This document shows, piece after piece, positions 1 to 64,000 of a stretch of 64,000 bases of DNA. Source of the stretch: Methanocalculus natronophilus (lineage in GTDB: Archaea; Halobacteriota; Methanomicrobia; Methanomicrobiales; Methanocorpusculaceae); the NCBI RefSeq assembly GCF_038751955.1, contig NZ_JBCEXH010000001.1, positions 328,300 through 392,299 of the forward strand. Direction: 5' to 3'. Both the position numbers and the translations under genes were made by a program. The notes beneath the pieces were generated by a model. The model did no database searches, was not told the origin of the DNA, and saw only the letters and a list, made by a program, of their open reading frames with translations. How positions within the stretch are numbered: position 1 is the stretch's first letter; each line of letters starts with the position of its first letter.

Positions 1-602
1 GGGCAGCCTCTTGCATGCAGCCTCAAAAGACCGGATTCCTTTGGGCAGAGGCCGGAGACCGGGACAAGCCTGCCCGCCTCCCGGGAGAGGATGACATGAT
101 CAGAGGTGGCATGCCCGATTGTGATCCCCTCTACCATAACCGGCTCCCCGGGCAGACACCCGGAGATCTGCCGGAGATCAGGGTCATCGCCGTCTTCCGA
201 CTGCAGAGCCACCATCCGGTACCCGAGGGTTGCTGCGATCTCGTCAGCACGTTGCGTGTTGCCGCCATTCCAGGCATAGCAGGTGCAATCCGAGCACTCG
301 AGATGGATCAGCCCGCGATCCTGTCGTATCCTGGATGCGACGATCTCCCCAAACCGTCGCCCGGATGCCGGAGTCTTCCCCCTGTTGACAAGGATACAGT
401 CACCATCAATTCCATTGATGACACCAGATGGCGGCAGATCGGCAAAGCTGACCGGAAGCCCGCTCTCCCGCGCTGCGGTCCTCCCCATCACACCTGCCAC
501 CACAAGAGAATCCGGGGCAAGCAGACGCGCAATCCATGCTGCATCGCCTTCATCAAAGACCAGTGGGCCATGAAAGATGCAGATCAGGGGACGTGTCAAC
601 AT
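1..602 (-). CDS. DUF2117 family protein, C-terminal part beyond the window edge
   Basis: Open minus-strand frame of about 200 codons running off the left edge, so the C-terminus is missing. It starts at an ATG at 602; an in-frame stop lies about 45 bases upstream with no other start between. The N-terminus has the pattern of the methanogen family DUF2117: a hydrophobic strand ending in HGP (residues about 8-10), then a segment ending VMGRTA followed by a second strand. Function is unknown in the family; it has the feel of a small alpha/beta nucleotide- or substrate-binding fold, which is inference. No clear ribosome binding site precedes the ATG. An AT-rich TATA-like element lies about 55 bases upstream. 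The long plus-strand reading frame opposite it is a shadow. Confidence 0.7.
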   Translation of the reverse strand, partial: MLTRPLICIFHGPLVFDEGDAAWIARLLAPDSLVVAGVMGRTAARESGLPVSFADLPPSGVINGIDGDCILVNRGKTPASGRRFGEIVASRIRQDRGLIHLECSDCTCYAWNGGNTQRADEIAATLGYRMVALQSEDGDDPDLRQISGCLPGEPVMVEGITIGHATSDHVILSREAGRLVPVSGLCPKESGLLRLHARGC

Positions 603-655
603 CTGATCAGGGGTATTGGTTGTCTGCGTAGATAGCCTCTCGTATGAGTATTACC

Positions 656-666
656 AATATAATAAA
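656..666 (-). promoter_or_regulatory. Likely TATA box of the DUF2117 gene
   Basis: On the minus strand this reads TTTATTATATT. It lies 54 bases upstream of the ATG at 602, so transcription would begin near 632. The same AT-rich patch could serve as a plus-strand TATA element for the candidate RNA at 680-885. Confidence 0.4.
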
Positions 667-679
667 AAGTATTAAATCG

Positions 680-885
680 GAGAGAAACATACACAATACT
701 GTCCCATCAGGACACACCATCCAGACCGGGCGCGTCAATCTCTGGCACGTCCCACACCTTAGCACCAGGGATTACACCCCCTGTTTTCAGCAGGGGGAGA
801 TCCCACAACACCCGATACGCTCCCGGACAATGGATCATATGGCGCATCCGTTATTGAATACACGTTCGCAGTGACTGCTTTTTTT
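680..885 (+). ncRNA. Candidate multi-hairpin small RNA in a 402-base gene-free interval
   Basis: The interval 603-1004 has no convincing gene. On the plus strand an AT-rich TATA-like patch (about 656-676) is followed by several hairpins: TGTCC 700-704 with GGACA 710-714; CCAGA 721-725 with TCTGG 741-745; and CCCCCTG 777-783 with CAGGGGG 791-797. At the end a short dyad GCAGT/ACTGC at about 865-876 leads straight into seven T residues, the form of an archaeal transcription end. A 76-codon reading frame at 644-874 has no start signal and no recognisable family. The RNA is inferred, not proven; strand and ends are approximate. Confidence 0.3.
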
Positions 886-1004
886 ATTCGCTCTCTCAAA
901 GTAAGGGCGGGGTTTTGAGGATTTTTATCAATCAGTTAACCCAAACCGGTTCCGGATAATCTTCAGCCGGCATTACGGAATCGGGGAGGATACATCATCC
1001 CGGC

Positions 1005-1670
1005 TCAGTCAATGAGGAGGAGGCCGACAGACCGGATATTTCCATGCATGATCTTTCCGTATTCCATTCCCTCGCAGGGTATTGGCGTAATCTCCCATCC
1101 AACCTTTCGTGCGGTTGCAATAACATCCATCCCGACTGCTTCCATGCTCGGGCGGAGACGGTCAGGGTGAAGGCACTTCCGCCTGAGACTCTCATCCGCA
1201 ACCCCCATACACTCCTCGACAACACAAACGTCACAGAAGATGCAGGGGTATGCACCAAAGCCGAATACCTTGTAAAACCCATCATAAAAGGCAGTCTTCT
1301 CAAGCTCCCACATTGTATCCCAGATCCAGAGGATCATCTCCCGGTAAAATCCATGGAAATCAGCTGGGATATCCTCAGGCTGAATCACCGGGTGTGCCGG
1401 ATCACCATCGAACCTGACAAGCATGGCATGCCGGTATCCCATCAGGACACGCCGCGTCTCTTCCGGGCCCGGGGTATAGGGAGGACAGCTCAGATGCTTT
1501 CCGTATCCTTTGCATCCAAACCTGCACTTCATCCGGACCCAGTCTGCAACAACAATCTCCTCCACAGGTAGTTCTGCTGCTATACCGCCCCGTTTCTCTG
1601 CAATAGCAAAGAGAGAGGCGATCTCGGATTTCAGGGTCTGTGTTGTCACCTGCACCACATCATGGTGCAC
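1005..1670 (-). CDS. DUF2284 family predicted metal-binding protein
   Basis: A 221-residue cysteine-rich protein. The N-terminal third contains a C-x3-C motif and the SCPPYTPGPEETR pattern (about residues 60-80), and the middle has the cluster CIFCDVC followed by C and a further C about 15 residues on; together these are typical of DUF2284, a family proposed to bind metal or an iron-sulfur cluster. The cellular role is not known. The start is GTG at 1670; in-frame GTG codons a few residues downstream are equally possible and no strong ribosome binding site decides between them. It lies 41 bases downstream of the FAD synthase gene on the same strand and may be co-transcribed with it. Confidence 0.75.
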   Translation of the reverse strand: MHHDVVQVTTQTLKSEIASLFAIAEKRGGIAAELPVEEIVVADWVRMKCRFGCKGYGKHLSCPPYTPGPEETRRVLMGYRHAMLVRFDGDPAHPVIQPEDIPADFHGFYREMILWIWDTMWELEKTAFYDGFYKVFGFGAYPCIFCDVCVVEECMGVADESLRRKCLHPDRLRPSMEAVGMDVIATARKVGWEITPIPCEGMEYGKIMHGNIRSVGLLLID

Positions 1671-1711
1671 TGTTCTGTTGAGATGATAAAGATTGGGATG
1701 GAGCAGGGCGC

Positions 1712-2152
1712 TTACTCGACACCTGAGGGGTATCCCCGTTTCTCAAGAGCGGAATCGATGATGTGCCGGGAAGAGCAGAGTTCGCATCCGGCATACTGAT
1801 CGATCCTGACAACAGGGATCTCAAGTCCTGCTGCTTTCAGGTCGGCTTCAAGAGCTTCGGTCGTAAAACGCTGGTTGAACCCGATGGTGATGATATCCGG
1901 CCGAATCTCCCGTATCGGGGAGAACCGGTCTCTCTGGTCCCCAAGGACAGCATGATCGACCGGCTTTAATCCACGAACCATCTCAAGGCGCTGATCTTCG
2001 GGGACGATTGGCCGGGGCTTATAGGGAAGAACATTCTGGTCACGCGCAACAATCACCCAGAGCTCATCTCCAAGCGCCTTTGAGGCATTCAGGTAATGGA
2101 GATGGCCCGGGTGGACGATATCAAAAGTCCCGGTTGCAACAACCCGTTTCAT
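1712..2152 (-). CDS. ribL: FAD synthase (archaeal RibL type)
   Basis: A 146-residue nucleotidyltransferase of the cytidylyltransferase-like superfamily. The HxGH motif is H14-P-G-H17 (within TFDIVHPGHLHYL), and the segment ending IGFNQRF corresponds to the second nucleotide-binding region. Length and the cysteine pair near the C-terminus (CELCSS) match the archaeal RibL enzymes, which transfer AMP from ATP to FMN to make FAD. A cytosolic coenzyme enzyme. The start ATG is preceded by a GAGGTGAT ribosome binding site, and the ATG overlaps the stop of the upstream JAMM-domain gene, so the two are co-translated. A glycerol-3-phosphate cytidylyltransferase role is less likely because of the archaeal context. 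Confidence 0.85.
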   Translation of the reverse strand: MKRVVATGTFDIVHPGHLHYLNASKALGDELWVIVARDQNVLPYKPRPIVPEDQRLEMVRGLKPVDHAVLGDQRDRFSPIREIRPDIITIGFNQRFTTEALEADLKAAGLEIPVVRIDQYAGCELCSSRHIIDSALEKRGYPSGVE

Positions 2153-2520
2153 GAAATCACCTCGAGACTGCGTTCTGTGCCATTGGCCGAATATGCCTGC
2201 CAGTCATCGGCTCCATAGGGGTAGCCGATGATCAGGTGGCAGTTGCCAAACCGCGGGAAGAACCCGATATCCGCTTCAGATGGTCGGATGACACCATTTG
2301 GATGGCTGTGAGCGCTGCCCGAGAATGACATGCCAAGCGGAATCATATCTGTCAGAACAGATGCGCTTCGCTCATCAAGACGGGTGCCGGGAAGGAGGTT
2401 TATCCCGGATAAGACCCCGTCCTCGGATTCGAGAAGTGCGACAAATTCGAGGGGGTGCTGGCTCTTTGCCATTTCAAGCAGTGTATGGAGCGTATCCCGG
2501 CTTATGGCACGGATCTTCAT
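2149..2520 (-). CDS. JAMM/MPN-domain metallopeptidase-like protein
   Basis: A compact 123-residue JAB1/MPN/Mov34 domain. The zinc site is complete: H71-S-H73, then seven residues, S81-x2-D84, with the likely catalytic Glu at E25. Archaeal members of this size include deconjugases of ubiquitin-like SAMP proteins; cleavage of such an isopeptide bond is a family-based inference. I chose the ATG at 2520 because the domain starts there; a frame extending to 2625 adds 35 residues that do not fit the fold and overlap the region upstream of the divergent gene. A TTTTAAAA element lies about 20 bases upstream. It overlaps ribL by four bases (ATGA). Confidence 0.75.
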   Translation of the reverse strand: MKIRAISRDTLHTLLEMAKSQHPLEFVALLESEDGVLSGINLLPGTRLDERSASVLTDMIPLGMSFSGSAHSHPNGVIRPSEADIGFFPRFGNCHLIIGYPYGADDWQAYSANGTERSLEVIS

Positions 2521-2635
2521 CTCTGTATATATCTCTTTTAAAAGGCTATCAATGCTTTGAAGCTGTAATGCATGTTCCAATATGAAAAAACCCTTTTCAA
2601 AATCCTGAATAGAGAGGCAGAACAAGTACTCCTCC

Positions 2636-3391
2636 TTGTTGCAGAAGAGAAGATCCAGCCAGCAGGCTTTGGGGATCGTAACGATAGACGGCAGAGAGAT
2701 CCCCTATGAGAATGTTGTCAATCCCCGGAGAAAGCGGGTGGCAATCACGATAAATGATGATCTCTCTGTTGAGATCAGATCCCAAAAACACCTGCGGGAA
2801 GATGCGGCTATTGCACTGATCAGGTCAGCAGAAAACTGGATTGCCGATGCCCTGAGGAGAAAGGAGATCGATCTGCAGAAGAGGCCGCAGAGAAGGTATG
2901 CAGACGGGGAGACGATTTCCTATCTCGGCAGGACACTCACGGTCCGGCAGCTCAAAGGAGAGACGGCAGTCTCAGCCAGGATATGGAAAGACCAGCTCCA
3001 GATCCGGTTGCCGCCGCATACCGTGCCTGTTGAGGCAGATGAAACGATCCGGGGCCTCGTGATGGATGCATACAGAGAGGCAGTCCGGCCTGTTGCCGAA
3101 GATATGGCAGCGTGTGCCGCAGCTGTAATCGGGGTTGACAGGCCACGTATCCGGTTTGGGTACCAGAAACGGCGGTTTGGTTCATGCACACCCAAAAACG
3201 GGATCATCATCAACCTCCGGATAGTCCAGGCACCCCCGGAGTACCTGAGGTATGTGATCACACACGAGACCTGCCACCTCATCGAGAAGAACCACCAGAA
3301 GCGGTTCTGGGAACTTGTCGGAACAGTCATGCCCGGGTATGCGCAGCTGCATGCCGACCTGCAGAAGAACGGGATGCAGTATTATTTCTAA
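2636..3391 (+). CDS. YgjP-like (DUF45/SprT-type) zinc metallopeptidase
   Basis: About 251 residues. The C-terminal half contains the zinc-binding helix HETCH (residues about 210-214), followed by NHQKRFW, the arrangement of the YgjP/DUF45 family, and an upstream R-x-R-FG-SC segment also typical of it. The substrate is unknown. The gene is divergent from the JAMM-domain gene, putting two metallopeptidases head to head. The start is uncertain: TTG at 2636 gives the full frame, TTG at 2639 is adjacent, and TTG at 2666 gives a start closer to the conserved block. Confidence 0.75.
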   Translation: MLQKRRSSQQALGIVTIDGREIPYENVVNPRRKRVAITINDDLSVEIRSQKHLREDAAIALIRSAENWIADALRRKEIDLQKRPQRRYADGETISYLGRTLTVRQLKGETAVSARIWKDQLQIRLPPHTVPVEADETIRGLVMDAYREAVRPVAEDMAACAAAVIGVDRPRIRFGYQKRRFGSCTPKNGIIINLRIVQAPPEYLRYVITHETCHLIEKNHQKRFWELVGTVMPGYAQLHADLQKNGMQYYF

Positions 3392-3402
3392 GCAGATCCC
3401 TG

Positions 3403-4047
3403 CTAGAAGAATCGCCTCTTTCGCCCTTCTCCTGCACTTTTCATGCCGGGTAACGCCTCAATATCCTTTTTGATTCCGGGCAGCCGTCTCTGCACCATAT
3501 TCCAGATAAGCCGGTTGTCTGTCCCGTAACAGGGAGAGACCAGACCAGGCAAAGCCGAGAGCAGATCCCAGGGAACAGAAGGGTGTGCTGCCTTGTACTC
3601 ATCAGGGATACTGAGACTCTCCAGACCAATTGTCTGGAGAAGGGAGTAGACGGCATGCCGGGTTTTGGTATCAGAGAGGAAGACCTCATAAATGATCCCG
3701 CGGCAGAAGAGTTCGATATCAGCAATGGAGCGGAGAATCTCCTGCAGGAAGGCGAGCACCTGCACCTGCCCAACCGGCTCTGCCTGCATGATACAGGGCG
3801 TCATCTCATCACGGAGCGCTTTCAGGGAGATTACAGAGGCCGTATGACCGGTTTTTTCCCGTATAAAAACAGATAATCCTGCCATATCCAGGAGATCGCG
3901 ATCATCTGCGAATGCGGCGATCACGTGCAGGTTCTCTGTTCCGGGAAACGGTGGTGTGAAGACACCAAGCTGTGTCACCCCAAAAGAATCGGCCATCTCG
4001 GCTTTTTTGCTTTTCAGGATAGATACAACCTCTTTTCTGGAGCGCAT
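3403..4047 (-). CDS. Fused MNT nucleotidyltransferase-like and HepT-like protein, both active sites degenerate
   Basis: A 214-residue protein whose first about 95 residues follow the MNT nucleotidyltransferase fold (LGVF... then FADDRDLLDM... then ISLKALRDE), and whose residues about 100-205 follow HepT/DUF86 (LQEILRSIADIE..., then IPDEYKAAHPSVPW, then RLIWNMVQRRLPGIKKDI). In type VII toxin-antitoxin pairs these are separate proteins: MNT needs GS-x10-D-x-D and HepT needs R-x4-H-x-Y. Here GS is replaced by TP, the paired aspartates are absent (ENLHV), and the HepT motif reads P-GLVS-P-C-Y, so Arg and His are lost while Tyr remains. It is convergent with the YgjP-like gene. The fold call is by my own alignment from memory of the families; the function is unknown. 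Confidence 0.6.
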   Translation of the reverse strand: MRSRKEVVSILKSKKAEMADSFGVTQLGVFTPPFPGTENLHVIAAFADDRDLLDMAGLSVFIREKTGHTASVISLKALRDEMTPCIMQAEPVGQVQVLAFLQEILRSIADIELFCRGIIYEVFLSDTKTRHAVYSLLQTIGLESLSIPDEYKAAHPSVPWDLLSALPGLVSPCYGTDNRLIWNMVQRRLPGIKKDIEALPGMKSAGEGRKRRFF

Positions 4048-4106
4048 CCTACAGCAGCACCTTCCTTCGCATACTATACGGTTTTAGAGAGCAGAGATAA
4101 TAAGGA

Positions 4107-4322
4107 TCACTTATTCTTTCCCATGTCCTGCCAGAACCGCGCCCTGGTCAGGGATGCAAGGGACCCGCCTCGTCCATTGAGTTCGGCCTTTCGGCGTCTC
4201 TCTCTTTGTTGTGAGAGTGTGATGATCATCCGGACGGTCACGATACTGAAAAAGATGAGCAGGGCTATTGCAGTAGTCAGGAAGAGATAGATGACAATAT
4301 CTGATGTGGACCAGAGATACAT
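4107..4322 (-). CDS. Small single-pass membrane protein, unknown
   Basis: A 71-residue frame with one strong membrane helix (about residues 9-36, rich in I, L, F, V) and a basic, polar C-terminal tail (QQRERRRKAEL...), so the tail is probably cytoplasmic. No family recognised. The start is the ATG at 4322. It sits between the MNT-HepT fusion and the zinc-ribbon/TPR-like gene, all on the minus strand. Coding status rests on composition and neighbourhood only. Confidence 0.45.
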   Translation of the reverse strand: MYLWSTSDIVIYLFLTTAIALLIFFSIVTVRMIITLSQQRERRRKAELNGRGGSLASLTRARFWQDMGKNK

Positions 4323-4460
4323 GGCTCGCTTTCGTATTCCATTACATGGAGTGGCGCCAGATAATAATTTTGGTCAGGAATCCAGGCGAAAGCGGTTTTT
4401 CAGCAGAGCTTTCGGACTTCTGAATCCTTTGGCCGGGGTCATACCAGGAGACAGCATATG

Positions 4461-5120
4461 TTACCTGTGGAAACCCTCCTTTTCCAACCGTGCTTCATCC
4501 ATAGAGTGGGAGTTCAGATCCCGGATGGTTGCAAGATACTGTTCAAGCAGAATCCCGGGTGTTGGGTCAGGTGCCTGGCAGCAGAGAGCCTCCGCCTCAT
4601 CCAGGCGGCCTGATCTCCTGAGAATATCAGCGAGGATGGTCTCTTCCACACCTTTTCCATGAGCAAACCGGCTCCCTTGTGATTGTGCCGCCCGAAATGA
4701 TGCCAGTGCCTTCTGGCGGCATTCCGATGCGGCAGCGGCATAGCCAATATCATCACATGCCCAGGCGGCATGCAGGGCAGCCCACCCGGCTTTTGCAGGC
4801 GATCCCCGCTGGTTCTGTATTATGGACCAGCAGAGAAAACGCCGCGCCAGAAGCGGAAGTGTGGTATCTCTGAGTGTCCCGCGATATGCGCTGCTCTCTA
4901 TGATTCCGTCTGCCCCCTCATGCAGGGACGATATATCATCCGCACAGTACCCGCAGGACGGGCAGTGCTGGATCCATGCCTCCAGGGTTGATCGCAGGGA
5001 CTCAGGCGGGCGGAGATCGAGATCCGGCGACCCCCGGGCATCAGCCTGAAGAAGAACAGGCTGGCTGCTCAACACCCCGCATAGTGCACATCTCGAATCA
5101 ACCTGTACTATCAGGCTCAT
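4461..5120 (-). CDS. Zinc-ribbon protein resembling DUF2225, with helical repeat-like C-terminus
   Basis: A 219-residue protein. The N-terminus has CALC (about residues 12-15) and, about 40 residues later, CPSCGYC, which together suggest a zinc ribbon of the DUF2225 kind. The rest is alanine-rich and helical with TPR-like spacing (ALASFRAAQS..., GRLDEAEALC). Its role is unknown; a scaffold or adaptor would fit, which is inference. The start ATG at 5120 precedes the conserved zinc ribbon. It lies just downstream of the ABC permease genes on the same strand, separated by 33 bases. Confidence 0.5.
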   Translation of the reverse strand: MSLIVQVDSRCALCGVLSSQPVLLQADARGSPDLDLRPPESLRSTLEAWIQHCPSCGYCADDISSLHEGADGIIESSAYRGTLRDTTLPLLARRFLCWSIIQNQRGSPAKAGWAALHAAWACDDIGYAAAASECRQKALASFRAAQSQGSRFAHGKGVEETILADILRRSGRLDEAEALCCQAPDPTPGILLEQYLATIRDLNSHSMDEARLEKEGFHR

Positions 5121-5153
5121 TTCTGTCTGCTGTATTCAAGGACGTATATATAA

Positions 5154-6239
5154 CTATCTGGTTGTGAGCGGAAGGCGGCTGATCTGATCTGCATACCTGT
5201 TCAAAAACAGTACAAGGAGAGCTCCCAGTGCAATCATCCCGGCAAGAACCAGCCAGTGGATTGAGCCCATGGTACCGACACCAAGCCGGACAAGGATATT
5301 CAGGGGATTATAGGGAACCGACATCGCGGTGATGATGACCACAACCACTGCAGTTGAGAAGATGAACTGGGCGCTTGTCCTCTCGCGGTAGTGGAGTGCG
5401 CAGAATGCACCGATCAGGATGAGTACAAATGATCCGGCTATCACATGGAGGAGCATCGCAAACGGAGCATCGACAACAATGCCGTTTGCTGCTAGCAGAG
5501 CAAGCCATGCAGCAGACTGGATGGGGACAATCAGGATACAGGTCATGATTTTTCCCCAGAGCATCTCTGTATAGGTGACTGTTGTCGAAAGCAGGGTTTC
5601 GAGTGTTCCCGACTGGTACTCCTCGCATATGAGATCGATGACGAGGGCTGCTGAGATGATCGCAGGCATGAAGATGAGCAGCGGGATAAGGAGACCAAAG
5701 ACAAATTCAAAGTAGTTTGATGTGCCTGCCCCTTCCGGGAAGGTCAGTCGGATCGGCTCCATCGTGAGGCGGTCGGATCGGATCTCTCTGAGCATGGCTT
5801 CATATTCAAGAAATACCTCCTTCATCTTCACTTCGACAATTGCTGCCTGCATATCGTTCTGGAGGGTATAGAGCGTGAGCAGAACCGGGCCTTCGCCATC
5901 CGGAGGCGACGCAGATACCCAGAGTACAGCAGATAACTGCCGTTCTTTCAATGCAGCAATCGCAGTATTGAGATCCATCTGGTATACCGCCAGATCCCTG
6001 CGATCATCGATGATTGAATAGAGATCGCCTTCTTCCAAACCGACATAGCCGACCCCGTACTGGAACCCGCGCACCCCGGCGAGGGCATCGGGGTCATACA
6101 TGGTTGTGAGCCCGACCATAAGGAACGAGGAGAAGAGCGCAATGAAGAGCTGGAGCAGTATTGCAAAGACGATCGTCTTCTCACGGTAAATACCGGCAAG
6201 CTCCTTCTTTGCAACGACGGCAACATGTCGCTGTTTCAT
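5154..6239 (-). CDS. ABC-2 type transporter permease
   Basis: A 361-residue membrane protein with the ABC-2 exporter layout: an N-terminal helix (about 24-48), a long extracytoplasmic domain (about 50-175), then five or so membrane helices. The cytoplasmic segment ICEEYQSGTLETLLSTTVTYTEMLWGK (the coupling region following helix 2) is the hallmark of NatB/ABC-2 permeases. It probably partners the next permease gene, with which it overlaps by ATGA, and the divergently encoded ATPase at 8265-9146. The exported substrate cannot be told from sequence. Confidence 0.85.
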   Translation of the reverse strand: MKQRHVAVVAKKELAGIYREKTIVFAILLQLFIALFSSFLMVGLTTMYDPDALAGVRGFQYGVGYVGLEEGDLYSIIDDRRDLAVYQMDLNTAIAALKERQLSAVLWVSASPPDGEGPVLLTLYTLQNDMQAAIVEVKMKEVFLEYEAMLREIRSDRLTMEPIRLTFPEGAGTSNYFEFVFGLLIPLLIFMPAIISAALVIDLICEEYQSGTLETLLSTTVTYTEMLWGKIMTCILIVPIQSAAWLALLAANGIVVDAPFAMLLHVIAGSFVLILIGAFCALHYRERTSAQFIFSTAVVVVIITAMSVPYNPLNILVRLGVGTMGSIHWLVLAGMIALGALLVLFLNRYADQISRLPLTTR

Positions 6240-8047
6240 AGCCCGATCACCCCGAGGACTGCGAGATTATAGAGTACATGGATGATGGTTGCAAGAAAGA
6301 TTCCGGGGATGTACCAGCGGAATCCCCCCGCCTTGAGAGCAATGGCAATAACGGCGACACAAACTGCATGGAGGAGGAACGGCATCCAGAGCAGGTCAAG
6401 CGAGAGGAAGAGAATACTCCCAAAGACGGATTCAGTCACCTGGGCAATGGTTGCAAAGAGGAGGAGTTTCTCTCCGGCGACAAAACCAAGCGCGGTGGCA
6501 GCAGATCCAAGGAAGACAAGCCGCCAGGAAAGGCCGCCTGGCAGTATCTTTGCAAGCGTGAATATGCCAATTGATTTTGCCACCTCCTCGGTTGCCGCGG
6601 CATACCCGATCATGAGGAGGAGTGAGAGGGGCATTGGGAGATTGAAGAAGAGGACGAGAGCCATCATCTGTGCCATGAAGACAAACGGGATGGCAAGCGC
6701 ACCGAGCAATCCAAGGGATACAACAGGATACCGTTTGGATATACAGGCTGAGATAAATTCAAGAGTCCGCGGTATCAGCTGGTGGAGCGAGAAGAGGCGT
6801 TCTTCAGTATAGTTCTTCGCCCCCATGTAGAGAAGGATGCCGGCGGTGAGGAAGAAGAGCGATGTGGAGTAGAGATAGTCTGTGAGCCCAAACGCATCCC
6901 CCTGTATCTGGAGGACGACCAGCGTGAGAGGTGAGATGAGGGAGACGACATGGACATTTGCAAAGATGCTTGGGAAGAAGAGGTACGATGTTGCCAGTGT
7001 CGAGAAGAAGATCGAGAGGAACGAGAGTTCCTTGAAGCTGCGTGCGAGCATGCCGATTGCAAGGGCTGCTGCAAGGAAGAAGAGGATCACCGGGATCAGC
7101 GGAAGGATGACAACAAGGGGGAGAGCGGTGATCAAAATGATCACAAGCGAGATTGCGATCATCAGGAAGAAATAGGGAACTGCTTTTCCGATGATGATTG
7201 CAGAGGGGTGGTATGGAGCAGATAAGAGAATCTCCCCCCGCCTCTCAATCCGCTCGTTCATGATGCTCATCATGTAGAACTGCGAGGTGAAGTAGAGCGG
7301 GAAGATGAAGACGAATATTAAAATGATTGAGTCATACGGCAGGGGTGGAGCGAGCTGGGCGGGTGTCCTGAAGGTGCCGAGCTCTGATTCCTGCCCGATG
7401 ACGCTTGTATACCTGGCAACGGTGTCATCCTGACGGGCGGACCTGGTTATTTCTTCACGCAGCACCTCGGGCTCATGGGGAACCGAGGGTTCAGGGGTGG
7501 CAACCTCCTGGACAGGACCCCGGGGAGTCGGGGCGTCCCGCTGGGGCACCGGGGAGATCCGCTCGCCCCTCTCGGTTGCTGTGAAATCAAGTTCGGATTG
7601 CTCATACCGGCGATCGATCCAGAGCGGGTATGCTGCATAGAGATCAGGCTCTTCCGCACTGATCAAAGCGGTATAACGCTCATAGACCCGTTCAAGTGCC
7701 GTCAGTGCTGCCCGGCCTTTCTCATTGTCGCTATAATAGACATTGTTGCCAAGGATGACGACGTCATAAAAGAGGCGGGACTGGGATATCTGAGCCGATG
7801 TACCGGTATAGACGGTAAAGCGTGTATCTTCAGCTATAATCTGGCCGGCCAGGGTATTGTCTGTGCCGACACGATAGATCCCGTCCTGGAGATGGACACC
7901 ACTGCCTGCTGCAAATCCGGAAGCAGCAACCAGGAGAATGAAGAGGACAATCGCAGCCGGCAGGACGCCTCGTCCCATTGTGGTGAGGGTGCGCAGGAGC
8001 TCCCACCTTGCGATGACTGAGACCTGACGCAGATATCCCTGCCTCAT
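6236..8047 (-). CDS. ABC-2 permease fused to a PrsW-type intramembrane protease
   Basis: About 603 residues. The first about 420 form a second ABC-2 permease, with an N-terminal helix, an extracytoplasmic domain containing a Pro-rich linker, and the coupling segment MNERIERRGEILLSAPY. The C-terminal about 130 residues are a PrsW-family protease by motif: E-E-V-A-K, then GFVAGEK, then a helix with LLHAV, then IIHVLYN, in the order expected for the family's metal-binding residues. I chose the ATG at 8047 because a TATA element (TTTTATAG on the minus strand) lies about 25-33 bases upstream, allowing a leaderless transcript; an ATG at 8071 would add eight residues but sits against the TATA box. 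Confidence 0.8.
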   Translation of the reverse strand: MRQGYLRQVSVIARWELLRTLTTMGRGVLPAAIVLFILLVAASGFAAGSGVHLQDGIYRVGTDNTLAGQIIAEDTRFTVYTGTSAQISQSRLFYDVVILGNNVYYSDNEKGRAALTALERVYERYTALISAEEPDLYAAYPLWIDRRYEQSELDFTATERGERISPVPQRDAPTPRGPVQEVATPEPSVPHEPEVLREEITRSARQDDTVARYTSVIGQESELGTFRTPAQLAPPLPYDSIILIFVFIFPLYFTSQFYMMSIMNERIERRGEILLSAPYHPSAIIIGKAVPYFFLMIAISLVIILITALPLVVILPLIPVILFFLAAALAIGMLARSFKELSFLSIFFSTLATSYLFFPSIFANVHVVSLISPLTLVVLQIQGDAFGLTDYLYSTSLFFLTAGILLYMGAKNYTEERLFSLHQLIPRTLEFISACISKRYPVVSLGLLGALAIPFVFMAQMMALVLFFNLPMPLSLLLMIGYAAATEEVAKSIGIFTLAKILPGGLSWRLVFLGSAATALGFVAGEKLLLFATIAQVTESVFGSILFLSLDLLWMPFLLHAVCVAVIAIALKAGGFRWYIPGIFLATIIHVLYNLAVLGVIGL

Positions 8048-8071
8048 ACACGCGTATGTAGGACATTTCAT

Positions 8072-8080
8072 CTATAAAAG
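8072..8080 (-). promoter_or_regulatory. TATA box of the ABC permease-PrsW operon
   Basis: On the minus strand this reads CTTTTATAG. It is placed about 25 bases before the ATG at 8047 and supports that start over the ATG at 8071. The 193-base interval up to 8264 also carries the plus-strand element CTTTATGAC at 8231-8239, about 26 bases before the ATPase start at 8265. Confidence 0.45.
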
Positions 8081-8264
8081 TCTCTTCACAGCGGCAGCTA
8101 CACTGGCAGGATAGTTGCTGTTATCTGATTTTCCCGGTCATTTTGCCAGGCTAAGAGAGTATGTTACTCTTTTTTGAGCATCTTCCTGGTCGTACCTGCA
8201 TGCTGCGTCACTGATGGCTGGAATACCTACCTTTATGACATCTCAGGATTGATTCTGTGATTAT

Positions 8265-9146
8265 ATGATTCATGCCCGGAATATACGAAAGGAGTTCGAT
8301 TCATTCGTTGCACTGAACGGAATCGACTTTGATATCGAAGAGAGCGGAATATTCGGTATCATCGGGCATAACGGGGCCGGGAAGACGACGCTATTGAAGA
8401 TGATGGCTGGTCTTCTCACCCCGACGTCAGGCACCCTTGTTATTGACGGAATTGATGTCGGGCTCGAACCAATGAAGCTCAAAGAGAGGCTTGGATATCT
8501 CCCGGAAGAGTCACGGCTCTATGATACCATGACGATTCCCTCATACCTTGGATTCTTCGGGGATATTTACGGCATGGAGAAGAAAGCAGCAAAGCGGCGT
8601 GCCGAGGAGCTCCTTGATTCCCTGAACCTGAGTGATGAAGGGAAGAAGCTGGGGGAGCTCTCCAAAGGGATGCGGAGAAAAGTGGCTATTGCCAGGTCAC
8701 TCCTGCATGATCCGGCAATCCTGGTCTATGATGAGGCAACCTCGGGCCTTGACCCGATGACATCCCGGTTCATTACCGGCTATCTCACCCGGATCAGAAA
8801 TGAGGGGAGGATGATCATCCTCTCCGCACACAATCTCTTCCAGGTTGAGGAGATCTCAGATACCGTCATGATCCTCTCGGCCGGTGAAAAGGTCGCTTTT
8901 GGCACGATGGATGAACTCAGGGAGAAGTTTGGATCCCTCACCTACTATATCCATTTCCAGATAGAGGATCCCGATCTCATCGGGGCATCTGTTCCCTTCT
9001 CACAATTTGATGATGCCTATCTCTCAACTGCAAAGGATATTGACGAACTGAACCGGATCACCGCCAGGATTGCTGCTGCCGGGGGCAATGTCGAGCGGAT
9101 CGAGTCGCGGTACCCCACCCTCGAAGAGATGCTGATGGCAGTGTAG
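8265..9146 (+). CDS. ABC transporter ATP-binding protein
   Basis: A 293-residue ABC ATPase. It has Walker A GHNGAGKTT (about residues 34-42), the signature LSKGMRRK (about 131-138), Walker B ILVYDEATSGLD (about 151-162) and a switch histidine in ILSAHNL. The last about 80 residues are a variable C-terminal domain. It is encoded divergently from the two permease genes and is the natural energy subunit for them, in the manner of NatA-type exporters. A TATA-like element at 8231-8239 suggests a leaderless or nearly leaderless transcript. Confidence 0.9.
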   Translation: MIHARNIRKEFDSFVALNGIDFDIEESGIFGIIGHNGAGKTTLLKMMAGLLTPTSGTLVIDGIDVGLEPMKLKERLGYLPEESRLYDTMTIPSYLGFFGDIYGMEKKAAKRRAEELLDSLNLSDEGKKLGELSKGMRRKVAIARSLLHDPAILVYDEATSGLDPMTSRFITGYLTRIRNEGRMIILSAHNLFQVEEISDTVMILSAGEKVAFGTMDELREKFGSLTYYIHFQIEDPDLIGASVPFSQFDDAYLSTAKDIDELNRITARIAAAGGNVERIESRYPTLEEMLMAV

Positions 9147-9160
9147 AGGGATAGAGCAGC

Positions 9161-9240
9161 GGGTTGCTGGATGATGGCGGTTGTGTTGCCGGATGGGGAC
9201 AATGGGTTGTCGGATGATGATAATGGGTTGCCAGGGGTTT
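9161..9240 (+). repeat. Imperfect tandem repeat of about 21-23 bases
   Basis: Downstream of the ABC ATPase gene, about 3.5 copies of a degenerate unit built on GGGTTGCCGGATGATGAYAAT follow one another (GGGTTGCTGGATGATG, GTTGCCGGATGGGGACAAT, GGGTTGTCGGATGATGATAAT, GGGTTGCCAGGG). No gene uses it. It lies between the ATPase stop and tRNA-Lys. Confidence 0.5.
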
Positions 9241-9307
9241 CGAGAGCAGGGGTAGAGACGGGAAGAGAATACCCGGAAGAATTTGAGAAGAAGCAATACA
9301 AAGAGAA

Positions 9308-9381
9308 CGGGCCTGAAGGGATTTGAACCCCTGACCTACGGATTAAGAGTCCGTCGCTATTCCGAACTAAGCTACAGGCCC
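9308..9381 (-). tRNA. tRNA-Lys (anticodon CTT)
   Basis: On the minus strand the acceptor arms GGGCCTG and CAGGCCC pair perfectly. The anticodon arm ACGGA/TCCGT encloses CTCTTAA, giving anticodon CTT, and the T arm has GGGGTTCAAATCCC. The discriminator is G and CCA is not encoded. No intron is seen. Confidence 0.95.
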
Positions 9382-9504
9382 AATATATCAATCGGTTTTG
9401 ACCCAAATACGTTGTATTCAGGACTATTTATTTCTTCTGAATACCACCGGAGATCCCCGATCAGATACCCATCCTGCTCACAGCCGAAGGCAGACACGCA
9501 GCAG

Positions 9505-9592
9505 ACATGTACCTCCATGTGCTTCCTTGTGCTTCCTTGTACTTGCACCGTGTATTTCCATTGTACTTCCATGCACCCTCCATGCACCACCT
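9505..9592 (-). repeat. Short tandem repeats at 10-11 base spacing
   Basis: Read on the minus strand, about seven units of the form ATGGAAGTACA or AGGAAGCACA follow each other at 10-11 base steps, with one 13-base unit. The block lies upstream of tRNA-Lys on its own strand and upstream of the TrkA-N/DHH gene on the other. No coding frame explains it. Confidence 0.5.
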
Positions 9593-9644
9593 CAAAAAAG
9601 TGATCCAATCACGCTTATCATCTCGGAATGCGCAATAGGTAGGT

Positions 9645-11111
9645 ATGGCTGATGGCAAAAAAAAGAGCCCGAAACCCAAGGTTCGGTACATGGTATTTGG
9701 GTGCGGGAGCATCGGCTATAATGTCATCGAAGAGCTTCTGAAAGAGACTGAAGATATCATCGTCATCGATTCGGATGAGAAGCGGGTCGAAGACTTAAAG
9801 GATCATAAATACCAGGCAGTTGTCCACGATATGGAGGACAAAAAGCTCTTTTTTGAACTCCCCATTCCAGAAATTATCTTTGTTCTCTCAAGCAGCAAGG
9901 AAGCCAATATGAATGCCGTGGCACTGGCAAAGAGATGCCATCCGCAGGCATTCTGTATAGCGCGTGCAGTTGATCTCTTCTCCGTGGACACACTGGTTGA
10001 AGCAGGTGCGGATGTCGTCCTCTACCCGCAGCAGGTGGTGGCAAGATCAGCCGTAAACCATATGAAACGCCTGATTGCAGCCAGAAGTGCGCAGCAGCTC
10101 TACTCACTCCTTGAAGGAATGACCGGCACACTCGGGATCATCACCCATAGAAACCCGGATCCCGATGCAATTTCAAGCGCAATGGCACTCTGCGCCATAG
10201 CACAGAGCGCTTCCAAGGGAGAACTCAAATGCGCCATCCTCTATGGAGGCAACGTCGGCCACCAGGAGAACCGGGCATTTGTGAACCTTCTCGATATAGA
10301 TATGGAGCGGATCACGCCTGAACGGCTTGCTGAATGCAGCCACCTTGCGCTTGTGGACACCGGAGCGCCAGGTCCAAACAATGATCTCGATCCCTCACTG
10401 AAGATCGATATCATCATCGATCACCACAGCTCAGAAGGTGTCGAACTCAAGCAGAAACCACAATATATCGATATAAGACCCGAATCCGGCGCAACAGCCA
10501 GCATCCTGACCCAGTACCTGCAGGAACTTGATATCAGCGTCGACAAAACCATCGCAACAGCCCTGTACTATGGTATCCGGGCAGACACCCGGGAGTTCCG
10601 CAGGAATGTCACCGCAAGCGATCTCTATAATGCCGCATACCTCCTCCCCTTAACCGATCCCGATCTCCTTGACAAGATCATGTCTCCCTCCTATTCACAG
10701 GAGACACTGGAAGTAATGGGCAATGCGATTAATAACAGAAAGATCAAAAACGGCTTCCTCTTCTCAAATGTCGGTTATCTCAGGAACCGTGACGCCCTCC
10801 CGCAGGCAGCAGATATGCTCATCAACCTTGAAGGCGTCACCACCGCGCTTGTCTATGGGATCACCGATTCAAACATCACCATCTCTGCCAGGACCAAAGA
10901 CATCAGGGTGCACATCGGCAATGTCCTCAAGGAGGCATTTGAGGAGTTTGGTGACGCAGGCGGCCATGCGAACATGGCTGCAGCAGCAATCCCCCTGAAC
11001 TATTTCTCACTTGTCCGGGAGAAAGAAGATCTCCTGAAGATGATCATCGAGCCGATCCTGCTCAGGTTCTCACGGATTGTCGGCATCGATGACAACGGAG
11101 AGAACGAATGA
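9645..11111 (+). CDS. TrkA-N and DHH-DHHA1 domain phosphoesterase
   Basis: 488 residues. An N-terminal Rossmann domain of the TrkA-N/RCK type (GCGSIGYNV at about 19-27, acidic strand end VIDSD) is followed by a DHH phosphoesterase: HRNPDPDA (motif I), LVDTGAP (motif II), DHH at about 261-263 (motif III), ADTREF (motif IV) and a C-terminal DHHA1 domain with GGHANMAA. Bacterial DHH-DHHA1 relatives hydrolyse cyclic di-AMP or nano-RNA; archaeal proteins of this layout are plausible nucleotide phosphodiesterases linked to potassium or NAD sensing, which is inference. It overlaps mptE by four bases. Confidence 0.8.
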   Translation: MADGKKKSPKPKVRYMVFGCGSIGYNVIEELLKETEDIIVIDSDEKRVEDLKDHKYQAVVHDMEDKKLFFELPIPEIIFVLSSSKEANMNAVALAKRCHPQAFCIARAVDLFSVDTLVEAGADVVLYPQQVVARSAVNHMKRLIAARSAQQLYSLLEGMTGTLGIITHRNPDPDAISSAMALCAIAQSASKGELKCAILYGGNVGHQENRAFVNLLDIDMERITPERLAECSHLALVDTGAPGPNNDLDPSLKIDIIIDHHSSEGVELKQKPQYIDIRPESGATASILTQYLQELDISVDKTIATALYYGIRADTREFRRNVTASDLYNAAYLLPLTDPDLLDKIMSPSYSQETLEVMGNAINNRKIKNGFLFSNVGYLRNRDALPQAADMLINLEGVTTALVYGITDSNITISARTKDIRVHIGNVLKEAFEEFGDAGGHANMAAAAIPLNYFSLVREKEDLLKMIIEPILLRFSRIVGIDDNGENE

Positions 11112-11728
11112 GGTTTGAGGACTGGGAACCTCATTATACAGAAATACTCAATTACTTCGGCTTTGACCGTGAATCAGACGAAAGAGCAGCAGCGCTTCTC
11201 GGAGAGATCCTGGTCAAAAACGATATCGGACAGCTCAGGGATCTCATCTCGGAGCAAACCGTCACCATCTGCGGGAACGCCCCTTCTCTTGCCAGAGATC
11301 TCGACAGGATTGAAGGAACAGTCATCGCCGCAGATGCCGCCGCCCTCCATCTCCATGCACACGGGATCAGGCCGGATATCATCTTCACTGATCTGGATGG
11401 TGCTGAAGAGCCCTTTCTCGAGCTGAACAGGCAGAATACAGTGATCGTCGTCCATGCCCATGGCGACAACATCCCGCTCCTCAGACGATGGGTGCCTCTC
11501 TTTGACGGCCCGGTTGTCGGCACAACACAGAGCAGGCCGTTTGCCCATATCCATAACTTCGGCGGGTTCACAGATGGTGACCGGGCGGTCTTTGGAGCAG
11601 ACGCCCTTGGCGCAGAACGAATCATCATCTGTGGGTTTGACCTCTCCGACACCTCAGTTGATCCGATGAAGAGAGGAAAACTCACCTGGGCACGGCGGCT
11701 GCTCTCTCTGCTTGGCTATGACCTCTGA
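11108..11728 (+). CDS. mptE: 6-hydroxymethyl-7,8-dihydropterin pyrophosphokinase, MptE type
   Basis: 206 residues with the archaeal MptE (DUF115) pattern: GNAPSL (about 56-61), AADAAALHL, PDIIFTDLDG and VVHAHGDN in order, and a C-terminal FGADALGAERIIICGFD segment. MptE transfers pyrophosphate from ATP to 6-hydroxymethyl-dihydropterin in the pathway to methanopterin, the C1 carrier of methanogenesis. It overlaps the DHH gene upstream and the radical SAM gene downstream, forming a translationally coupled trio. Confidence 0.85.
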   Translation: MRFEDWEPHYTEILNYFGFDRESDERAAALLGEILVKNDIGQLRDLISEQTVTICGNAPSLARDLDRIEGTVIAADAAALHLHAHGIRPDIIFTDLDGAEEPFLELNRQNTVIVVHAHGDNIPLLRRWVPLFDGPVVGTTQSRPFAHIHNFGGFTDGDRAVFGADALGAERIIICGFDLSDTSVDPMKRGKLTWARRLLSLLGYDL

Positions 11729-13379
11729 TGCACTGATCATTGACGGATACGTCGACGAGCCCGCATGCCTCGGCGTTCCCCCCTACCTCTCACCCTACAT
11801 CAGGACCGTTGCAGGTGTTCTCATTGAAGCGGGATACCGCGTCCAATACCGGACAATCGACCAGGTCAGGTCTGCACCACAGGATCTCGCAAACCTCAGG
11901 AAGATCCCGCTTACAGTTGTGATCGCAGGCCAGACCGTTCCCGGAAAGTACCTCTCCGGAACCCCTGCCACCCTGACGGAACTCCGCCAGCTTGGAACGC
12001 TCTTTTCAGGAACGACCGCCCTTCTCGGCGGACCGATCGCCTACGGCATATCACCGGGTGGTGGGAAAGCAGCTGTCTCCGAACCAATAGCCGGATATGC
12101 AGGCAGCCTGGCAGGTGATCCCGCAACCTCACTCTTCCAGTACCTGGAGGGATTCGAATCTGATCGCCAGGAAAACTATGAAGAGAGCAGTGCCTGGAGC
12201 GTGCGTGGCGCAGAGATCATCAGGCAGCATCCCTGCTACCCTCACCTGATGCTTGAGCTGGAGACGGCAAAAGGCTGTCCCCGGTCTCTGACCGGCGGCT
12301 GCTCGTTCTGTACCGAACCATTCCTCGGCAGCCCCAGGTACCGGCCCATCAATCGTATCGAAGAGGAGGTGGCAGCACTTGCAGAACATGGCGCCACCCA
12401 CTTCCGGATCGGCCGCCAGCCTGATCTCCTTGTATACGGGAGCAGCGGCGGTGCATTCCCGCGACCTGAGCCTGAGAAGATAGAAGCCCTGTTTCATGCG
12501 ATCCGACGGGCAGCACCTGATCTGCAAACCCTGCATATCGACAATGTCAATCCCGCAACTATTGCAAGGCACCAGGAAGCTGCAACCGAAGCCCTGGAAG
12601 CAGTGGTCGCAGGCCATACGGCAGGCGATATCGCAGCCTTCGGGATGGAGACTGCAGATCCCGTTGTGATCGAGAGAAACAACCTGAAAGCCTCACCCGA
12701 AGAGGTGATGGACGCAATTGGAATCGTCAATACAATCGGTGGCAAAAGGGATACAAACGGCGTTCCCCACCTGCTTCCTGGCCTGAACTTCGTCTGCGGA
12801 CTTGCCGGGGAGACCGCCGACACCTATTGTATGAACAGGGAATTTTTAACCACGCTTCTGAACGAGGGACTTCTGGTCAGGAGGGTGAATATCAGGCAGC
12901 TGATGCCGTTTGCGGGGACAGCAGCCTATCGTGAGAACACCCTCGACCGCCACCAGTCACTCTTCCGGTCATTCAAGGAATGGACACGAAAAGAGTTTGA
13001 TACCGTCATGCTGCAACGGGTCTTTCCGCAATCAACACTTCTGAGAGATGCAGTTGTTGAGATCCCAGGCAGGCTCTCATTTGCACGCCAGATGGGAACA
13101 TACCCGATACTGATCGGACTGCCGCTTGAGTACCCGGCACAAACCGTCCTTGACTGTGTGGTTGTGGGGTATGGAAGCCGTTCGGTGACAGCCCTCCCCT
13201 CTCCGATCCCGGTCAACCGGCTGCCAAAACAGGCTCTCAGCGCCCTGCCCGGCATCGGGAAGAAGACAGCTGCTGCAATAGTTGTACGCAGGCCCATCAG
13301 GTCACACGAAGAATGGGTACAGGTGACCGGAGGAACAGCGCTGGATCACCTGATCGTTTTTGATGGAAACAATGAATAA
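11718..13379 (+). CDS. Radical SAM protein with C-terminal helix-hairpin-helix (COG1031 type)
   Basis: 553 residues. The radical SAM cluster motif is an expanded C-x7-C-x2-C in AKGCPRSLTGGCSFCTEP (about residues 190-205). The N-terminal region resembles a cobalamin-binding-like domain, and residues about 505-530 carry a helix-hairpin-helix motif (ALSALPGIGKKTAAAIV). This layout is that of COG1031, widespread in methanogens and of unknown reaction; the HhH suggests nucleic acid contact. The ATG at 11718 is chosen over a TTG at 11712. It overlaps the end of mptE by 11 bases. Confidence 0.8.
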   Translation: MTSDALIIDGYVDEPACLGVPPYLSPYIRTVAGVLIEAGYRVQYRTIDQVRSAPQDLANLRKIPLTVVIAGQTVPGKYLSGTPATLTELRQLGTLFSGTTALLGGPIAYGISPGGGKAAVSEPIAGYAGSLAGDPATSLFQYLEGFESDRQENYEESSAWSVRGAEIIRQHPCYPHLMLELETAKGCPRSLTGGCSFCTEPFLGSPRYRPINRIEEEVAALAEHGATHFRIGRQPDLLVYGSSGGAFPRPEPEKIEALFHAIRRAAPDLQTLHIDNVNPATIARHQEAATEALEAVVAGHTAGDIAAFGMETADPVVIERNNLKASPEEVMDAIGIVNTIGGKRDTNGVPHLLPGLNFVCGLAGETADTYCMNREFLTTLLNEGLLVRRVNIRQLMPFAGTAAYRENTLDRHQSLFRSFKEWTRKEFDTVMLQRVFPQSTLLRDAVVEIPGRLSFARQMGTYPILIGLPLEYPAQTVLDCVVVGYGSRSVTALPSPIPVNRLPKQALSALPGIGKKTAAAIVVRRPIRSHEEWVQVTGGTALDHLIVFDGNNE

Positions 13380-13396
13380 CGCCTTAGATACAAGAT

Positions 13397-16144
13397 ATGC
13401 CTATGTCTTCTGAAGGGGGGAGCGACAGGGCAACTGATCTCACCTGGCATGCAATGGGTATTGGAGATATCCGCAGCCACCTTCAGACAGAACAAGACGG
13501 ACTCTCAAAGGCAGAGGTTGCATCACGACAAGAACAGTATGGCAAAAACACCCTCCCCGGGAAAAAGGCCACCTCTACCATCCGCATTATCCTCAGGCAG
13601 TTTGCAAGCCCGCTGATATACATACTCGTTGTTGCAGGAATCGTCAAGGCGGTCGCAGATGACTGGACGGATGCAATTTTTATCTTTCTTGTCATCGGGC
13701 TCAATTCGGTGATCGGATCCATCCAGGAGTGGAAAGCCGAGCGAAATGCTGCTGCCCTTCAGGAGATGCTCACAATATATGCCCGGGTGAAACGGCAGGG
13801 ATATGAGGAGAAGATCCCTGCTGAAGACCTGGTTCCCGGTGATGTCGTCTATCTTGAAGCAGGAAGCAGGGTGCCAGCCGACGTCAGGATCATCTCCTCC
13901 TCCTCCCTTGCAATTGATGAATCGCTTCTGACAGGGGAGTCCGTTGCAACCAAAAAAAATACCCATACCCTTCCTGAGGATACGCCGGTTGCGGATCGAA
14001 GCAACATGGGATTTGCCGGAACCACCGTCATGTCAGGCCGTGGCTTAGGGATCGTCACAACAACGGCCACACGGACAGAAATAGGAAAGATCGCCCTTTC
14101 AGTAACCACCACAGAGGTTGGAAAAACCCCCCTCCTTATCAGGATGGAGCAGTTTGCACGGAATATCAGTATCGCCGTTCTCTTTGCCTGCATCGTCCTT
14201 GCTGCGGTCATCATCTACCAGGGAGAGCCCCCAACAGAGGTCTTCTTCCTTGCAGTTGCCCTTGCTGTTGCCGCCATACCTGAGGGGCTTCCGGTTGCCC
14301 TGACCGTTGCGCTTGCTGTTGCAACAACACGGATGGCAGAGCGCCATGTCATTGTCAGGCAGCTTTCGGCTGTCGAGAGCCTTGGGAGCTGTACTGTCAT
14401 TGCCAGCGATAAGACAGGGACACTGACGGTGAACCAGCAGACAGCCAAAATCATTGCCCTCCCGGGAGGCCGGGAATGTACTGTCTCTGGCGAGGGGTAT
14501 TCCGGGGAAGGAGAGGTGCTCGATGATACAGGTGATCCGGCCGGCATCACCGGCGCACTCAGCAACCTGATCAAAAGCGGAATCATCTGCAATGAAGGCG
14601 ATCTCAAAAAGCGGGATGAGAAATGGTCTTCCAATGGCGACGCGATGGATATTGCCCTGCTTGCCCTCGGGTACAAGGCAGGTTTTGACCCCGCAGCCAT
14701 CAGGGCCACACACACCGTTCTCGCCGAGATCCCGTTCTCCTCAGACAACCGGTTTGCCACGGTCTGGTACCAGGAAGGAGAGGAGCGGTATGTCGCAGTA
14801 AAAGGTGCTCTTGAAGTCATCCTGCCTGGTTGCAGGACGATGCTCACCCCTGAGGGAAGCAAAGCGATCAATACCGGTTCTGTTGAGGAGCAGATGAAGA
14901 GTCTCACCAGCCGGGGGTACCGTGTGCTTGCGGTTGCCGGTGGGACATCTGATCCCGTCGAGGTGAAAGGCGGACCGCCTCCGGAGCTTGAACTCTATGG
15001 CCTGGTCGGGTTCATCGATCCCATCAGGCCGGAAGTATATGGCGCTGTCATGGAGTGTTATGAGGCAGGTGTGGATGTGAAGATGATCACAGGTGATCAT
15101 CCGCAAACAGCTCTTGCCATAGCACAACAGCTTGGAATCGGAGAGGATGAAGATGACCTCATCACCGGACGCGAACTTGCAGCAGCAGGATCTCCAGGCA
15201 GCCCCGAATTTGCGGCCCTGGTCGACCGAAAACATGTGTTTGCACGGGTCAGCCCTGAGGAGAAGCTTCAGATAGTAAATGCGCTGAAGGCAGCAGGCCA
15301 TTTTGTGGCAGTGACCGGTGACGGCGTCAATGACGCACCGGCCCTCCGGTCGGCAAACATGGGCGTGGCTATGGGATCCGGAACCGATGTTGCAAAGGAC
15401 ACCTCTGCAATGATCATCACCGACGACTCCTTCTCCTCAATTGTTGCCGGTATCGAAGAGGGCAGATATGCATATGACAATGTCAGGAAAGTCATCTTTC
15501 TCCTTGTCTCAACCGGGTGGGCAGAAGTCTTCCTCTTCATAACAGCAATCTTCATCATCGGCCTTCCAATACCCCTTGTCGCAGCCCAGCTCCTCTGGCT
15601 GAATGTTGTGACAAACGGCATCAAGGGAGTTGTACTATCATTTGAGCCGGGCGAGCCACATACGATGAAACGGCCACCGCGTGATCCTGATGAGAAAATG
15701 TTTGACCGTGTGATGGTCAGGCAGATCGCTGTTGCAGGCACCACAATGGGCACTGTGGCATTTTTATTCTGGTTCTGGCTTCTGCAGGCGGGTTATTCCA
15801 CAGAAGAGGCTCGCAACCTCCTCATCCTGCTGGTGGTCATGCTCGAGAACTTCCATACCCTGAACTGCCGATCAGAGTACAAATCATTCTTCAGCATACC
15901 CATCTTCTCAAATATCTACCTGATCCTTGGAATCGTTGCAGCCCAGGCGATACATATTGCAGCCATGTACACGCCATTCTTCCAGGAGGCGCTGGGCATC
16001 GCACCAGTCTCCCTCAATGCATGGATAGGAGTCACGCTCCTCTCTTTCTCGGTTCTCGTGGTCGTGGAACTGTATAAGTATATCATCAACTGGATGGGAA
16101 TGGTGCCTGGAGAAGAGAGGAAACCTACAGCAGACGCTCCATGA
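13397..16144 (+). CDS. P2-type cation-transporting ATPase
   Basis: 915 residues with all P-type ATPase elements: the A-domain LTGES, the membrane motif PEGLP in helix 4, the phosphorylation site D338-KTGTLT, the nucleotide-binding KGALE and the hinge TGDGVNDAPAL. PEGLP and the N-terminal cation-ATPase domain place it with the SERCA/PMR1/Na,K-type P2 group rather than the heavy-metal P1 group. About ten membrane helices, with six after the hinge. The ion, Ca2+ or Na+/K+, cannot be fixed from the motifs seen. It starts at ATG 13397; ATG 13403 is possible. The 3' end overlaps the convergent GNAT gene by 20 bases. Confidence 0.9.
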   Translation: MPMSSEGGSDRATDLTWHAMGIGDIRSHLQTEQDGLSKAEVASRQEQYGKNTLPGKKATSTIRIILRQFASPLIYILVVAGIVKAVADDWTDAIFIFLVIGLNSVIGSIQEWKAERNAAALQEMLTIYARVKRQGYEEKIPAEDLVPGDVVYLEAGSRVPADVRIISSSSLAIDESLLTGESVATKKNTHTLPEDTPVADRSNMGFAGTTVMSGRGLGIVTTTATRTEIGKIALSVTTTEVGKTPLLIRMEQFARNISIAVLFACIVLAAVIIYQGEPPTEVFFLAVALAVAAIPEGLPVALTVALAVATTRMAERHVIVRQLSAVESLGSCTVIASDKTGTLTVNQQTAKIIALPGGRECTVSGEGYSGEGEVLDDTGDPAGITGALSNLIKSGIICNEGDLKKRDEKWSSNGDAMDIALLALGYKAGFDPAAIRATHTVLAEIPFSSDNRFATVWYQEGEERYVAVKGALEVILPGCRTMLTPEGSKAINTGSVEEQMKSLTSRGYRVLAVAGGTSDPVEVKGGPPPELELYGLVGFIDPIRPEVYGAVMECYEAGVDVKMITGDHPQTALAIAQQLGIGEDEDDLITGRELAAAGSPGSPEFAALVDRKHVFARVSPEEKLQIVNALKAAGHFVAVTGDGVNDAPALRSANMGVAMGSGTDVAKDTSAMIITDDSFSSIVAGIEEGRYAYDNVRKVIFLLVSTGWAEVFLFITAIFIIGLPIPLVAAQLLWLNVVTNGIKGVVLSFEPGEPHTMKRPPRDPDEKMFDRVMVRQIAVAGTTMGTVAFLFWFWLLQAGYSTEEARNLLILLVVMLENFHTLNCRSEYKSFFSIPIFSNIYLILGIVAAQAIHIAAMYTPFFQEALGIAPVSLNAWIGVTLLSFSVLVVVELYKYIINWMGMVPGEERKPTADAP

Positions 16145-16580
16145 TCAGCCGGTCAATATCCGGGTAATAGTATGCCTTCTCGTATGCGAGAATAGAAAAG
16201 CCTGTTGAAAGCAGAAGATCAGTGACCGGGCCGTGCCGTTTGGAGAGGGCAATCCTCACCCGTTCAACACCCATATCCTGAAACGACTGAAGGAGGGGGT
16301 TCATAAGGGCAGCCCCGATCCCTCGTCCCTGCCAGGCGGCAGTCACACCAATCCGCAGGATCCACCCCTCCCGAACCGTCTCCATCTCCTGCGCTCCGAT
16401 GATAAAACCGATCCGCTCCTCTCCGATTGCTGCGACAAAGTATACAGGGGTAAACAGTTCTCCTGCCTGCCGCAGGAAGATGGGGGAATACCCAAAATCC
16501 CCGAAGAGTTCGTAGTCTATCCGGCATATATGCGGATAATCGTCAGGAATATACGGCCGTATGCTGCACTCCATCTGCAT
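16125..16580 (-). CDS. GNAT family N-acetyltransferase
   Basis: About 151 residues with the GNAT acetyl-CoA motif A: ILRIGVTAAWQGRGIGAALM (about 75-95, with Q-GRGIG), preceded by the strand FIIGAQE. The substrate is unknown. A GAGAGG ribosome binding site precedes the ATG at 16580; ATG at 16574 is also possible. The first conserved block (IRPYIPDDYP) begins right after. Convergent with the P-type ATPase. Confidence 0.8.
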   Translation of the reverse strand: MQMECSIRPYIPDDYPHICRIDYELFGDFGYSPIFLRQAGELFTPVYFVAAIGEERIGFIIGAQEMETVREGWILRIGVTAAWQGRGIGAALMNPLLQSFQDMGVERVRIALSKRHGPVTDLLLSTGFSILAYEKAYYYPDIDRLIMERLL

Positions 16581-16715
16581 CAGTCCTCTCACGTACTACC
16601 TGCACAGACGGGGGAGATGTAAAGCTTTTCGTTTCGCTCATTTTTGCATATGTGTGGAAAACCCTTTGTCTCATTCCGCTCAACAATTAGGAATACAGCA
16701 GATCGAGGGATCCAG

Positions 16716-19700
16716 GTGGAGGAAGTCACCAGCAGTTACACACCACACAGCGTGGAGGAGGCAGTACGTGCATACTGGCGTGCTGAAGATACCTACAAGA
16801 AGGTACAGGAGCAGAGAGAGAGTGGAAAACCGTTCTTTTTTGTTGACGGGCCCCCATACACCACCGGGTATATCCATCTCGGAACGGCATGGAACAAGAT
16901 CCTCAAAGACGCCATTCTTCGCTACTACCGGATGAAAGGCAGGCATGTCATCGACCGGGCCGGCTATGACATGCATGGCCTGCCAATCGAGGTACGGGTG
17001 GAGAATGAACTTGGTTTTCAATCAAAGAAGGATATCGAGACATTTGGAATCGCAGCATTTGTGGAGAAGTGCCGGACCTTTGCAGTCACCCATAAAGACA
17101 TCATGAGCAGGCAGTTCTCTGATCTCGGTGTCTGGCTTGACTTTGAGAACCCCTACGAGACAATATCCAACGAATACATCGAGGCTGCCTGGTATACCCT
17201 GAAACGGGTCGATGAAGAAGGGATGCTTGAACGCGGATACCGTGTCGTCAACTGGTGTCCCCGGTGTGAAACGGCAATTGCCGATGCCGAGGTCGAGTAC
17301 CTTGATGTCACCGATCCCTCGATCTTTGTCAAGTTCCCGGTTCTGGAGAGGGAGAACGAGTTTCTCGTCATCTGGACAACGACCCCCTGGACACTTCCCG
17401 CAAATGTCGCGGTAGCAGTCTCCCCGGACTTCCTCTATGCCCGTGTCCGCGCAATCCGTGAGGGTATATCTGAGATCCTCTGGATTGCAGAAGAACTCGT
17501 CGAGAGCATCCTCAAAGCAGGCCGGTACCAGGATTATGAGATCCTGGAGGTCAGGAGAGGATCAGATCTCGTCGGAACAGCCTACGAGTCTCCACTTGTC
17601 AGATCTGTTCCCATGCAGGCAACAATTCCCCACCGTGTCGTCGCAGCAGATTTCGTTGCGATGGAGAATACCGGGATGGTGCATATCGCACCAGGCCATG
17701 GCTGGGACGACTATGTCCTTGGCATGAAGGAGAAGCTCAGGATTGTCTGCCCTGTTGATGGCAGGGGCAGGTTCACCGATGAAGCAGGCGAATTTGCCGG
17801 TCTTGCAGTCAAAGACCCGGAGACAAACCAGCTGGTGATCGAGGCGCTTGGAGATGCACTCCTTGCAGACCGGAAGATGACACACCGGTACGGTCACTGC
17901 TGGCGGTGCAAGACCCCGAATATTTTCCGTGCCACCTCGCAGTGGTTCATCAAGGCAAGTGAGGCAAAAGAGCAGATGCTGGCCTCGATTAAAGACGAGG
18001 TCGACTGGTTCCCGGACTGGGCAGGCAGCGCCCGGTTCCATGACTGGATCGAAGGCGCACGTGACTGGTGCATCTCCCGCCAGCGGTACTGGGGCATCCC
18101 GATCCCGGTCTGGGTCTGTTCATCCTGTGAAACCTACCGGGTCATCGGCAGGTTCTCTGAACTGGAAGAACTCTCAAAAACCGCAGTCACTGATCCCCAC
18201 CGGCCCATGGTCGATGAGATCACCTTCCCCTGTTCATGTGGAGGCACCATGAGCCGTGTTGAGGATATCTTCGATGTCTGGTTCGACTCAGGTGTCGCCT
18301 CCTGGGCAACACTCGGCTACCCCGGCAGGGAAGAGGAGTTTCAGAACCTCTGGCCGGCAGAATTCATCACGGAAGGTCAGGACCAGACGAGAGGATGGTT
18401 CTACTCCCAGCTGGGCCTCTCCCAGATCGCATTTGGCCAGGCACCGTACCGCCAGGTGCTGATGCATGGGTTTGCACTTGATGCTGCCGGGAAAAAGATG
18501 TCAAAGAGTTTCGGCAATGTCGTCACCCCTGAAGAAGTGATTCAGACATTCGGCGTCGATGTCCTCAGGTTCTACATGCTTTCTGCCTGTGCACCGTGGG
18601 ATGACCTGAAGTTCAACTGGGATGGTGTAAAAACAGTCAACCGTGCATTAAACATCCTCTGGAATGTCTACCGGTTCCCGATACCCTATATGCGGCTTGA
18701 CGGCTTTGCACCGGCAGCAGCACCGGACGGCACCTATGATCCAGGCACTGCTGCGATGATTGCAGAGAGCGGCGCAGTTGAGGACCAATGGCTCATCTCA
18801 AAGATCAACTCGCTTGCCAGAGAGGTCGATGCTGCAATGGCAGAGTACCATCTCCACCGGGCAACCAGGAAGATCCAGACATTCATCCTGGATGACCTCT
18901 CCCGCTGGTATGTCCAGCTCGTCAGGCCCAGGATGTGGCTTGAAGAGGAGTCCGTGAGCAAGCACCAGGCATACGAGACGATGTATTACGTGATGCGGTC
19001 ACTTATCAGGATCACCGCACCATTTGTCCCCCACCTTGCAGAAGAGATGTACCGGAACCTGAAGCTTGACGGCGATCCAGCGAGTGTTCATATGCTCGAC
19101 TGGGTTGGCGGAGACGACGCGCTCATCAACAGAACAATTGAGGATGCAATGGCTGTTGTCCAGTCATTTGACGATGCGGTTGCCAATGCCAGGCAGGCAG
19201 GCAGGAGAAAACTCCGCTGGCCTGTCAGCGAGGTCGTTGTTGTTACCGAAAGCGAAGGGGTGCAGACGGCAGTTGAAACACTCCGTTCGCTCTGCAAAGC
19301 GCGGGCAAATGCACGCGATGTCAGGGTCATAACCGGTACCTGGGATCGGATCCTCTGGACTCCTGTTCCACAGATGAAGAAGATCGGACCGGAGTTTGGA
19401 AAAGAGGGGGCACTTGTCAGGCGTGCAATCGAGGAGGCAGATGGAAATGAGCTCAAATCAGCAATCGGGCAGACGGGATCGGCCACCATCAGGGCGGGCG
19501 AGCGCGAGATAGAGATCACCTCTGATCATGTCACCTTCACCGAGAAACTCCCTGAGAATGTCTATGCCGCGCTCATGCCGGATGCCTCAGTCTATGTCGA
19601 TGTCACCCTTACACCTGATCTTGAGTCCGAAGGATATGCGCGCGAGGTGATCCGCCGTGTCCAGGAGATGCGCAAGCAGATGGATCTCCAGGTAAACGAT

Positions 19701-19904
19701 TCAATAGATGCAACCATCTCAATTGGGGACGAGCGGATCCTCAATCTGCTCAATGGATCAACCAGCTGGATTGCAAATGAGATTCGGGCCATAAAACTCG
19801 TCTTTACCGGTGATCAGCCATCAGAGGTACAGAAGACCGGATTATCATCCACCTGGGATATCGAAGGAATAGAGGTCACTATCAGTCTTGCAACTGCCTG
19901 TTGA
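16716..19904 (+). CDS. ileS: Isoleucyl-tRNA synthetase
   Basis: 1062 residues, class I aminoacyl-tRNA synthetase charging tRNA-Ile. The HIGH motif reads H-L-G-T at about residue 54 within PPYTTGYIHLGTA, the KMSKS motif is K594-M-S-K-S, and the editing domain and the catalytic WFDSG segment lie between. I chose the GTG at 16716: GAGGGA sits six bases before it and the protein then starts VEEVTSSY, as archaeal IleS proteins do; a frame open to 16644 adds 24 residues with no match to the family. The C-terminal anticodon-binding region is complete. Confidence 0.95.
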   Translation: MEEVTSSYTPHSVEEAVRAYWRAEDTYKKVQEQRESGKPFFFVDGPPYTTGYIHLGTAWNKILKDAILRYYRMKGRHVIDRAGYDMHGLPIEVRVENELGFQSKKDIETFGIAAFVEKCRTFAVTHKDIMSRQFSDLGVWLDFENPYETISNEYIEAAWYTLKRVDEEGMLERGYRVVNWCPRCETAIADAEVEYLDVTDPSIFVKFPVLERENEFLVIWTTTPWTLPANVAVAVSPDFLYARVRAIREGISEILWIAEELVESILKAGRYQDYEILEVRRGSDLVGTAYESPLVRSVPMQATIPHRVVAADFVAMENTGMVHIAPGHGWDDYVLGMKEKLRIVCPVDGRGRFTDEAGEFAGLAVKDPETNQLVIEALGDALLADRKMTHRYGHCWRCKTPNIFRATSQWFIKASEAKEQMLASIKDEVDWFPDWAGSARFHDWIEGARDWCISRQRYWGIPIPVWVCSSCETYRVIGRFSELEELSKTAVTDPHRPMVDEITFPCSCGGTMSRVEDIFDVWFDSGVASWATLGYPGREEEFQNLWPAEFITEGQDQTRGWFYSQLGLSQIAFGQAPYRQVLMHGFALDAAGKKMSKSFGNVVTPEEVIQTFGVDVLRFYMLSACAPWDDLKFNWDGVKTVNRALNILWNVYRFPIPYMRLDGFAPAAAPDGTYDPGTAAMIAESGAVEDQWLISKINSLAREVDAAMAEYHLHRATRKIQTFILDDLSRWYVQLVRPRMWLEEESVSKHQAYETMYYVMRSLIRITAPFVPHLAEEMYRNLKLDGDPASVHMLDWVGGDDALINRTIEDAMAVVQSFDDAVANARQAGRRKLRWPVSEVVVVTESEGVQTAVETLRSLCKARANARDVRVITGTWDRILWTPVPQMKKIGPEFGKEGALVRRAIEEADGNELKSAIGQTGSATIRAGEREIEITSDHVTFTEKLPENVYAALMPDASVYVDVTLTPDLESEGYAREVIRRVQEMRKQMDLQVNDSIDATISIGDERILNLLNGSTSWIANEIRAIKLVFTGDQPSEVQKTGLSSTWDIEGIEVTISLATAC

Positions 19905-20622
19905 AGAGGAGAGAGAGATACGCCCTCCCTTCTTCTGTATGAAAAACCGGTGGATTTCTATCTGCCACAATCCTTATGCGCGCAGTTTCTGCCTCTTCGC
20001 CGGTCAGGGGATTGTACCCGGTATGCGGCTTTTGCCTGCGGCAGATGAGTATACCCCGCCGCTGCCATCCGGGCGTCTTTGCGAGATTGATACCCCGTGC
20101 ATGCATCATATCATGCAGGCTCGCGGTATTCATCCCATGCAGCCGCGTCTGTGCCTCTGATGCAGAATAACCATCCTGGAGAAGCGCCCACTGGCAGTAG
20201 GCATTGGTATGGTTTCGCCACGCCTCTTTCTGGCGCCATATGAGATACCCGGTTGCAGACGCAGGATCCACCGGCACAACCCGCGCATCAAATGAGATGG
20301 GATCAGGCAGGTCCAGGGCTTTTGTGAGCGCGCTTGCAGCAAATGAGGCGGCAACCGAGTCGAGTTTTTCAATCCGCCCTTCAAACGGGAGCTCAACGAG
20401 ATAAAGACTGATCTCATCAGAAAAGGTATAGGCAAAGAGAGGCGCAAGGCCGCTTTTTGCGAGAAGGAGGCGCGAAACCTCCTCCATCGCGAGAGAAAAA
20501 TCTTCGTCAAACGGTTTTTTCAGGGATAACGCTGTCGCTGCCGATCGAAATGATCTCCCATCCAGCCTGATAAAACAGGGGGATGTCGTCCGAAGTGCAG
20601 AGAAGATCTCCCGTTCTTTCAT
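19882..20622 (-). CDS. thg1: tRNA-His guanylyltransferase (Thg1-like)
   Basis: 246 residues. The signatures of the Thg1 family are present: FIRLDGRSF (about 17-25), YTFSDEISLY (about 65-74, with the second metal-binding acid), and RNHTNAYCQ in the second half. Archaeal Thg1-like enzymes add nucleotides in the 3' to 5' direction, to supply G-1 of tRNA-His or to repair tRNA 5' ends. The 3' end overlaps the convergent ileS gene by 23 bases, and the start overlaps the PRC-barrel gene (ATGA), so these two minus-strand genes are coupled. Confidence 0.85.
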   Translation of the reverse strand: MKEREIFSALRTTSPCFIRLDGRSFRSAATALSLKKPFDEDFSLAMEEVSRLLLAKSGLAPLFAYTFSDEISLYLVELPFEGRIEKLDSVAASFAASALTKALDLPDPISFDARVVPVDPASATGYLIWRQKEAWRNHTNAYCQWALLQDGYSASEAQTRLHGMNTASLHDMMHARGINLAKTPGWQRRGILICRRQKPHTGYNPLTGEEAETARIRIVADRNPPVFHTEEGRAYLSLLFNRQLQD

Positions 20623-20891
20623 TCTTCTGGATCCGTTACAGCAGACGTCTTGAACGCGCCCGGGATATGACGGATAAGAACGATATCGGAAACCTCCTTA
20701 ATCAGGCGGTATGGAATCTTTACGCCCTTGAATGATTTGAGATCAATAATGTCTGAATTGATGTTTGCAACAGCAAGCGATGCCATCTTCTTATTATCGA
20801 TATCGATGACGACATCTTCGACATTGCCGATATATACGGCTCTGTCGGTGTAGACGCTCATACCAAAGAGCTCTGAGATCTGCCACTTCAT
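20619..20891 (-). CDS. PRC-barrel domain protein
   Basis: 90 residues forming a single PRC-barrel: an N-terminal SELFGMSVYTDRAVYIGNVEDVVID strand pair, then KMASLAV, and a closing IPYRLIKEVSDIVLI. Stand-alone PRC-barrels are common in methanogens; suggested roles are in RNA processing or as adaptor domains. It is coupled to thg1 downstream by a four-base overlap. Divergent from the site-2 protease gene, with a 50-base shared AT-rich promoter region. Confidence 0.8.
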   Translation of the reverse strand: MKWQISELFGMSVYTDRAVYIGNVEDVVIDIDNKKMASLAVANINSDIIDLKSFKGVKIPYRLIKEVSDIVLIRHIPGAFKTSAVTDPEE

Positions 20892-20941
20892 AGCTATCTG
20901 TTCAAGATATATACTAAATAGTTAAAAAAGATAATCCTTTC

Positions 20942-22081
20942 ATGGATGGATCCCTTGAGATAGGAAGGATTTTTGGCATACCGGTCCGGCTGCATGTTAC
21001 ATTTCTTCTCATAATCCCGCTCTTCGCCTGGATCATCGGATCACAGATCGGCCTGACGGTCACCTTTATCGAAGGCCTCTTTGCAGTTCCAATTGACCGG
21101 ACCATCATTGAGAGCGGTTTTATCCCCTATATTATGGGTGCAGTCGTCGCGCTCGCCCTTTTCTTCTGTGTCTTTGTCCATGAGCTTGCACATTCGCTTA
21201 TCGCCCGGGCAAATGGCATCAAAATCAACTCTATAACCCTGATCATCTTCGGCGGGGTCGCATCAATGGAGGATATGCTGCCGGATCCGAAGGTGGAACT
21301 TCCAATGGCACTTGCCGGACCCTTAACGAGCCTCGGGCTTGGGCTCATAAGCTGGGCTATGGTCTATGTCGTTGATATCTTTGTCGATGTCGCCGAAATT
21401 GCGGGTATTTTCGTGTATGGGTTTGGATATCTTGCTCTTCTGAATATCCTGCTCTTCGCATTCAATCTCCTGCCTGCATTCCCAATGGATGGAGGACGGG
21501 TGCTCCGCGCCTGGCTGGCCGGCCGGATGCCGCTCCATCGCGCAACCAGGATCGCTTCTGATATCGGAAAGGGCTTTGCCATCCTTTTTGGGATTTTTGG
21601 GATCTTATCTTTCAATTTCCTCCTGATCATCATCGCATTCTTCATCTATATCGGTGCAAGCCAGGAATCATCGATGGTCACGACAAACTTCCTCCTCCAG
21701 GATGTCACTGTCGGTGAGATCATGACCACCGATGTGGTCAGCGTCGAGCCGACGCGTCCGCTCATCGATGTGATCAGGCTGATGTATACCACAAAACATC
21801 TTGGATTCCCGGTCATCGAGCGCGGTGATTTCACCGGGATCATCACGCTTGCCGACATCCATAAAACGAGCGAGATAGATCGCGAGGCGATGCAGGTCCG
21901 TGACGTCATGACACGGCAGCCGATCATCACCATTTCCCCCGCTGCATCAGTGACCGAGGCACTGAAGATCATGACGATCCACAATATCGGGAGAATTCCG
22001 GTTCTGGAGAATGGAACCATTGTCGGGATCGTAACCAGGACAGATATCCTCACCGTCCTTGAGCTCAAGGAAGTGAGCTAG
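20942..22081 (+). CDS. Site-2 protease family membrane metalloprotease with two CBS domains
   Basis: 379 residues. The zinc motif HELAH lies in helix 3 (about 80-84), the partner motif LLPAFPMDGG in a later helix (about 178-187), and about six membrane helices precede a cytosolic CBS pair (about 255-375). This is the architecture of archaeal S2P-CBS proteins, such as the structurally studied Methanocaldococcus enzyme, in which CBS domains bind adenine nucleotides and may gate proteolysis. The substrate, perhaps an anchored regulator, is not evident from neighbours. Confidence 0.9.
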   Translation: MDGSLEIGRIFGIPVRLHVTFLLIIPLFAWIIGSQIGLTVTFIEGLFAVPIDRTIIESGFIPYIMGAVVALALFFCVFVHELAHSLIARANGIKINSITLIIFGGVASMEDMLPDPKVELPMALAGPLTSLGLGLISWAMVYVVDIFVDVAEIAGIFVYGFGYLALLNILLFAFNLLPAFPMDGGRVLRAWLAGRMPLHRATRIASDIGKGFAILFGIFGILSFNFLLIIIAFFIYIGASQESSMVTTNFLLQDVTVGEIMTTDVVSVEPTRPLIDVIRLMYTTKHLGFPVIERGDFTGIITLADIHKTSEIDREAMQVRDVMTRQPIITISPAASVTEALKIMTIHNIGRIPVLENGTIVGIVTRTDILTVLELKEVS

Positions 22082-22104
22082 ACTTCAAAAAAAACAGAGG
22101 AGTA

Positions 22105-23958
22105 TCAGAGCGGGAGGCTCTGCCGGGTACCGGTCAGCTCAGTCCGGTAACCTCCGATCCCTTCAAGCATCGACCTGAAGGAGTCAGAACTGATGAGATC
22201 AAGTGCAGCGTCAATCCGGGGATCGGCAAGATCCTCTGTCATGATCGCAAGCTCATACCGCTCGCTGCCAACAGGAACAAACGATAACCCGGCGGTTCGT
22301 GCAGCAGAGGCTACACAGAGGCCGGCATCGGCTTCCCCGCTCTTCACTGCAAGAGCAACCGCAAGATGAGTCGTCATCTCGCGATTATACCCCTGGATCG
22401 TCCCGGGATCGATTCCCCGCTCACGCAGGAGATGGTCAAGGAGCATCCGGGTACCGGATCCCTTCTGCCGGTTCACAAACGAGACATCGGCAAGGTCATC
22501 AAAGGTGATGCCGTCCCGTGAGACGATCCCCTGTTCACGCTCTGCGACACAGACGAGCGTCACCGCCTCACCAGGCATGTACCGCTCCAGGTACCGGATA
22601 TTATAGGTGCCATCATCAGCAAGAAGGTGCATCGGAGCACAATGGCAGTGCCGCCGCTTCAGGGCAAGGATACCTCCCATGCTCCCGATATGGGCTGAAT
22701 GAACAGGGAGGGGTGAGAGGAGATCGGCGAGATTGTCGAGGATTGGATCGTGGCTGCCTGCAAGAATGATAGCAGACCGGATCTCCTCTTCGGAACGGCT
22801 GCTCTGTATACTGACCGGTTCGCCTGCTTCCATCCCTTCAGAATCACGGGGTATACGGAGGACTCCATGAGACCTGACCGCACTCATCTGGACACCTGCC
22901 CCCCGTGAGAGCGGGGTTGCTATCATCCGTCCCCCAACAAAACCCGCAGTCATCAGGACAAATTCGTCGGTTCCGATATCTGAGGCTAGCGAACGGGTCA
23001 GTTCGGCGACAACTGGTTTTGGCTGCACAACCGGGATACCGGCAGCACGAACAACAGGCGTGATAATCTCACGGATAATTGTCAGTGCCGAGAGGGGGTA
23101 GCCGGGAAGCCCGATGATGGGCGTGTCATGAACAGACCCGATGATCACCGGCTTCCCGGGTTTGATCGCAACCCCATGAACCAGCACCTCGCCGAGTTCT
23201 TCGACAACAGTTGCAGTATAATCTTTCGTTCCCTTCGATGAACCTGCCGAGATAATGACGAGATCATGGTTTTGGACTGCTGTTGCAATTGCATCCCTGA
23301 TACGCTCCGGATCATCTGCAACAGGCGGGAAGACGACCGCTTCAACACCAAGCGATTCCAGGTGTGCTGCCGCCATCAGGCAGTTGCTCTCAACAACCTG
23401 GCCCGGTTTTGGGCGGGTGCCATGAGCAACCAGTTCACTGCCTGTCGGGATGAGCGCAACCGACATCGAGCGGAGATCCAGTTCCGTGACCCCATAGGCA
23501 GCAAGCGCCCCGATGTCGTGGTACTGGATCTGGTGGCCACGAGGGATGGCCATCTCAGACTCGGCAATATCCTCCCCGACAGGGCGGATATGCTGCCAGG
23601 GAGCAGCAGGCTGCCTGATCAGAAAACCGCCATCACCCTCTGTGACATCCTCGATCATGATGACGGCATCATAGCCTGCGGGAACAACATTGCCGGTATT
23701 CACCCTGACAGCAGCTCCGAGAAAGACCGGGGTCTTATCTGTTGCACCGTGGGTGTCAGATGAACGAACCGCAATCCCGTCCATTGCCGAAAGGTGCGCT
23801 TCGGGAACCGAATAGTCAGCAAAGACCGGAGCTGCCGTCACCCCGCCCACACACCCGGGCAGGGGAACCCTGCGGGTGCGGAGGGGGGAGCTGCACCTGG
23901 TCAGGATGATATCTATTGCCTCCTCAAGAGGCACCAGGGAGAGGTACCGGCTTACCAC
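22105..23958 (-). CDS. MoeA-like molybdopterin biosynthesis protein with C-terminal substrate-binding domain
   Basis: 617 residues. Residues 1-405 are a full MoeA (IPTGSEL and SAGSSKGTKD in the catalytic half, GLPGYPLSA near its end). Residues about 410-617 are a periplasmic-binding-protein-like domain of the type seen in ModE/LysR-linked fusions (VNRQKGSGTRMLLD, GEADAGLCVAS). MoeA inserts metal into molybdopterin; the added domain is usually suggested to bind molybdate or tungstate, which is inference. The GTG at 23958 has GGAGGTGAT five bases before it. It overlaps the upstream moeA by seven bases. Confidence 0.85.
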   Translation of the reverse strand: MVSRYLSLVPLEEAIDIILTRCSSPLRTRRVPLPGCVGGVTAAPVFADYSVPEAHLSAMDGIAVRSSDTHGATDKTPVFLGAAVRVNTGNVVPAGYDAVIMIEDVTEGDGGFLIRQPAAPWQHIRPVGEDIAESEMAIPRGHQIQYHDIGALAAYGVTELDLRSMSVALIPTGSELVAHGTRPKPGQVVESNCLMAAAHLESLGVEAVVFPPVADDPERIRDAIATAVQNHDLVIISAGSSKGTKDYTATVVEELGEVLVHGVAIKPGKPVIIGSVHDTPIIGLPGYPLSALTIIREIITPVVRAAGIPVVQPKPVVAELTRSLASDIGTDEFVLMTAGFVGGRMIATPLSRGAGVQMSAVRSHGVLRIPRDSEGMEAGEPVSIQSSRSEEEIRSAIILAGSHDPILDNLADLLSPLPVHSAHIGSMGGILALKRRHCHCAPMHLLADDGTYNIRYLERYMPGEAVTLVCVAEREQGIVSRDGITFDDLADVSFVNRQKGSGTRMLLDHLLRERGIDPGTIQGYNREMTTHLAVALAVKSGEADAGLCVASAARTAGLSFVPVGSERYELAIMTEDLADPRIDAALDLISSDSFRSMLEGIGGYRTELTGTRQSLPL

Positions 23959-25154
23959 AATATCACCTCCACACCTGATCCAGTCTCGTATCCTTCAGAT
24001 CCCGCAGGCACCCGGACATACCCGTCGCTCTGGACAAGCGTATGAAGCAGGCCGGATTTTGAGAAGAGCGGGGTTGCGGTATCCCCGTTGAGCCTGACCC
24101 GGACATAATCCTCTCTCCCTTTTGCAGAGGGAATCGACGCATCCAGGGTAGCCTGGCATGTATGGTACCGGATTGCAGAGCCGCTCATTGCCTCAAGCAG
24201 CGGGCCGGTTATGGCTCGCAGAACCATGAATGCCGATGACGGATGTCCCGGCAACCCGATGACAGGCTTTCCGGCGACCTCCCCGATGATCGTCGGTTTT
24301 CCAGGAGAGATGGCGATCCCATGGACGAGCAGGCGGCCAAGTTCGGTTATCACCTCTGCAGATGCATCCCGCTCGTCCTTGGAGCTCCCGCCGGAGATGA
24401 TAACAGCATCCGCACAAGCGATTGCGTCCCTGAGAGCTGCGGTGAGCAGACCGGGATCATCTGGAACAATACCGCAGGAGATGGGTATGCACCCGCACTG
24501 GCGGATGAATGATTCGCAGACGATCGAGTTGACATCCCGCACCTCGCCGGGAGAGGGGTGAGTCTCCGGAGGTACAATCTCGTTTCCGGTTGCTATAACG
24601 GCAATCCCGGGCACACGCCTGACCAGGACAGATGATATGCCCGCTGCGGCGAGCACGCCTGCCTCCTGGGGAAGAATCGGCCGCCCTGCTGAAATAATCA
24701 CTTCGTTTTTCTGGAAATCCTCATCAGCACAAACAATATTCTCCCCTTCTGCCAGGGGGCGCATCACCAGGACAGAATCCCCTGCTGATTCGGTATACTC
24801 GATCATCACCACTGCATCCGCACCCAAAGGCACCATCCCTCCGGTCGGGACATACCGGCATTCCCCTGCCCGGACCGAACCCGGATCCGCAGATCCCATC
24901 TCGACCCGTCCCGTGCAGGTGAGCATGGACGGGAGCGATTCGCCAGCTCCCGCGGTATCTGCAGCAAGAACCGCATAGCCATCCACTATAGATCGTGCAA
25001 ACCCCGGCATATCCTCCGGGGCGGTGACATCTGATGCAGCTATGCGAAAAACCGCATCTGCAAGAGGCAGACGCTCTTCCCCGGGAGAGGGTGCGATTGA
25101 AAGGAGGGTCTGCAGAGCGTCTTCAACCGGAATAACCCGGAGAAAACGGCTCAT
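23952..25154 (-). CDS. moeA: Molybdopterin molybdenumtransferase MoeA
   Basis: 400 residues with MoeA features throughout: PGFARSIVDGYAV near the N-terminus, PTGGMVP, IATGNEIV, ISGGSSKDERD and GLPGHPSSA. It ligates Mo or W to adenylated molybdopterin, a cofactor that methanogens need for formylmethanofuran dehydrogenase and formate dehydrogenase. It is the first of a tandem MoeA pair and its ATG overlaps the stop of a 58-residue gene (ATGA), so three genes are coupled. Confidence 0.9.
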   Translation of the reverse strand: MSRFLRVIPVEDALQTLLSIAPSPGEERLPLADAVFRIAASDVTAPEDMPGFARSIVDGYAVLAADTAGAGESLPSMLTCTGRVEMGSADPGSVRAGECRYVPTGGMVPLGADAVVMIEYTESAGDSVLVMRPLAEGENIVCADEDFQKNEVIISAGRPILPQEAGVLAAAGISSVLVRRVPGIAVIATGNEIVPPETHPSPGEVRDVNSIVCESFIRQCGCIPISCGIVPDDPGLLTAALRDAIACADAVIISGGSSKDERDASAEVITELGRLLVHGIAISPGKPTIIGEVAGKPVIGLPGHPSSAFMVLRAITGPLLEAMSGSAIRYHTCQATLDASIPSAKGREDYVRVRLNGDTATPLFSKSGLLHTLVQSDGYVRVPAGSEGYETGSGVEVILW

Positions 25155-25327
25155 TTAAAACAACCCAGCTGGCAGCCGCGGATCTTGATACCGTTTTTAT
25201 TGCAGTATTTTGCTATCTCGAGCTTGTCGATGCCGTGCTTTTCTGAGATCTGAAATGCCGCATCACACTGGATCTCCTTGCCAATACCCTGCTCAGCAAA
25301 GATTTTTGCTATTGCTTCCTGTGACAT
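25151..25327 (-). CDS. Small conserved-looking protein heading the moeA operon
   Basis: 58 residues from the ATG at 25327, which follows an AGGAGAAG ribosome binding site. The sequence looks like a short helical, helix-turn-helix-like domain (about 10-45) ending in IKIRGCQLGCFK with two cysteines three apart. I do not recognise a named family. Its position, translationally coupled to two moeA genes, suggests a link to molybdenum or tungsten cofactor handling; this is inference from context. Confidence 0.55.
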   Translation of the reverse strand: MSQEAIAKIFAEQGIGKEIQCDAAFQISEKHGIDKLEIAKYCNKNGIKIRGCQLGCFK

Positions 25328-25419
25328 ACTTCTCCTGTTGCACTGCCGGTATAATAGCATTTACAGATCAGGATCAAAGAAGCAGGAATCATTACCTCTG
25401 GGATCAAACCCGGAGAGGG

Positions 25420-26739
25420 ATGGTGACAGCACTCGTCTATTCCGCGCTTGACCCCGCGGGACTGGCAATACGATCAGCTCTCGATGAACTCATAGAAGAT
25501 GGATCAGGGCCCGCCTGGCCACTTCTTGAGGAAGACTATTTCTTCCACAGGACCGAAGGCAGGCTGATCTATGCAGATGGTCTTGACCAGGAGATCCAGG
25601 CAGACCGGATCATATTCCTCTCACGCCATACAAGTGAGCGGCCCTACCCGGTGCTGACAGTCCATGTCACCGGCAACTTCGCCGAAGCTGCATATGGCGG
25701 CAGACCCAATGAACTGGCAGTCGCAGATCCGAAGATGATGCAGGCTGTTTTGAAGAACCTGAACCGTTTTGTCCCAAAGGGATATCGGGTCGCCTATGAA
25801 GTAACCCATCACGGCCCAACAGATCTGAAAACTCCCTCGTTCTTTGTTGAGATTGGGAGCACAGAAAACGAGTGGCGTGATCCGGAAGCAGCCCATGCCG
25901 TTGCCAGAAGTGTCCTTATGGCAAAACCCGGCAATGCTGTACCGCTCATAGGATTTGGAGGGACCCATTACGCTGTCCGGCAGACCGCCATTGCAGGCAG
26001 CACACGGGGAGCGTTTGGGCATATCGCACATACAAGGGAGATCTCAAGCCTGACCCCTGAACTTGTTGCGCTGATGGCTGAAAGATCCGGCGCGGTGGCG
26101 GGATACATCGACAGAAAAGCCATGACAAGAACAGAGGCAAAACAAGTCAGGTCACTTCTGCAGCAGGCAGGCCTGCCAGTCATCACCGAGGGAACCATGC
26201 ACGAGCTTGGGGATGTTGGCTGGCAGACCTGGTGCAGGGCAGCTGACCTTGCAGCAACACATTACCCCGGATCCGTGATTAAAAACCATGGCATGGCAGG
26301 GGACTGTGATCCGGAGATTGTATCGATCCATGAAGAGCTCCTCCAGGAAGCGCTCCGCGCCGATGAGGAGGCGTTTCTTACGCTCCTCGATACCATCACT
26401 CCGTCAATCAGAATCACAACAGGCGGTTCTGCAGCCCTCCCTCTCTTCATCGGGTGTCGTGAGCAGAAAGAACAATTAGCAAGTGATTTAATAACCCTGT
26501 GTGTACAACAGATTACGAAACATTCTCTCTCTGTTGTCGAGGGTGATCGCCTTATCATCAGGAGAGATCGTTTTGACCCTGAGAAAGCGCGCATGCTTGG
26601 GGTACCCCCTGGGCCACTCTTTGGCAGACTCGCCGCCGGACTGGAGATCACTGTCGGGGAGAGTCTTATAAAGCCGGAGATGGTCTCCTCCCGTGATGAG
26701 CGGGAGATAACAATTCCGGGATTGGAGAGATATACATGA
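25420..26739 (+). CDS. dtdA: D-aminoacyl-tRNA deacylase (archaeal DTD2 type) with C-terminal extension
   Basis: 439 residues. The first about 265 match archaeal D-aminoacyl-tRNA deacylase: [42 protein letters not shown] and GFGGTHYA are hallmark segments with the conserved His residues. It removes D-amino acids from mischarged tRNA. The remaining about 170 residues are a C-terminal extension seen in some methanogen homologues. The ATG at 25420 has GGAGAGGG just upstream; an open frame back to 25210 is not supported. It overlaps ftsZ by four bases. Confidence 0.85.
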
Positions 26740-27905
26740 GATCAATTGTGGAAGAGGCATTATCACGGAAGAAGGAAGAAGAAGCGGAGGAAGCAGCATA
26801 TTCCTCTTCATCAACCGAACGCACACCTATTGTGGATGCTCAGAATGAACCGGCTCCTGAAGGATATGTCGAGGATGATGACTTTGACGATGTCCTTGCA
26901 TCACTTCGCACAATCATCACGGTCATCGGATGCGGTGGTGGCGGATCAAACACCGTCAACAGGATGTTTGAAGAGAATATCCATGGCGCACAGATGATCG
27001 CAATCAACACCGATGCCCAGCACCTCGCAATGATCAAGTCCGATCGGAGGATGCTGATCGGCAGGCAGACAACAAAAGGCCTGGGCGCAGGTGCAGTACC
27101 CCGCCGGGGCGAGGAAGCGGCAATCGAGAGCGAGGATGATATTCACCGGGTTCTTGCCGGAAGCCACATGGTCTTTGTCACTGCCGGTCTCGGTGGCGGT
27201 ACAGGTACCGGATCCGCACCCATCGTCGCAAAAGCCGCCCGTGAAGAGGGGGCGCTCACCATCGCTGTGGTGACACTCCCCTTCACGGCCGAGGGAGCAA
27301 ACAGGATGGAGAATGCCGAAGCCGGACTTGAACACCTTCGTGAAGTTGCAGATACTGTCATTGTCGTTCCAAACGACCGGCTTCTCGAAGTCGTACCCCG
27401 CCTCCCGCTCGCCACCGCTTTCAAGGTTGCCGATGAGGTGCTGATGAAAGCAGTCAAAGGCATCACCGAACTGATCACCCTCCCCGGGCTTGTCAACCTG
27501 GACTTTGCCGATGTCCGGTCTGTCATGGAACAGGGCGGTATCGCCATGATCGGGATGGGAGAATCCGATTCCGAAGATAAAGCAGGAGATTCCGTGAAGA
27601 AAGCCCTCCGCTCACCACTCCTTGATGTCGATATCTCAGGCGCAACTGCAGCGCTCGTCAATGTTGTCGGAGGCCCCGACATGACAATGTCCGAGGCTGA
27701 AGGTGTTGTACAGGAGATATACGAGAGAATCGATCCGGACGCACGGATCATCTGGGGTGCACAGATCGATCCCGCGATGGAGAACAGAATGAGGACGATG
27801 CTGATCGTGACCGGTGTTCAGTCACCCCAGATCTATGGGAAGATCGAAGAGCCATATCACGGGCAGCGTGTCCAGAAACAGTATGACATAGATTTCCTTA
27901 AGTGA
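26736..27905 (+). CDS. ftsZ: Cell division GTPase FtsZ
   Basis: 389 residues. After an acidic N-terminal extension of about 50 residues come [11 protein letters not shown], the tubulin signature GGGTGTGSA (about 150-158), and the T7 loop [11 protein letters not shown] with its catalytic acid. The tail ends in a short basic/acidic segment. It forms the division ring at midcell. It is first in a run ftsZ-secE-spt5, coupled to dtdA upstream, the arrangement found in many euryarchaea. Confidence 0.95.
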
Positions 27906-27911
27906 TATACC

Positions 27912-28115
27912 ATGGATATGCCTGAATTGAAGAGGCCTGATTTCAAAGGTTTCAATATTAATGAAGAACTCTTCCGGAAATATATCCGTGTCCTGAAACT
28001 GGCGCGGACTCCGACACGTGAAGAGTTTACGAAGATCGGCCTTGTTGCGGCGATTGGAATTTTCATCATCGGACTGATAGGATTCCTCCTCTACGAGATC
28101 ATGCTTCTGGCATAA
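27912..28115 (+). CDS. secE: Preprotein translocase subunit SecE (Sec61 gamma)
   Basis: 67 residues: an amphipathic helix containing FRKYIRVLKLARTPTREEF (about 19-37), then a single membrane helix (about 44-66). This is the standard SecE/Sec61-gamma form, the clamp of the SecYEG channel. It lies between ftsZ and spt5, six bases after ftsZ. Confidence 0.9.
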   Translation: MDMPELKRPDFKGFNINEELFRKYIRVLKLARTPTREEFTKIGLVAAIGIFIIGLIGFLLYEIMLLA

Positions 28116-28129
28116 AGTACCTGATCACC

Positions 28130-28603
28130 ATGACCGAGGCTGAAAACCACTACTACGCCGTCAAGACGACTTCAAAGCAGGAACGTGCTGTAGCCGATGC
28201 AATATTCCGATCAATTGAACGGAAGCTGGTCGATATACGGGTCTCATCAGTGATCGTTCCCGGAGAGCTCAAAGGATATGTGATCATCGAATCACCCGAG
28301 GGGCGGGGACGTATCCAGGAGCTGATCGAGCAGATACCAAGTGCACGATCACTTGTGCCCGGTGAGACAAAGCTCGAAGAGGTGCAGCATTACCTGGTGC
28401 CGAAGCCTGTCGTCTCGGGGATAGAAGAGGGGACAATTGTCGAGCTGATCGCAGGGCCGTTCAAAGGTGAAAAGGCCGTTGTCAAACGGATTGATCTTGG
28501 AAAAGAAGAGATCACCGTTGAACTCTATGAAAGCATTGTTCCAATCCCAATCACTGTTCGCGGCGACCACGTCAGGGTCATCGAACGAAGAAGCGATGAC
28601 TGA
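28130..28603 (+). CDS. spt5: Transcription elongation factor Spt5 (NusG homologue)
   Basis: 157 residues with an N-terminal NGN domain (YYAVKTTSKQERAVAD at the start) and a C-terminal KOW domain (GTIVELIAGPFKGEKAVV, about 100-117). It binds the RNA polymerase clamp with Spt4 and promotes processivity. Located between secE and the ribosomal stalk operon, as in other euryarchaea. Confidence 0.95.
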   Translation: MTEAENHYYAVKTTSKQERAVADAIFRSIERKLVDIRVSSVIVPGELKGYVIIESPEGRGRIQELIEQIPSARSLVPGETKLEEVQHYLVPKPVVSGIEEGTIVELIAGPFKGEKAVVKRIDLGKEEITVELYESIVPIPITVRGDHVRVIERRSDD

Positions 28604-28693
28604 AAATTAGATGCGCAAAGAGACCCGCAGGATCCCTCTGCCCGGGTCACCACCACACTTTTTTCCCATCAGGTTTATCATACCAGCCGTTGA

Positions 28694-28701
28694 CATATAT
28701 G
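28694..28701 (+). promoter_or_regulatory. TATA box of the ribosomal protein L11-L1-L10-L12 operon
   Basis: CATATATG sits 50 bases before the rpl11 start, giving a predicted start near 28720 and a leader of about 30 bases. The 147-base gap after spt5 makes a separate transcript likely. GGTGAT at 28742-28747 is the ribosome binding site for the ATG at 28751. Confidence 0.55.
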
Positions 28702-28750
28702 AACCACAGCTGAGAGTCAGGTTAGACCGGACTTTTGGCATGGTGATACT

Positions 28751-29227
28751 ATGGCAGAAACTGTCGAGGTACTGGTACCCGGCGGTAGAGCAACCGCAGG
28801 CCCGCCATTGGGCCCTGCGCTGGGTCCTCTTGGAATCAACGTGAAGGGCGTCGTTGACGAGATCAATCTCAAGACGAAAGAATTCAATGGAATGACAGTG
28901 CCGGTCACGGTGGAGGTCGACGATAAGAAGAACTTCACCATCACGGTGGGTATCCCGCCGACGACTGCACTGGTTCTGAAAGAAGCTGGTTCCGAGAAGG
29001 GGTCATCAAGCCCGAATACCCAGCCGGTTGGTGATCTGCCGCTCGAAGCGGTCATCAGGATCGCCCGCATGAAACAGGAGTCGATGCTCTCCTATGACCT
29101 CAGGAATGCGGTCAAGGAGGTTATGGGCACCTGTCGCTCTGTAGGAGTGACAATCGAAGGCATGAAGTCAAAAGATGCGATTGCCGCGATTGATGCGGGT
29201 CAGTTCGATGATCAGCTGAACGCATAG
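28751..29227 (+). CDS. rpl11: 50S ribosomal protein uL11
   Basis: 158 residues. PGGRATAGPPLGPALGPLGIN near the N-terminus and the C-terminal RNA-binding domain ending GMKSKDAIAAIDAG are diagnostic of uL11, which binds the GTPase centre of 23S rRNA. First gene of the rpl11-rpl1-rpl10-rpl12 operon. Confidence 0.95.
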   Translation: MAETVEVLVPGGRATAGPPLGPALGPLGINVKGVVDEINLKTKEFNGMTVPVTVEVDDKKNFTITVGIPPTTALVLKEAGSEKGSSSPNTQPVGDLPLEAVIRIARMKQESMLSYDLRNAVKEVMGTCRSVGVTIEGMKSKDAIAAIDAGQFDDQLNA

Positions 29228-29239
29228 ACAAACAGACAA

Positions 29240-29276
29240 CCATAGGAGATCGGACGCATCCGGTCGAAGACTATGG
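29240..29276 (+). promoter_or_regulatory. Likely L1-binding autoregulatory hairpin before rpl1
   Basis: Between rpl11 and rpl1, CCATAG 29240-29245 pairs with CTATGG 29271-29276, and GATCGG 29248-29253 pairs with CCGGTC 29260-29265 around an ACGCAT loop. The two helices are separated by an asymmetric internal loop, GA on one side and GAAGA on the other. That form resembles the L1 site on 23S rRNA and its mRNA copies. The lower stem covers the first bases of the GGAGG ribosome binding site at 29275-29279 of rpl1, so L1 binding could block its own translation. Confidence 0.6.
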
Positions 29277-29288
29277 AGGCATGAGTAC

Positions 29289-29930
29289 ATGGTTGAAATA
29301 ACCCAGATTCAGAATGCCGTATCCGCGGCTATCGAGCAGGCCCCGAAGAGGAAATTCAGGGAGAGTGTGGACATAACCGTCAACCTGAAGAACATCGACA
29401 TGGCCCAGCCGAAAAACCGTATTGATACGACGATTCTTCTGCCAGAGAGTGCAGGCACCAAAAAGATAGCGGTTCTGGGCAAAGGGGATATCACATCCCA
29501 GGCAAAAGAGGCAGGTGTTGATACTATTATCGGCCCTGAAGAGATCGAACGCCTGGGAGGAGAACCGCGTGAAGCCAGACAGGTTGCATGCGATTATGAC
29601 TATTTCCTTGCAGAGACCGCCGTTATGCCACTCGTAGGCCGATTTTTAGGTCCAAGACTTGGACCACGCGGCAAGATGCCGATGCCCATCCCACCGGGAC
29701 AGGACATCAGGCCTATAGTCGAACGTCTGCGTGGATCGATCAAGATCAGGACCAAAGACAAGCTGACATTTTCTGCAAAAATCGGGAACACTGAGATGAG
29801 TCCTGAAGAGCTTGCAGCAAATATCAGTGCAGTCCTCAAAAGGGTCGAAACTACTCTGGAGCAGGGTTCACAGAATATCCGCTCGGTCTATGTCAAAACG
29901 ACCATGGGCCCGGCAGTGAAGGTGATCTAG
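29289..29930 (+). CDS. rpl1: 50S ribosomal protein uL1
   Basis: 213 residues with the uL1 pattern: FRESVDITVNLKNIDM, FLAETAVMPLVGRFLGPRLGPRGKMP in the middle and a C-terminal TTMGPAVKV. It forms the mobile L1 stalk at the E site and in many archaea represses its own operon. A candidate repressor hairpin lies just upstream. The stop is directly followed by the rpl10 ATG. Confidence 0.95.
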   Translation: MVEITQIQNAVSAAIEQAPKRKFRESVDITVNLKNIDMAQPKNRIDTTILLPESAGTKKIAVLGKGDITSQAKEAGVDTIIGPEEIERLGGEPREARQVACDYDYFLAETAVMPLVGRFLGPRLGPRGKMPMPIPPGQDIRPIVERLRGSIKIRTKDKLTFSAKIGNTEMSPEELAANISAVLKRVETTLEQGSQNIRSVYVKTTMGPAVKVI

Positions 29931-30779
29931 ATGGCAATTTATACCCGCCACCTGCCTCAGTGGAAACAAGACATTGTCGAAGAGATCAAGAAGAACGTGG
30001 GTGAGTATGCAGTACTTGGTATCATCGATACCTATGGCATCCCGGCCACACAGTTCCAGCAGATCCGACGCAACCTCAAAGACACCACCGTCATCAGAGT
30101 GCTGAGAAATACGCTTATCGAACATGCGTTCTCAGATCTTGGCGGCGTCTACGAGGACCTCAAAGATCATATCACCGGACACTCTGCATTGCTGTTCACA
30201 AACGAAAACCCGTTTAAGCTTTTCAAGTCCCTTGAGCAGACGAAGACGAAGCGAGTCGCAAAAGCAGGCGAGATCGCTCCCGAAGATATCGTTGTTGCAA
30301 AAGGACCGACAAGCTTCAAGCCAGGGCCAATTGTCAGTGAACTTCAGCAGGCAGGAATTCCCGCCACCATCGAAGGAGGCAAGGTGAAGATCCGTGAGAC
30401 AAAGACAGTCGTGAAAGCAGGAGAGGCAATTGACCGGAAGAAGGTCGGAATCCTCTCAAAACTCCAGATCAAACCAATGGATGTTGGTCTTTCGCTTCAT
30501 GTCGCTCTGTACCAGGATCAGCTGTACCTCTCAGACGTTCTCGACATTGACGAGGCCGAATATTATAACAATCTCATCCTCGCTGTCCAGCAGGCATTCA
30601 ACCTCTCGGTTAATGCAGCATATCCAACTGCATTCACGATTGAGACGATCCTTGGCAAGGCATACCGCGAGGCACGCGGTCTCGGCATAGAGGCTGCCGT
30701 CTACGAGAAAGATTGTATCGATGACATCATCGGTAAGGCATACAGACAGATGAACACACTAAAAGCATTAGTTGAATAA
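29931..30779 (+). CDS. rpl10: 50S ribosomal protein uL10 (P0), without acidic C-terminal tail
   Basis: 282 residues. The N-terminal rRNA-binding domain, the insertion domain and the spine helices that hold L12 dimers (LILAVQQAFNLSVNAAYPT...) are all present. The protein stops at LKALVE and lacks the acidic stretch and GLGALFG end that many archaeal P0 proteins share with P1. AAGGTGAT before the ATG is its ribosome binding site. Confidence 0.9.
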   Translation: MAIYTRHLPQWKQDIVEEIKKNVGEYAVLGIIDTYGIPATQFQQIRRNLKDTTVIRVLRNTLIEHAFSDLGGVYEDLKDHITGHSALLFTNENPFKLFKSLEQTKTKRVAKAGEIAPEDIVVAKGPTSFKPGPIVSELQQAGIPATIEGGKVKIRETKTVVKAGEAIDRKKVGILSKLQIKPMDVGLSLHVALYQDQLYLSDVLDIDEAEYYNNLILAVQQAFNLSVNAAYPTAFTIETILGKAYREARGLGIEAAVYEKDCIDDIIGKAYRQMNTLKALVE

Positions 30780-30791
30780 GGTGACTGAATT

Positions 30792-31109
30792 ATGGAGTAT
30801 ATTTACGCTGCTCTCTTACTGCACTCCGCTGGAAAGCCAGTAGAGGAAGAATCGGTTATGGCAGTTCTCTCTGCCGCTGGTATCGCTACAGATGAATCCC
30901 GTGTGAAGGCGCTTGTTGCTGCCCTCGACGGTGTTGACATTCAGGAAGCCATCACCAAGGCAGCTGCAGCACCTGTTGCAGCAGCCGCAGCACCGGCAGC
31001 TGCAGCAGCACCTGCCGCCGCTGAAGAGGCTCCCGAAGAGGAAGAAGAGTCAAAGAAGGAAGAGGAAGAAGAGTCCGGCATGGCCGGCCTTGGTGCCCTC
31101 TTCGGCTAA
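30792..31109 (+). CDS. rpl12: 50S ribosomal protein P1 (archaeal L12)
   Basis: 105 residues: an N-terminal dimerisation domain ([17 protein letters not shown]), an Ala-rich hinge (about 60-80), an acidic segment and the conserved tail MAGLGALFG that recruits translational GTPases. AAGGTGA before the ATG. Last gene of its operon; T8 follows. Confidence 0.95.
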
Positions 31110-31114
31110 AACTC

Positions 31115-31122
31115 TTTTTTTT
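31115..31122 (+). terminator. Poly-T end of the ribosomal stalk operon
   Basis: Eight T residues begin six bases after the rpl12 stop, in the gap before the convergent hypF gene. This is the usual form of an archaeal intrinsic terminator. Confidence 0.6.
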
Positions 31123-31195
31123 ACAGAACTATTCCTGTTCCGGCTTTGTTTTTCCCGGTTTTATCTGCCGGATCGGATGCTCAAAATCCCGTGCT

Positions 31196-33439
31196 TTATT
31201 CTTTCTTCACACGGTATGCAGCAGATATAACCTGACCATACGAGATACAGCCATCCCCGAGAGGATAGTCACAATTGATCACCGGCTGGATCCCGGCTCT
31301 CTCAAGCTCGTTGCAGATGGTTGTGCGGATCATGGTGTTGTAACAGACACCGCCTGAGAGGGCTGCAAGCGTACTACCGCTCTCATTGGCAGCTGATACC
31401 GCGAGGTGCGCAATACCCGTTGCAAGGTTATACTGAACCGAGGCAGCAATATCCGCAATACCGCGGCGCCGTACCATCGGCTGTTCATGAGCAATGCCAA
31501 GATAGCGGTTGAGCGCCTCTTCCATAAGCTGTCGTGTGGAAAAGATCTCCACTCCTCCCGATTCCATCACAACAGGCTCCCAGGGCTCTGGCTTCCCGGA
31601 TGCAGCAGCTGCTTCAAGCCGCATTGCAGGCTCACCATCATAGGTCCGCTCGCTGCAGATACCAAGCAGTGCTGAGGCGGCATCAAGCACCCGGCCGGTG
31701 CTGGTGGTTGTCATTGTATTGAACCGCCTGCTGACCTGGTGGGCAAGGGCTGAGAGCGCAACATCGCTCCACCCGTGATCCGAGAGGACCTCAAGAACAC
31801 GGTCATCCGGCAGGATCCCATACAGCATCCGGCCGGGATGGGTTGTCGCGGCATCGCCACCGGGCATCAGCACCTCTTCAAGATGGGCAGCCCTCCTGTA
31901 GTCGGGTACTCTTCCGACAAAGATCTCGCCGCCCCAGACGGTGCCGTCATCCCCATACCCGACACCATCAATTGCAATCCCGACACACCGCTGTTGTGTC
32001 GTTGCCGCGATATGGGCACGGTGATGCTGAACCGGGATAACCTCAGCACCGGTTGATGCTGCAAGCTCATGGGCAAACCGCGTCGAGAGGAACTGAGGGT
32101 GGGCATCACAGGCGATGATATCCGGGGAGAAACCGGTGAGCCGGGATAGCCGCTCAACGGTCTCTTCCAGGTACCGGACCGTTCCAGGGTTTCTGATGTT
32201 GCCGATATGCGGGGAGGTTATACAGAAGCCATGCTGGTAGATGGTGGCATTCGCATTCAGCTCAGGGCCGACACCAAGAATGCGACAGTCACCCAGATCG
32301 ATCCGCTGCCGCCTGGGCGCCATCCCGCGGGAGAGCCTGATGATGAGACCATCCCGGATCACCGAGTCATCACACCTGTTCTGGATCACCCGGTCATGCG
32401 TGAGGAAGTAGTCAACTGTCCCACGGAGGCGCGACATTGCCCGGTCAATCCCGGTGATCATGGGATCCCCTGGTATATTTGCACTCGTCATCACGAGAAG
32501 CGGTGCCTTCAGGTGCTGAAAGAGGAGGTGATGCAGTGCGGTATAGGGGAGCATTACCCCGATGGTATGGAGGTTTGTGATGGTGTTGTGAGCAGAATGA
32601 TCCCGCTTCTCAAGAACTGCAATGGGCCGTGCAGGACTGGTGAGAGCTGCCCTGTCTTCTGCTCCCAGGTGACAGATCTCTTCTGCGACATCCAGGTCAG
32701 CCATGATGGCAAGAGGCTGTTTGGATCGTCCAAGCCTCGTCTTCAGCCGTTCTGCCTGCGATTCTATACAGGCGATATGAAATCCGCCGATACCACGGAT
32801 TGCCAGAATCTTTCCGGCATCCAGAAATTCTGCCGTTTTTCGGATCTGATCTCCAACCGGCAGAGGCCTGCCCTCGGGATCGAGAAGGGTCAGGGAAGGG
32901 CCGCAGGCCTCACAGGCGATTGTCTGGGCATGGTGGCGCCGGGAGTCCGGGTTCCAGTACTCCTCCTCACATGCAGGGCAGAGGGGGAACTGATCCATTG
33001 TTGTCCGGATACGGTCGTATGGAAGCGCGCGGATAATGCTGTATCTCGGGCCGCAATCAAGGCATGACGTGGCCCAATAGCCGGAATAACGCCCATTGAG
33101 CTGGTTTATATCAGCAATACACGCATCGCATGTCGCAACATCAGGGGGGATCAGGCCAGAGAGGCTTCCTGAACCGCTCTCACATATGGAAAAGCCAGCC
33201 CGGGGTGCAGCTTGCAGGTCTGTTACGATCACCTCGTCTATTGCTGCAAGGCGGGGGCCTTTTGAAATCGCTTTCAAAAAGTCTTCAAAACGGTCTCCTT
33301 CGGCATGAATGACAACTTCGCTCCCGAGGTTCGTAACCGACCCACGGATACCGAGCGAGACTGCCATGGCATAGACAAAGGGGCGAAATCCAACTCCCTG
33401 AACGATCCCGCGGACAATGATAGTGCCTGATCTCCGCAT
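31196..33439 (-). CDS. hypF: Carbamoyltransferase HypF
   Basis: 747 residues with the full HypF layout: an N-terminal acylphosphatase-like domain (GIVQGVGFRPFVY), two zinc fingers (CDACIADIN..., CPACEEEY..., CLDCGPRY), a YrdC-like domain and a C-terminal Kae1-like domain (HHRAHIAA and LSGGVCYNT). It makes the thiocarbamate that becomes the CN ligands of [NiFe] hydrogenases, enzymes central to methanogens. No other hyp gene lies in the window. Divergent from a regulator gene. Confidence 0.95.
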   Translation of the reverse strand: MRRSGTIIVRGIVQGVGFRPFVYAMAVSLGIRGSVTNLGSEVVIHAEGDRFEDFLKAISKGPRLAAIDEVIVTDLQAAPRAGFSICESGSGSLSGLIPPDVATCDACIADINQLNGRYSGYWATSCLDCGPRYSIIRALPYDRIRTTMDQFPLCPACEEEYWNPDSRRHHAQTIACEACGPSLTLLDPEGRPLPVGDQIRKTAEFLDAGKILAIRGIGGFHIACIESQAERLKTRLGRSKQPLAIMADLDVAEEICHLGAEDRAALTSPARPIAVLEKRDHSAHNTITNLHTIGVMLPYTALHHLLFQHLKAPLLVMTSANIPGDPMITGIDRAMSRLRGTVDYFLTHDRVIQNRCDDSVIRDGLIIRLSRGMAPRRQRIDLGDCRILGVGPELNANATIYQHGFCITSPHIGNIRNPGTVRYLEETVERLSRLTGFSPDIIACDAHPQFLSTRFAHELAASTGAEVIPVQHHRAHIAATTQQRCVGIAIDGVGYGDDGTVWGGEIFVGRVPDYRRAAHLEEVLMPGGDAATTHPGRMLYGILPDDRVLEVLSDHGWSDVALSALAHQVSRRFNTMTTTSTGRVLDAASALLGICSERTYDGEPAMRLEAAAASGKPEPWEPVVMESGGVEIFSTRQLMEEALNRYLGIAHEQPMVRRRGIADIAASVQYNLATGIAHLAVSAANESGSTLAALSGGVCYNTMIRTTICNELERAGIQPVINCDYPLGDGCISYGQVISAAYRVKKE

Positions 33440-33472
33440 GGATTATCAACAAAGGTTATAGAATTACAGAGC

Positions 33473-33480
33473 CATATAGT
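33473..33480 (+). promoter_or_regulatory. TATA-like box of the HTH regulator at 33498
   Basis: CATATAGT lies 18-25 bases before the GTG at 33498 in the 58-base gap between divergent hypF and the regulator. The spacing fits a leaderless transcript and supports the GTG start, which has no ribosome binding site. Confidence 0.4.
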
Positions 33481-33497
33481 ACATCAGGGTTTTTATA

Positions 33498-34013
33498 GTG
33501 ACGGATCATCCTAAGACAAAAATTGTCAGCGACCCTGTGGAGCTCGTGCCGCTCCTTGTTACATTTAACAACTCAGGGTATAAAGTAGTGTATGAAATGC
33601 TCTCGAAGTCATGGGTGACTGAATCTGAGCTCTGTGAACACCATGACCAGGAATGCATCAGCCATTGCCTGAAGATGCTTAAGAAAGGAAACCTCATCGA
33701 AGAGCAGTGGCGAACCGAGGCAGGCAAAAAACCAGAGAAGGAATACCGGGTCAATTACTTCAAGTTCAGGGCAAATTTCCAGTGTTCCATGGAAGACCTC
33801 GTCTCAATGCTCTATATATCAACATCAAACGATGAGTCACTGAGGGATCTCTCAGACCGGATTAAAACCGAGGTTGATCTGGGGAATACCTCTATTGGGG
33901 AGATCGCGCGGAAAGTCGGTGTGAAACCGATCTATGTGAAAGGCATAGCAAAACGCCTTCCTCATTTCGATGTCCGGGGCCAGGGGTTGATACTCCTTGA
34001 CGGAGAGCGATAG
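33498..34013 (+). CDS. ArsR-like winged-helix regulator with second HTH, unknown target
   Basis: 171 residues. The N-terminal half is a winged helix (FNNSGYKVVYEMLSKSWVTESELCEHHDQE..., then a wing with EEQWRTEAGKKPEKEYRV), and the C-terminal half holds a second helix-turn-helix (NTSIGEIARKVGVKPIYVKGIAKRLP). Probably a DNA-binding regulator. It starts with GTG at 33498, likely on a leaderless message. It is divergent from hypF and overlaps the next regulator, so it may control either. Confidence 0.7.
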   Translation: MTDHPKTKIVSDPVELVPLLVTFNNSGYKVVYEMLSKSWVTESELCEHHDQECISHCLKMLKKGNLIEEQWRTEAGKKPEKEYRVNYFKFRANFQCSMEDLVSMLYISTSNDESLRDLSDRIKTEVDLGNTSIGEIARKVGVKPIYVKGIAKRLPHFDVRGQGLILLDGER

Positions 34014-34806
34014 AGACCCCCTCAGCATCCTTCTCCGGAGTAAGAGAGAGACCACACGGTTTCAGGTACTGGTCGAGATAGCCGAGCACCAGCCGTCGAT
34101 CAGGCAGCAGGAGATAGCAGAAAAGCTCGGTGTAACACCACAGGCAATCTCTGAATATATCCGTGATCTGGCAGATGACGGCCTGATTGTTGCCGAGGGG
34201 CGCGGCAGGTACAGTGTCACCAGAAAAGGTGTAGAATGGGTACTGCAGAATGCTGAACAGCTGGAAAGCTATGCACGCCATGTCAGGCGCGATATTATCC
34301 AGCAGGTTGCAGTCTGGGCTGCAATCGCCGGAGAAGAGATCCAGAAAGGTGATGAAGTCGGTGTGTACATGAAAGGAGGGTGGCTCTATGCCGGAAGCGA
34401 GCCGCGATCTGCAATGGGTGTTGCAATCGATGATGCCGAGAAGGGAAGCGATGTCGGGATCGCACGGTTAAACGGCATCATTGATCATACCGAAGGTACC
34501 ATCTGCGTCTGTAAAGTCCCACGGATAGAGCGGGGCGGATCCCGCGTAATCGAGAGAGAGCAGCTCTATAAAATCGTTCAGAAGGCCGAGATCGTCGGTG
34601 CTGTCGGTGTAGAGGCATATATGGCACTCAAAAAATCAGGAATCAGATCTGATATGTTCTATGGCGCACGCGAAGGAGTCATCGAAGCTGCGTTCCACGG
34701 GATGAACTGTGCTATTATCGTTGTTGATTCCGAGTTTACCGATTTTATCAAGCGTCTTGAGACGGCCGGCCTCTCCTATACAATCCACGATCTGGCAGCT
34801 CAATAA
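33997..34806 (+). CDS. HTH transcriptional regulator of the COG1497/DUF7839 type
   Basis: 269 residues. A MarR/IclR-like winged helix (QEIAEKLGVTPQAISEYIRDLADDGLI, about 28-54) is followed by a long C-terminal domain conserved in methanogens (GVAIDDAEKGSDVGIARLNGIIDHTEG, and an alpha/beta end). The ligand is unknown. The start is TTG at 33997, overlapping the upstream gene by 17 bases; no better start is in range. Confidence 0.7.
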   Translation: MTESDRDPLSILLRSKRETTRFQVLVEIAEHQPSIRQQEIAEKLGVTPQAISEYIRDLADDGLIVAEGRGRYSVTRKGVEWVLQNAEQLESYARHVRRDIIQQVAVWAAIAGEEIQKGDEVGVYMKGGWLYAGSEPRSAMGVAIDDAEKGSDVGIARLNGIIDHTEGTICVCKVPRIERGGSRVIEREQLYKIVQKAEIVGAVGVEAYMALKKSGIRSDMFYGAREGVIEAAFHGMNCAIIVVDSEFTDFIKRLETAGLSYTIHDLAAQ

Positions 34807-34813
34807 AACAGAT

Positions 34814-36838
34814 ATGAGCGCTATTGTCCTCCCATGGAAGAAAGGATACCGGATCATCTTCTATGATGATCGGAAGATCCGGCATATCGGCCTGGTATCG
34901 CTTGAGCGGACGACACGGGGCATTCGTCCCGATGACTTCCTGGTCAGGCGACCAGGCGCCTCCCATCCCCGGAAAACCCCGACAAAAGATCTGATAGCCG
35001 CTCTCAGGGGCGGCAGTGTCCACCTGACACAACAGGATATGTATTTTGAGGAGTTCCTGCGGGATCTCCAGATACCGTTCCAGTACCAAAAGATCTGCCG
35101 GATATGCCTGCTTGAAGACCGGATTACGCAGCTGACCAGTGAAACGTCGATTCGGTGCGGACGAGAGGAGATCTGTCTTACCTGTGCCAAAAAAGAGCTC
35201 TCGCGGGAGCTTCAGCACCTGAGGAAACTCGGAAAACGGACACGTGCGCATATAGAGGATCTCCTGCTCGAACACCGGGACCTTGAGGCAGTACTGGCTA
35301 TCATCCAGCCCGAATCCCTGGATATGAAGAAGACCCTCTATGACAGGGTTGATGCCCACCCGGTCACAAAGACCGACAATCTTGTTGAGCTGCCGGTGCC
35401 GAGGGAGTTTGTCGATGCGACCCCTGTCACCACCCTGATGCCTGTCCAGCAGCTGGCAGTCGAGTCAGGGCTCCTGTATGGGAAACACCTGCTTGTCGTC
35501 GCTGCAACAGCCAGTGGAAAGACATTTATCGGAGAGCTGGCCGGGCTCAAAAATCTCCTGGAAGGGCGGGGGAGACTCCTCTTTCTGGTTCCGCTTGTTG
35601 CACTGGCAAACCAGAAGTACGAGCGGTTCTCTGAATCATACAGGAAAATAGCGAGTGTTTCTCTCTCAACCGGCGTCTCACGCCTCAATCTCCCGGAGAC
35701 ACGATCAGCTGCCCGGCGTGATAGCGGATCCGGGATCATCGTCGGCACGTACGAAGGTCTGGATGCGACGCTCAGGAGAGGAAAAACGATCAGCAATATT
35801 GGAACAGTCATCATCGACGAGGTTCAGATGCTTGAAGATCCTGACCGCGGCCACCGGCTTGACGGGATGATCGCCCGGCTCAAGCATATCGCTCCAAAGG
35901 CGCAGTTCATCTATCTCTCGGCAACAATCGGATCCCCCCATCTTCTGGCAAAGAAGCTGAATGCGAACCTGGTAACCTATGCCGAACGGCCGGTCTCACT
36001 TGACCGCCACCTCCTCTTCCTTGAGCGGGACGCAAAGATTCCAACCATCAAACGGCTTATCTTCGAAGAGTTTGGCAAGAGCTCGTCAAAAGGGTACAAA
36101 GGCCAGACGATCGTCTTCACAAATGCCCGGTCCAGGTGCCACCAGATAGCAGATGCAATCGGCCCGAGGGCAGCCCCCTACCATGCCGGCCTGACATCAC
36201 AGGAGCGGCGGGAGATTGAGTCAAAGTTTGCAAAAGGAAAACTTGCTGCGGTCGTGACAACTGCCGCCCTTGCAGCAGGCGTTGACTTCCCTGCATCACA
36301 GGTGATATTTGATGCCCTTGCAATGGGGATCGAGTGGCTGACCGTCCAGGAATTTCAGCAGATGACCGGGCGGGCAGGAAGACCCGATTTCCATGATGCG
36401 GGCCGTGTTGTGATCCTCGCAGAACCCGGTGGATCCTACTCGCGGGAGTCAAAGGCAACTGAAGAGGAGATCGCACTGAACCTCCTGCGAGGCGTGATGG
36501 AAGAGGTTGCCCCGGTGTATGGGATGGAAGAGAGCAGCGAGGTGTATGCGGCAAATACGGTTGTTGCAAGGGGCAGGGAAGGGGATATCGAGGAGATGAA
36601 TGAGAGGATGGTCGGCACACTTGAAGATGCGATGCCGGTGATGGAGAGACACGGTCTGATCATCCGGAGAAAAGGCACAATCGAACTCTCACCACTTGGG
36701 AAGGTGATGAGCGAACATTTCATCGGAATTGAGCGGCTGATGCGGATCCGGTCACTTGTCAGATCAGTCGATGACCCGCTGCTGATTGTAGCAGATCTTG
36801 AATGTAAAACCGATGATGACGAGCAGAAGAAGAGATAA
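34814..36838 (+). CDS. Archaeal superfamily II DEAD/DEAH-box helicase (COG1202 type)
   Basis: 674 residues. A short N-terminal domain with four cysteines (CRICL... CGREEICLTC, about 96-130) precedes Walker A ATASGKT (about 232-238), the DEVQ box in IIDEVQM, SAT and the motif VI QMTGRAGRP. It resembles the archaea-specific COG1202 helicases, relatives of Hel308/Ski2, with a zinc-binding module. The role in repair or RNA is not fixed. The ATG at 34814 lies seven bases after the regulator's stop. Confidence 0.85.
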   Translation: MSAIVLPWKKGYRIIFYDDRKIRHIGLVSLERTTRGIRPDDFLVRRPGASHPRKTPTKDLIAALRGGSVHLTQQDMYFEEFLRDLQIPFQYQKICRICLLEDRITQLTSETSIRCGREEICLTCAKKELSRELQHLRKLGKRTRAHIEDLLLEHRDLEAVLAIIQPESLDMKKTLYDRVDAHPVTKTDNLVELPVPREFVDATPVTTLMPVQQLAVESGLLYGKHLLVVAATASGKTFIGELAGLKNLLEGRGRLLFLVPLVALANQKYERFSESYRKIASVSLSTGVSRLNLPETRSAARRDSGSGIIVGTYEGLDATLRRGKTISNIGTVIIDEVQMLEDPDRGHRLDGMIARLKHIAPKAQFIYLSATIGSPHLLAKKLNANLVTYAERPVSLDRHLLFLERDAKIPTIKRLIFEEFGKSSSKGYKGQTIVFTNARSRCHQIADAIGPRAAPYHAGLTSQERREIESKFAKGKLAAVVTTAALAAGVDFPASQVIFDALAMGIEWLTVQEFQQMTGRAGRPDFHDAGRVVILAEPGGSYSRESKATEEEIALNLLRGVMEEVAPVYGMEESSEVYAANTVVARGREGDIEEMNERMVGTLEDAMPVMERHGLIIRRKGTIELSPLGKVMSEHFIGIERLMRIRSLVRSVDDPLLIVADLECKTDDDEQKKR

Positions 36839-36961
36839 AGAAACGTGTCTCCAGGCAGGACAGCAAGCTGGACAGCAAACAGCACAGATCAACGTAGCCT
36901 GCACGAACCGCCTTTTGATTCACAAAAAAGCCTCCTCGCTATTTCATGTGGGTAGTTTGAA

Positions 36962-37127
36962 GCAGGTGCGGCGCGGGTATCGGGGGGCGGGGTAATCGAG
37001 GGAGCAGGATGACAGAGCTGATACACCCTTGCTCATCAGAGCAACCTGAAAGGCGATTCCAAAGGTTGCGGGGTGTTATCTGCTTCTGGCAGACCAAAGG
37101 AGCATTCCCGCCCCCTCCCGCGCCTGC
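36962..37127 (-). ncRNA. Candidate large structured RNA in a 495-base gene-free interval
   Basis: Between the convergent helicase and methyltransferase-like genes (36839-37333) no gene is credible. A 20-bp long-range helix forms from GCAGG 36962-36966, CGCGGG 36972-36977 and 36983-36991 with 37107-37115, CCCGCG 37117-37122 and CCTGC 37123-37127. Inside it GATACACCC 37020-37028 pairs with GGGTGTTATC 37071-37080 (one bulge) and GCAACCT 37041-37047 pairs with AGGTTGC 37063-37069. On the minus strand TTTTAAAAATAG (37258-37269) could be a TATA box and T6 at 36924-36929 an end, giving about 310 bases. Strand is inferred. No SRP RNA or RNase P motifs were found. Confidence 0.4.
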
Positions 37128-37333
37128 ATCTGCAAATACCCGGTTCAACATCCCTTGCGGAGCATGTGTGGACGGGGACGGGGCGGTGGGAAAAACGCCT
37201 CAGTGAACAGACCCTGATGATGATGCAAACATTTGATAACCAGATGATGACTCGTCCCTATTTTTAAAACCCATACGAATCAGCAAGAGCCAGAAAAAAA
37301 TGATCCCGGGTCAGGTGGCTGGCATACCACCTT

Positions 37334-38170
37334 TCACCCCAGACAGACCCACCGGTCATAGATCGGATCCCGCTCATTTTCAAAGACCTCAATTGATCGC
37401 TCATTTGAGTCTCCCCATGCAAGAATCAAGTCAGCTTCGTATTTTGTGCCAACCGTAATCAGCGCATTGTCGCAGAGGTCAAAGAGAACCATCACCAGCT
37501 CTTCCCAGACATCAGTTGCAAACGAATGGATCTCACCGATCATAATGCCAAGGCCTTTCTCAACCGGAGGGAGGAAGCTATCTGCGGATCTTCCGTCGAT
37601 ACAGAGCGTGCCGCCGGGGTCCAGCCTGCCAGCGATCAAACCCCGGGCAATCAGTGCGGGATCGTTATCATAGGCAAGCGGCTCCATACCCATCCCCCTG
37701 ACGATAGAAGATCCGATCCCCGAACCACAACAGCAGTCGATACAGGATCCCGATCCATTGGCACCCCAGACCTCATGGATGAGCGATTCGAGTTTTTCTA
37801 TTCTGTCCGGGGGTACATCCTCAAATGCAGGATGAACCATTGACCTGATCCCGTCTGCAAAGACCTGACGGACCGCACGTTCCCAGGTGTGCCGCTCAAC
37901 CTGGTACAGATCCCCCCCGACCTCCTCAAAACAGTTGATCTCCTCCCCGGTCAGGGGGCGGTACAGGCAGGTGGACGCCCACCAGGTCTGCCCATCTGCA
38001 GAGAGGGCGAGAGCAAGGGGTTCATCCTCAGTATCGATGAGCAGACGGGCAGACCCTTCTCTGGCAGGCACCCCAAGGAGGTGCGGCACATACTCAGGCC
38101 CGGCAAGGCTTCCGAAATCAGGTTCGACAAACCCGATTTTGGGGACTTCAAAAATCATTTCGGCATTCAT
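37334..38170 (-). CDS. SAM-dependent methyltransferase-like protein, unknown substrate
   Basis: 278 residues. The first about 140 have no fold I recognise; then CIDCCCGSGIGSSIVRG (about 142-158) and LAYDNDP resemble the glycine-rich loop and acidic strand end of SAM-dependent methyltransferases, with three adjacent cysteines in the loop. Catalysis is not assured. The ATG at 38170 directly follows the stop of the upstream gene and has GGAGG nine bases before it, so it is coupled to the beta-helix gene. Confidence 0.5.
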   Translation of the reverse strand: MNAEMIFEVPKIGFVEPDFGSLAGPEYVPHLLGVPAREGSARLLIDTEDEPLALALSADGQTWWASTCLYRPLTGEEINCFEEVGGDLYQVERHTWERAVRQVFADGIRSMVHPAFEDVPPDRIEKLESLIHEVWGANGSGSCIDCCCGSGIGSSIVRGMGMEPLAYDNDPALIARGLIAGRLDPGGTLCIDGRSADSFLPPVEKGLGIMIGEIHSFATDVWEELVMVLFDLCDNALITVGTKYEADLILAWGDSNERSIEVFENERDPIYDRWVCLG

Positions 38171-39010
38171 TCACGTATTCCTCCTGATCGTCAGGCCATC
38201 AGTCGACCTGATGAGACCCTCAACAGTTGCATCCTCATCCATCGTCACCCGCCTGGCAGAGACATTACCGAGAACATGGACATATTCTTCGATTACAATA
38301 TCATTTTTTGCCTCAACATTCCCGTGGATAATTGCGCCGGGTGAGACTGCAATCGAGTCCAGTGCCCGTATACTCCCAAACAGCGTGGTGTTGCTCCCAA
38401 CAGATGTCTTCGGGCCGCGGATCTGGCCATGGAGACGGCAGAAAGAGCCGATCATGATCGGGACCTTCACCTGGAGCTTCTCCTGGTCAAGATGCGTATG
38501 GGAGGGGAGTACAAGCGGGTGATCGGTATCAGAACAGAGTTCGTCAAAGAGCTGGTCGATCTCCTCTTCACGATCTATTCTGAGCATCATCATCACGTAG
38601 AGGAGAATATAGATGAAAACTGGCATCGGGTTTCTGACTTCAATTGCGCCACGTGCATCAAACCCATGCTCAATAACCACATTGTCGCCTATATCGAGGT
38701 TTCCAAGAACAGAAAGCTTCCCCCGGATCGTAACCCCCTCGCCGATATAGGCATCAGCTTCTGCAATGAGGTTTCCGTCAATCTCGCAGAAGTTGCCGAC
38801 ACGGAGATCTCCTGCTGCGGTTACATCACCCTTCAGGTGGCAGGATTCGGCGATGAAGACATCAAATCCGGAAACGCCATACTCGATCGTCGAATGTTCG
38901 CCGATGATGACATCTCCCGGCGCTTTTAGGATCCGCTCCTGGAGTTCGGTCTGATCAGGGAGGATGCAACCTTTGAGTACCACTTTTTCATCTGCAATGA
39001 TATCCTCCAT
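38171..39010 (-). CDS. Left-handed beta-helix (hexapeptide/bactofilin-like) protein with an internal membrane segment
   Basis: 279 residues. Repeated short units such as GDLRVGNFCEIDGNLIAEADAYIGEGVTIRGKLSV and a second set near the C-terminus indicate two left-handed beta-helix stretches, as in polymer-forming cytoskeletal proteins or acyltransferases without a catalytic His. Between them lies a hydrophobic segment MPVFIYILLYVMMML (about 136-150) and an acidic linker. The ATG at 39010 follows GAGGTG; a longer frame to 39130 overlaps apgM and lacks support. Confidence 0.6.
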   Translation of the reverse strand: MEDIIADEKVVLKGCILPDQTELQERILKAPGDVIIGEHSTIEYGVSGFDVFIAESCHLKGDVTAAGDLRVGNFCEIDGNLIAEADAYIGEGVTIRGKLSVLGNLDIGDNVVIEHGFDARGAIEVRNPMPVFIYILLYVMMMLRIDREEEIDQLFDELCSDTDHPLVLPSHTHLDQEKLQVKVPIMIGSFCRLHGQIRGPKTSVGSNTTLFGSIRALDSIAVSPGAIIHGNVEAKNDIVIEEYVHVLGNVSARRVTMDEDATVEGLIRSTDGLTIRRNT

Positions 39011-39023
39011 ACCGGAATACACC

Positions 39024-40259
39024 TCAGGCACCGTATTTATCTGAACGGTTGATAAGATCAACGAGGATCGGCATAAGATCCTGTCCCCGGATCCTGTTGA
39101 TGCCGCCTGTTGCACAGGAGATCTCATCAAAGGAAGAGACCAGGTCAGTTCGGACCCCGGGACCCCGGATCAAAAGCGGCACCGGATCCCCGGTATGATC
39201 TTTTGCGCAACAGGGGGTTGTATGGTCGCTGCAGATCGCGATGATGATATCAGACCTCCTGGTGAGTGGAGCAAGGGCACGGTCAATCACCTCAATAAAG
39301 TCCCGTTTCTCCCCGGCTTTTCCATCATGGCCAAATTCATCCGCACCCTTGATATTAACCAGGACAAAATCCTTTCTTTCGAGTTCGCGTTCGGCAGCAG
39401 CCATTTTTGCATCCAGATTGGAATCTGCGGATCCGGTTATCCCGGGCACCGCGATCCGCTCAAGGCCAGCAACAGATCCGATCCCCGAGATGAGGGCGGC
39501 AGCAGAGATGACGCTACCCGTCATCTTCCATTTCTCAGAGAATGGTTCAAACCTCCCCATGATCCCGGCTCCCCGGATCAGGACAATATTTGCCGGCATG
39601 AGACCTTCATTTTCCCTCTTTTTATTCAGCGGATGATCACTGAGGATCTCCTGTGACTGCCTTATAAACTCATTTGCTGCTTCAGCGGTCCTGTGATCCG
39701 ATCCGGCCTCGGTCATTGGCCTGACCGGGAGCGGCGGGAGAAATTCGTGTTTCGGATCATTTGAGGTGACATGCGCTCCAAGCCCTTCCCCTTTAAATGC
39801 GAGAGCGGCACGATGGCCGGCACCTGGTTCAAAGAAGAATTCGAGATTATATGCAGAGAGATCAACACCCTCGCGCACGGCTTCACAGAGTGGTGCGGTC
39901 GATGGAATACGGCCTGCACGCCTGTCGATGATTGATCCGTTTTCATCAAGCGTTGCAAAGTTTGCTCGAAAGCCGATCATCCCTGCTTCCATATTGATAA
40001 AGCACCCTTCCGCCTCAAGCGGACCCCTGCCTGTATAGTATTTCTCGGGAGGGTATCCCAGCAGACTCAGGTGTGCAGTATCTGATCCCGGCCTGATACC
40101 GGGAGCAATAGTATCCATGATTCCGCAGACACCCTCTTTTGCCAGTTGATCGAGAACCGGGGTCGACGCTGCCTGAAGAGGGGTCAGGCCGCCAAGTGCG
40201 TCGCAGGGGCGATCAGAAATCCCGTCAAGCACCAGGAACAGTATCTTCTGCGCAGTCAT
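39024..40259 (-). CDS. apgM: Cofactor-independent phosphoglycerate mutase, archaeal ApgM
   Basis: 411 residues of the alkaline phosphatase superfamily. LVLDGISDRP at the N-terminus and PGSDTAHLSLLGY (with the nucleophilic Ser, about 58-60) mark ApgM; KGADEFGHDGK and CSDHTTP carry later metal ligands. It interconverts 3- and 2-phosphoglycerate in glycolysis/gluconeogenesis, next to enolase in the pathway (enolase is at 55401). A 12-base palindrome lies 10-21 bases before the ATG. Confidence 0.9.
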   Translation of the reverse strand: MTAQKILFLVLDGISDRPCDALGGLTPLQAASTPVLDQLAKEGVCGIMDTIAPGIRPGSDTAHLSLLGYPPEKYYTGRGPLEAEGCFINMEAGMIGFRANFATLDENGSIIDRRAGRIPSTAPLCEAVREGVDLSAYNLEFFFEPGAGHRAALAFKGEGLGAHVTSNDPKHEFLPPLPVRPMTEAGSDHRTAEAANEFIRQSQEILSDHPLNKKRENEGLMPANIVLIRGAGIMGRFEPFSEKWKMTGSVISAAALISGIGSVAGLERIAVPGITGSADSNLDAKMAAAERELERKDFVLVNIKGADEFGHDGKAGEKRDFIEVIDRALAPLTRRSDIIIAICSDHTTPCCAKDHTGDPVPLLIRGPGVRTDLVSSFDEISCATGGINRIRGQDLMPILVDLINRSDKYGA

Positions 40260-40268
40260 CCTGCTATA

Positions 40269-40280
40269 GAGGTATACCTC
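40269..40280. promoter_or_regulatory. Perfect 12-base palindrome before apgM
   Basis: GAGGTATACCTC reads the same on both strands and lies 10-21 bases upstream of the apgM start. On the minus strand its centre could contribute to a promoter or operator, but with no other copy in the window this stays a candidate. Confidence 0.35.
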
Positions 40281-40311
40281 AATACAATATCAGTATGCCC
40301 CTTCAGGGAGG

Positions 40312-40319
40312 AAAAAAAA
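40312..40319 (-). terminator. Poly-T end of the uS15-RecJ-Pcc1-eS1 operon
   Basis: On the minus strand eight T residues directly follow the eS1 stop codon (40321-40323), before the apgM gene. Confidence 0.55.
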
Positions 40320-40320
40320 G

Positions 40321-40935
40321 TTATGCGGCTATGGCCGCAGCCTTCTGTGCCGCAGTACTCACTGCTTCGGACTTGATCACATCGATCCTGCGGATCGGGA
40401 AGATTGTCCGTGATTCTTTGAAGATCTCGCGGGAGATATCACCATTGACAGCAGCTTTTGCAAAGGTTTCATAATCCATCTCTTTTGCGAGACGATCCAC
40501 AACATCCAGCATCTTTGCACGGATTGCATGCACATGCGAGAGCTTTGCACGATTCAGCGTGAAACAGGTAATTGTCACCTGCAGTTCACGGCCGCCCTGA
40601 ACCTTCTTTGTAACAGTTGCATCTATCCGCGATGTCCGCCGTTTCACGTGTGATCGGAGATAGTCACGGGTCACTTCATGGCCGATAAACTCGGTGTATG
40701 CTGCATCTCCTGCAACATTGTTGATCCGGAAACGCATCTTGATGTACTGTTTTGAGTAGTCCTGGATGATCTCACCAAGTGAGACCGCCATCACCCGGCC
40801 GATCAGGTTATCAGGATCTGCCGAGACGATGTCGCCAATATACACTTTACCATAGGTCTCAGGGGTGTAAACTTTGTACCAGCTCTTCGCCTTCCACCCT
40901 TCGACCCTTCGTCCAATTTGCTTCTTTTTTGCCAT
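40321..40935 (-). CDS. rps3ae: 30S ribosomal protein eS1 (S3ae)
   Basis: 204 residues with the S3Ae pattern: basic N-terminus with RRVEGWKAKSWYKVYTPE, ISLGEIIQDYSKQYIKMRFRI-like core (here VSLGEIIQD), and a C-terminal KAAVNGDISREIFKESRTIFPIRRID. Binds 16S rRNA near the mRNA exit. Last gene of a minus-strand operon; its ATG overlaps the pcc1 stop by one base. Confidence 0.9.
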   Translation of the reverse strand: MAKKKQIGRRVEGWKAKSWYKVYTPETYGKVYIGDIVSADPDNLIGRVMAVSLGEIIQDYSKQYIKMRFRINNVAGDAAYTEFIGHEVTRDYLRSHVKRRTSRIDATVTKKVQGGRELQVTITCFTLNRAKLSHVHAIRAKMLDVVDRLAKEMDYETFAKAAVNGDISREIFKESRTIFPIRRIDVIKSEAVSTAAQKAAAIAA

Positions 40936-41207
40936 TATATCACCTTATTTTCATCATTTTCAAGATTATTGCCTTCTTCTGGTTCCGTTGTAGCAGGGTT
41001 GCAGAGTGCATCCGCAACCGAGAGGTTCATCAGATAGTCATCCAGTGATGCGAGGAGTGACCGGATGGGTTTTTCCATGATTACCATCTCGACCAGACCA
41101 TCACGCACGCCTGTCTCCATACCCTCGAGGTTATCTGGAGAGAGGCTGCCTGCAACACAGTCTGGTGAAGCATGGCATGACCTGATCCTGCCTGAGCCAA
41201 TCAGCAT
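40935..41207 (-). CDS. pcc1: KEOPS complex subunit Pcc1
   Basis: 90 residues. The core SLSPDNLEGMETG... then MVIMEKPIRSLLASLDDYLMNLSVADAL matches Pcc1, the small dimer-forming subunit of KEOPS, which installs t6A37 on ANN-decoding tRNAs. The C-terminus carries a short acidic tail. It overlaps recJ by seven bases upstream and eS1 by one base downstream. Confidence 0.85.
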   Translation of the reverse strand: MLIGSGRIRSCHASPDCVAGSLSPDNLEGMETGVRDGLVEMVIMEKPIRSLLASLDDYLMNLSVADALCNPATTEPEEGNNLENDENKVI

Positions 41208-42418
41208 GCAGCAATCGCCTCCGTCACGATCTGCCTGAACCTGTCTGCTCCACCCTGCGGTATCGTCGCGCCTGCCCGCATCCCATGTCCGCCTCCGCTG
41301 CCTCCGACAGCAGATGCCGCCTCACTGATGACACTATCGAGGTTCAGATTGAGCCCCGGTGAGGACCGTGCCGAAACACGACATATTTCACCTTCCTTTG
41401 CAAGAACAAAGACAGGAGATGCCTGTATAAGGTCAGATGCAAGGAGATCCGCAATATCCGAGACAACACCGGTATCATTGACTGTATACCATCCGGATTC
41501 CAGGGACGCAGCCGAGTTATATCCCGTGATGATCCGCTGCCGGAATGTGGTGAAGATCTCCCAGGCCTCATCAAGCCCCGCCGGATCACCCATACAGAGC
41601 GAGACGGCAAGGCCGCCCCGCCCGGATTTGCCGCAGGCATCAATGACCGCAGCCATCGCCGGTGCAGGAGCAATCACCTCGCGCTCCAGTTCATAGATCT
41701 CAGAGACGATCCGCTGAAGCGCCTCTGCGGATGCCACCGATCCTGTCTCCAGGACAAGCCTGGAGAGGAAGACCGGGTCATCCTCCGGAGGTGTGCCGGA
41801 TTCAACCATCCCGCAGAGATCCCTTGCGACTGCATCATTGCCTGAGATATCAGGGAGGAATGGATCTGTTGCGAAGAAGAGCTGCTCGTAGAGATCGCGG
41901 CCGGCGAGTGCAAACGCATGTTTTGTCGAGATGACACCGTTTGCTATCCCTTCATGCACGATCTCCCTGTTTTCACCTGAAATCTCCTGTTTGTCTCCGA
42001 TTACACCAAGCAGTGCAAGTCCTGCCAGATCCCGGTTATCTCCAAGATGGAGGGCAACCTGGTAGGCAGCACCTGACGTCGAGAGCTCGAGATCCCCGTC
42101 AATACCATGCAGTCGTGGATTAACATGGAACTCCCCGGTAAAAGACGGGACATGGTGATCGATGACCATGACCGATTCGGGAAGATCCTGGAGGGACGAG
42201 CCGAAGTCACAGAGAAGAACGGGACGATCCTGGGGTACAGCAGCTGCAGTGATGTTTTCACGAATACGAAGATGGAACGGAACCTGAATTCTGGATAACG
42301 CCGTGCAGATAAGAGATGCGGCTGCTATTCCATCGGCATCGTGATGGGCATGAACCTCCACGAACCCGACGGTCTGCAGATGATCCGCGATTTTTTCTGC
42401 TGACGACGAAAACGGCAT
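41201..42418 (-). CDS. recJ: Archaeal RecJ-like DHH exonuclease
   Basis: 405 residues of the DHH-DHHA1 superfamily. Motif I is HAHHDADGIAA (about 20-30), then LLCDFGSS (II), VIDHHVPS (III), a motif IV aspartate, and the DHHA1 GGSGGGHGMRAGAT near the C-terminus. Archaeal RecJ/GAN proteins are 5'-3' or 3'-5' ssDNA/RNA nucleases that join the CMG-like replisome with GINS. The linkage uS15-recJ-pcc1-eS1 is conserved in euryarchaea. Confidence 0.85.
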   Translation of the reverse strand: MPFSSSAEKIADHLQTVGFVEVHAHHDADGIAAASLICTALSRIQVPFHLRIRENITAAAVPQDRPVLLCDFGSSLQDLPESVMVIDHHVPSFTGEFHVNPRLHGIDGDLELSTSGAAYQVALHLGDNRDLAGLALLGVIGDKQEISGENREIVHEGIANGVISTKHAFALAGRDLYEQLFFATDPFLPDISGNDAVARDLCGMVESGTPPEDDPVFLSRLVLETGSVASAEALQRIVSEIYELEREVIAPAPAMAAVIDACGKSGRGGLAVSLCMGDPAGLDEAWEIFTTFRQRIITGYNSAASLESGWYTVNDTGVVSDIADLLASDLIQASPVFVLAKEGEICRVSARSSPGLNLNLDSVISEAASAVGGSGGGHGMRAGATIPQGGADRFRQIVTEAIAAC

Positions 42419-42421
42419 AAT

Positions 42422-42880
42422 CTATCGGGAAAGGAGAATCTCTGCAGTCTCCGGTTTGTATGTCCACCCTTTCGGGAGCTTTCCGGTTCGTGTGTAGTAT
42501 TTCACCAGTCGCCTGACCTTGGATTCGGTCAGCTGGAGCTGGCGCTTGTTATGAACATCCTTTTTATTCTCAGAGAGATGTCTGCGCAAGCCAAGTGCCT
42601 TCTCCATCAGGTTCCTGAGATCTTCGGGGATGTCTGAAACAAGGTTGTTCTCTTCAAGGATTGTACCAAGACGCTTGCCTGTCGCCTTTTTGATGTCAGG
42701 GACACCATATTTGTCCCGCAGCACCATTCCAATGACGGATGAAGAGACACCTTCCTTCTTCATTTCAATAACCTGTTTCTCGATCTCCGCGAGATCGGTG
42801 TTGAACCATTCCGGAACGTCCTTCCTGTTAGGCCGGACTGAACCCGATGATCCTCTCCGTCGTGCATGCATTCGTGCCAT
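42422..42880 (-). CDS. rps15: 30S ribosomal protein uS15
   Basis: 152 residues. Archaeal uS15 with the N-terminal extension [14 protein letters not shown] and the conserved core [20 protein letters not shown]. The ATG at 42880 has GAGGT about six bases upstream; a longer frame to 42955 is unsupported. It heads a four-gene operon with a predicted leader of about 164 bases that folds strongly. Confidence 0.92.
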
Positions 42881-42956
42881 GTATACCTCGAAATTGTTGT
42901 TTATAGCCTGCCGTGCAGAAGAATCCTGCAGGAGTGTCTGGCAGCTGCCATTCACT

Positions 42957-43043
42957 GTAAGTCACGAAAAGAGCCGAAACTGACTCGCCGTAATCCCAAG
43001 CCCCCCCAAAAGGAGCAGTGCTGAAGAAGCACGTCGGACTTAC
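42957..43043 (-). promoter_or_regulatory. Cloverleaf-like structured 5' leader of the uS15 operon
   Basis: On the minus strand GTAAGTC (43043-43037) pairs perfectly with GACTTAC (42963-42957), closing an 87-base domain. Inside are three hairpins: GTGCT/AGCAC around TCTTC, GCTCC paired with a G-rich stretch, and GAGTC/GGCTC around AGTTTC. It is not a tRNA: there is no T arm and the closing helix is not followed by the right spacing. A TATA box (43067-43075) puts the transcription start right at the outer stem. A ribosomal-protein control element or other leader RNA is the likeliest reading. Confidence 0.5.
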
Positions 43044-43051
43044 CTTAGCCA

Positions 43052-43075
43052 GCACATAATGTGCGGTATACTATT
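43052..43075 (-). promoter_or_regulatory. Promoter of the uS15 operon with a 13-base inverted repeat
   Basis: On the minus strand AATAGTATA (43075-43067) is the TATA-like box. Just after it, GCACATTATGTGC (43064-43052) is a perfect dyad lying between the TATA box and the predicted start near 43044, where a repressor would block polymerase. Confidence 0.45.
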
Positions 43076-43119
43076 CATCAGGCAGTATTTTAATAGTATC
43101 GGAAAAGAAGAGCTGGGTT

Positions 43120-44289
43120 TCATCCAGCAGGCGAGTCTGCCCCTCCGGGATACATGCCAACATATGGGGCATTGCAGTCCCCGTGTTCAGGATAAAGAGG
43201 CGTACCCGAGACCAGTTGATAGTCATCGAACCAGTATGCATCCGGGTTCCGTGTGCAGACCATGACTTTGCCCATCTCTCTTGGATTGGCAGCCTGGTGA
43301 TATTTCAGCACGATATGATCATCTGTGCAGGCGGCTATCTCGATCTTGCCGGTTGCATGCGACATCACAAACCGCACACGTTTTGCAATACCTGAGACCC
43401 TGGCACGCGCCTCTTCAAATATCCGGTACCCCTCCTCTACCGGGACCGCATAGATATGATTGCCATGGGTCGGGCGGCACTGGAAGATATAGTAGGGTGA
43501 AATGCCGATAAACGAGAGTTTCTGGAAGAGTTCTGCCAGCACATCAGGAGAATCGTTAATGCCACGGAGAATTGGCGTCTGGTTCAGCACCATCACCCCT
43601 GCATCAGTGAGAGCGGTGACTGCTTTGACTGCTTCTGCTGTGATCTCGCGGGGATGCGTGAACTGGCTCATCACGTAGATCCGCTTCTCTGGAAGGCTGT
43701 ACTCCTGCAGGAGATGAAGAAGATCCGGATCCTCTGAGATCCGCATCGGGTTGTAGGCAGGTAGCTTGCTCCCGATCCTGATAATACTGACATGATCGAT
43801 CCTGCGAAGCTCTTCGATAATCTCCCTGAGCTTCCCTGTCCCAAGCATCAGGGGATCGCCGCCTGTGAGGAGGACGTTTGTTATCTCGGGATGATTTCTG
43901 ATATAGTCAATACCAGCAGAAACATCCGGGGAGACTTCGTCTGCACCAGATACAAAGAGCCGTTTTCTGAAACAGTACCGGCAGAGTCCCCCGCACGAAT
44001 CAGATACCAGGAGAAGGCCTGTCCGTGCATACTTGTGCTGAAGTCCTGGTGCATGCGTATAGGCCGATTCAGATGAGGGGTCGAGATTGCCTTCCTCCTC
44101 CTCGATCTCACCGGGATCGGGGATCACAAGCCGCCTGATCGGATCTGCTGGATCCGACCAGTCGATAAGACCCAGGTAATAGTCACTCGCCTTGAAGGAG
44201 AACCAGTTCAGAACCGCACCTATCTTTTCCCGCTCTTCACTTGAAATCCCTGGGATTTCCGATACAGATGTAATATAGCGTGTTTTCAT
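43120..44289 (-). CDS. KamA-family radical SAM aminomutase-like enzyme, substrate uncertain
   Basis: 389 residues. The radical SAM cluster is C99-x3-C103-x2-C106 and the fold follows lysine 2,3-aminomutase (LLTGGDPL, RIGSKLPAYNPMRI). The PLP lysine is probably K315 in HATGK. The two aspartates that hold the substrate's side-chain amine in lysine aminomutase are not there: the CDLS-type segment reads C271-R272-P-T and the DAPGGGGK-type segment reads S-H-A-T-G-K, two residues shorter. So lysine is doubtful. No acetyltransferase partner (ablB) is adjacent. GGAGGTGA sits five bases before the ATG at 44289. Confidence 0.75.
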   Translation of the reverse strand: MKTRYITSVSEIPGISSEEREKIGAVLNWFSFKASDYYLGLIDWSDPADPIRRLVIPDPGEIEEEEGNLDPSSESAYTHAPGLQHKYARTGLLLVSDSCGGLCRYCFRKRLFVSGADEVSPDVSAGIDYIRNHPEITNVLLTGGDPLMLGTGKLREIIEELRRIDHVSIIRIGSKLPAYNPMRISEDPDLLHLLQEYSLPEKRIYVMSQFTHPREITAEAVKAVTALTDAGVMVLNQTPILRGINDSPDVLAELFQKLSFIGISPYYIFQCRPTHGNHIYAVPVEEGYRIFEEARARVSGIAKRVRFVMSHATGKIEIAACTDDHIVLKYHQAANPREMGKVMVCTRNPDAYWFDDYQLVSGTPLYPEHGDCNAPYVGMYPGGADSPAG

Positions 44290-44447
44290 AATAATCACCT
44301 CCGCTCAGGATACCATGATCGCACCGGACCAATTTCGGTACAACTGATAAAACGGCACACCCCTGACCAGGGCATACAAAGAAGGATGCACCTGCAGTCA
44401 CGTGACCGATAATAACTCTAGAAAGCCAGGTACCTGTGGCATGCAAT

Positions 44448-44458
44448 AGTATATAAAA
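44448..44458 (-). promoter_or_regulatory. TATA box of the KamA-family gene
   Basis: On the minus strand this reads TTTTATATACT. It predicts a start near 44425 and a leader of about 135 bases. The leader contains AGGTACCT and other short dyads but no fold that I trust. Confidence 0.5.
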
Positions 44459-44500
44459 TTTGGCTGAAGCCACCCTGATAAGACTGAAATGAGCTCTGAT

Positions 44501-44507
44501 AAAAAAA
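44501..44507 (-). terminator. Poly-T end of the arv operon
   Basis: Seven T residues on the minus strand about 20 bases after the stop of the zinc-ribbon gene; the stretch between is also T-rich. Confidence 0.55.
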
Positions 44508-44527
44508 TAGAGAAGAATATAAGCTTT

Positions 44528-44920
44528 TTATTTTTTATGTTTTGACTTTTTTCCCTTTGGTTTTGCCATTGAGATAAGGTCGACAACGTAGCTGCCATCC
44601 TTTCCAACACCAATCACCCGTTCATCAGACTGGACCAGTTTCTCAATATTCAGCTCATAGCTGCCCGGACCCACTATCCTGACGCTCTCGACACGATCAT
44701 AAAAGTCATCCTGCTTTTTCCTCTGCGTTTTTACTTCCAGAACAGGTTCGTTCGTCTCGGTTGCAATATCCTCGATGGACTTCTCTTCAAGGACATCCTT
44801 ATGCCTCACCCTGTCACTGACATACAGGAACTTCTTTCCGTCACAGCTCGGACATCCCCTCAGAATCTCAGTTGAGCCATCCCGAAACTCACGGCCGCAC
44901 TGGGTGCATTTGTGAGGCAT
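44528..44920 (-). CDS. arvC: Zinc-ribbon protein OapC/ArvC
   Basis: 130 residues. The N-terminus is a zinc ribbon C5-TQC8-G ... C23-PSC26 (CTQCGREF, RGCPSCDGK). A linker rich in acid residues and a C-terminal beta-rich part follow, ending in a Lys-rich tail. It is the third gene of the conserved GTPase, DUF2073, zinc-ribbon cluster; in haloarchaea this cluster was linked to extracellular vesicle formation. It starts nine bases after the arvB stop. Confidence 0.75.
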   Translation of the reverse strand: MPHKCTQCGREFRDGSTEILRGCPSCDGKKFLYVSDRVRHKDVLEEKSIEDIATETNEPVLEVKTQRKKQDDFYDRVESVRIVGPGSYELNIEKLVQSDERVIGVGKDGSYVVDLISMAKPKGKKSKHKK

Positions 44921-44929
44921 GGTATCTGA

Positions 44930-45310
44930 TCACCTCCCTGAAGAGAGAGAGGCCCAGGCAACAAGCCGGTCTCGCTCGATCTTCAGCATCTTCAACTGCC
45001 CAGCAGGTCCAATGACCGTCATCCGGCCCTGCGGCTTCTTCCGACCACCAAATATCTTCGCAAATATACCGCCGGATTCTGCTTCACTTCCCGGGTAGGT
45101 CTCCATCTCAATTCCCGAAAAACCGCCTGGCCGGATCTCCATCATCGTATACTCAACAAGAAGACTCTGTTCATCTGGTGAAAGCCCACGTTCAAGGACA
45201 ACGACATTCCCGAGCATAACTGAATCGAGGATCGTCCGGATCTTCTCCATTCCGGTCAGGTTTTTGAGTCGGTCTGCCGAGATCAGTTCAATCTGTACTC
45301 CCTGTATCAT
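44930..45310 (-). CDS. arvB: DUF2073 protein OapB/ArvB
   Basis: 126 residues of the DUF2073 family: GVQIELISADRLKNLTGMEKIRTILDSVMLGNVVVLERGLSPDEQ at the N-terminus and GRMTVIGPAGQLKMLKIERD near the end. The ATG at 45310 is preceded by AGGTGAT four bases away, itself overlapping the stop of arvA; a GTG nine bases earlier is less likely. Thought to work with the ArvA GTPase. Confidence 0.8.
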   Translation of the reverse strand: MIQGVQIELISADRLKNLTGMEKIRTILDSVMLGNVVVLERGLSPDEQSLLVEYTMMEIRPGGFSGIEMETYPGSEAESGGIFAKIFGGRKKPQGRMTVIGPAGQLKMLKIERDRLVAWASLSSGR

Positions 45311-45315
45311 TGGTA

Positions 45316-45957
45316 TCACCTGAAATGTTCTGTCATAATATCGTAGAGCTCATCCATATTTGTCCCTTCAAGCCCTGATACAGAGACAACCGGATGCTGC
45401 GGAAACGCACTCTTTATCCTGGAAGGTGCGGCATCCGGGAGATCGGTCTTGTTCGCGAGGATAACCACCGGCAGGTCCCTGCTCTCGATGATACCGACCA
45501 TCATGATGTTCACCTGCATGAAGGGATCAAGCGTGCTGTCCATCACGTAGATGACACCGTTGATATCCTCCCTGAGCCAGTGCATCGCTTCGGCAACACC
45601 CTCGGTTGCCTCACGGGCACGGGTGATCGCCTCATCCTGTTCAAGTCCGTATTCAAGGAACTCATGGTAGTCGATCTTGGTTGTCACACCGGGAGTATCG
45701 ACGATATCAAGAGCAAGCGTATTCCCGTTTGCACCGGTGATCACCACATCCTCCCTCCGCCGTGCCCGGCGGGTTTCGTGAGGTATCTCGGAGACCGGGC
45801 CGACTGCATCACCTGAACAGTCCCTGACGATGCGGTTTGCCAGCGTTGTCTTCCCGGCATTTGGCGGACCATAGATACCGATCCGGGATCTCGACCTCCG
45901 GAATATTGACTGGAAGAATCTTCTGAATCTGTTTTTTGCCCGACTGAACATACTCAT
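45316..45957 (-). CDS. arvA: Era-like small GTPase OapA/ArvA
   Basis: 213 residues. G1 is GPPNAGKTT (about 31-39), G3 DTPG (about 86-89), G4 NKTD (about 169-172); a basic N-terminus (RAKNRFRRFFQSIFRRSRSR) may bind membrane or nucleic acid. It is the archaeal Era-like GTPase long named OapA and, in haloarchaea, reported as the GTPase ArvA that drives vesicle formation. First of three coupled genes; divergent from the CBS operon. Confidence 0.85.
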   Translation of the reverse strand: MSMFSRAKNRFRRFFQSIFRRSRSRIGIYGPPNAGKTTLANRIVRDCSGDAVGPVSEIPHETRRARRREDVVITGANGNTLALDIVDTPGVTTKIDYHEFLEYGLEQDEAITRAREATEGVAEAMHWLREDINGVIYVMDSTLDPFMQVNIMMVGIIESRDLPVVILANKTDLPDAAPSRIKSAFPQHPVVSVSGLEGTNMDELYDIMTEHFR

Positions 45958-46158
45958 CTGTCATCCCCTTTTCCACAAGATGCTTCAGACTCCTTTCTTC
46001 TGCTTTTTGATATCATAGAAATCGATAGTACCTGTACTCTTCTTTCGATTACTAATAATACTACCCTCCAGCCAGCAACAGCTTTTCCGGGATACCAGGC
46101 AGTTTCCGGGTATCAACAGATCCCTGTCATTTCACCACAGGGTCTGCCTGTCGAATCA

Positions 46159-46167
46159 TTTTAATAT
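46159..46167 (+). promoter_or_regulatory. TATA box of the five-gene CBS operon
   Basis: TTTTAATAT lies 60-68 bases before the first CBS gene, predicting a start near 46190. GGAGGTGA at about 46211-46218 is the ribosome binding site for the ATG at 46227. The rest of the 269-base divergent gap shows no other element that I trust. Confidence 0.55.
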
Positions 46168-46226
46168 GGGCATCGCGTAGTAGTTGTGTCCATCAGCGGA
46201 AAGCAGAAGACGGAGGTGAAATAGAA

Positions 46227-46790
46227 ATGAGACATAGTGATAACATGGATTTCGAGACACGCATCCCGGTTCGGGAAGTGATGAAACTTCATCCAACCAC
46301 AATCGATGCATACGCCACAACGGCTGATGCGGCCAGGGCAATGTGCCGTGACGAGGTTGGGAGCTGTATTGTGCTTCAGAACAACCTTCCAATCGGTATT
46401 GTAACCGAGGAGGACTTCAACTGCAAGGTAATGGCCAAGGACAGAAAACCTGGCGAGGTATATGTGAAGGACGTCATGAGCACCCCGCTGATTACCATTG
46501 GTGGAGAGGCAGTAATCGCAGACGCCGCAAAGATGATGGTAAAGAGCCGTGTCCGGCGGCTTCCTGTGGTTGATGCGGACCAGAAGGTAATCGGTATGAT
46601 CACCGTCCGGGACATCCTCGGCGTGGCAAACGAGATCAACGAGATCATGACAGATCTGATCGTCATCAACAGGATGAACGACTACCATGCCGGAATCTGT
46701 GACCGCTGCGGAAGCATGTCAGATGATCTGGTCACATTCGACAGCCAGACTATCTGCCCGGTCTGCCGTGAAGAGGAGTCAATCCTATGA
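46227..46790 (+). CDS. CBS-pair protein with C-terminal zinc ribbon
   Basis: 187 residues. Two CBS modules (about 13-70 and 80-133) form one Bateman pair; the second has the usual D-ITVRDIL end. The C-terminus has C158-x2-C161 and C177-x2-C180, a probable zinc ribbon. CBS pairs bind AMP, ATP, SAM or related ligands. First gene of five; its stop overlaps the next start (ATGA). No enzyme domain is attached, so it probably acts on a partner. Confidence 0.85.
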   Translation: MRHSDNMDFETRIPVREVMKLHPTTIDAYATTADAARAMCRDEVGSCIVLQNNLPIGIVTEEDFNCKVMAKDRKPGEVYVKDVMSTPLITIGGEAVIADAAKMMVKSRVRRLPVVDADQKVIGMITVRDILGVANEINEIMTDLIVINRMNDYHAGICDRCGSMSDDLVTFDSQTICPVCREEESIL

Positions 46791-47545
46791 AAGTCGCCCG
46801 AGATCTGATGATTGAGGTCACGACCCTTCAGGCAGACGAGTATGTCACCCGGGCACGGCAGATCCTGCGGGATGATGTCCATCGGGAGATCTTCATCACC
46901 GATTCAGATAACCAGCTTGAAGGGAAGATCACTATCACCGATGTCCTGAGAGTGATGGATACACGATCCAATGTCACTATTGCAGGTTTCATCAGCCATG
47001 CAGCAGCTGTTCCAATGGAGGCACCTCTTGAAGATGTTGCATCAGCCATTCTCGCATCAGAAGCAGACAGCGCAGCTGTTGTCAATGCAAAAAATGAATG
47101 CATCGGGGCCATTCTGCTCAGGGATCTCTTCCCGATCCTGGTCTCCCGCCATGAGATCAAGGGCAGGGTTCTCGATGTTATGACAGAGCAGGTCATCTGT
47201 TCTGACGCAGACGACAGCATCCAGAAGGTCTATGCGACCATCCTCGATAGTGGCTATGCCTCCCTGCCGATTGTCAGTAAAAAGGAGATTGTCGGGATCA
47301 TCTCCCGCCGCGACCTTGTAGAAAACGGCAGGATCAGGCATTCCATTGGGAACAGCAAAAAGATCCCCATCAACCGCGTCATGAACACCCCGGTTATCAC
47401 AACCGGCCCGGATGCTATGGTATCTGATGCCGCAAACCTCATGATCACCCATGATATCAGCCGCATGCCGGTTGTCAGGGACAGGGTTATCGTCGGCATT
47501 CTGGATCGCCATGATGTCCTGAAAACCCTTGTCAAAAAGGCGTGA
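46787..47545 (+). CDS. Four-CBS protein 1
   Basis: 252 residues made almost wholly of four CBS modules (about 1-60, 65-120, 125-185, 195-250), i.e. two Bateman pairs. Typical endings DVLRVMD, RDLFPIL, RRDLVENG and DRHDVLK recur. No other domain. Second gene of the CBS operon. Confidence 0.85.
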   Translation: MKVARDLMIEVTTLQADEYVTRARQILRDDVHREIFITDSDNQLEGKITITDVLRVMDTRSNVTIAGFISHAAAVPMEAPLEDVASAILASEADSAAVVNAKNECIGAILLRDLFPILVSRHEIKGRVLDVMTEQVICSDADDSIQKVYATILDSGYASLPIVSKKEIVGIISRRDLVENGRIRHSIGNSKKIPINRVMNTPVITTGPDAMVSDAANLMITHDISRMPVVRDRVIVGILDRHDVLKTLVKKA

Positions 47546-47555
47546 AGGAGTCAGC

Positions 47556-48497
47556 ATGCACGAGAGAAATACAGGCCAGAACAAAGGTGAGCGTCACCTT
47601 ATGATGCAAGGCAAGATGAATCGTGGATCAGTAGAGTTTAAATCCCGTCCGGCTGAGCGGAAAGGCGGCATAATGTCCATCGCAACACCGGATGTAATCT
47701 GTGTTCCGCCGACGATGACCATCTGCGATGGTGTGGAGACGATGACCCGGGAGGGTTTTCGGAGGCTTCCCATCACAGATGCCGGCAGCGGGCACCTCCG
47801 CGGGATCATCACGGTCTCAGATATCGTCGATTTTATGGGCGGTGGAGACCGGTTCAACCTGGTGACAAAGAAACATCATGGAAACTTTGTCTCAGCAATC
47901 AATGACAGCCTGAGAACGATCATGACCGAACAGGTCATGACACTGTCGGAATCAGACGGTATCGAGGATGCAATAGACCTGATCGTCCTGAAAAGACACG
48001 GTGGAGCCCCGATCATAAATGCCGATTCAAAAGTCATCGGAATGGTGACCGAACACGATCTGCTCAAAGCCCTCTTCCATGGACAGAGTCTCCTTTCAGT
48101 AGAGGACGTGATGTCACAGGCACCACGGGTCACAAACCCCGACTGTTCGATTGCAGCGGTTGCAGAGCAGATGAACAAATACCGCTTCAGAAGGCTCCCG
48201 GTTGTCTCCGAAGATGTCCTCTTTGGAATCGTGACGGCAACAGATATCATGAAGTACCTCGGATCAGGCGAGGTGTTCCGGAAGCTGGAGACTGGAGATG
48301 TCGGTGAAGTGACGGCTCAGCCGATCCGCTCCATCATGAGCCGCAGCCTCCAGACAACAACACCTGATAAAAGCATCAATGAGGTGGCACGCGAGATGGT
48401 GCAGAAAGAGATTGGAGCGTTCCCCGTCACCGAAGAGTCACGCCTCATTGGAATGATAACAGAATTCGATCTTGTCAAAACACTCGCAAAGAGGTGA
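47556..48497 (+). CDS. Four-CBS protein 2 with a basic N-terminal extension
   Basis: 313 residues. A polar, basic N-terminus of about 40 residues with several Met, Lys and Arg precedes four CBS modules (about 42-100, 120-180, 185-245, 255-312). The ATG at 47556 has GGAG five bases before it and begins after the previous stop; an upstream TTG is not needed. Possible nucleic-acid or partner binding by the N-terminus is inference. Confidence 0.8.
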   Translation: MHERNTGQNKGERHLMMQGKMNRGSVEFKSRPAERKGGIMSIATPDVICVPPTMTICDGVETMTREGFRRLPITDAGSGHLRGIITVSDIVDFMGGGDRFNLVTKKHHGNFVSAINDSLRTIMTEQVMTLSESDGIEDAIDLIVLKRHGGAPIINADSKVIGMVTEHDLLKALFHGQSLLSVEDVMSQAPRVTNPDCSIAAVAEQMNKYRFRRLPVVSEDVLFGIVTATDIMKYLGSGEVFRKLETGDVGEVTAQPIRSIMSRSLQTTTPDKSINEVAREMVQKEIGAFPVTEESRLIGMITEFDLVKTLAKR

Positions 48498-48503
48498 GAC
48501 ACC

Positions 48504-49343
48504 ATGATAATCAGAGAGATGATGTCATCCCCTGTTTATGTTGTGGGCAGAAACGAGAATATCGCTCATGCCCGCAACATGATGCTGAAGCACAGGATAT
48601 CAAGACTGCTTGTGATGGATGAGGATGAATCGCTTGCCGGTATCATCACAAAAAAGGATATCGCATACGGATTCCGGCAGACCGATCCCATCTGGAGAAG
48701 GAGGCCCATTGACAGGATACCAATTGAGGTGATGATGAGAAGAGAGCCGGTTACCATAGCGCCCCAGGCAGAGGCACGTGAAGCAGCGCACCTGATGCTT
48801 GCCAATGATGTCAGCGGTCTTCCGGTCACCGAGCTTGGGAAGGTCGAGGGTATCGTCACAAAGAGCGATATCATGGCATCCGGAGAGGTTGACCGGATCA
48901 GGGCAAAGGTCTCCGATATCATGGAGGACGTGATGACGGTATCACGCTACCACTCCCTGAACCATATTATCGACATCATCAGGGAGAGAAATGACAAGCT
49001 GCTTGTGGTAAACAATGACGGAACACTTGCAGGAGTTATCACGGAATCCAATATTGCATTCTATGAATACTTCGATCATATGGGCATTCCCGAGAAGGAC
49101 ATCACCCATCTGAGACGGCAGGAGAGCGGAGGGAGAAAAAGCCTCCGTCATGTCCGTCATGTCTCAGGGATAGCAGAGGACGTGATGTCCCGTCCGGTGA
49201 GGACAATCAACCCGGATGAATCTATAGCAAGTGCGATTGCGTTAATGAGAGAGCACCAGATCAACAGTATCATCGCTGTTTCCGATGGTGAGATCAGAGG
49301 GATATTAAAACGGGATGACATACTGAAAGAGGTAGCACAATGA
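48504..49343 (+). CDS. Four-CBS protein 3
   Basis: 279 residues: four CBS modules (about 1-60, 70-125, 135-190, 225-278) with a Lys/Arg-rich insertion (HLRRQESGGRKSLRHVRHV, about 203-221) between the third and fourth. GAGGTGAG before the ATG. Overlaps the fifth gene by four bases. Confidence 0.85.
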   Translation: MIIREMMSSPVYVVGRNENIAHARNMMLKHRISRLLVMDEDESLAGIITKKDIAYGFRQTDPIWRRRPIDRIPIEVMMRREPVTIAPQAEAREAAHLMLANDVSGLPVTELGKVEGIVTKSDIMASGEVDRIRAKVSDIMEDVMTVSRYHSLNHIIDIIRERNDKLLVVNNDGTLAGVITESNIAFYEYFDHMGIPEKDITHLRRQESGGRKSLRHVRHVSGIAEDVMSRPVRTINPDESIASAIALMREHQINSIIAVSDGEIRGILKRDDILKEVAQ

Positions 49344-50116
49344 CAGCAGAGATAACTATCAGGGACGTCATGTCAAAACCCGTCAGTATTGCGAAATCGG
49401 CTCTTATAACAGAGGCGCTTGACCGGATGCTCGCAGACGGTGTCGACCCGATCATCGTCACCCACCAGAATAAGGTCATCGGTACAGCCTCCCGCCGGAC
49501 AATTGCCGAGAAGATCGGCAGCAAGAAGACAGGGAATATTCCGCCAACCCAGATCCACGTTGCGAACGTGACCAAAGAGGACTTTACCTTTGCCTACCCG
49601 GATCAGGAGATCGATATCCTGATTCCGCTCCTCCAGAGCTACAAGATTGTTGTTGTTCTGGACAGTGAACACAAGCTTATCGGGAAAGTGACGATGGCTG
49701 ATCTGCTCAGAGTACTGAAGCCCAACTGTCCGCTTGAGGATGTTATCGAGACTGCGCCAAAGATCGCACCTGAAGACCGGATTGTTCACCTTCACCGGAG
49801 AATGGTTGACGATTCCGCGACCAGGTTTATCGTCAATGACAATGGTATGATCCTTGGCATCGTCACCGAGACCGATCTTGCACGTGCAGTTGTCAGACTC
49901 AAAGAGATGGTTGAGGTGCGGCATCAGGATAACAGGATCCGAAACCTGATCGCAAAGGATATCATGAGCACCCCCGTCATCACGACTGACATGAAATCAA
50001 CAGTCGAAGAGGTCATTGACCTGATGGCAGGAAAAAATATCAGTACGGTTCTCGTGACCAGCCAGGAAAAGCCAGTCGGCCTTATCACCCGGAGATCGCT
50101 TATTAAAGCGCTCTGA
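49340..50116 (+). CDS. Four-CBS protein 4
   Basis: 258 residues, again four CBS modules, the second and third more divergent than in the preceding genes (for example KVTMADLLRVLKP, TETDLARAVVRL). Last gene of the operon. It ends in RRSLIKAL at the C-terminus and is followed by a poly-T end. Confidence 0.8.
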   Translation: MTAEITIRDVMSKPVSIAKSALITEALDRMLADGVDPIIVTHQNKVIGTASRRTIAEKIGSKKTGNIPPTQIHVANVTKEDFTFAYPDQEIDILIPLLQSYKIVVVLDSEHKLIGKVTMADLLRVLKPNCPLEDVIETAPKIAPEDRIVHLHRRMVDDSATRFIVNDNGMILGIVTETDLARAVVRLKEMVEVRHQDNRIRNLIAKDIMSTPVITTDMKSTVEEVIDLMAGKNISTVLVTSQEKPVGLITRRSLIKAL

Positions 50117-50140
50117 GAAGATAAAACGGCTCTTTTCTTC

Positions 50141-50147
50141 TTTTTTT
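50141..50147 (+). terminator. Poly-T end of the CBS operon
   Basis: Seven T residues, preceded by a further T-rich stretch (TCTTTTCTTC), begin 25 bases after the last CBS gene. Confidence 0.6.
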
Positions 50148-50250
50148 ACCAACACCAGAAAAGCCCCGTGAGGCAGCAGACCATATCCACACCCCTAACC
50201 ATGCTGCCCGATAGCGCCTTTTAATACAGGGAGCAGTGCATGTACTCTGC

Positions 50251-51219
50251 ATGGAGATGAACCCGACCACCCCGGTACAACCTACCGAGCAGATCAGCGA
50301 ACTCCTTGATGCGATGAGCAGGACCGGTTTTCAGGGCCGGAAACTTGGTGAAGCATACAGGATATGGAGGGAGATGATCCGGGATCCCGACTGTACAATC
50401 CTGCTTGGCATCTCGGGCGCGATGGTGCCTGCAGGAATGCAGGAATGCCTCATTACCCTGGCAGAAAACCACTATATTGATGGTATCGTCTCAACCGGTG
50501 CAAACATCTTCCATGACATCTGTGAACACCTGGGCGTCCGCCACTATCGCGGCCACCACATGGCCGATGATGAAACACTTTTTGAGAAGGGGATCGACCG
50601 GATCTACGATGTCTTCGCCTATGAAGAGGAGTTCCGGGATATCGATTCCCGGGTCGAGCGCTATCTCGCATCCATTGCACCATTTAAGGGATCGAGCCGC
50701 GAGCTGATTGGCCGGATCGGTACATGGATCGCCAGTGAGAGACCAGAGGGGCGATCGCTCACCGCCACCTGTGCTGCTGAAGGCATCCCCATCTTTGTCC
50801 CTGCAATCGCAGACTCATCAATTGGGATCAGCCTGGTGATGGCACGGAGGGCAGGTGTTGAGGTCGAGGTCGACCAGATCGCCGATACCGACGAGATTAC
50901 CCGGATGGTCGAGGGTGCAGGGAAGACCGGTGTCGTCTATATCGGAGGGGGTGTTCCGAAGAACTTCATCCAGCAGACCCAGGTGATAGCCTCAATCCAT
51001 GAGCACGATCTCGGCGGCCATGCCTATGCGGTCCAGTTCACCACCGATGCCCCCCATTGGGGAGGGCTCTCCGGCTGCACCTTCGAAGAGGCGATCAGCT
51101 GGGGCAAGGAGACCGTGGACTCGCCCCGTGTCCAGTGTTTCTGCGACGCCACAATCGCCCTCCCCCTGGTAACCTCAGCCCTTGTTTTCTCCGGGATTCA
51201 GCGGACAGGGCGGAGTTGA
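50251..51219 (+). CDS. dys: Deoxyhypusine synthase
   Basis: 322 residues. The catalytic lysine segment is GGGVPKNF (about 231-238), and the NAD-binding SWGKE close to the end and STGANIFHDI (about 85-94) are typical. It transfers the aminobutyl group of spermidine to aIF5A lysine; agmatine-dependent variants exist in archaea. The start is uncertain: ATG at 50251 or 50257; TTTAATAC about 30 bases upstream suggests a leaderless message beginning near 50251. Confidence 0.88.
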   Translation: MEMNPTTPVQPTEQISELLDAMSRTGFQGRKLGEAYRIWREMIRDPDCTILLGISGAMVPAGMQECLITLAENHYIDGIVSTGANIFHDICEHLGVRHYRGHHMADDETLFEKGIDRIYDVFAYEEEFRDIDSRVERYLASIAPFKGSSRELIGRIGTWIASERPEGRSLTATCAAEGIPIFVPAIADSSIGISLVMARRAGVEVEVDQIADTDEITRMVEGAGKTGVVYIGGGVPKNFIQQTQVIASIHEHDLGGHAYAVQFTTDAPHWGGLSGCTFEEAISWGKETVDSPRVQCFCDATIALPLVTSALVFSGIQRTGRS

Positions 51220-51240
51220 CCACCCATAACAATTAATACC

Positions 51241-51245
51241 TTTTT
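51241..51245 (+). terminator. Short poly-T end after dys
   Basis: TTTTTCTT about 20 bases after the dys stop, directly before the next promoter. Confidence 0.35.
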
Positions 51246-51251
51246 CTTCCA

Positions 51252-51259
51252 ATAGTATA
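51252..51259 (+). promoter_or_regulatory. TATA box of the tRNA-Ser and ribosomal operon
   Basis: ATAGTATA predicts transcription from near 51283, about 42 bases before tRNA-Ser. It probably drives the whole tRNA-Ser to Rpo6/enolase cluster, since no other promoter is obvious within it. Confidence 0.5.
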
Positions 51260-51324
51260 GAGCACTCATTTATGGAGCGGTGCCGGTACAGTGCACTGCG
51301 AGTGTCGAAAGATGCGTCGTCTCT

Positions 51325-51409
51325 GTTGAGGTAGCCAAGCCTGGTATGGCGCAGGTTTGCTAAACCTGTGTCCCCCTGGGACTCGAGGGTTCAAATCCCT
51401 CCCTCAGCG
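51325..51409 (+). tRNA. tRNA-Ser (anticodon GCT)
   Basis: Acceptor arms GTTGAGG and CCTCAGC pair with one G-T. The anticodon arm CAGGT/ACCTG encloses TTGCTAA, anticodon GCT, which reads AGC and AGU. A long variable arm (GTCCCCCTGGGAC) is typical of class II tRNA-Ser. Discriminator G; CCA not encoded. It leads the ribosomal operon. Confidence 0.95.
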
Positions 51410-51439
51410 CTGTAAGAGAAGATACACGAGGAAGCTACA

Positions 51440-51889
51440 ATGGAAGATACCGAACTGAATTACTTCGTACGCGTCAGCAATACCGATCTTGACGGCACAA
51501 AACAGGTCCAGATCGCGCTGACGGGCATCAAGGGCGTGGGTACCCACACCGCGCTCGTCCTGGCACGCAAGGCCGGCGTCAACACCCACGAGCTGATGGG
51601 CAAACTGTCAGATGAGGATGTTGACCGGATCCGGGCTGTTGTGGACGAGTACGTTGAGACAGTCCCGACCTGGATGATGAACAGACCAAAAGACCTCTAT
51701 ACCGGAAAACCCCGCCACCTTCTCGCCGCTGATGTCTCGCTTGCACATGACGAGGATATCAATATTATGAGGAAGATGCGCTGCTACCGCGGCATCCGTC
51801 ATGATACCGGACAGAAGGTACGTGGACAGCGGACAAAATCCACTGGCAGGACAGGAGCGACTGTTGGTGTGTCCAAGAAGAAGAGATAA
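51440..51889 (+). CDS. rps13: 30S ribosomal protein uS13
   Basis: 149 residues. N-terminal helix-two-turn-helix ([21 protein letters not shown]) and a C-terminal basic tail ([23 protein letters not shown]) are diagnostic of uS13 in the head of the small subunit. First protein gene of the uS13-uS4-uS11-Rpo3 cluster. Confidence 0.95.
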
Positions 51890-51903
51890 GGGGTGAAGAC
51901 AAA

Positions 51904-52449
51904 ATGGGATATCCAGGAAAGAACCACAAGCAGTATCAGTCCCCCCAGCGCCGGTTCGAGAAGGCGCGGATTGAGGATGAACGGAATCTGGCAATCAGCT
52001 TTGGTCTCAGGAACAAAAAGGAGATCTGGAAGGCAACCCACATTCTCCGCCGCCACAGGCAGGGTGCCCGTGACATCCTTGCGATGACCTCCGGTGGTGT
52101 CGAGGAAGGACGTGTTGAGGCACGACGTGAGGAGCTCCTCTCTCACCTTCAGAGATACGCCATCATCGGTGCCGGAGCAACAATCGACGACGTCCTGTCG
52201 CTGAAAGTCAACCACATCCTGGAACGCAGGCTCCAGACGATTGTCTACCGCAAAGGTCTTGCCCGTTCACCAAAACAGGCCCGCCAGCTGATCAACCACG
52301 GCCATATCGCAATCAATGACAGGCGTGTCTCGATCCCCGGGTACATGGTTACACGGGCAGAGGAAGACCAGATCAGTTATTACCAGTCGTCACCGTTCAC
52401 CCAGGAGACCAACCCCGAGCGGGGCCGGATCAATAATGTGAGGGAGTAA
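51904..52449 (+). CDS. rps4: 30S ribosomal protein uS4
   Basis: 181 residues. Archaeal/eukaryotic-type uS4 with the central S4 RNA-binding domain ([33 protein letters not shown]). Primary 16S rRNA binder. GGGGTGA before the ATG. Confidence 0.95.
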
Positions 52450-52451
52450 GC

Positions 52452-52847
52452 ATGGCAGCTGAGAATGACAAATGGGGAATTGCCCATATCTATGCATCCT
52501 TTAACAACACCATCATCACCGTCACCGACCTCTCGGGAGCAGAGACCATCTGCAAGAGCAGCGGCGGGATGGTCGTCAAGCAGGCACGGAACGAGAGTTC
52601 ACCCTATGCAGCGATGCAGATGGCCACAAACGTCGCACAGGCAATTCGGGACAAGGGGTTCGTCGGCCTCCATGTGAAGGTCAGGGCGCCCGGCCGCGGA
52701 AAGCAGCGGAGCCCCGGTCCCGGAGCCCAGGCAGCTATCCGGGCACTTGCCCGTGCCGGTATCAGGATCGGCAGAATCGAAGATGTCACCCCTGTCTCGC
52801 ATGACAGCATCCGTACACGCGGGGGCAGGCGGGGAAGGAGAGTCTGA
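52452..52847 (+). CDS. rps11: 30S ribosomal protein uS11
   Basis: 131 residues. [22 protein letters not shown] and the ending [12 protein letters not shown] are typical of archaeal uS11. Its stop overlaps the Rpo3 start by one base. Confidence 0.95.
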
Positions 52848-53674
52848 TGGAGATCGAATTTGGCAGGATCGAAGATTCCATTGCGCAGTTCACCTTAAGC
52901 GGCGCTTCTGAAGCATTTGCAAATGCGCTCAGGAGAGCGATGATTGGTGAGGTTCCAACCCTTGCCATCGACAACATCCGGATTTATGATAATACCAGCG
53001 TTCTCTTCGATGAGATGCTCGCACACAGACTTGGTATGGTCCCGATAAAGACGGATCTTGCGAAATTTGCACGAAAGGATGCATGCAGATGCGAAGGGGC
53101 TGGCTGTCCGATCTGCCAGGTCACCTTCACCATCACTGCCGAGGGACCAAAGACGGTCGTATCCGGAGATCTCGTCTCAGATGATGCATTAACCACCCCG
53201 GTTGACCCGGGCATCCCAATCGTTAAGCTCTGGGAAGACCAGAAAGTCGTCATCGAAGCGGTTGCGTACCTGAACAACGGTACCGAGCATGCAAAATGGC
53301 AGCCGACAGTCGCGTGCGGGTACAAGGAGTACCCGGTCATTGATATCAATGACCGATGCGACGGGTGCGGGATGTGCGTTGAGGAGTGTCCACGCGGCGT
53401 CCTCGAAGTGAAAGGCCGTGTTGTCCGTGTCGTGGATGGGAGACTTGAGGCCTGTTCACTCTGCCGTCTCTGTGAAAAGGCATGTATTGCAACAGGAATC
53501 GGCGATGATTCAGCGATTCAGGCAGGCGCAGACAGTACGAAGTTCCTCTTCATCATCGAAACCGATGGATCACTTTCGGCACAGCAGATCATTGAGGAGG
53601 GGCTCCGCTATATCAGAACCAGATCAGACACACTGATTGAAGCTTTACATGAAATATCCATGGAGGGACTATAG
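52847..53674 (+). CDS. rpo3: RNA polymerase subunit Rpo3 (RpoD) with ferredoxin-like domain
   Basis: 275 residues. The alpha-like dimerisation domain (NALRRAMIGEVPTLAI) is interrupted by a ferredoxin insertion with two complete cluster motifs: C-x2-C-x2-C-x3-C in CDGCGMCVEEC, and C-x2-C-x2-C-x3-C in CSLCRLCEKAC. A further four cysteines lie earlier (CRCEGAGCPIC). Rpo3 with Rpo11 nucleates archaeal polymerase assembly; two [4Fe-4S] sites would make assembly sensitive to iron or oxygen, as studied in Methanosarcina. Confidence 0.95.
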   Translation: MEIEFGRIEDSIAQFTLSGASEAFANALRRAMIGEVPTLAIDNIRIYDNTSVLFDEMLAHRLGMVPIKTDLAKFARKDACRCEGAGCPICQVTFTITAEGPKTVVSGDLVSDDALTTPVDPGIPIVKLWEDQKVVIEAVAYLNNGTEHAKWQPTVACGYKEYPVIDINDRCDGCGMCVEECPRGVLEVKGRVVRVVDGRLEACSLCRLCEKACIATGIGDDSAIQAGADSTKFLFIIETDGSLSAQQIIEEGLRYIRTRSDTLIEALHEISMEGL

Positions 53675-54037
53675 ATGAAGAGAACGGGCAAGACAAACCC
53701 GCGCCTCGATGAAGTCATCAGGATGCTCAGAACCGCATCCAATACCAACGAGGCAACTATCTGGCGTGAGATAGCCTGCAGGCTTGACACGTCCAGCAGG
53801 AACTATGCCGAGGTCAATATCGGCAAGATCAACCGCTATGCACAGGGTGGCGAAATCATTCTCGTCCCCGGCAAGGTACTCGGAAGCGGCGTGCTGGACC
53901 AGTCAGTACGGGTTGCTGCACTGAACTTCTCCGAATCGGCCAGGGAGAAGATAATCCAGGCAAGCGGAGATTGTATGACAATTGAAGAACTGGTTATGGC
54001 AAACCCGCAGGGCAGCCGGGTCAGGATACTGAGGTGA
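53675..54037 (+). CDS. rpl18e: 50S ribosomal protein eL18
   Basis: 120 residues. [18 protein letters not shown] at the N-terminus and [23 protein letters not shown] identify archaeal eL18. Directly follows rpo3. Confidence 0.93.
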
Positions 54038-54045
54038 AATTCCAA

Positions 54046-54468
54046 ATGGCAACGATCATCAATGCTGAAAACCTGCTCCTCGGAAGACTTGCAAGCACTG
54101 TCGCAAAGCGTGCCTTACAGGGCGAGGAGATCGCCATTGTCAATGCAGAGAAAGCCATACTCTCCGGCAGAAAAGCAGAAGTCCTCCAGAAATACCAACA
54201 GAAAAGAGCCCGGGGATCTGTCGAAGGCGGACCGTTCTTCCCCCGCCGACCCGATCATATCATGAAGCGGGCAATCCGCGGTATGGTGCCGTACAAGACA
54301 GGACCTGGCCGCGAGGCGTTTGGCAGGATAAAAACCTATGTCGGCGTGCCTGAAGAGTTTGCAGGCATGGATATGGAAGTGATTGAAGAGGCACACCGCA
54401 AGAGGTTAAACAAGCCACGGTATGTCACGCTTCAGACCGTGAGCCAGAACCTTGGTGCAAAATTCTAG
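54046..54468 (+). CDS. rpl13: 50S ribosomal protein uL13
   Basis: 140 residues: [24 protein letters not shown] and [18 protein letters not shown] are typical. The ATG at 54046 follows GAGGTGA about nine bases upstream, part of the eL18 stop region; a GTG at 54034 would add four residues. Confidence 0.93.
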
Positions 54469-54481
54469 GAGGGGAGAATCG

Positions 54482-54883
54482 ATGACAAAAATTATCAATA
54501 CAAGCGGAAAGAGAAAGACAGCCGTTGCCCGCGCCACCCTGCGTGAGGGGAAGGGCAGGATCCGGATCAATTCGGTCCCCCTTGAGATCTATGGATCTGA
54601 TCTGATCCGGATGAAGATTGCAGAGGCACTCGTCCTCGCACCCGGTGTCACAGACACTATCGACATCGATATCGATGTATCGGGTGGAGGTATCATCGGC
54701 CAGGCAGAAGCCATCCGGACCGCACTTGGCCGGGGCATCCTGGGCTGGACAAATGATCCCGCAATCAAGGAAGGGTACCTTGGATACGACAGGACCCTGC
54801 TCGTCAATGATTCGCGCCAGAAAGAAGCGAAGAAACCGCACGGGCGTGGAGCAAGGAAGAGATTCCAGAAGTCGTACCGTTAA
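54482..54883 (+). CDS. rps9: 30S ribosomal protein uS9
   Basis: 133 residues ending in the tRNA-contacting tail RKRFQKSYR, with [12 protein letters not shown] near the start. AGGAGGGGAG before the ATG at 54482 fixes the start. Confidence 0.95.
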
Positions 54884-54914
54884 ATATCAGCAGGATAATA
54901 AGGAATCGGGGATT

Positions 54915-55103
54915 ATGATACCTGTACGATGTTTCACCTGTGGAAAAGTCGTTTCCACGGCATGGGATGAGTTCAAAGAGCGATCAGCAGCAGGAGAGGA
55001 TCCAAAAGAGATCCTCGATTCCCTCGATTTGGAACGCTACTGTTGCAGAAGAATGCTTCTCTCACATAAGGAGATTGTTGATGAGCTGTATCCCTATCAA
55101 TGA
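54915..55103 (+). CDS. rpo10: RNA polymerase subunit Rpo10 (RpoN)
   Basis: 62 residues. The atypical zinc site is CFTCGK at the start and the adjacent pair CC in [10 protein letters not shown], typical of Rpb10/Rpo10. The small gene lies 31 bases after rps9. Its TGA stop at 55101-55103 is immediately followed by the first base of tRNA-Pro. Confidence 0.95.
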
Positions 55104-55178
55104 GGGGTCGTGGGGTAGCCTGGACTATCCTATTGCGTTCGGGACGCAGTGACCTGAGTTCGAATCTCAGCGACCCCA
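55104..55178 (+). tRNA. tRNA-Pro (anticodon CGG)
   Basis: Acceptor arms GGGGTCG and CGACCCC pair fully. The anticodon arm TTGCG/CGCAG (one T-G pair) encloses TTCGGGA, anticodon CGG, and the T arm is CTGAGTTCGAATCTCAG. Discriminator A; CCA not encoded. It starts with no gap after the rpo10 stop, so RNase P cleavage must separate it from the message. Confidence 0.95.
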
Positions 55179-55200
55179 TTCAGGTTACAAAATTTTACGG

Positions 55201-55404
55201 ATGATTAGCATGATATCCTACACTCGATACGAGCGGGCCAGGATCATAGGAGCACGCGCCCTCCAGATATCAATGGGGGCACCGGTTCTTGTGAGTACCG
55301 GGCGCATAGACCCCCTGGAGATTGCACTTGAGGAGTTTGAGAAAGGGCTTATACCCATCACCGTCAAGCGCCATTTCGGGGATCGGGAAGTTGTGGTGGC
55401 ATGA
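55201..55404 (+). CDS. rpo6: RNA polymerase subunit Rpo6 (RpoK)
   Basis: 67 residues with the omega-like core [22 protein letters not shown] and the tail [11 protein letters not shown] at 55201, with an alternative ATG at 55210. Overlaps the enolase start by four bases. Confidence 0.93.
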
Positions 55405-56591
55405 CGGCGATCGAAGCGGTCAGCCTCCGGACAATCCTTGACAGCCGTGGCAATCCCACTATCGAGGCAGATGTGTGGGTTGAAGGAGGGTTTGGCCGTG
55501 CTGCTGCCCCAAGCGGGGCGAGCACCGGTGCTCATGAAGCAGTTGTCAGGCAGCCGCAGGAGGCAGTACCCTATGCATACACCAGGGTCATCCCTGATCT
55601 GATCGGCCTTGACGCTACCAGGCAGGTCACCTTCGATCACATCCTCCACGAGATCGATGGAACAGGCAACTTCGCGGAGATCGGAGCTAATGTAGCTGTT
55701 GCCCTATCGCTTGCAAATGCAAAGGCAGCCGCATCCGCTCTTGGAGTGGAGCTCTACAGCTATCTTGGCGGAGTCTTCTCCGACGAGACGCCTCTTCCGC
55801 TTGGAAATGTCATCGGAGGAGGCGCTCATGCACCCGGAGCAACCGATATCCAGGAATTTCTTGTTGTTCCAACCGGTGCATCCTCCACAGCTGAGGCGGT
55901 CTTCACCAATGCAGCCATTCACAAGGAGGTAAAGAAACTCCTCACCAGCAGGGATATCCCATGCGGAAAAGGTGATGAAGGAGCATGGGCACCCCGGATC
56001 ACTGATAGCGAGGCACTTAACCTGATCTCTTTAGCCATCGACACTGTCACCGATGAGACCGGCGTCACCATTGGAATAGGTCTTGATGTTGCAGCAAGCG
56101 AACTCTGGAATGGGGAACGGTATGCATACCGCGACCGTACCCGGTCTACCGAAGACCAGATCGCCTATATCGCTGATCTCGTCGACGAGTTTGGACTCGT
56201 CTATGTTGAGGACCCCCTCTTTGAAGAGGATTTTGAAGGGTTCGCAACGCTTACAGACCAGATTAGCGATACCTGCCTCATCTGCGGTGATGATATCTTT
56301 GTCACGAACCCCGAACGCATCCAGATGGGAGTCGATCGGGGATCTGCAAGCGCTGTCCTTATAAAGCCAAACCAGATCGGTACACTCACCGACACCTTCG
56401 AGGCGATCCGGCTGGCCCACAGCTATGGCCTCCAAACGGTGATGAGCCACCGGTCCGGAGAAACAACAGATACGACCATTGCCCACCTCGCAGTCGCATT
56501 TGGGTGCGTCTACCTCAAGTGCGGTATCGTGGGTGGCGAGAGAATAGCTAAATTAAACGAATTGATTCGTATTTCGGAGAATTTCGCATGA
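55401..56591 (+). CDS. eno: Enolase
   Basis: 396 residues. [13 protein letters not shown] near the start, [10 protein letters not shown], the metal ligands in [10 protein letters not shown] and GDDIFVTNP, and the catalytic Lys segment ending with [11 protein letters not shown]. It converts 2-phosphoglycerate to phosphoenolpyruvate. Slightly shorter than the common about 430. Set in the ribosomal/polymerase operon, as in other euryarchaea. Confidence 0.95.
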
Positions 56592-57211
56592 GCGAGAATG
56601 AACTTGATATCGAACTGAACGAACCCCTTGTCCCGGTCGAGGAGTACCTGGCGGCAGGTGTTCACATCGGAACACAGCAGAAGAGCAACGAGATGAAGAA
56701 TTTCATCTACCGGGTCCGTGGAGATGGCCTGTATATTATAGATATACGGAAAACCGACGAGCGGATCAAGCAGGCAGCAAAATTCCTCTCAAGGTATGAG
56801 GCACCGAAGATCCTCACCGTCACCTCGCGGCAGTACGGACAGTATCCTGCACGGAGATTTGCAGACACAATCGGTGCAATGGCAGCAACCGGCAGGTTCA
56901 TACCGGGGATGCTCACAAACCCGAGCTTAAGCAAGACCGCGCTGAACAGGTATATCGAGCCGGATGTCGTCATCGTCACCGATCCGATCGGTGATGCACA
57001 GGTTGTCAGGGAAGCTGTCCAGACCGGGATTCCCGTGATTGCGCTCTGTGACACAAACAACAGCCTGCGAAACATCGATCTCGTCATCCCAACCAACAAT
57101 AAGGGACGCAAAGCCCTCTCCATGGTGTACTACCTCCTCACAAAGGAGATGCTCAGGCTCCGTGGTGTTGTAACCTCGCTTACACCAGAGGACTTTGAGA
57201 CCGATATTTAA
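56588..57211 (+). CDS. rps2: 30S ribosomal protein uS2
   Basis: 207 residues. [24 protein letters not shown] near the start and [25 protein letters not shown] near the end are typical of archaeal uS2. Overlaps enolase by four bases. Confidence 0.95.
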
Positions 57212-57251
57212 ATAGTCTGAAGGACAACTGCCAGAAGAGGTGGGGAGTTCT

Positions 57252-58040
57252 ATGGAGATCCGAGAGAGTACGATGGCCGGGATGTTTTACCCGGCAGAGC
57301 CCGGGCACCTCGAGCACCTGCTCGAGATGTACTTCCAGGCATCAGAGGGGCGTCTGCATCCAATCGGGATAGTTGTTCCTCATGCCGGATACCCCTACTC
57401 CGGTGCTGTTGCGGCACGCGGATATGGCACAATAGACCCGGCATTCTCCGGCACCTTTATCGTCATCGGCCCAAGTCATCGCGGATACCGGACCTGTGTA
57501 TCCGCACTCCCGTGGGAGACGCCGCTTGGCCTCATCACCAATGATGAGCGGCTCTCAAGGGCGCTTGACCTGCCTGTTGATGAAGAGGCACACCAGGATA
57601 ACGAGAATTCCCTTGAAACGCAGATGCCGTTTATCAAGTACCGGTTTCCGCGAGCCAGGATCACACCGATCCTGATGGGAGACCAGTCCCCTGAAGAGGC
57701 GGACAGGGTCTCGGGACTGATACTCTCGGCACTTCAGAAGACGAAGAAAGAGGTGATCATCGTCGCTTCGAGTGATTTCTCACATTATATTCCCCGGATG
57801 GAAGCTGAAAAGCTTGATTCCAAAGTCATTGAACCGATCCTCTCACTCGACAGCGATGAGTTCTACCGGCGTATCACAACACTCGGGGTATCAGCATGCG
57901 GATATGGCCCTGTCGCCACGATGATCCGTGCAGCAGCCGATCTCGGTGCGGAGAAGGGAATCCTCCTCTCGTACATGACAAGCGGCGATGTAACCGGAGA
58001 TCCTGACGTTGTTGGATACGCCGCCATTGCGGTGGTATAG
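57252..58040 (+). CDS. MEMO1 family protein (AmmeMemoRadiSam system B)
   Basis: 262 residues. The MEMO fold, related to extradiol dioxygenases, shows MFYPAEP, VVPHAGYPYSGAVAA, GPSHRGY and ASSDFSHY in order, with conserved His residues of the metal site. Linked in archaea to AMMECR1 and a radical SAM protein, neither seen here. The ATG at 57252 follows GGGGAG. Confidence 0.9.
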   Translation: MEIRESTMAGMFYPAEPGHLEHLLEMYFQASEGRLHPIGIVVPHAGYPYSGAVAARGYGTIDPAFSGTFIVIGPSHRGYRTCVSALPWETPLGLITNDERLSRALDLPVDEEAHQDNENSLETQMPFIKYRFPRARITPILMGDQSPEEADRVSGLILSALQKTKKEVIIVASSDFSHYIPRMEAEKLDSKVIEPILSLDSDEFYRRITTLGVSACGYGPVATMIRAAADLGAEKGILLSYMTSGDVTGDPDVVGYAAIAVV

Positions 58041-58041
58041 G

Positions 58042-58911
58042 GTGGCAACATGGAGCGCACCGGGCAAGGTCTTCCTCTTTGGTGAACATGCCGTGGTCTA
58101 CGGAAAACCCGGGATCGCAATGGCGATCAAGCCACGGGTTATGGTCACTGTCAGGAAGGCAAAGCGGCTGAAGAAACCGAATTCGTCCTATATTGCAGAG
58201 TGCTTCCGCCAGATGGGCGTATCCGGATCGGTCTATGTCAGATCCCAGCTTCCGAGTTCATCAGGTCTTGGGTCATCAGCAGCAGTGACTGTTGCAACCC
58301 TCTTTGCCATCAACGATGAGTTTGGCCTGGGCAAAACACAGGATGAGCTCTCAGCAATCGCCCATACCGTCGAGAAGAATGTCCAGAAAGGGAGAGCCAG
58401 TGCAACAGACACGTATGTATCGACCGTCGGCGGGATGGTGCTGATCACCGGCACGACAAAACGGAAGCTTCCTCCCCCGCAGCTGCAGCTCGTTATCGGC
58501 AACAGCCTGACCCATCACAACACCTCGGATATGGTCAACAGGGTCGCTGAACTGAAGAGAAGCCGTCCGGAGATTGCAGAGCCCATCATCGATGCAATCG
58601 CAGCAGTAACAAAATGCTCGATGCACCATTTCAAGAACCCCCGCGAGCTTGGTAACCTGATGAATATGAACCATGCGCTCCTCGAGGCACTGGGTGTCGG
58701 TCATCCCCAGCTCTCCCGCCTCGTCCTGGCTGCACGGGCAGCAGGTGCGCTTGGGGCAAAGCTGACCGGTGCTGGTGGCGGAGGATGTATGTTCGCACTC
58801 TGTTCCAAGAATGCAAAGACCAGGGTTGCCGGTGCAATTGAGGCATGTGATGCCCGTGCCATCATCACCGGCATCGATACCCAGGGTGTACGGAAAGAGA
58901 AAGATGACTAA
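58042..58911 (+). CDS. mvk: Mevalonate kinase
   Basis: 289 residues of the GHMP kinase family: SAPGKVFLFGEHAVVYG (about 4-20), the phosphate loop LPSSSGLGSSAAV, and GAKLTGAGGGGCMFAL. It phosphorylates mevalonate on the route to archaeal lipids. A GTG at 58042, two bases after the MEMO stop, gives the usual start; longer frames overlap the MEMO gene. Confidence 0.93.
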   Translation: MATWSAPGKVFLFGEHAVVYGKPGIAMAIKPRVMVTVRKAKRLKKPNSSYIAECFRQMGVSGSVYVRSQLPSSSGLGSSAAVTVATLFAINDEFGLGKTQDELSAIAHTVEKNVQKGRASATDTYVSTVGGMVLITGTTKRKLPPPQLQLVIGNSLTHHNTSDMVNRVAELKRSRPEIAEPIIDAIAAVTKCSMHHFKNPRELGNLMNMNHALLEALGVGHPQLSRLVLAARAAGALGAKLTGAGGGGCMFALCSKNAKTRVAGAIEACDARAIITGIDTQGVRKEKDD

Positions 58912-59665
58912 TACGGTTGTACTCAAACTCGGCGGATCGGTGATCACCGAGAAGGAACATGCCGGCATAATCGATCACGGCCGGCTCAGGACGATAGCGG
59001 AGGCGATCGCTGCCAGCCGTGGTCTTCCGCTGATCATTGTGCATGGTGCGGGATCGTGCGGCCATCCGGAGGCACACCGGTTCGGAATCCAGGACGGTGT
59101 CTCCGAATCGAACGCCCGGGGCGTTCTGGAGACGCACAGGGCTGTTGCCGGGCTGAATGCTGCTGTTGTATCGGCATTACACGATGCCGGGATTGATGCA
59201 ATCGGGATCCACCCGCTCTCAGGATCATATGCAGAGAACGGGAGGCTCATATCCTTTGAAACAGGGCATCTCGGCAGGATGGCCGGACTCGGTATTGTCC
59301 CGGTCCTGCACGGGGATGTGGTAATGGATCGGATCCGGGGTGCCGCAATCATCTCGGGGGATCAGCTTGTGCTGCATGCTGCCCGCGGAACCCGCGCTGG
59401 CCGTGTCGGCCTGGCCACCGATGTGCCAGGGGTTCTCGTCCGGGATGAAGTGGTTCCCCGGCTTGATTCCGGGCAGGTTGAGACTATTGATCTCGGCTCA
59501 TCCAGACATACCGATGTCACCGGAGGTATGCGTGGAAAGGTCCGGGAGCTGGCAGAACTGGCAGAAGCCGGCATTACCGGCTCGATCTTTCATATCGACC
59601 GGCTTTCGGATTTCCTGGCAGGAAAACCCCACGGCGGTACCGATATCGTGAGGGCAGAGAGATGA
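58904..59665 (+). CDS. ipk: Isopentenyl phosphate kinase
   Basis: 253 residues of the amino acid kinase family. LKLGGSVIT at the start, HGAGSCGHPEA (with the His that marks IPK, about 49-59), and the nucleotide-binding LATDVPGV. It makes isopentenyl diphosphate in the archaeal mevalonate pathway. Overlaps mvk by eight bases and fni by four. Confidence 0.93.
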   Translation: MTNTVVLKLGGSVITEKEHAGIIDHGRLRTIAEAIAASRGLPLIIVHGAGSCGHPEAHRFGIQDGVSESNARGVLETHRAVAGLNAAVVSALHDAGIDAIGIHPLSGSYAENGRLISFETGHLGRMAGLGIVPVLHGDVVMDRIRGAAIISGDQLVLHAARGTRAGRVGLATDVPGVLVRDEVVPRLDSGQVETIDLGSSRHTDVTGGMRGKVRELAELAEAGITGSIFHIDRLSDFLAGKPHGGTDIVRAER

Positions 59666-60744
59666 CCCGGCCTGACCAGACCCGGTCACGAAAGCTTGAC
59701 CATCTCCGGATCTGCAGCAGCGAGCTGATCGAGGCGGGATCAAGTGGCTTTGCCGATGTCAGGATCGTCCATAATGCACTCCCCGAATGCGCTATGGACG
59801 AGATCGATCTCTCCTGCCGCCTCCTTGGCCATACGCTCTCGTCCCCGCTCTTCATAGCCGCAATGACCGGCGGCCACCCGGAGACGACCGAGGTGAACCG
59901 CCGCCTCGGACGTGCAGCTGAGGTCTTTGGGTGTGCTATCGGTGTCGGATCCCAGCGGGCGGCACTTGAGCATGACGAACTCGCCGCATCATTTGCGGTT
60001 GTCAGGGAAGAAGCGCCGACTGCGTTTATTGCGGCAAATATCGGGGCCGTCCAGCTCCGCGACCATGGGGTTGCATGGGCAGATAAGGCAGTCTCAATGA
60101 TTGATGCCGATGCAGTTGCAATCCACCTGAATTTCCTGCAGGAAGCGATCCAGCCCGAAGGGGATCGTGATGCCAGAGGATGCCTGGGTGCAATCGAAGA
60201 GCTCTGTTCCGAAGTCTCGTACCCGGTGATCATCAAGGAGACGGGATCGGGCATCTCGCGGGAGACTGCCCGCCTCCTCTGGAATGCCGGTGTGCAGGCG
60301 ATCGATGTCGGCGGCCATGGCGGCACCTCGTGGGCACGTGTCGAAGGGATCCGGGGCAGGGAGAGCGGCCGGGATCTCTTCCACCGTCTCGGCGAGGACT
60401 TCGTTGACTGGGGGATACCAACCGTGGTCTCTCTCCTCGAAGCCAGGGAGACAGGCGGTCCCGTGATTGCAACAGGCGGTGTCAGAGACGGCATTGACAT
60501 CGCAAAGGCTCTCGCACTCGGTGCGGATATGGCAGGGATGGCGCTCCCGCTGCTCGCACCTGCAATAGAGAGCGATTCGGCACTATTAACAGCCATCGGG
60601 GATATTCACAGCCAGTTGAAAGCAGCGATGTTTCTCTCAGGGGCAGCAACGATCCGCGATATGCGGAACGTCAGGACGTATGTTACCGGAGAAACTCGTG
60701 ATATGATACAGAAATACGAAATTGAGGAGAAAAAATGGAGATAG
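59662..60744 (+). CDS. fni: Type 2 isopentenyl-diphosphate delta-isomerase
   Basis: 360 residues, FMN-dependent TIM barrel. Typical segments are MTGGHPETTEVNRRLG, GVGSQRAAL, HLNFLQEAIQPEGD (metal/substrate), GGHGGTSWARVEGIR and TGGVRDGIDIAKALALGAD. It interconverts IPP and DMAPP. The 3' end overlaps the RNase J start by ten bases. Confidence 0.95.
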   Translation: MTRPDQTRSRKLDHLRICSSELIEAGSSGFADVRIVHNALPECAMDEIDLSCRLLGHTLSSPLFIAAMTGGHPETTEVNRRLGRAAEVFGCAIGVGSQRAALEHDELAASFAVVREEAPTAFIAANIGAVQLRDHGVAWADKAVSMIDADAVAIHLNFLQEAIQPEGDRDARGCLGAIEELCSEVSYPVIIKETGSGISRETARLLWNAGVQAIDVGGHGGTSWARVEGIRGRESGRDLFHRLGEDFVDWGIPTVVSLLEARETGGPVIATGGVRDGIDIAKALALGADMAGMALPLLAPAIESDSALLTAIGDIHSQLKAAMFLSGAATIRDMRNVRTYVTGETRDMIQKYEIEEKKWR

Positions 60745-62075
60745 AAATAATCGCCGTAGGCGGATACGATGAAGTCGGTCGGAACATGACCGCGGTCCGG
60801 TGCGGCAAGGATATCGTGATATTCGATATGGGGCTTCGGCTTGATCGGATTATGATCCACGAGGATGCCGAGGTCGAAAATATGCATTCGCTCGACCTGA
60901 TCCAGATGAAAGCAATCCCGGATGATACCGTGATGAACGGCATCGAAGGGACAGTCCGGGCAATCGTCTGTACACACGGGCACCTTGACCATATCGGGGC
61001 GCTTCCAAAGCTTGCCCACCGGTATAATGCCCCCATCATATCAACACCATACACAACAGAACTGATACGCCAGCAGATCGCCGGAGAACAGAAGTTCGGG
61101 GTGAACAACAAACTTTTTGCACTGAAGTCGGGGGGGAAATACACCATCTCCCAGCACCTGACCCTTGAGTTTGTCAGGACCCAGCACTCGATCATCGATA
61201 CGGTAATGGCGGTGCTTCACACACCCCATGGTGCGGTGATCTATGCAAACGACTTCAAGTTTGACCGGACACCAGTTATCGGAGAACCACCGGACTTCCG
61301 GCGCCTCACCCAGATCGGCAAGGAAGGAGTGCTTGCCCTCATCACCGAATGCGTGAATATCGAATCAAACGGACGGGCACCGAGTGAGCGGATCGCCCGG
61401 GATCTCGTCCGCGATACCATCACGAGTTTCGAAGATGACAAAAACGCCATCATCGTGACGACATTCTCCTCCCATGTCGCCCGTCTGAAGACGATCACCG
61501 AGTGCGCGTACGAGATCGGGAGAAAGCCGGTTTTGCTTGGTCGATCGATGGAGCGGTACTCAACAACCGCAGAGCAGATGAAGCTGGTTGCATTCCCGAA
61601 AACCACCTCGGTTTTTGGGAACAGGAGGACTGTGGACCGGGTGTTCCGTCGTATGATGAAGGAAGGAAAAGAGAAGTTCGTCCCGGTGATCACCGGTCAC
61701 CAGGGCGAACCGGGTTCGGTCCTGACACGGATAGGTGCCGGGGATACGCCATACCGGCTTGAGAAGGGTGATAAAGTCCTCTTCTCGGCCAAGGTGATCC
61801 CAAACCCGATGAACTTCGGCCAGCGGTACCTCACCGAGACCAGGCTGAAGATGGCAGGTGCACGGATCTTTGATGAACTGCATGTCACCGGCCACGCATA
61901 CCGCGAGGATCATTACGAGTTTATCCATATGCTGAACCCGGAGCATATCATCCCGTCGCACGGAGATCTCCAGATGACAGCTGCGTATGCGGATTTTGCT
62001 GCTGAGATGGGGTATACGCTCCATAAGGATGTGCACCTCCTCCACAACGGCCAGCGGCTTCAATTAAAGAAATAA
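60735..62075 (+). CDS. rnj: Ribonuclease J, archaeal
   Basis: 446 residues of the beta-CASP metallo-beta-lactamase family. The metal motif is THGHLDHIGAL (about 76-86), with later His in PHGAVIYANDFKFD, and the beta-CASP region (TTFSSHVAR..., VPVITGHQGEPGSVL, IPSHGDLQ). A 5'-3' exoribonuclease in archaea. GAGGAGAAAA before the ATG. Confidence 0.92.
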   Translation: MEIEIIAVGGYDEVGRNMTAVRCGKDIVIFDMGLRLDRIMIHEDAEVENMHSLDLIQMKAIPDDTVMNGIEGTVRAIVCTHGHLDHIGALPKLAHRYNAPIISTPYTTELIRQQIAGEQKFGVNNKLFALKSGGKYTISQHLTLEFVRTQHSIIDTVMAVLHTPHGAVIYANDFKFDRTPVIGEPPDFRRLTQIGKEGVLALITECVNIESNGRAPSERIARDLVRDTITSFEDDKNAIIVTTFSSHVARLKTITECAYEIGRKPVLLGRSMERYSTTAEQMKLVAFPKTTSVFGNRRTVDRVFRRMMKEGKEKFVPVITGHQGEPGSVLTRIGAGDTPYRLEKGDKVLFSAKVIPNPMNFGQRYLTETRLKMAGARIFDELHVTGHAYREDHYEFIHMLNPEHIIPSHGDLQMTAAYADFAAEMGYTLHKDVHLLHNGQRLQLKK

Positions 62076-62090
62076 GATGAGGAAACAACC

Positions 62091-63053
62091 ATGGATCTGA
62101 AAGAATACCTTGAATCTGTCCAGGATATCGTTGATAAGACATTATTCCGCTTCTTCGGGGACGCTCCCGGCGACCTGAACAAGGCGAGTGCGCACCTGCT
62201 TCTGGCAGGGGGAAAGCGGCTCCGGCCTGCAATGGTGATGCTGGCAGCAGATGCAGTCCGGAAGGGAGCATCTGACCAGGTCTTCCCCGCAGCACTTGCA
62301 CTTGAAGTGACCCATACCTTCACACTCGTTCATGACGATTTCATGGACAACGACTCGCTGAGGCGGGGTGTTCCAACAGTTCATTCCGTCTGGGATGAAG
62401 CAACCGCGATCCTGGCAGGAGATGTCCTCTATGCCCGGGCATTTGAGCTGATCACCAAAGCTGAAGCAGACATGGATGCCCGTGTCCGTGCGATATCGAT
62501 GCTCGCAAAAGCCTGTGAGGAGATCTGTAAAGGCCAGTTTGAGGATATGGCGTTTGAGAAGCAGACAGACGTGAGCCGTGGCGATTACCTTGATATGGTC
62601 AGGAAGAAGACCGGGGCGCTCTATGCTGCTGCTGCCGGAATCGGATCCATTCTTGCAGGCGGTACCCCCATCCAGTCCGAGGCGCTCTACAACCTCGGTA
62701 TGACCACAGGTATCGGGTTCCAGATCCAGGATGATATAATCGATCTGATGGCTCCGAAGGGAACGAGCGGAAAAGACCGGGCATCAGATCTCCAGTCCGG
62801 AAAGCAGACCCTGATTGCAATTGTCGCTGCAGAGAAAGGAATTGATCTCTCACCATACAAGAAGGACTTAACCGATGATGAGATCGATTCGGTGATCCGG
62901 GAGCTTGAGGAAGCAGGAGTCATCACCGAGGTCCGGGAAATCGCGCTTGATCTTGTCAAGCAGGCAAAAGAAGGGCTTTCCGTCCTGCCTGAGTCCGAAG
63001 AGAAACAACTGATCATCGAGATGGTTGATTTCTTCGTGACCCGGGGGTCCTGA
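62091..63053 (+). CDS. idsA: Geranylgeranyl/farnesyl diphosphate synthase
   Basis: 320 residues. First Asp-rich motif DDFMDND (about 83-89), second DDIIDL (about 218-223), with GGKRLRPAMVML near the start. It builds C15/C20 prenyl chains for ether lipids from IPP and DMAPP, completing the pathway run mvk-ipk-fni-idsA. Confidence 0.93.
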   Translation: MDLKEYLESVQDIVDKTLFRFFGDAPGDLNKASAHLLLAGGKRLRPAMVMLAADAVRKGASDQVFPAALALEVTHTFTLVHDDFMDNDSLRRGVPTVHSVWDEATAILAGDVLYARAFELITKAEADMDARVRAISMLAKACEEICKGQFEDMAFEKQTDVSRGDYLDMVRKKTGALYAAAAGIGSILAGGTPIQSEALYNLGMTTGIGFQIQDDIIDLMAPKGTSGKDRASDLQSGKQTLIAIVAAEKGIDLSPYKKDLTDDEIDSVIRELEEAGVITEVREIALDLVKQAKEGLSVLPESEEKQLIIEMVDFFVTRGS

Positions 63054-63054
63054 G

Positions 63055-64000
63055 ATGGAGGATCGGATCAAGACGATCCTCGAAGCATATGCACTCCAGA
63101 ATGCGGTTAAACACGCCAATATCCCACGTGCGGGCGCAGTGATCGGCGCGGTGCTCGGTGTTCATCCTGAGCTTCGGAAGAGAGCAAAAGAGCTGAACGA
63201 AACAATTGGTTCTGTCCTTGACGGGGTTGCGGCTCTCTCTCATGAGGAGCGGGAGGAGCGGCTCCTCGCCATTGCCCCGGAACTCTCTGCATCGATCCAC
63301 CAGAAGAGGGAGCGGTCAACCGAACTCCCACCCCTGCCCGATGGAGAGCGCGGGGTTGTGATGCGGTTTGCACCCAATCCTTCGGGGCCGCTTCATCTTG
63401 GCCATGCCCGTGCATCAGTTCTCAATGACGCCTATATCAGGCGCTATGGTGGAGACTACATCTACCGGATAGAAGATACCGATCCAAAGCGGATCGACCC
63501 GGATGCGTATACGATGGTGCAGGAGGATCTCGAGTGGCTCGGGGTCGGAATCTCTGACATCGTCTACCAGAGCGACCGGCTTGAGATCTACTATGCATAT
63601 GCAAAGGAACTGATCGCACTTGGAGGGGCGTATGTCTGCACCTGCGAGGCGGAGCGGTTCCGTGAACTGAAGCTTGCCAAAAAGGCATGTCCGTGCCGTG
63701 ATCTCGCTGTGGAAGAGCAGATGGAACGGTATGCGGGCATGTTCGATGGACGGTATGCCGAGGGGGAGGTAACAGTCAGGATCCGAACCGAGATCGATCA
63801 TCCTGACCCGGCGATCCGGGATTTCTCTGCGATGCGGATCGTCACCTCCACAATACATCCGCGTGTCGATGCAACAGTCTATCCGCTGATGAACTTCTCA
63901 GTGGCAATTGATGACCATCTCCTCGGGATGACGCACGTGATCCGCGGAAAGGATCATATCGCAAACACCCGCCGCCAGAAGTATATCTTTGATTATTTCG
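63055..64000 (+). CDS. gltX: Glutamyl-tRNA synthetase (truncated by window end)
   Basis: At least 315 residues, C-terminus beyond the edge. The archaeal-type N-terminal helical domain of about 95 residues is followed by the class I motif FAPNPSGPLHLGHARA, then YIRRYGGDYIYRIEDTDP and the DHLLGMTHVIRGKDHIANT region. The ATG at 63055 lies just after the idsA stop. It charges tRNA-Glu. Confidence 0.93.
   Translation, partial: MEDRIKTILEAYALQNAVKHANIPRAGAVIGAVLGVHPELRKRAKELNETIGSVLDGVAALSHEEREERLLAIAPELSASIHQKRERSTELPPLPDGERGVVMRFAPNPSGPLHLGHARASVLNDAYIRRYGGDYIYRIEDTDPKRIDPDAYTMVQEDLEWLGVGISDIVYQSDRLEIYYAYAKELIALGGAYVCTCEAERFRELKLAKKACPCRDLAVEEQMERYAGMFDGRYAEGEVTVRIRTEIDHPDPAIRDFSAMRIVTSTIHPRVDATVYPLMNFSVAIDDHLLGMTHVIRGKDHIANTRRQKYIFDYF

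Follow-up and report, generated by a model that had tools for sequence, protein, structure and literature searches.

A second fold predicted to compete with the rRNA-like junction of archaeal S15-Methanomicrobia leaders, and its possible role as a protein-sensing switch

What kind of RNA precedes the uS15 gene of Methanocalculus natronophilus, and how could it respond to the protein made from its own operon? The question was raised by a window of 64,000 nucleotides of this archaeon's genome, the whole stretch of DNA that was analysed, in which the initial annotation had described a cloverleaf-like leader ahead of a uS15-RecJ-Pcc1-eS1 operon and proposed an archaeal uS15 or other autoregulatory leader not described before to its knowledge. 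Pfam assigns the uS15, RecJ-like (DHH/DHHA1) and eS1/S3Ae genes, but not Pcc1: the 90-amino-acid open reading frame between the RecJ-like and eS1 genes (40935-41207 (-)) has no Pfam match at an E value of 0.001. A radical-SAM gene (43120-44298 (-)) lies directly upstream of the leader promoter.

The leader had been classed correctly, but it is not new as a family. It matches RF03137, the S15-Methanomicrobia leader published in 2020, above the gathering score of that model (Table 1), and this was the sole S15-leader family returned by an Rfam scan of the leader and the single RF03137 match in the M. natronophilus genome, in which RF03136 (S10-Clostridia) has no match. It precedes rpsO in an operon that also holds recJ and rps3ae, in agreement with the table given for the family in PMC7247131. 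As the initial annotation had stated, it is not a tRNA; neither ARAGORN nor Rfam returned one at the leader, and three tRNAs are found elsewhere. Judged by sequence, it is a member of a known leader family whose presumed role is to sense surplus uS15. Of 232 genomes of the class, 209 carry RF03137; none of 14 control genomes does. Among 392 genomes drawn from the phylum it occurs in 82, all of them the window's own genome or members of its genus, family or order, and of the 16 uS15 loci scanned from other lineages of the phylum, two match RF03143 and 14 match neither S15 leader family. What the present analysis adds, with good support, is a second fold, state B, which is absent from the public Rfam model and competes with the rRNA-like fold, state A, within one RNA.

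Relatives were compared at 121 loci, covering 121 of the 209 genomes with an RF03137 match. Four loci (L004, L005, L010 and L038), all with a visible B strand, were dropped for want of a uS15 start by the motif used, which left 117 leaders. The B strand is not recognisable in four of the 117 (L081, L092, L100 and L121), and these were excluded from the forced-fold, hairpin III and along-transcript analyses; for along-transcript folding and tail shuffling, identical leaders were counted once and 109 were kept. Alignment A1 holds 76 leaders from outside the window's family (72 distinct), and alignment A2 holds 27 leaders of the window's own family, with L107 left out.

Table 1. Features of the uS15 leader region, in the order of transcription (positions of the window).
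Feature	Position	Strand	Basis
Predicted TATA box of the leader promoter, TATTAAAAT	43087..43095	(-)	TTA[AT] box at conserved spacing before P0
RF03137 S15-Methanomicrobia leader, core of state A	42990..43065	(-)	70 bits, gathering score 42.2
Hairpin P0 (GCACA/UGUGC; GCACAUUAUGUGC), the 13-base dyad of the initial annotation	43052..43064	(-)	First helix of RF03137
C5 GCUGGCU, 5' strand of helix C	43047..43053	(-)	Pairs with 42985-42979; RNAalifold on A1 and A2; script
Shared 5' strand GUAAGUCC, pairs with A3 or B3	43036..43043	(-)	Pairing in relatives
Hairpin P20 (GUGCU/AGCAC), counterpart of 16S h20	43018..43032	(-)	RF03137 structure line; RNAalifold
Hairpin P21, counterpart of 16S h21	43000..43016	(-)	RF03137 structure line
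A3 GGGAUUAC, 3' strand of state A (h22-like)	42990..42997	(-)	Pairing with the 5' strand in A1
Hairpin III (ACGG.GAGUC/GGCUC...UCGU), third cloverleaf arm	42964..42991	(-)	Own versus swapped pairing energy
C3 AGUCAGU, partner of C5 in state A; shares positions with hairpin III of state B	42979..42985	(-)	
U-run (UUUU) after the apical stem of III	42967..42970	(-)	Present in most relatives
B3 GACUUAC, 3' strand of state B, in the outer helix of the initial annotation	42957..42963	(-)	Pairing in A1; near-invariant in A2
Shine-Dalgarno-like GAGG	42886..42889	(-)	Sequence
uS15 gene (rpsO), 152 amino acids	42422..42880	(-)	Pfam PF08069 and PF00312

The predicted start of the transcript was redrawn by comparison. 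A TTA[AT] box was found in 112 of the 117 leaders examined, and in 108 of them its distance to hairpin P0 is 30 or 31 nt; in the window it is at 43095-43087. Archaeal TATA boxes usually stand about 25-28 nt ahead of the start, and with this conserved box transcription is predicted to begin near 43066. The TATA box that had been placed at 43067-43075 therefore falls on the predicted start itself, and the start is not expected at the outer helix, where it had been put. The perfect 13-base dyad GCACATTATGTGC at 43064-43052 is real, but it would be transcribed, as hairpin P0, because the conserved TATA box stands further upstream. That it is instead a DNA operator bound by a repressor, as had been suggested from a perfect palindrome lying between a TATA-like stretch and the outer helix, we regard as very improbable: it sits inside the predicted transcript, RF03137 has it as its first helix, and in relatives the loop varies in length and grows while the arms are kept, which breaks a DNA palindrome and not a hairpin.

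In state A the leader adopts an rRNA-like three-way junction, in which GUAAgUCC (43043-43036) pairs with GGAUUAC (42996-42990). All 504 cells of this helix A are paired in A1, and four rows show a change from U-A to C-G. RNAalifold, on A1 and A2 alike, returned state A together with an outer helix C (GCUGRCU after P0, with AGUCAG), and a script found a helix of at least seven pairs between the flanks in 106 of the 117 leaders, some at other offsets. The Rfam consensus of RF03137 ends at 42990 and is without helix C, the B strand and hairpin III.

The resemblance to rRNA can be followed in the letters. The 16S of M. natronophilus itself was not found in the assembly; in the 16S of relatives L174-L178, one of them from the window's genus, the 5' side of h22 reads CU(U/A)GG(G/A)ACC and the 3' side GG(C/A)U(C/U)CGACAG. 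Helices h20, h21 and h22 form the 16S junction to which uS15 binds. Its nucleotides, on UCCGAC and CU(U/A)GGGA-type strands in the 16S of relatives, recur in the leader in permuted order: AGUCCGACG comes first and CUUGGGAUU later, the h22 strands of 16S being swapped. The same-genus 16S (L178; CUAGGAACC, GGCUUCGACAG) differs from the leader at a few junction letters and is not the closest match. We read state A as a circular permutation of this 16S junction, in which a loop closes h20 and h22 is open.

State B is the cloverleaf of the initial annotation. Its perfect 7-bp outer helix is there, GUAAGUC at 43043-43037 being complementary to GACUUAC at 42963-42957, and the 87-nt minimum-energy fold does enclose three hairpins within it, at -30.5 kcal/mol (a z of -2.26, with 3 of 200 shuffles reaching this energy). 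The 3' strand, B3, lies beyond the 3' end of the Rfam model; in general form it is GGACUUAC, about 30 nt downstream of A3. In the window, 76 nt separate it from the uS15 AUG at 42880 (42956-42881).

The outer helix has a counterpart in nearly all of the 117 leaders. Among 8-mers beyond state A, the best partner of the 5' strand matches at all eight positions in 58 leaders, at seven in 47, at six in 11 and at five in one, compared with a second-best site that matches at seven in 11, six in 82 and five in 24. In A1, 96.3% of the 572 cells of helix B are paired, slid controls reaching 50.7% at most, and the CUCUUUUCGUGACUUAC stretch is nearly unchanged in A2. Cells with double changes exceed all 500 shuffles for helix A and helix B alike; for neither helix does the number of covarying pairs do so. 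The covariation of helix B is concentrated in one pair (GC in 54, AU in 8 and GU in 8 of A1), with all A-U rows from family f6, and may reflect few events. RNAalifold did not return helix B on A1 or A2. The third arm, hairpin III (segments GAGUCAG at 42986-42980, and GGCUC with UUUU at 42975-42967), pairs better with its own sides than with sides swapped between genomes, at -11.6 versus -9.6 kcal/mol (81 distinct leaders; s.d. of means 0.17), a comparison that retains the effect of relatedness. Three leaders (L088, L075 and L099) keep helix B and have lost the U-run after hairpin III.

A and B are mutually exclusive, with one 5' strand for two 3' partners, and A with C excludes B with III at two places, helix C occupying the strand of hairpin III. 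The exclusion, read from the pairing, is well supported. State B leaves GGGA unpaired, and therefore the rRNA-like junction would be taken apart. The cloverleaf is indeed kept in relatives, but it is one of two competing folds, and it disrupts the other, the rRNA-like state A, to which uS15 is expected to bind and which the initial annotation had omitted.

Folding calculations suggest when each state would prevail. With either fold forced (helix C not forced), B is the lower in energy in 112 of 113 leaders, the mean gap being 7.5 kcal/mol; in the window the values are -67.6 kcal/mol for B and -60.6 kcal/mol for A. Along the transcript, in 109 distinct leaders, the mean probability of A, P(A), is 0.61 with the C3 strand out and 0.54 just before B3; at B3 completion it is 0.05, with P(B) at 0.83. 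In the window P(A) goes from 0.62 before B3 to 0.001 at its end, where P(B) is 0.99. With dinucleotide shuffling of the RNA from A3 through B3, P(A) at this last point remains 0.32 (0.44 in the window), and the native value is the lower in 100 of 109 leaders. These are equilibrium values for each transcript length at 37 °C and without protein, distinct from kinetics; as computed, A is favoured until the B strand is transcribed and B afterwards.

We propose that the leader is a two-state switch in which uS15 must capture A before B forms, the A-bound RNA being repressed and the B form expressed, and we give this reading a probability of about two in three. The nascent RNA would fold to A while the B strand is still untranscribed; surplus uS15 could catch A in the interval before B3 and hold it, so that the operon is repressed; without uS15 the RNA would refold to B, which would not bind uS15, and translation would follow. 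The direction of the switch, with uS15 holding A and repressing, is inferred from the general logic of ribosomal-protein leaders.

A simpler account makes A the sole functional fold, on which bound uS15 blocks or traps the ribosome, with B3 kept for some other purpose, such as RNA stability or processing. A is, after all, the fold given by both Rfam and RNAalifold, and it is fully paired in all rows of A1. This account has to accommodate a B strand whose complementarity to the shared 5' strand persists in two archaeal classes although their sequences differ, and a calculated flip to B in 95 of 109 Methanomicrobia leaders and 23 of 28 Halobacteria leaders, and we consider it improbable.

The weakest step of the proposed switch, and again an inferred one, is the read-out by which A represses. 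In 59 short-spacer leaders the calculated accessibility of the start region is 0.43 in A versus 0.59 in B; with the freed strand shuffled it is 0.39, no higher than in native A, so specific occlusion of the start region in A was rejected. In 50 long-spacer leaders, the window included, it is 0.505 in A and 0.529 in B, which is no difference. Long spacers between leader and AUG occur in families f1 and f5 (L072-L074, L093, L109, L118, L105 and L120) as well as in the window, and in L120 the AUG is 439 nt from the leader core. Two further candidates were set aside. As an anti-Shine-Dalgarno element, the U-run gives duplexes that do not surpass shuffled ones (mean z +0.44 over 56 distinct leaders with a short spacer and +0.42 over 23 with a long one). 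Pairing of the freed strand with codons 2-4 is weak in Methanomicrobiales, at -5.17 for own versus -4.82 for swapped partners (s.d. 0.13, with relatedness retained). For long-spacer leaders such as that of the window, ribosome trapping or termination at the U-run, possibly factor-dependent, could provide the read-out.

Termination might also be the whole mechanism. Here hairpin III and the U-run would form an archaeal terminator, and uS15 on A would alter the frequency with which RNA polymerase stops at that site. A U-run does follow hairpin III in most leaders, and the main text of the 2020 paper notes poly-U after the Methanomicrobia leaders as possible termination signals (PMC7247131). Most of these runs are of only four U, however, the three leaders named above are without one, and the Halobacteria leaders examined have no comparable conserved run; furthermore, helix C consumes the 5' strand of hairpin III, so that binding of uS15 would weaken a hairpin terminator. 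Attenuation is therefore an unlikely, though credible, explanation.

The two-state reading extends to a second family. RF03143, the S15-Halobacteria leader, is present in 57 of 59 genomes drawn from Halobacteria, including Haloferax volcanii. Its 5' strand is GGGAAC.GCACGRCCGC and its partner in Rfam is GCGG.AGUGC. Positions 3-8 of the model hold a conserved, apparently unpaired GGGAAC, whose complement, GUUCC, stands immediately ahead of the start codon. Its leaders have a second 3' partner, GCGGUCNGUGCNGUUCC, with mostly 15-16 complementary pairs, and pairing with this strand would account for the retention of the apparently unpaired GGGAAC. In 29 of 30 leaders the second strand ends 8-13 nt before the AUG; the exception is at 36 nt, with a 10-pair match. 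One leader of 31 (L168) failed the 5' pattern of this search, and two of the 30 (L161 and L172) fall outside the folding, accessibility and codon-replacement sets. Helix B is paired in 92.7% of 464 cells and helix A in 92.0% of 261; covariation of helix B in these leaders is not above shuffles. P(A) drops from 0.97 ahead of B3 to 0.13 past it, compared with 0.88 for a shuffled tail, the native value being lower in 28 of 28 leaders; once the first codons are added to the folded RNA, P(A) rises again to 0.27, against a P(B) of 0.66. For the start region, the unpaired value is 0.79 in state B compared with 0.62 in state A; state B exceeds A by over 0.1 in 18 of 28 leaders, and never the reverse. 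As far as sequence and modelling indicate, the Halobacteria leader follows the same two-partner plan as RF03137.

The beginning of the coding sequence has a pattern of its own. Codons 2-3 are GCA CGA in 31 of 31 Halobacteria uS15 genes (L142, L144-L173), and later in these genes GCA makes up 70 of 323 alanine codons and CGA 43 of 416 arginine codons. Among Methanomicrobiales, 67 of 117 uS15 genes have CGA as their third codon, versus 90 of 1,857 later arginine codons. As a means of sequestering the start codon, GCA CGA was rejected, as synonymous change did not open A (0.543 native, 0.447 changed; 28 Halobacteria leaders), and the pattern is not explained by the switch model.

In its general form, the proposal is that both archaeal S15 families are timed protein-sensing switches: a downstream second copy of a strand of the S15 site, absent from the Rfam models, would, once transcribed, dismantle that site, leaving uS15 just the time between the copies in which to act. 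In Halobacteria, where the second copy lies just before the start codon, it would be released against that codon whenever uS15 keeps the first fold in place. For this wider claim we see the odds as about even. A second partner strand in both families would offer a concrete, testable mechanism by which an archaeal mRNA could respond to a protein during transcription, and would extend two Rfam models, RF03137 and RF03143.

Bacterial S15 (rpsO) leaders autoregulate through mimicry of the 16S site of S15, and that of Escherichia coli has two alternative folds; to our knowledge, the bacterial leader folds are unrelated to the archaeal ones. Archaeal ribosomal-protein leaders were discovered by comparison, and S15 leaders with rRNA mimicry in Methanomicrobia and Halobacteria were described by Eckert and Weinberg in 2020, who call the significance of the regions common to both S15 leaders unclear (PMC7247131). 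The main text of that paper contains no word beginning with 'alternative', 'mutually exclusive' or 'sequester' (PMC7247131). We found no description of the B strand in the literature searched, which covered archaeal rpsO/uS15 autoregulation, the Rfam names, citing papers and r-leader switches (passages of PMC10085705 and of the main text of PMC7247131).

The window's leader resembles RF03137 as published in its score of 70 bits, its position upstream of rpsO with recJ-like and eS1 genes, and its rRNA-like three-way junction (PMC7247131). It differs in adding helix C, the B strand and hairpin III, and the alternative fold is absent from the main-text passages of that paper (PMC7247131). Compared with the window's leader, RF03143 has a different secondary structure around the junction and a longer second partner ending 8-13 nt before the AUG, and no Shine-Dalgarno-like sequence was seen in the RF03143 leaders examined. 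What the two share is a common clan, identical junction letters and the two-partner design.

Follow-up and report, generated by a model that had tools for sequence, protein, structure and literature searches.

Five same-strand open reading frames at 46227–50116 of a 64,000-nucleotide stretch of the Methanocalculus natronophilus genome (contig NZ_JBCEXH010000001.1, positions 328,300–392,299; hereafter the window) encode proteins in which CBS (PF00571) is the sole Pfam domain above cut-off (E 2e-22 to 8e-53). With no other Pfam domain to indicate a function, the locus raises the question of what such proteins act on. A sequence-only reading had proposed a multi-subunit adenylate-sensing hub acting on unknown partners.

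Architecture of the five-gene operon

Genes 1–5 encode proteins of 187, 252, 313, 279 and 258 residues, with 4-nt overlaps at genes 1/2 and 4/5; genes 2 and 3 are separated by 10 nt and genes 3 and 4 by 6 nt (Table 1). Together they hold 18 CBS modules (2+4+4+4+4). A genome-wide Pfam scan returned 42 modules, 17 of them in the operon; the second module of gene 2, which completes the 18, has diverged too far for Pfam to recognize but lies inside the full-length match of that protein to chain 4 of 9znf. The earlier description of a single run of five coupled, CBS-only genes with about 18 modules (one pair and four sets of four), one TATA box and a poly-T end is thus borne out, and the zinc ribbon on the CBS-pair protein, the basic N-terminus of the third protein and the basic insertion of the fourth all proved to be real, conserved features. 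No hairpin terminator was found in a search of the operon end, and bacterial-type promoter matches at the locus were disregarded because the host promoter is archaeal.

Table 1. Features of the CBS operon and its surroundings, in window coordinates
Feature	Position	Strand	Basis or remark
ArvC/OapC zinc-ribbon protein	44528..44920	-	PF09845 E 3.5e-43
ArvB/OapB	44930..45319	-	PF09846 E 4.9e-36
ArvA/OapA small GTPase, divergently transcribed neighbour	45316..45957	-	function from PMC10927574
TATA-like box TTTTAATAT of the CBS operon	46159..46167	+	box and flanks conserved in four Methanocalculus genomes
Gene 1 ('CBS1zn'), CBS pair and C-terminal zinc ribbon	46227..46790	+	Pfam CBS x2
Gene 1 zinc-ribbon CxxC...CxxC (C158, C161, C177, C180)	46698..46766	+	invariant in 23 orthologues
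Gene 2 (CM-5 family), four-module CBS protein orthologous to 9znf chain 4	46787..47545	+	9znf_4 match
Gene 3 (CM-4 family), four-module CBS protein orthologous to 9znf chain 5	47556..48497	+	9znf_5 match
Gene 3 basic N-terminal tail motif GKMNRGSVEFKSR	47610..47648	+	present only in loci also holding gene 2
Gene 4 (CM-1 family), four-module CBS protein orthologous to 9zni chain 6 (SriC)	48504..49343	+	9zni_6 match
Gene 4 WRRRPID motif between modules 1 and 2	48693..48713	+	W64, R66, R67, D70 invariant in 24 orthologues
Gene 4 basic hairpin-loop insertion separating modules 3 and 4	49062..49163	+	AF2 strands 198-205/212-220
Gene 5 (CM-2 family), four-module CBS protein orthologous to 9zng/9zni chain 7 (SriD)	49340..50116	+	9zni_7 match
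T-rich tract 3' of the operon, likely transcription end	50131..50147	+	sequence
Deoxyhypusine synthase, downstream	50236..51219	+	usual downstream gene in Methanomicrobiales
uS13-uS4-uS11, downstream of deoxyhypusine synthase	51440-52847		usual downstream genes in Methanomicrobiales

Relationship of genes 2–5 to ribosome-bound CBS proteins

Genes 2–5 are homologous over their full length, one to one, to SriA–SriD of Methanosarcina acetivorans. The matching chains are 9znf_4, 9znf_5, 9zni_6 and 9zni_7/9zng_7, with the other chains of these entries scoring well below, and the PDB titles describe the M. acetivorans 70S ribosome complexed with SriA and SriB (9znf), SriC and SriD (9zni) and SriD (9zng). 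Gene 2 aligns with 9znf_4 at positions 1–249 of 251 (E 1.8e-85), gene 3 with 9znf_5 (E 2.6e-100), gene 4 with 9zni_6 (E 1.3e-106) and gene 5 with 9zni_7 over 6–256 (E 3.8e-34). Gene 2 would be SriA and gene 3 SriB if, as we infer, chains 4 and 5 of 9znf are named in that order. The AF2 model of gene 4 retrieved 9zni_6 first (TM 0.82); the next matches were 9znf_4, a Sulfolobus CBS protein with bound AMP and the ribosome-bound Dri of Pyrobaculum. M. acetivorans belongs to another methanogen order and its Sri sequences are diverged, with about 37% identity between gene 4 and SriC (9zni_6) in the structural alignment, a divergence that we count against the Sri assignment.

Gene order points in the same direction. 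The CM-5, CM-4, CM-1 and CM-2 hibernation cluster of PMC13324472 comprises the same families in the order of genes 2-3-4-5. That paper reports CM-5 and CM-1 to be lost in Methanocorpusculum, whose loci in our survey have likewise lost genes 2 and 4. CM-4 and CM-2 were assigned by order and loss pattern, and genes 2 and 4 by the N- and C-terminal halves of the hibernation factor Dri from Pyrobaculum calidifontis (9e6q, 9e7f). Within Dri, gene 2 matches the N half best (stretch 60–290), and the C half resembles gene 4 (332–398 and 431–633), basic loop included; the insertion of gene 4 sits in the same place as the loop of the Dri C-terminal module, which is functional according to PMC13324472, and its WRRRPID motif has a WRRQ counterpart in Dri. 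However, Dri is one fused 655-residue protein, whereas CM-5 and CM-1 are separate genes in the Methanocalculus operon, and nothing in Dri corresponds separately to genes 3 and 5. Being unfused, the operon proteins are not Dri itself but may work like it. While PMC13324472 leaves the role of CM-2 unresolved, 9zng and 9zni show a protein of the CM-2 type bound to the ribosome.

HibA of Pyrococcus abyssi (9sr9 and others) is also a four-module CBS disc on the ribosome, like genes 2–5, but it carries an HPF/RaiA domain that genes 1–5 lack, and identity with HibA was rejected on this ground. None of 61 Methanomicrobiales genomes yielded a RaiA/HPF domain (the control search was positive in 11 of 14 named genomes), which fits the exclusion of HibA from CM-5/4/1/2 genomes in PMC13324472.

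The full-length homology to ribosome-bound chains, the CM-5/4/1/2 order and the likeness of genes 2 and 4 to the Dri halves suggest that the operon is very probably the Methanocalculus sriABCD, in which genes 2–5 would encode SriA–SriD, bind idle 70S ribosomes and inactivate them. As the orthologues sit on a methanogen 70S ribosome, the partner of genes 2–5, left blank in the earlier reading, is most likely the ribosome. The multi-subunit hub survives in part: a co-conserved, AMPK-γ-like set is present, but the solved structures show two pairs (2+3 and 4+5) and not a five-protein complex.

The cluster recurs far above chance: gene-3 orthologues occur in 113 of 120 Methanomicrobiales genomes. 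The gene-order survey, which had been suggested as a check on the hub, found the full five-gene set in 38 of the 58 Methanomicrobiales loci examined, and the cluster recurs through methanogenic Halobacteriota. A recent local duplication with decayed ligand sites, raised earlier as a finding that would undo the hub, was rejected because the paralogues in the operon are only 23–31% identical, compared with orthologue medians of 46–60% across Methanomicrobiales, and modules without the adenylate motif lack it consistently across orthologues. The five CBS proteins are an ancient set that probably acts together. If genes 2–5 are SriA–SriD, the Sri system would extend beyond one Methanosarcina to the order Methanomicrobiales and to the majority of methanogen lineages surveyed in the phylum.

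Proposed action on the ribosome and competing explanations

Living close to the energy limit, methanogens need a quick, reversible shut-down of translation. We propose that each four-module protein folds as a flat CBS disc like AMPK-γ and that, once energy is exhausted, pair 2+3 or pair 4+5 would bind the empty 70S ribosome of Methanocalculus, as judged from the homologous complexes. By analogy with Dri, the large subunit would be covered on its peptidyl-transferase side by gene 2, as it is by the N-terminal half, and gene 4 would insert its basic inter-module hairpin where mRNA runs through the small subunit, as the C-terminal half does. Translation would thereby be blocked and the ribosome protected from decay. 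Adenylates in the conserved pockets might set the timing of binding and release, with gene 1, the usual companion, perhaps acting as a regulator or release factor.

Adenylate control of these proteins is plausible. Only 10 of the 18 modules conserve the canonical [ST]xxD ribose-phosphate motif (two in gene 1, one in gene 2, all four in gene 3, two in gene 4 and one in gene 5), and in the other 8 it is degenerate. In PMC13324472, HibA binds AMP with no clear effect on ribosome binding, which we count against the Sri assignment. For these two reasons the term adenylate-sensing is one we infer rather than observe. Retention of the motif, in under two thirds of modules, guides the choice of pockets to mutate.

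The full set of motifs in gene 3, its closeness to MJ1225 (E 1.2e-86), described in the PDB as a putative archaeal γ-AMPK homologue, and the AMPK-γ-like fold would also suit a single soluble adenylate-sensing complex of all five proteins that works on metabolic enzymes or a kinase, with ribosome binding secondary. We consider this improbable, as the orthologues of genes 2–5 are ribosome-bound, in two pairs, and the order-wide gene-neighbourhood survey saw no kinase or metabolic enzyme as a constant neighbour. Less probable again is a role for some members in transcription, as DNA-binding regulators akin to HhpR (CM-3), the CBS-only transcription factor of Pyrococcus yayanosii (PMC13324472), rather than on the ribosome. 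The weak NCBIfam HhpR matches, the basic tail and loop and the zinc ribbon of gene 1 are compatible with such a role, but the best HhpR score is 86 bits against a cut-off of 520, so far below it that an HhpR-like regulator was rejected for genes 2–5; moreover, these genes match CM-5/4/1/2 and not CM-3, and the basic parts are common to the ribosome-bound orthologues. Such a role may still hold for gene 1 alone. That the CBS proteins regulate the adjoining arvA-B-C vesiculation genes is scarcely credible, since the operon of family f8 is intact yet apart from arvA and families without the CBS genes keep arvA, despite a divergent pairing, for which we found no earlier description, in 57 of 57 Methanomicrobiales loci and several other families.

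Gene 1, the gene-3 tail and the downstream genes

Gene 1 could be assigned to none of the Sri proteins. Its AF2 model (mean pLDDT 84) matched CBS pairs in Foldseek, TA0289 among them. TA0289 (1pvm, 2qh1) and 3ghd combine CBS with a zinc-ribbon- or rubredoxin-like domain, the same architecture as gene 1, although the sequence match is weak (63.5 bits) and the overall superposition poor (rmsd above 17 Å), so that the ribbon of gene 1 is either placed differently or modelled uncertainly. Gene 1 heads the full clusters and stays beside gene 3 alone in families f9 and f12 and beside genes 4 and 5 alone in one genus of family f8 (three genomes); together with the adenylate motif in both of its modules, this favours a fifth Sri component. 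In contrast, it also occurs without nearby sri genes (families f10 and f24), is missing from Methanocorpusculum loci that retain genes 3 and 5, and has no counterpart in the ribosome structures 9znf, 9zng and 9zni, an absence that we also count against the Sri assignment as a whole.

We therefore suggest only tentatively, with a little less than even confidence, that gene 1 acts with either Sri pair as a regulator or release factor bearing adenylate and metal, and that, as a linked proposal, gene 3 needs gene 2 for its basic tail to function. The counts behind the tail's restriction were made after reading the sequences by eye, as the regular expressions missed true tails (six in Methanomicrobiales and a few outside) and gave one false match. 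Together these would supply a candidate fifth component and a simple rule, that the gene-3 tail goes with gene 2. PMC13324472 retains four-module proteins only and, in the part consulted, does not treat the CBS-pair and zinc-ribbon gene; likewise, we found no report in the literature searched on Methanomicrobiales CBS genes or on CBS with zinc ribbons in methanogens, and no earlier description of the conserved leading gene or of the restriction of the tail.

Finally, in 44 of 59 Methanomicrobiales loci the operon is followed by translation genes, namely deoxyhypusine synthase and/or uS13-uS4-uS11, and uS13 and uS11 are among the chains of the Sri ribosome entries.

Operon structure and ribosome-bound counterparts of genes 2–5

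The sequence-only reading had described five CBS-only genes coupled by overlaps or short gaps, and the ORF coordinates show this observation to be accurate, with 4-nt overlaps at the gene 1/2 and 4/5 junctions and gaps of 10 nt between genes 2 and 3 and 6 nt between genes 3 and 4. No other domain scored above Pfam cut-offs, and the estimate of about 18 CBS modules holds (2 + 4 + 4 + 4 + 4 across genes 1–5). A whole-genome search, which found 42 modules in the genome, detected 17 of the 18 singly; the remaining one (gene 2, module 2) falls within the alignment of gene 2 to PDB chain 9znf_4, which spans the full length. The proposed TATA box corresponds to the TATA-like TTTTAATAT, kept in four Methanocalculus genomes, and the poly-T end to a T-rich tract.

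Features of the CBS operon and its surroundings (window coordinates)
Feature	Coordinates	Remarks
379-aa CBS-pair protein	20942-22081	
KamA-type radical SAM protein	43120-44298	
arvC-arvB-arvA (OapC-OapB-OapA)	44528-45957	vesiculation genes; upstream, divergent to CBS operon
TATA-like box	46159-46167	
Gene 1	46227-46790	ORF, same strand as genes 2-5
Gene 2	46787-47545	ORF, same strand as other four
Gene 3	47556-48497	ORF, same strand as other four
Gene 4	48504-49343	ORF, same strand as other four
Gene 5	49340-50116	ORF, same strand as other four
T-rich tract	50131-50147	

In PDB sequence searches, genes 2–5 matched one-to-one and at full length with 9znf_4 (E 1.8e-85), 9znf_5 (2.6e-100), 9zni_6 (1.3e-106) and, with a single-sequence query, 9zni_7/9zng_7 (3.8e-34). 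Entry 9znf is titled 'Methanosarcina acetivorans 70S ribosome in complex with SriA and SriB', the M. acetivorans 70S entries 9zng and 9zni name SriD and SriC with SriD, respectively, and uS13 and uS11 are present in all three. SriD is the only Sri protein in 9zng, which identifies it as chain 7 and leaves SriC as chain 6 of 9zni; judging from order, 9znf chains 4 and 5 would be SriA and SriB. The earlier proposal that the proteins act on unknown partners stands as to a partner but probably not as to 'unknown', since these ribosome-bound matches make the ribosome the most likely one.

PMC13324472 (2026) defines CBS-module families CM-1 to CM-6 and describes a CM-5/4/1/2 gene cluster in methanogens. 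It also reports CM-1 and CM-4 as detected in dormant ribosomes of M. acetivorans, and describes Dri as a fusion of CM-5 with CM-1. Along Dri, the best match of gene 2 is in the N half (60-290) and that of gene 4 in the C half (332-398 and 431-633), so the genes here run in the order CM-5/4/1/2. Methanocorpusculum loci have lost genes 2 and 4, in agreement with the absence of CM-5 and CM-1 that the paper gives for that genus. The operon belongs to a very recently described kind, plus one unexplained conserved component, gene 1. A RaiA/HPF domain was found in 0/61 genomes of the order, and therefore no HibA.

Proposed mechanism, basic segments and ligand motifs

Idle 70S ribosomes are most likely bound and blocked by two protein pairs, 2+3 and 4+5; if Dri is a guide, the gene 2 product would cover the peptidyl-transferase side and the gene 4 product the mRNA path. 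The basic insertion noted in gene 4 is a hairpin between modules 3 and 4 (residues about 187-220), modelled by AF2 as two strands adjoining a low-confidence stretch. Its K/R-rich pattern aligns with Dri, and it lies at the position of a loop described as important in the Dri C-terminal module (PMC13324472).

The basic N-terminus of gene 3, also recognized earlier, reads GKxDRGPVEFKSR and is conserved across loci with gene 2. Counted after the sequences had been read by eye, the tail occurs in 43/43 loci with gene 2 and 0/15 without it within the order, and in 23/23 and 0/7 outside. The loci share descent, but loss appears to have occurred more than once, in Methanocorpusculum, in part of f2, in one genus of f6 and in f9/f12. 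This co-occurrence points to a tail that works jointly with gene 2, the partner of gene 3 in 9znf.

The [ST]xxD motif, a proxy for nucleotide binding only, is conserved in 10 of the 18 modules: every module of genes 1 (two) and 3 (four), the first two of gene 4, and module 3 in each of genes 2 and 5. The other eight mostly lack it. According to PMC13324472, the HibA module prefers AMP, and neither AMP nor ATP clearly affected ribosome binding by HibA. Adenylate control, as in the sensing hub proposed earlier, is kept as a hypothesis because of this HibA result.

Conservation and age of the gene set

Gene 3 has an orthologue in 113/120 Methanomicrobiales genomes, in single copy except for one split in two pieces on two contigs. 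All five genes occur together in 38/58 loci of the order; the remainder carry genes 1-3-5 (7/58), 3-5 (7/58), 1-2-3-5 (4/58), 1-3-4-5 (1/58) or, on a short contig, 2-3-4-5 (1/58). In a sample of 120 genomes across the phylum (E <= 1e-25), 85 had a gene 3 match and 101 a gene 1 match. Complete clusters were found in families f8, f11, f14, f15, f16, f19, f20 and f22, and genes 1 and 3 are retained in f9 and f12. In f13, f17, f21 and f23, which we infer to be haloarchaea, this sample gave no gene 1 match and, except for one partial, no gene 3 match.

Recent local duplication, the alternative named earlier, is rejected: paralogues within the window are 23-31% identical, compared with median identities of 46-60% for orthologues within the order, so the five-gene set is old.

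In genome G205, a second cluster (L141:6044-7936, minus strand) encodes, after genes 1 and 2, a fused gene-3/gene-4 protein of about 630 aa. It is similar to a CM-1/CM-4 association that PMC13324472 mentions for M. acetivorans.

Gene 1 and the neighbouring genes

The zinc ribbon ascribed to gene 1 was confirmed, its CxxC...CxxC being invariant among orthologues. The CBS pair was modelled confidently by AF2 (mean pLDDT 84), and a structure search with the model matched many CBS pairs, including TA0289; no gene-1-like chain from the 9zn entries was among the PDB matches. Where the cluster is complete, gene 1 stands with genes 2–5; in f9/f12 its only companion is gene 3, and in three genomes from a single f8 genus (L163, L164, L144), which has lost genes 2 and 3 together, it is found with genes 4 and 5 only. 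Gene 1 may have a wider role, since f10 and f24 (L158-L162, L165-L167) carry it with no sri gene close by, and some Methanocorpusculum loci lack it although they retain genes 3 and 5.

The arv genes, shown to govern extracellular vesicles in Haloferax (PMC10927574), are divergent to the CBS operon in 57/57 loci of the order and in several other families, not including f8. The two gene sets may share a control region containing two distinct TATA-like boxes. The KamA-type protein, which adjoins arvC in several loci, scored below the thresholds of the models for lysine, glutamate and arginine 2,3-aminomutase. In 44/59 loci of the order, the genes downstream of the operon are deoxyhypusine synthase and/or uS13-uS4-uS11. 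The N-terminal part of the 379-aa CBS-pair protein elsewhere in the window resembles, judging by its sequence, a site-2-protease-type membrane domain.
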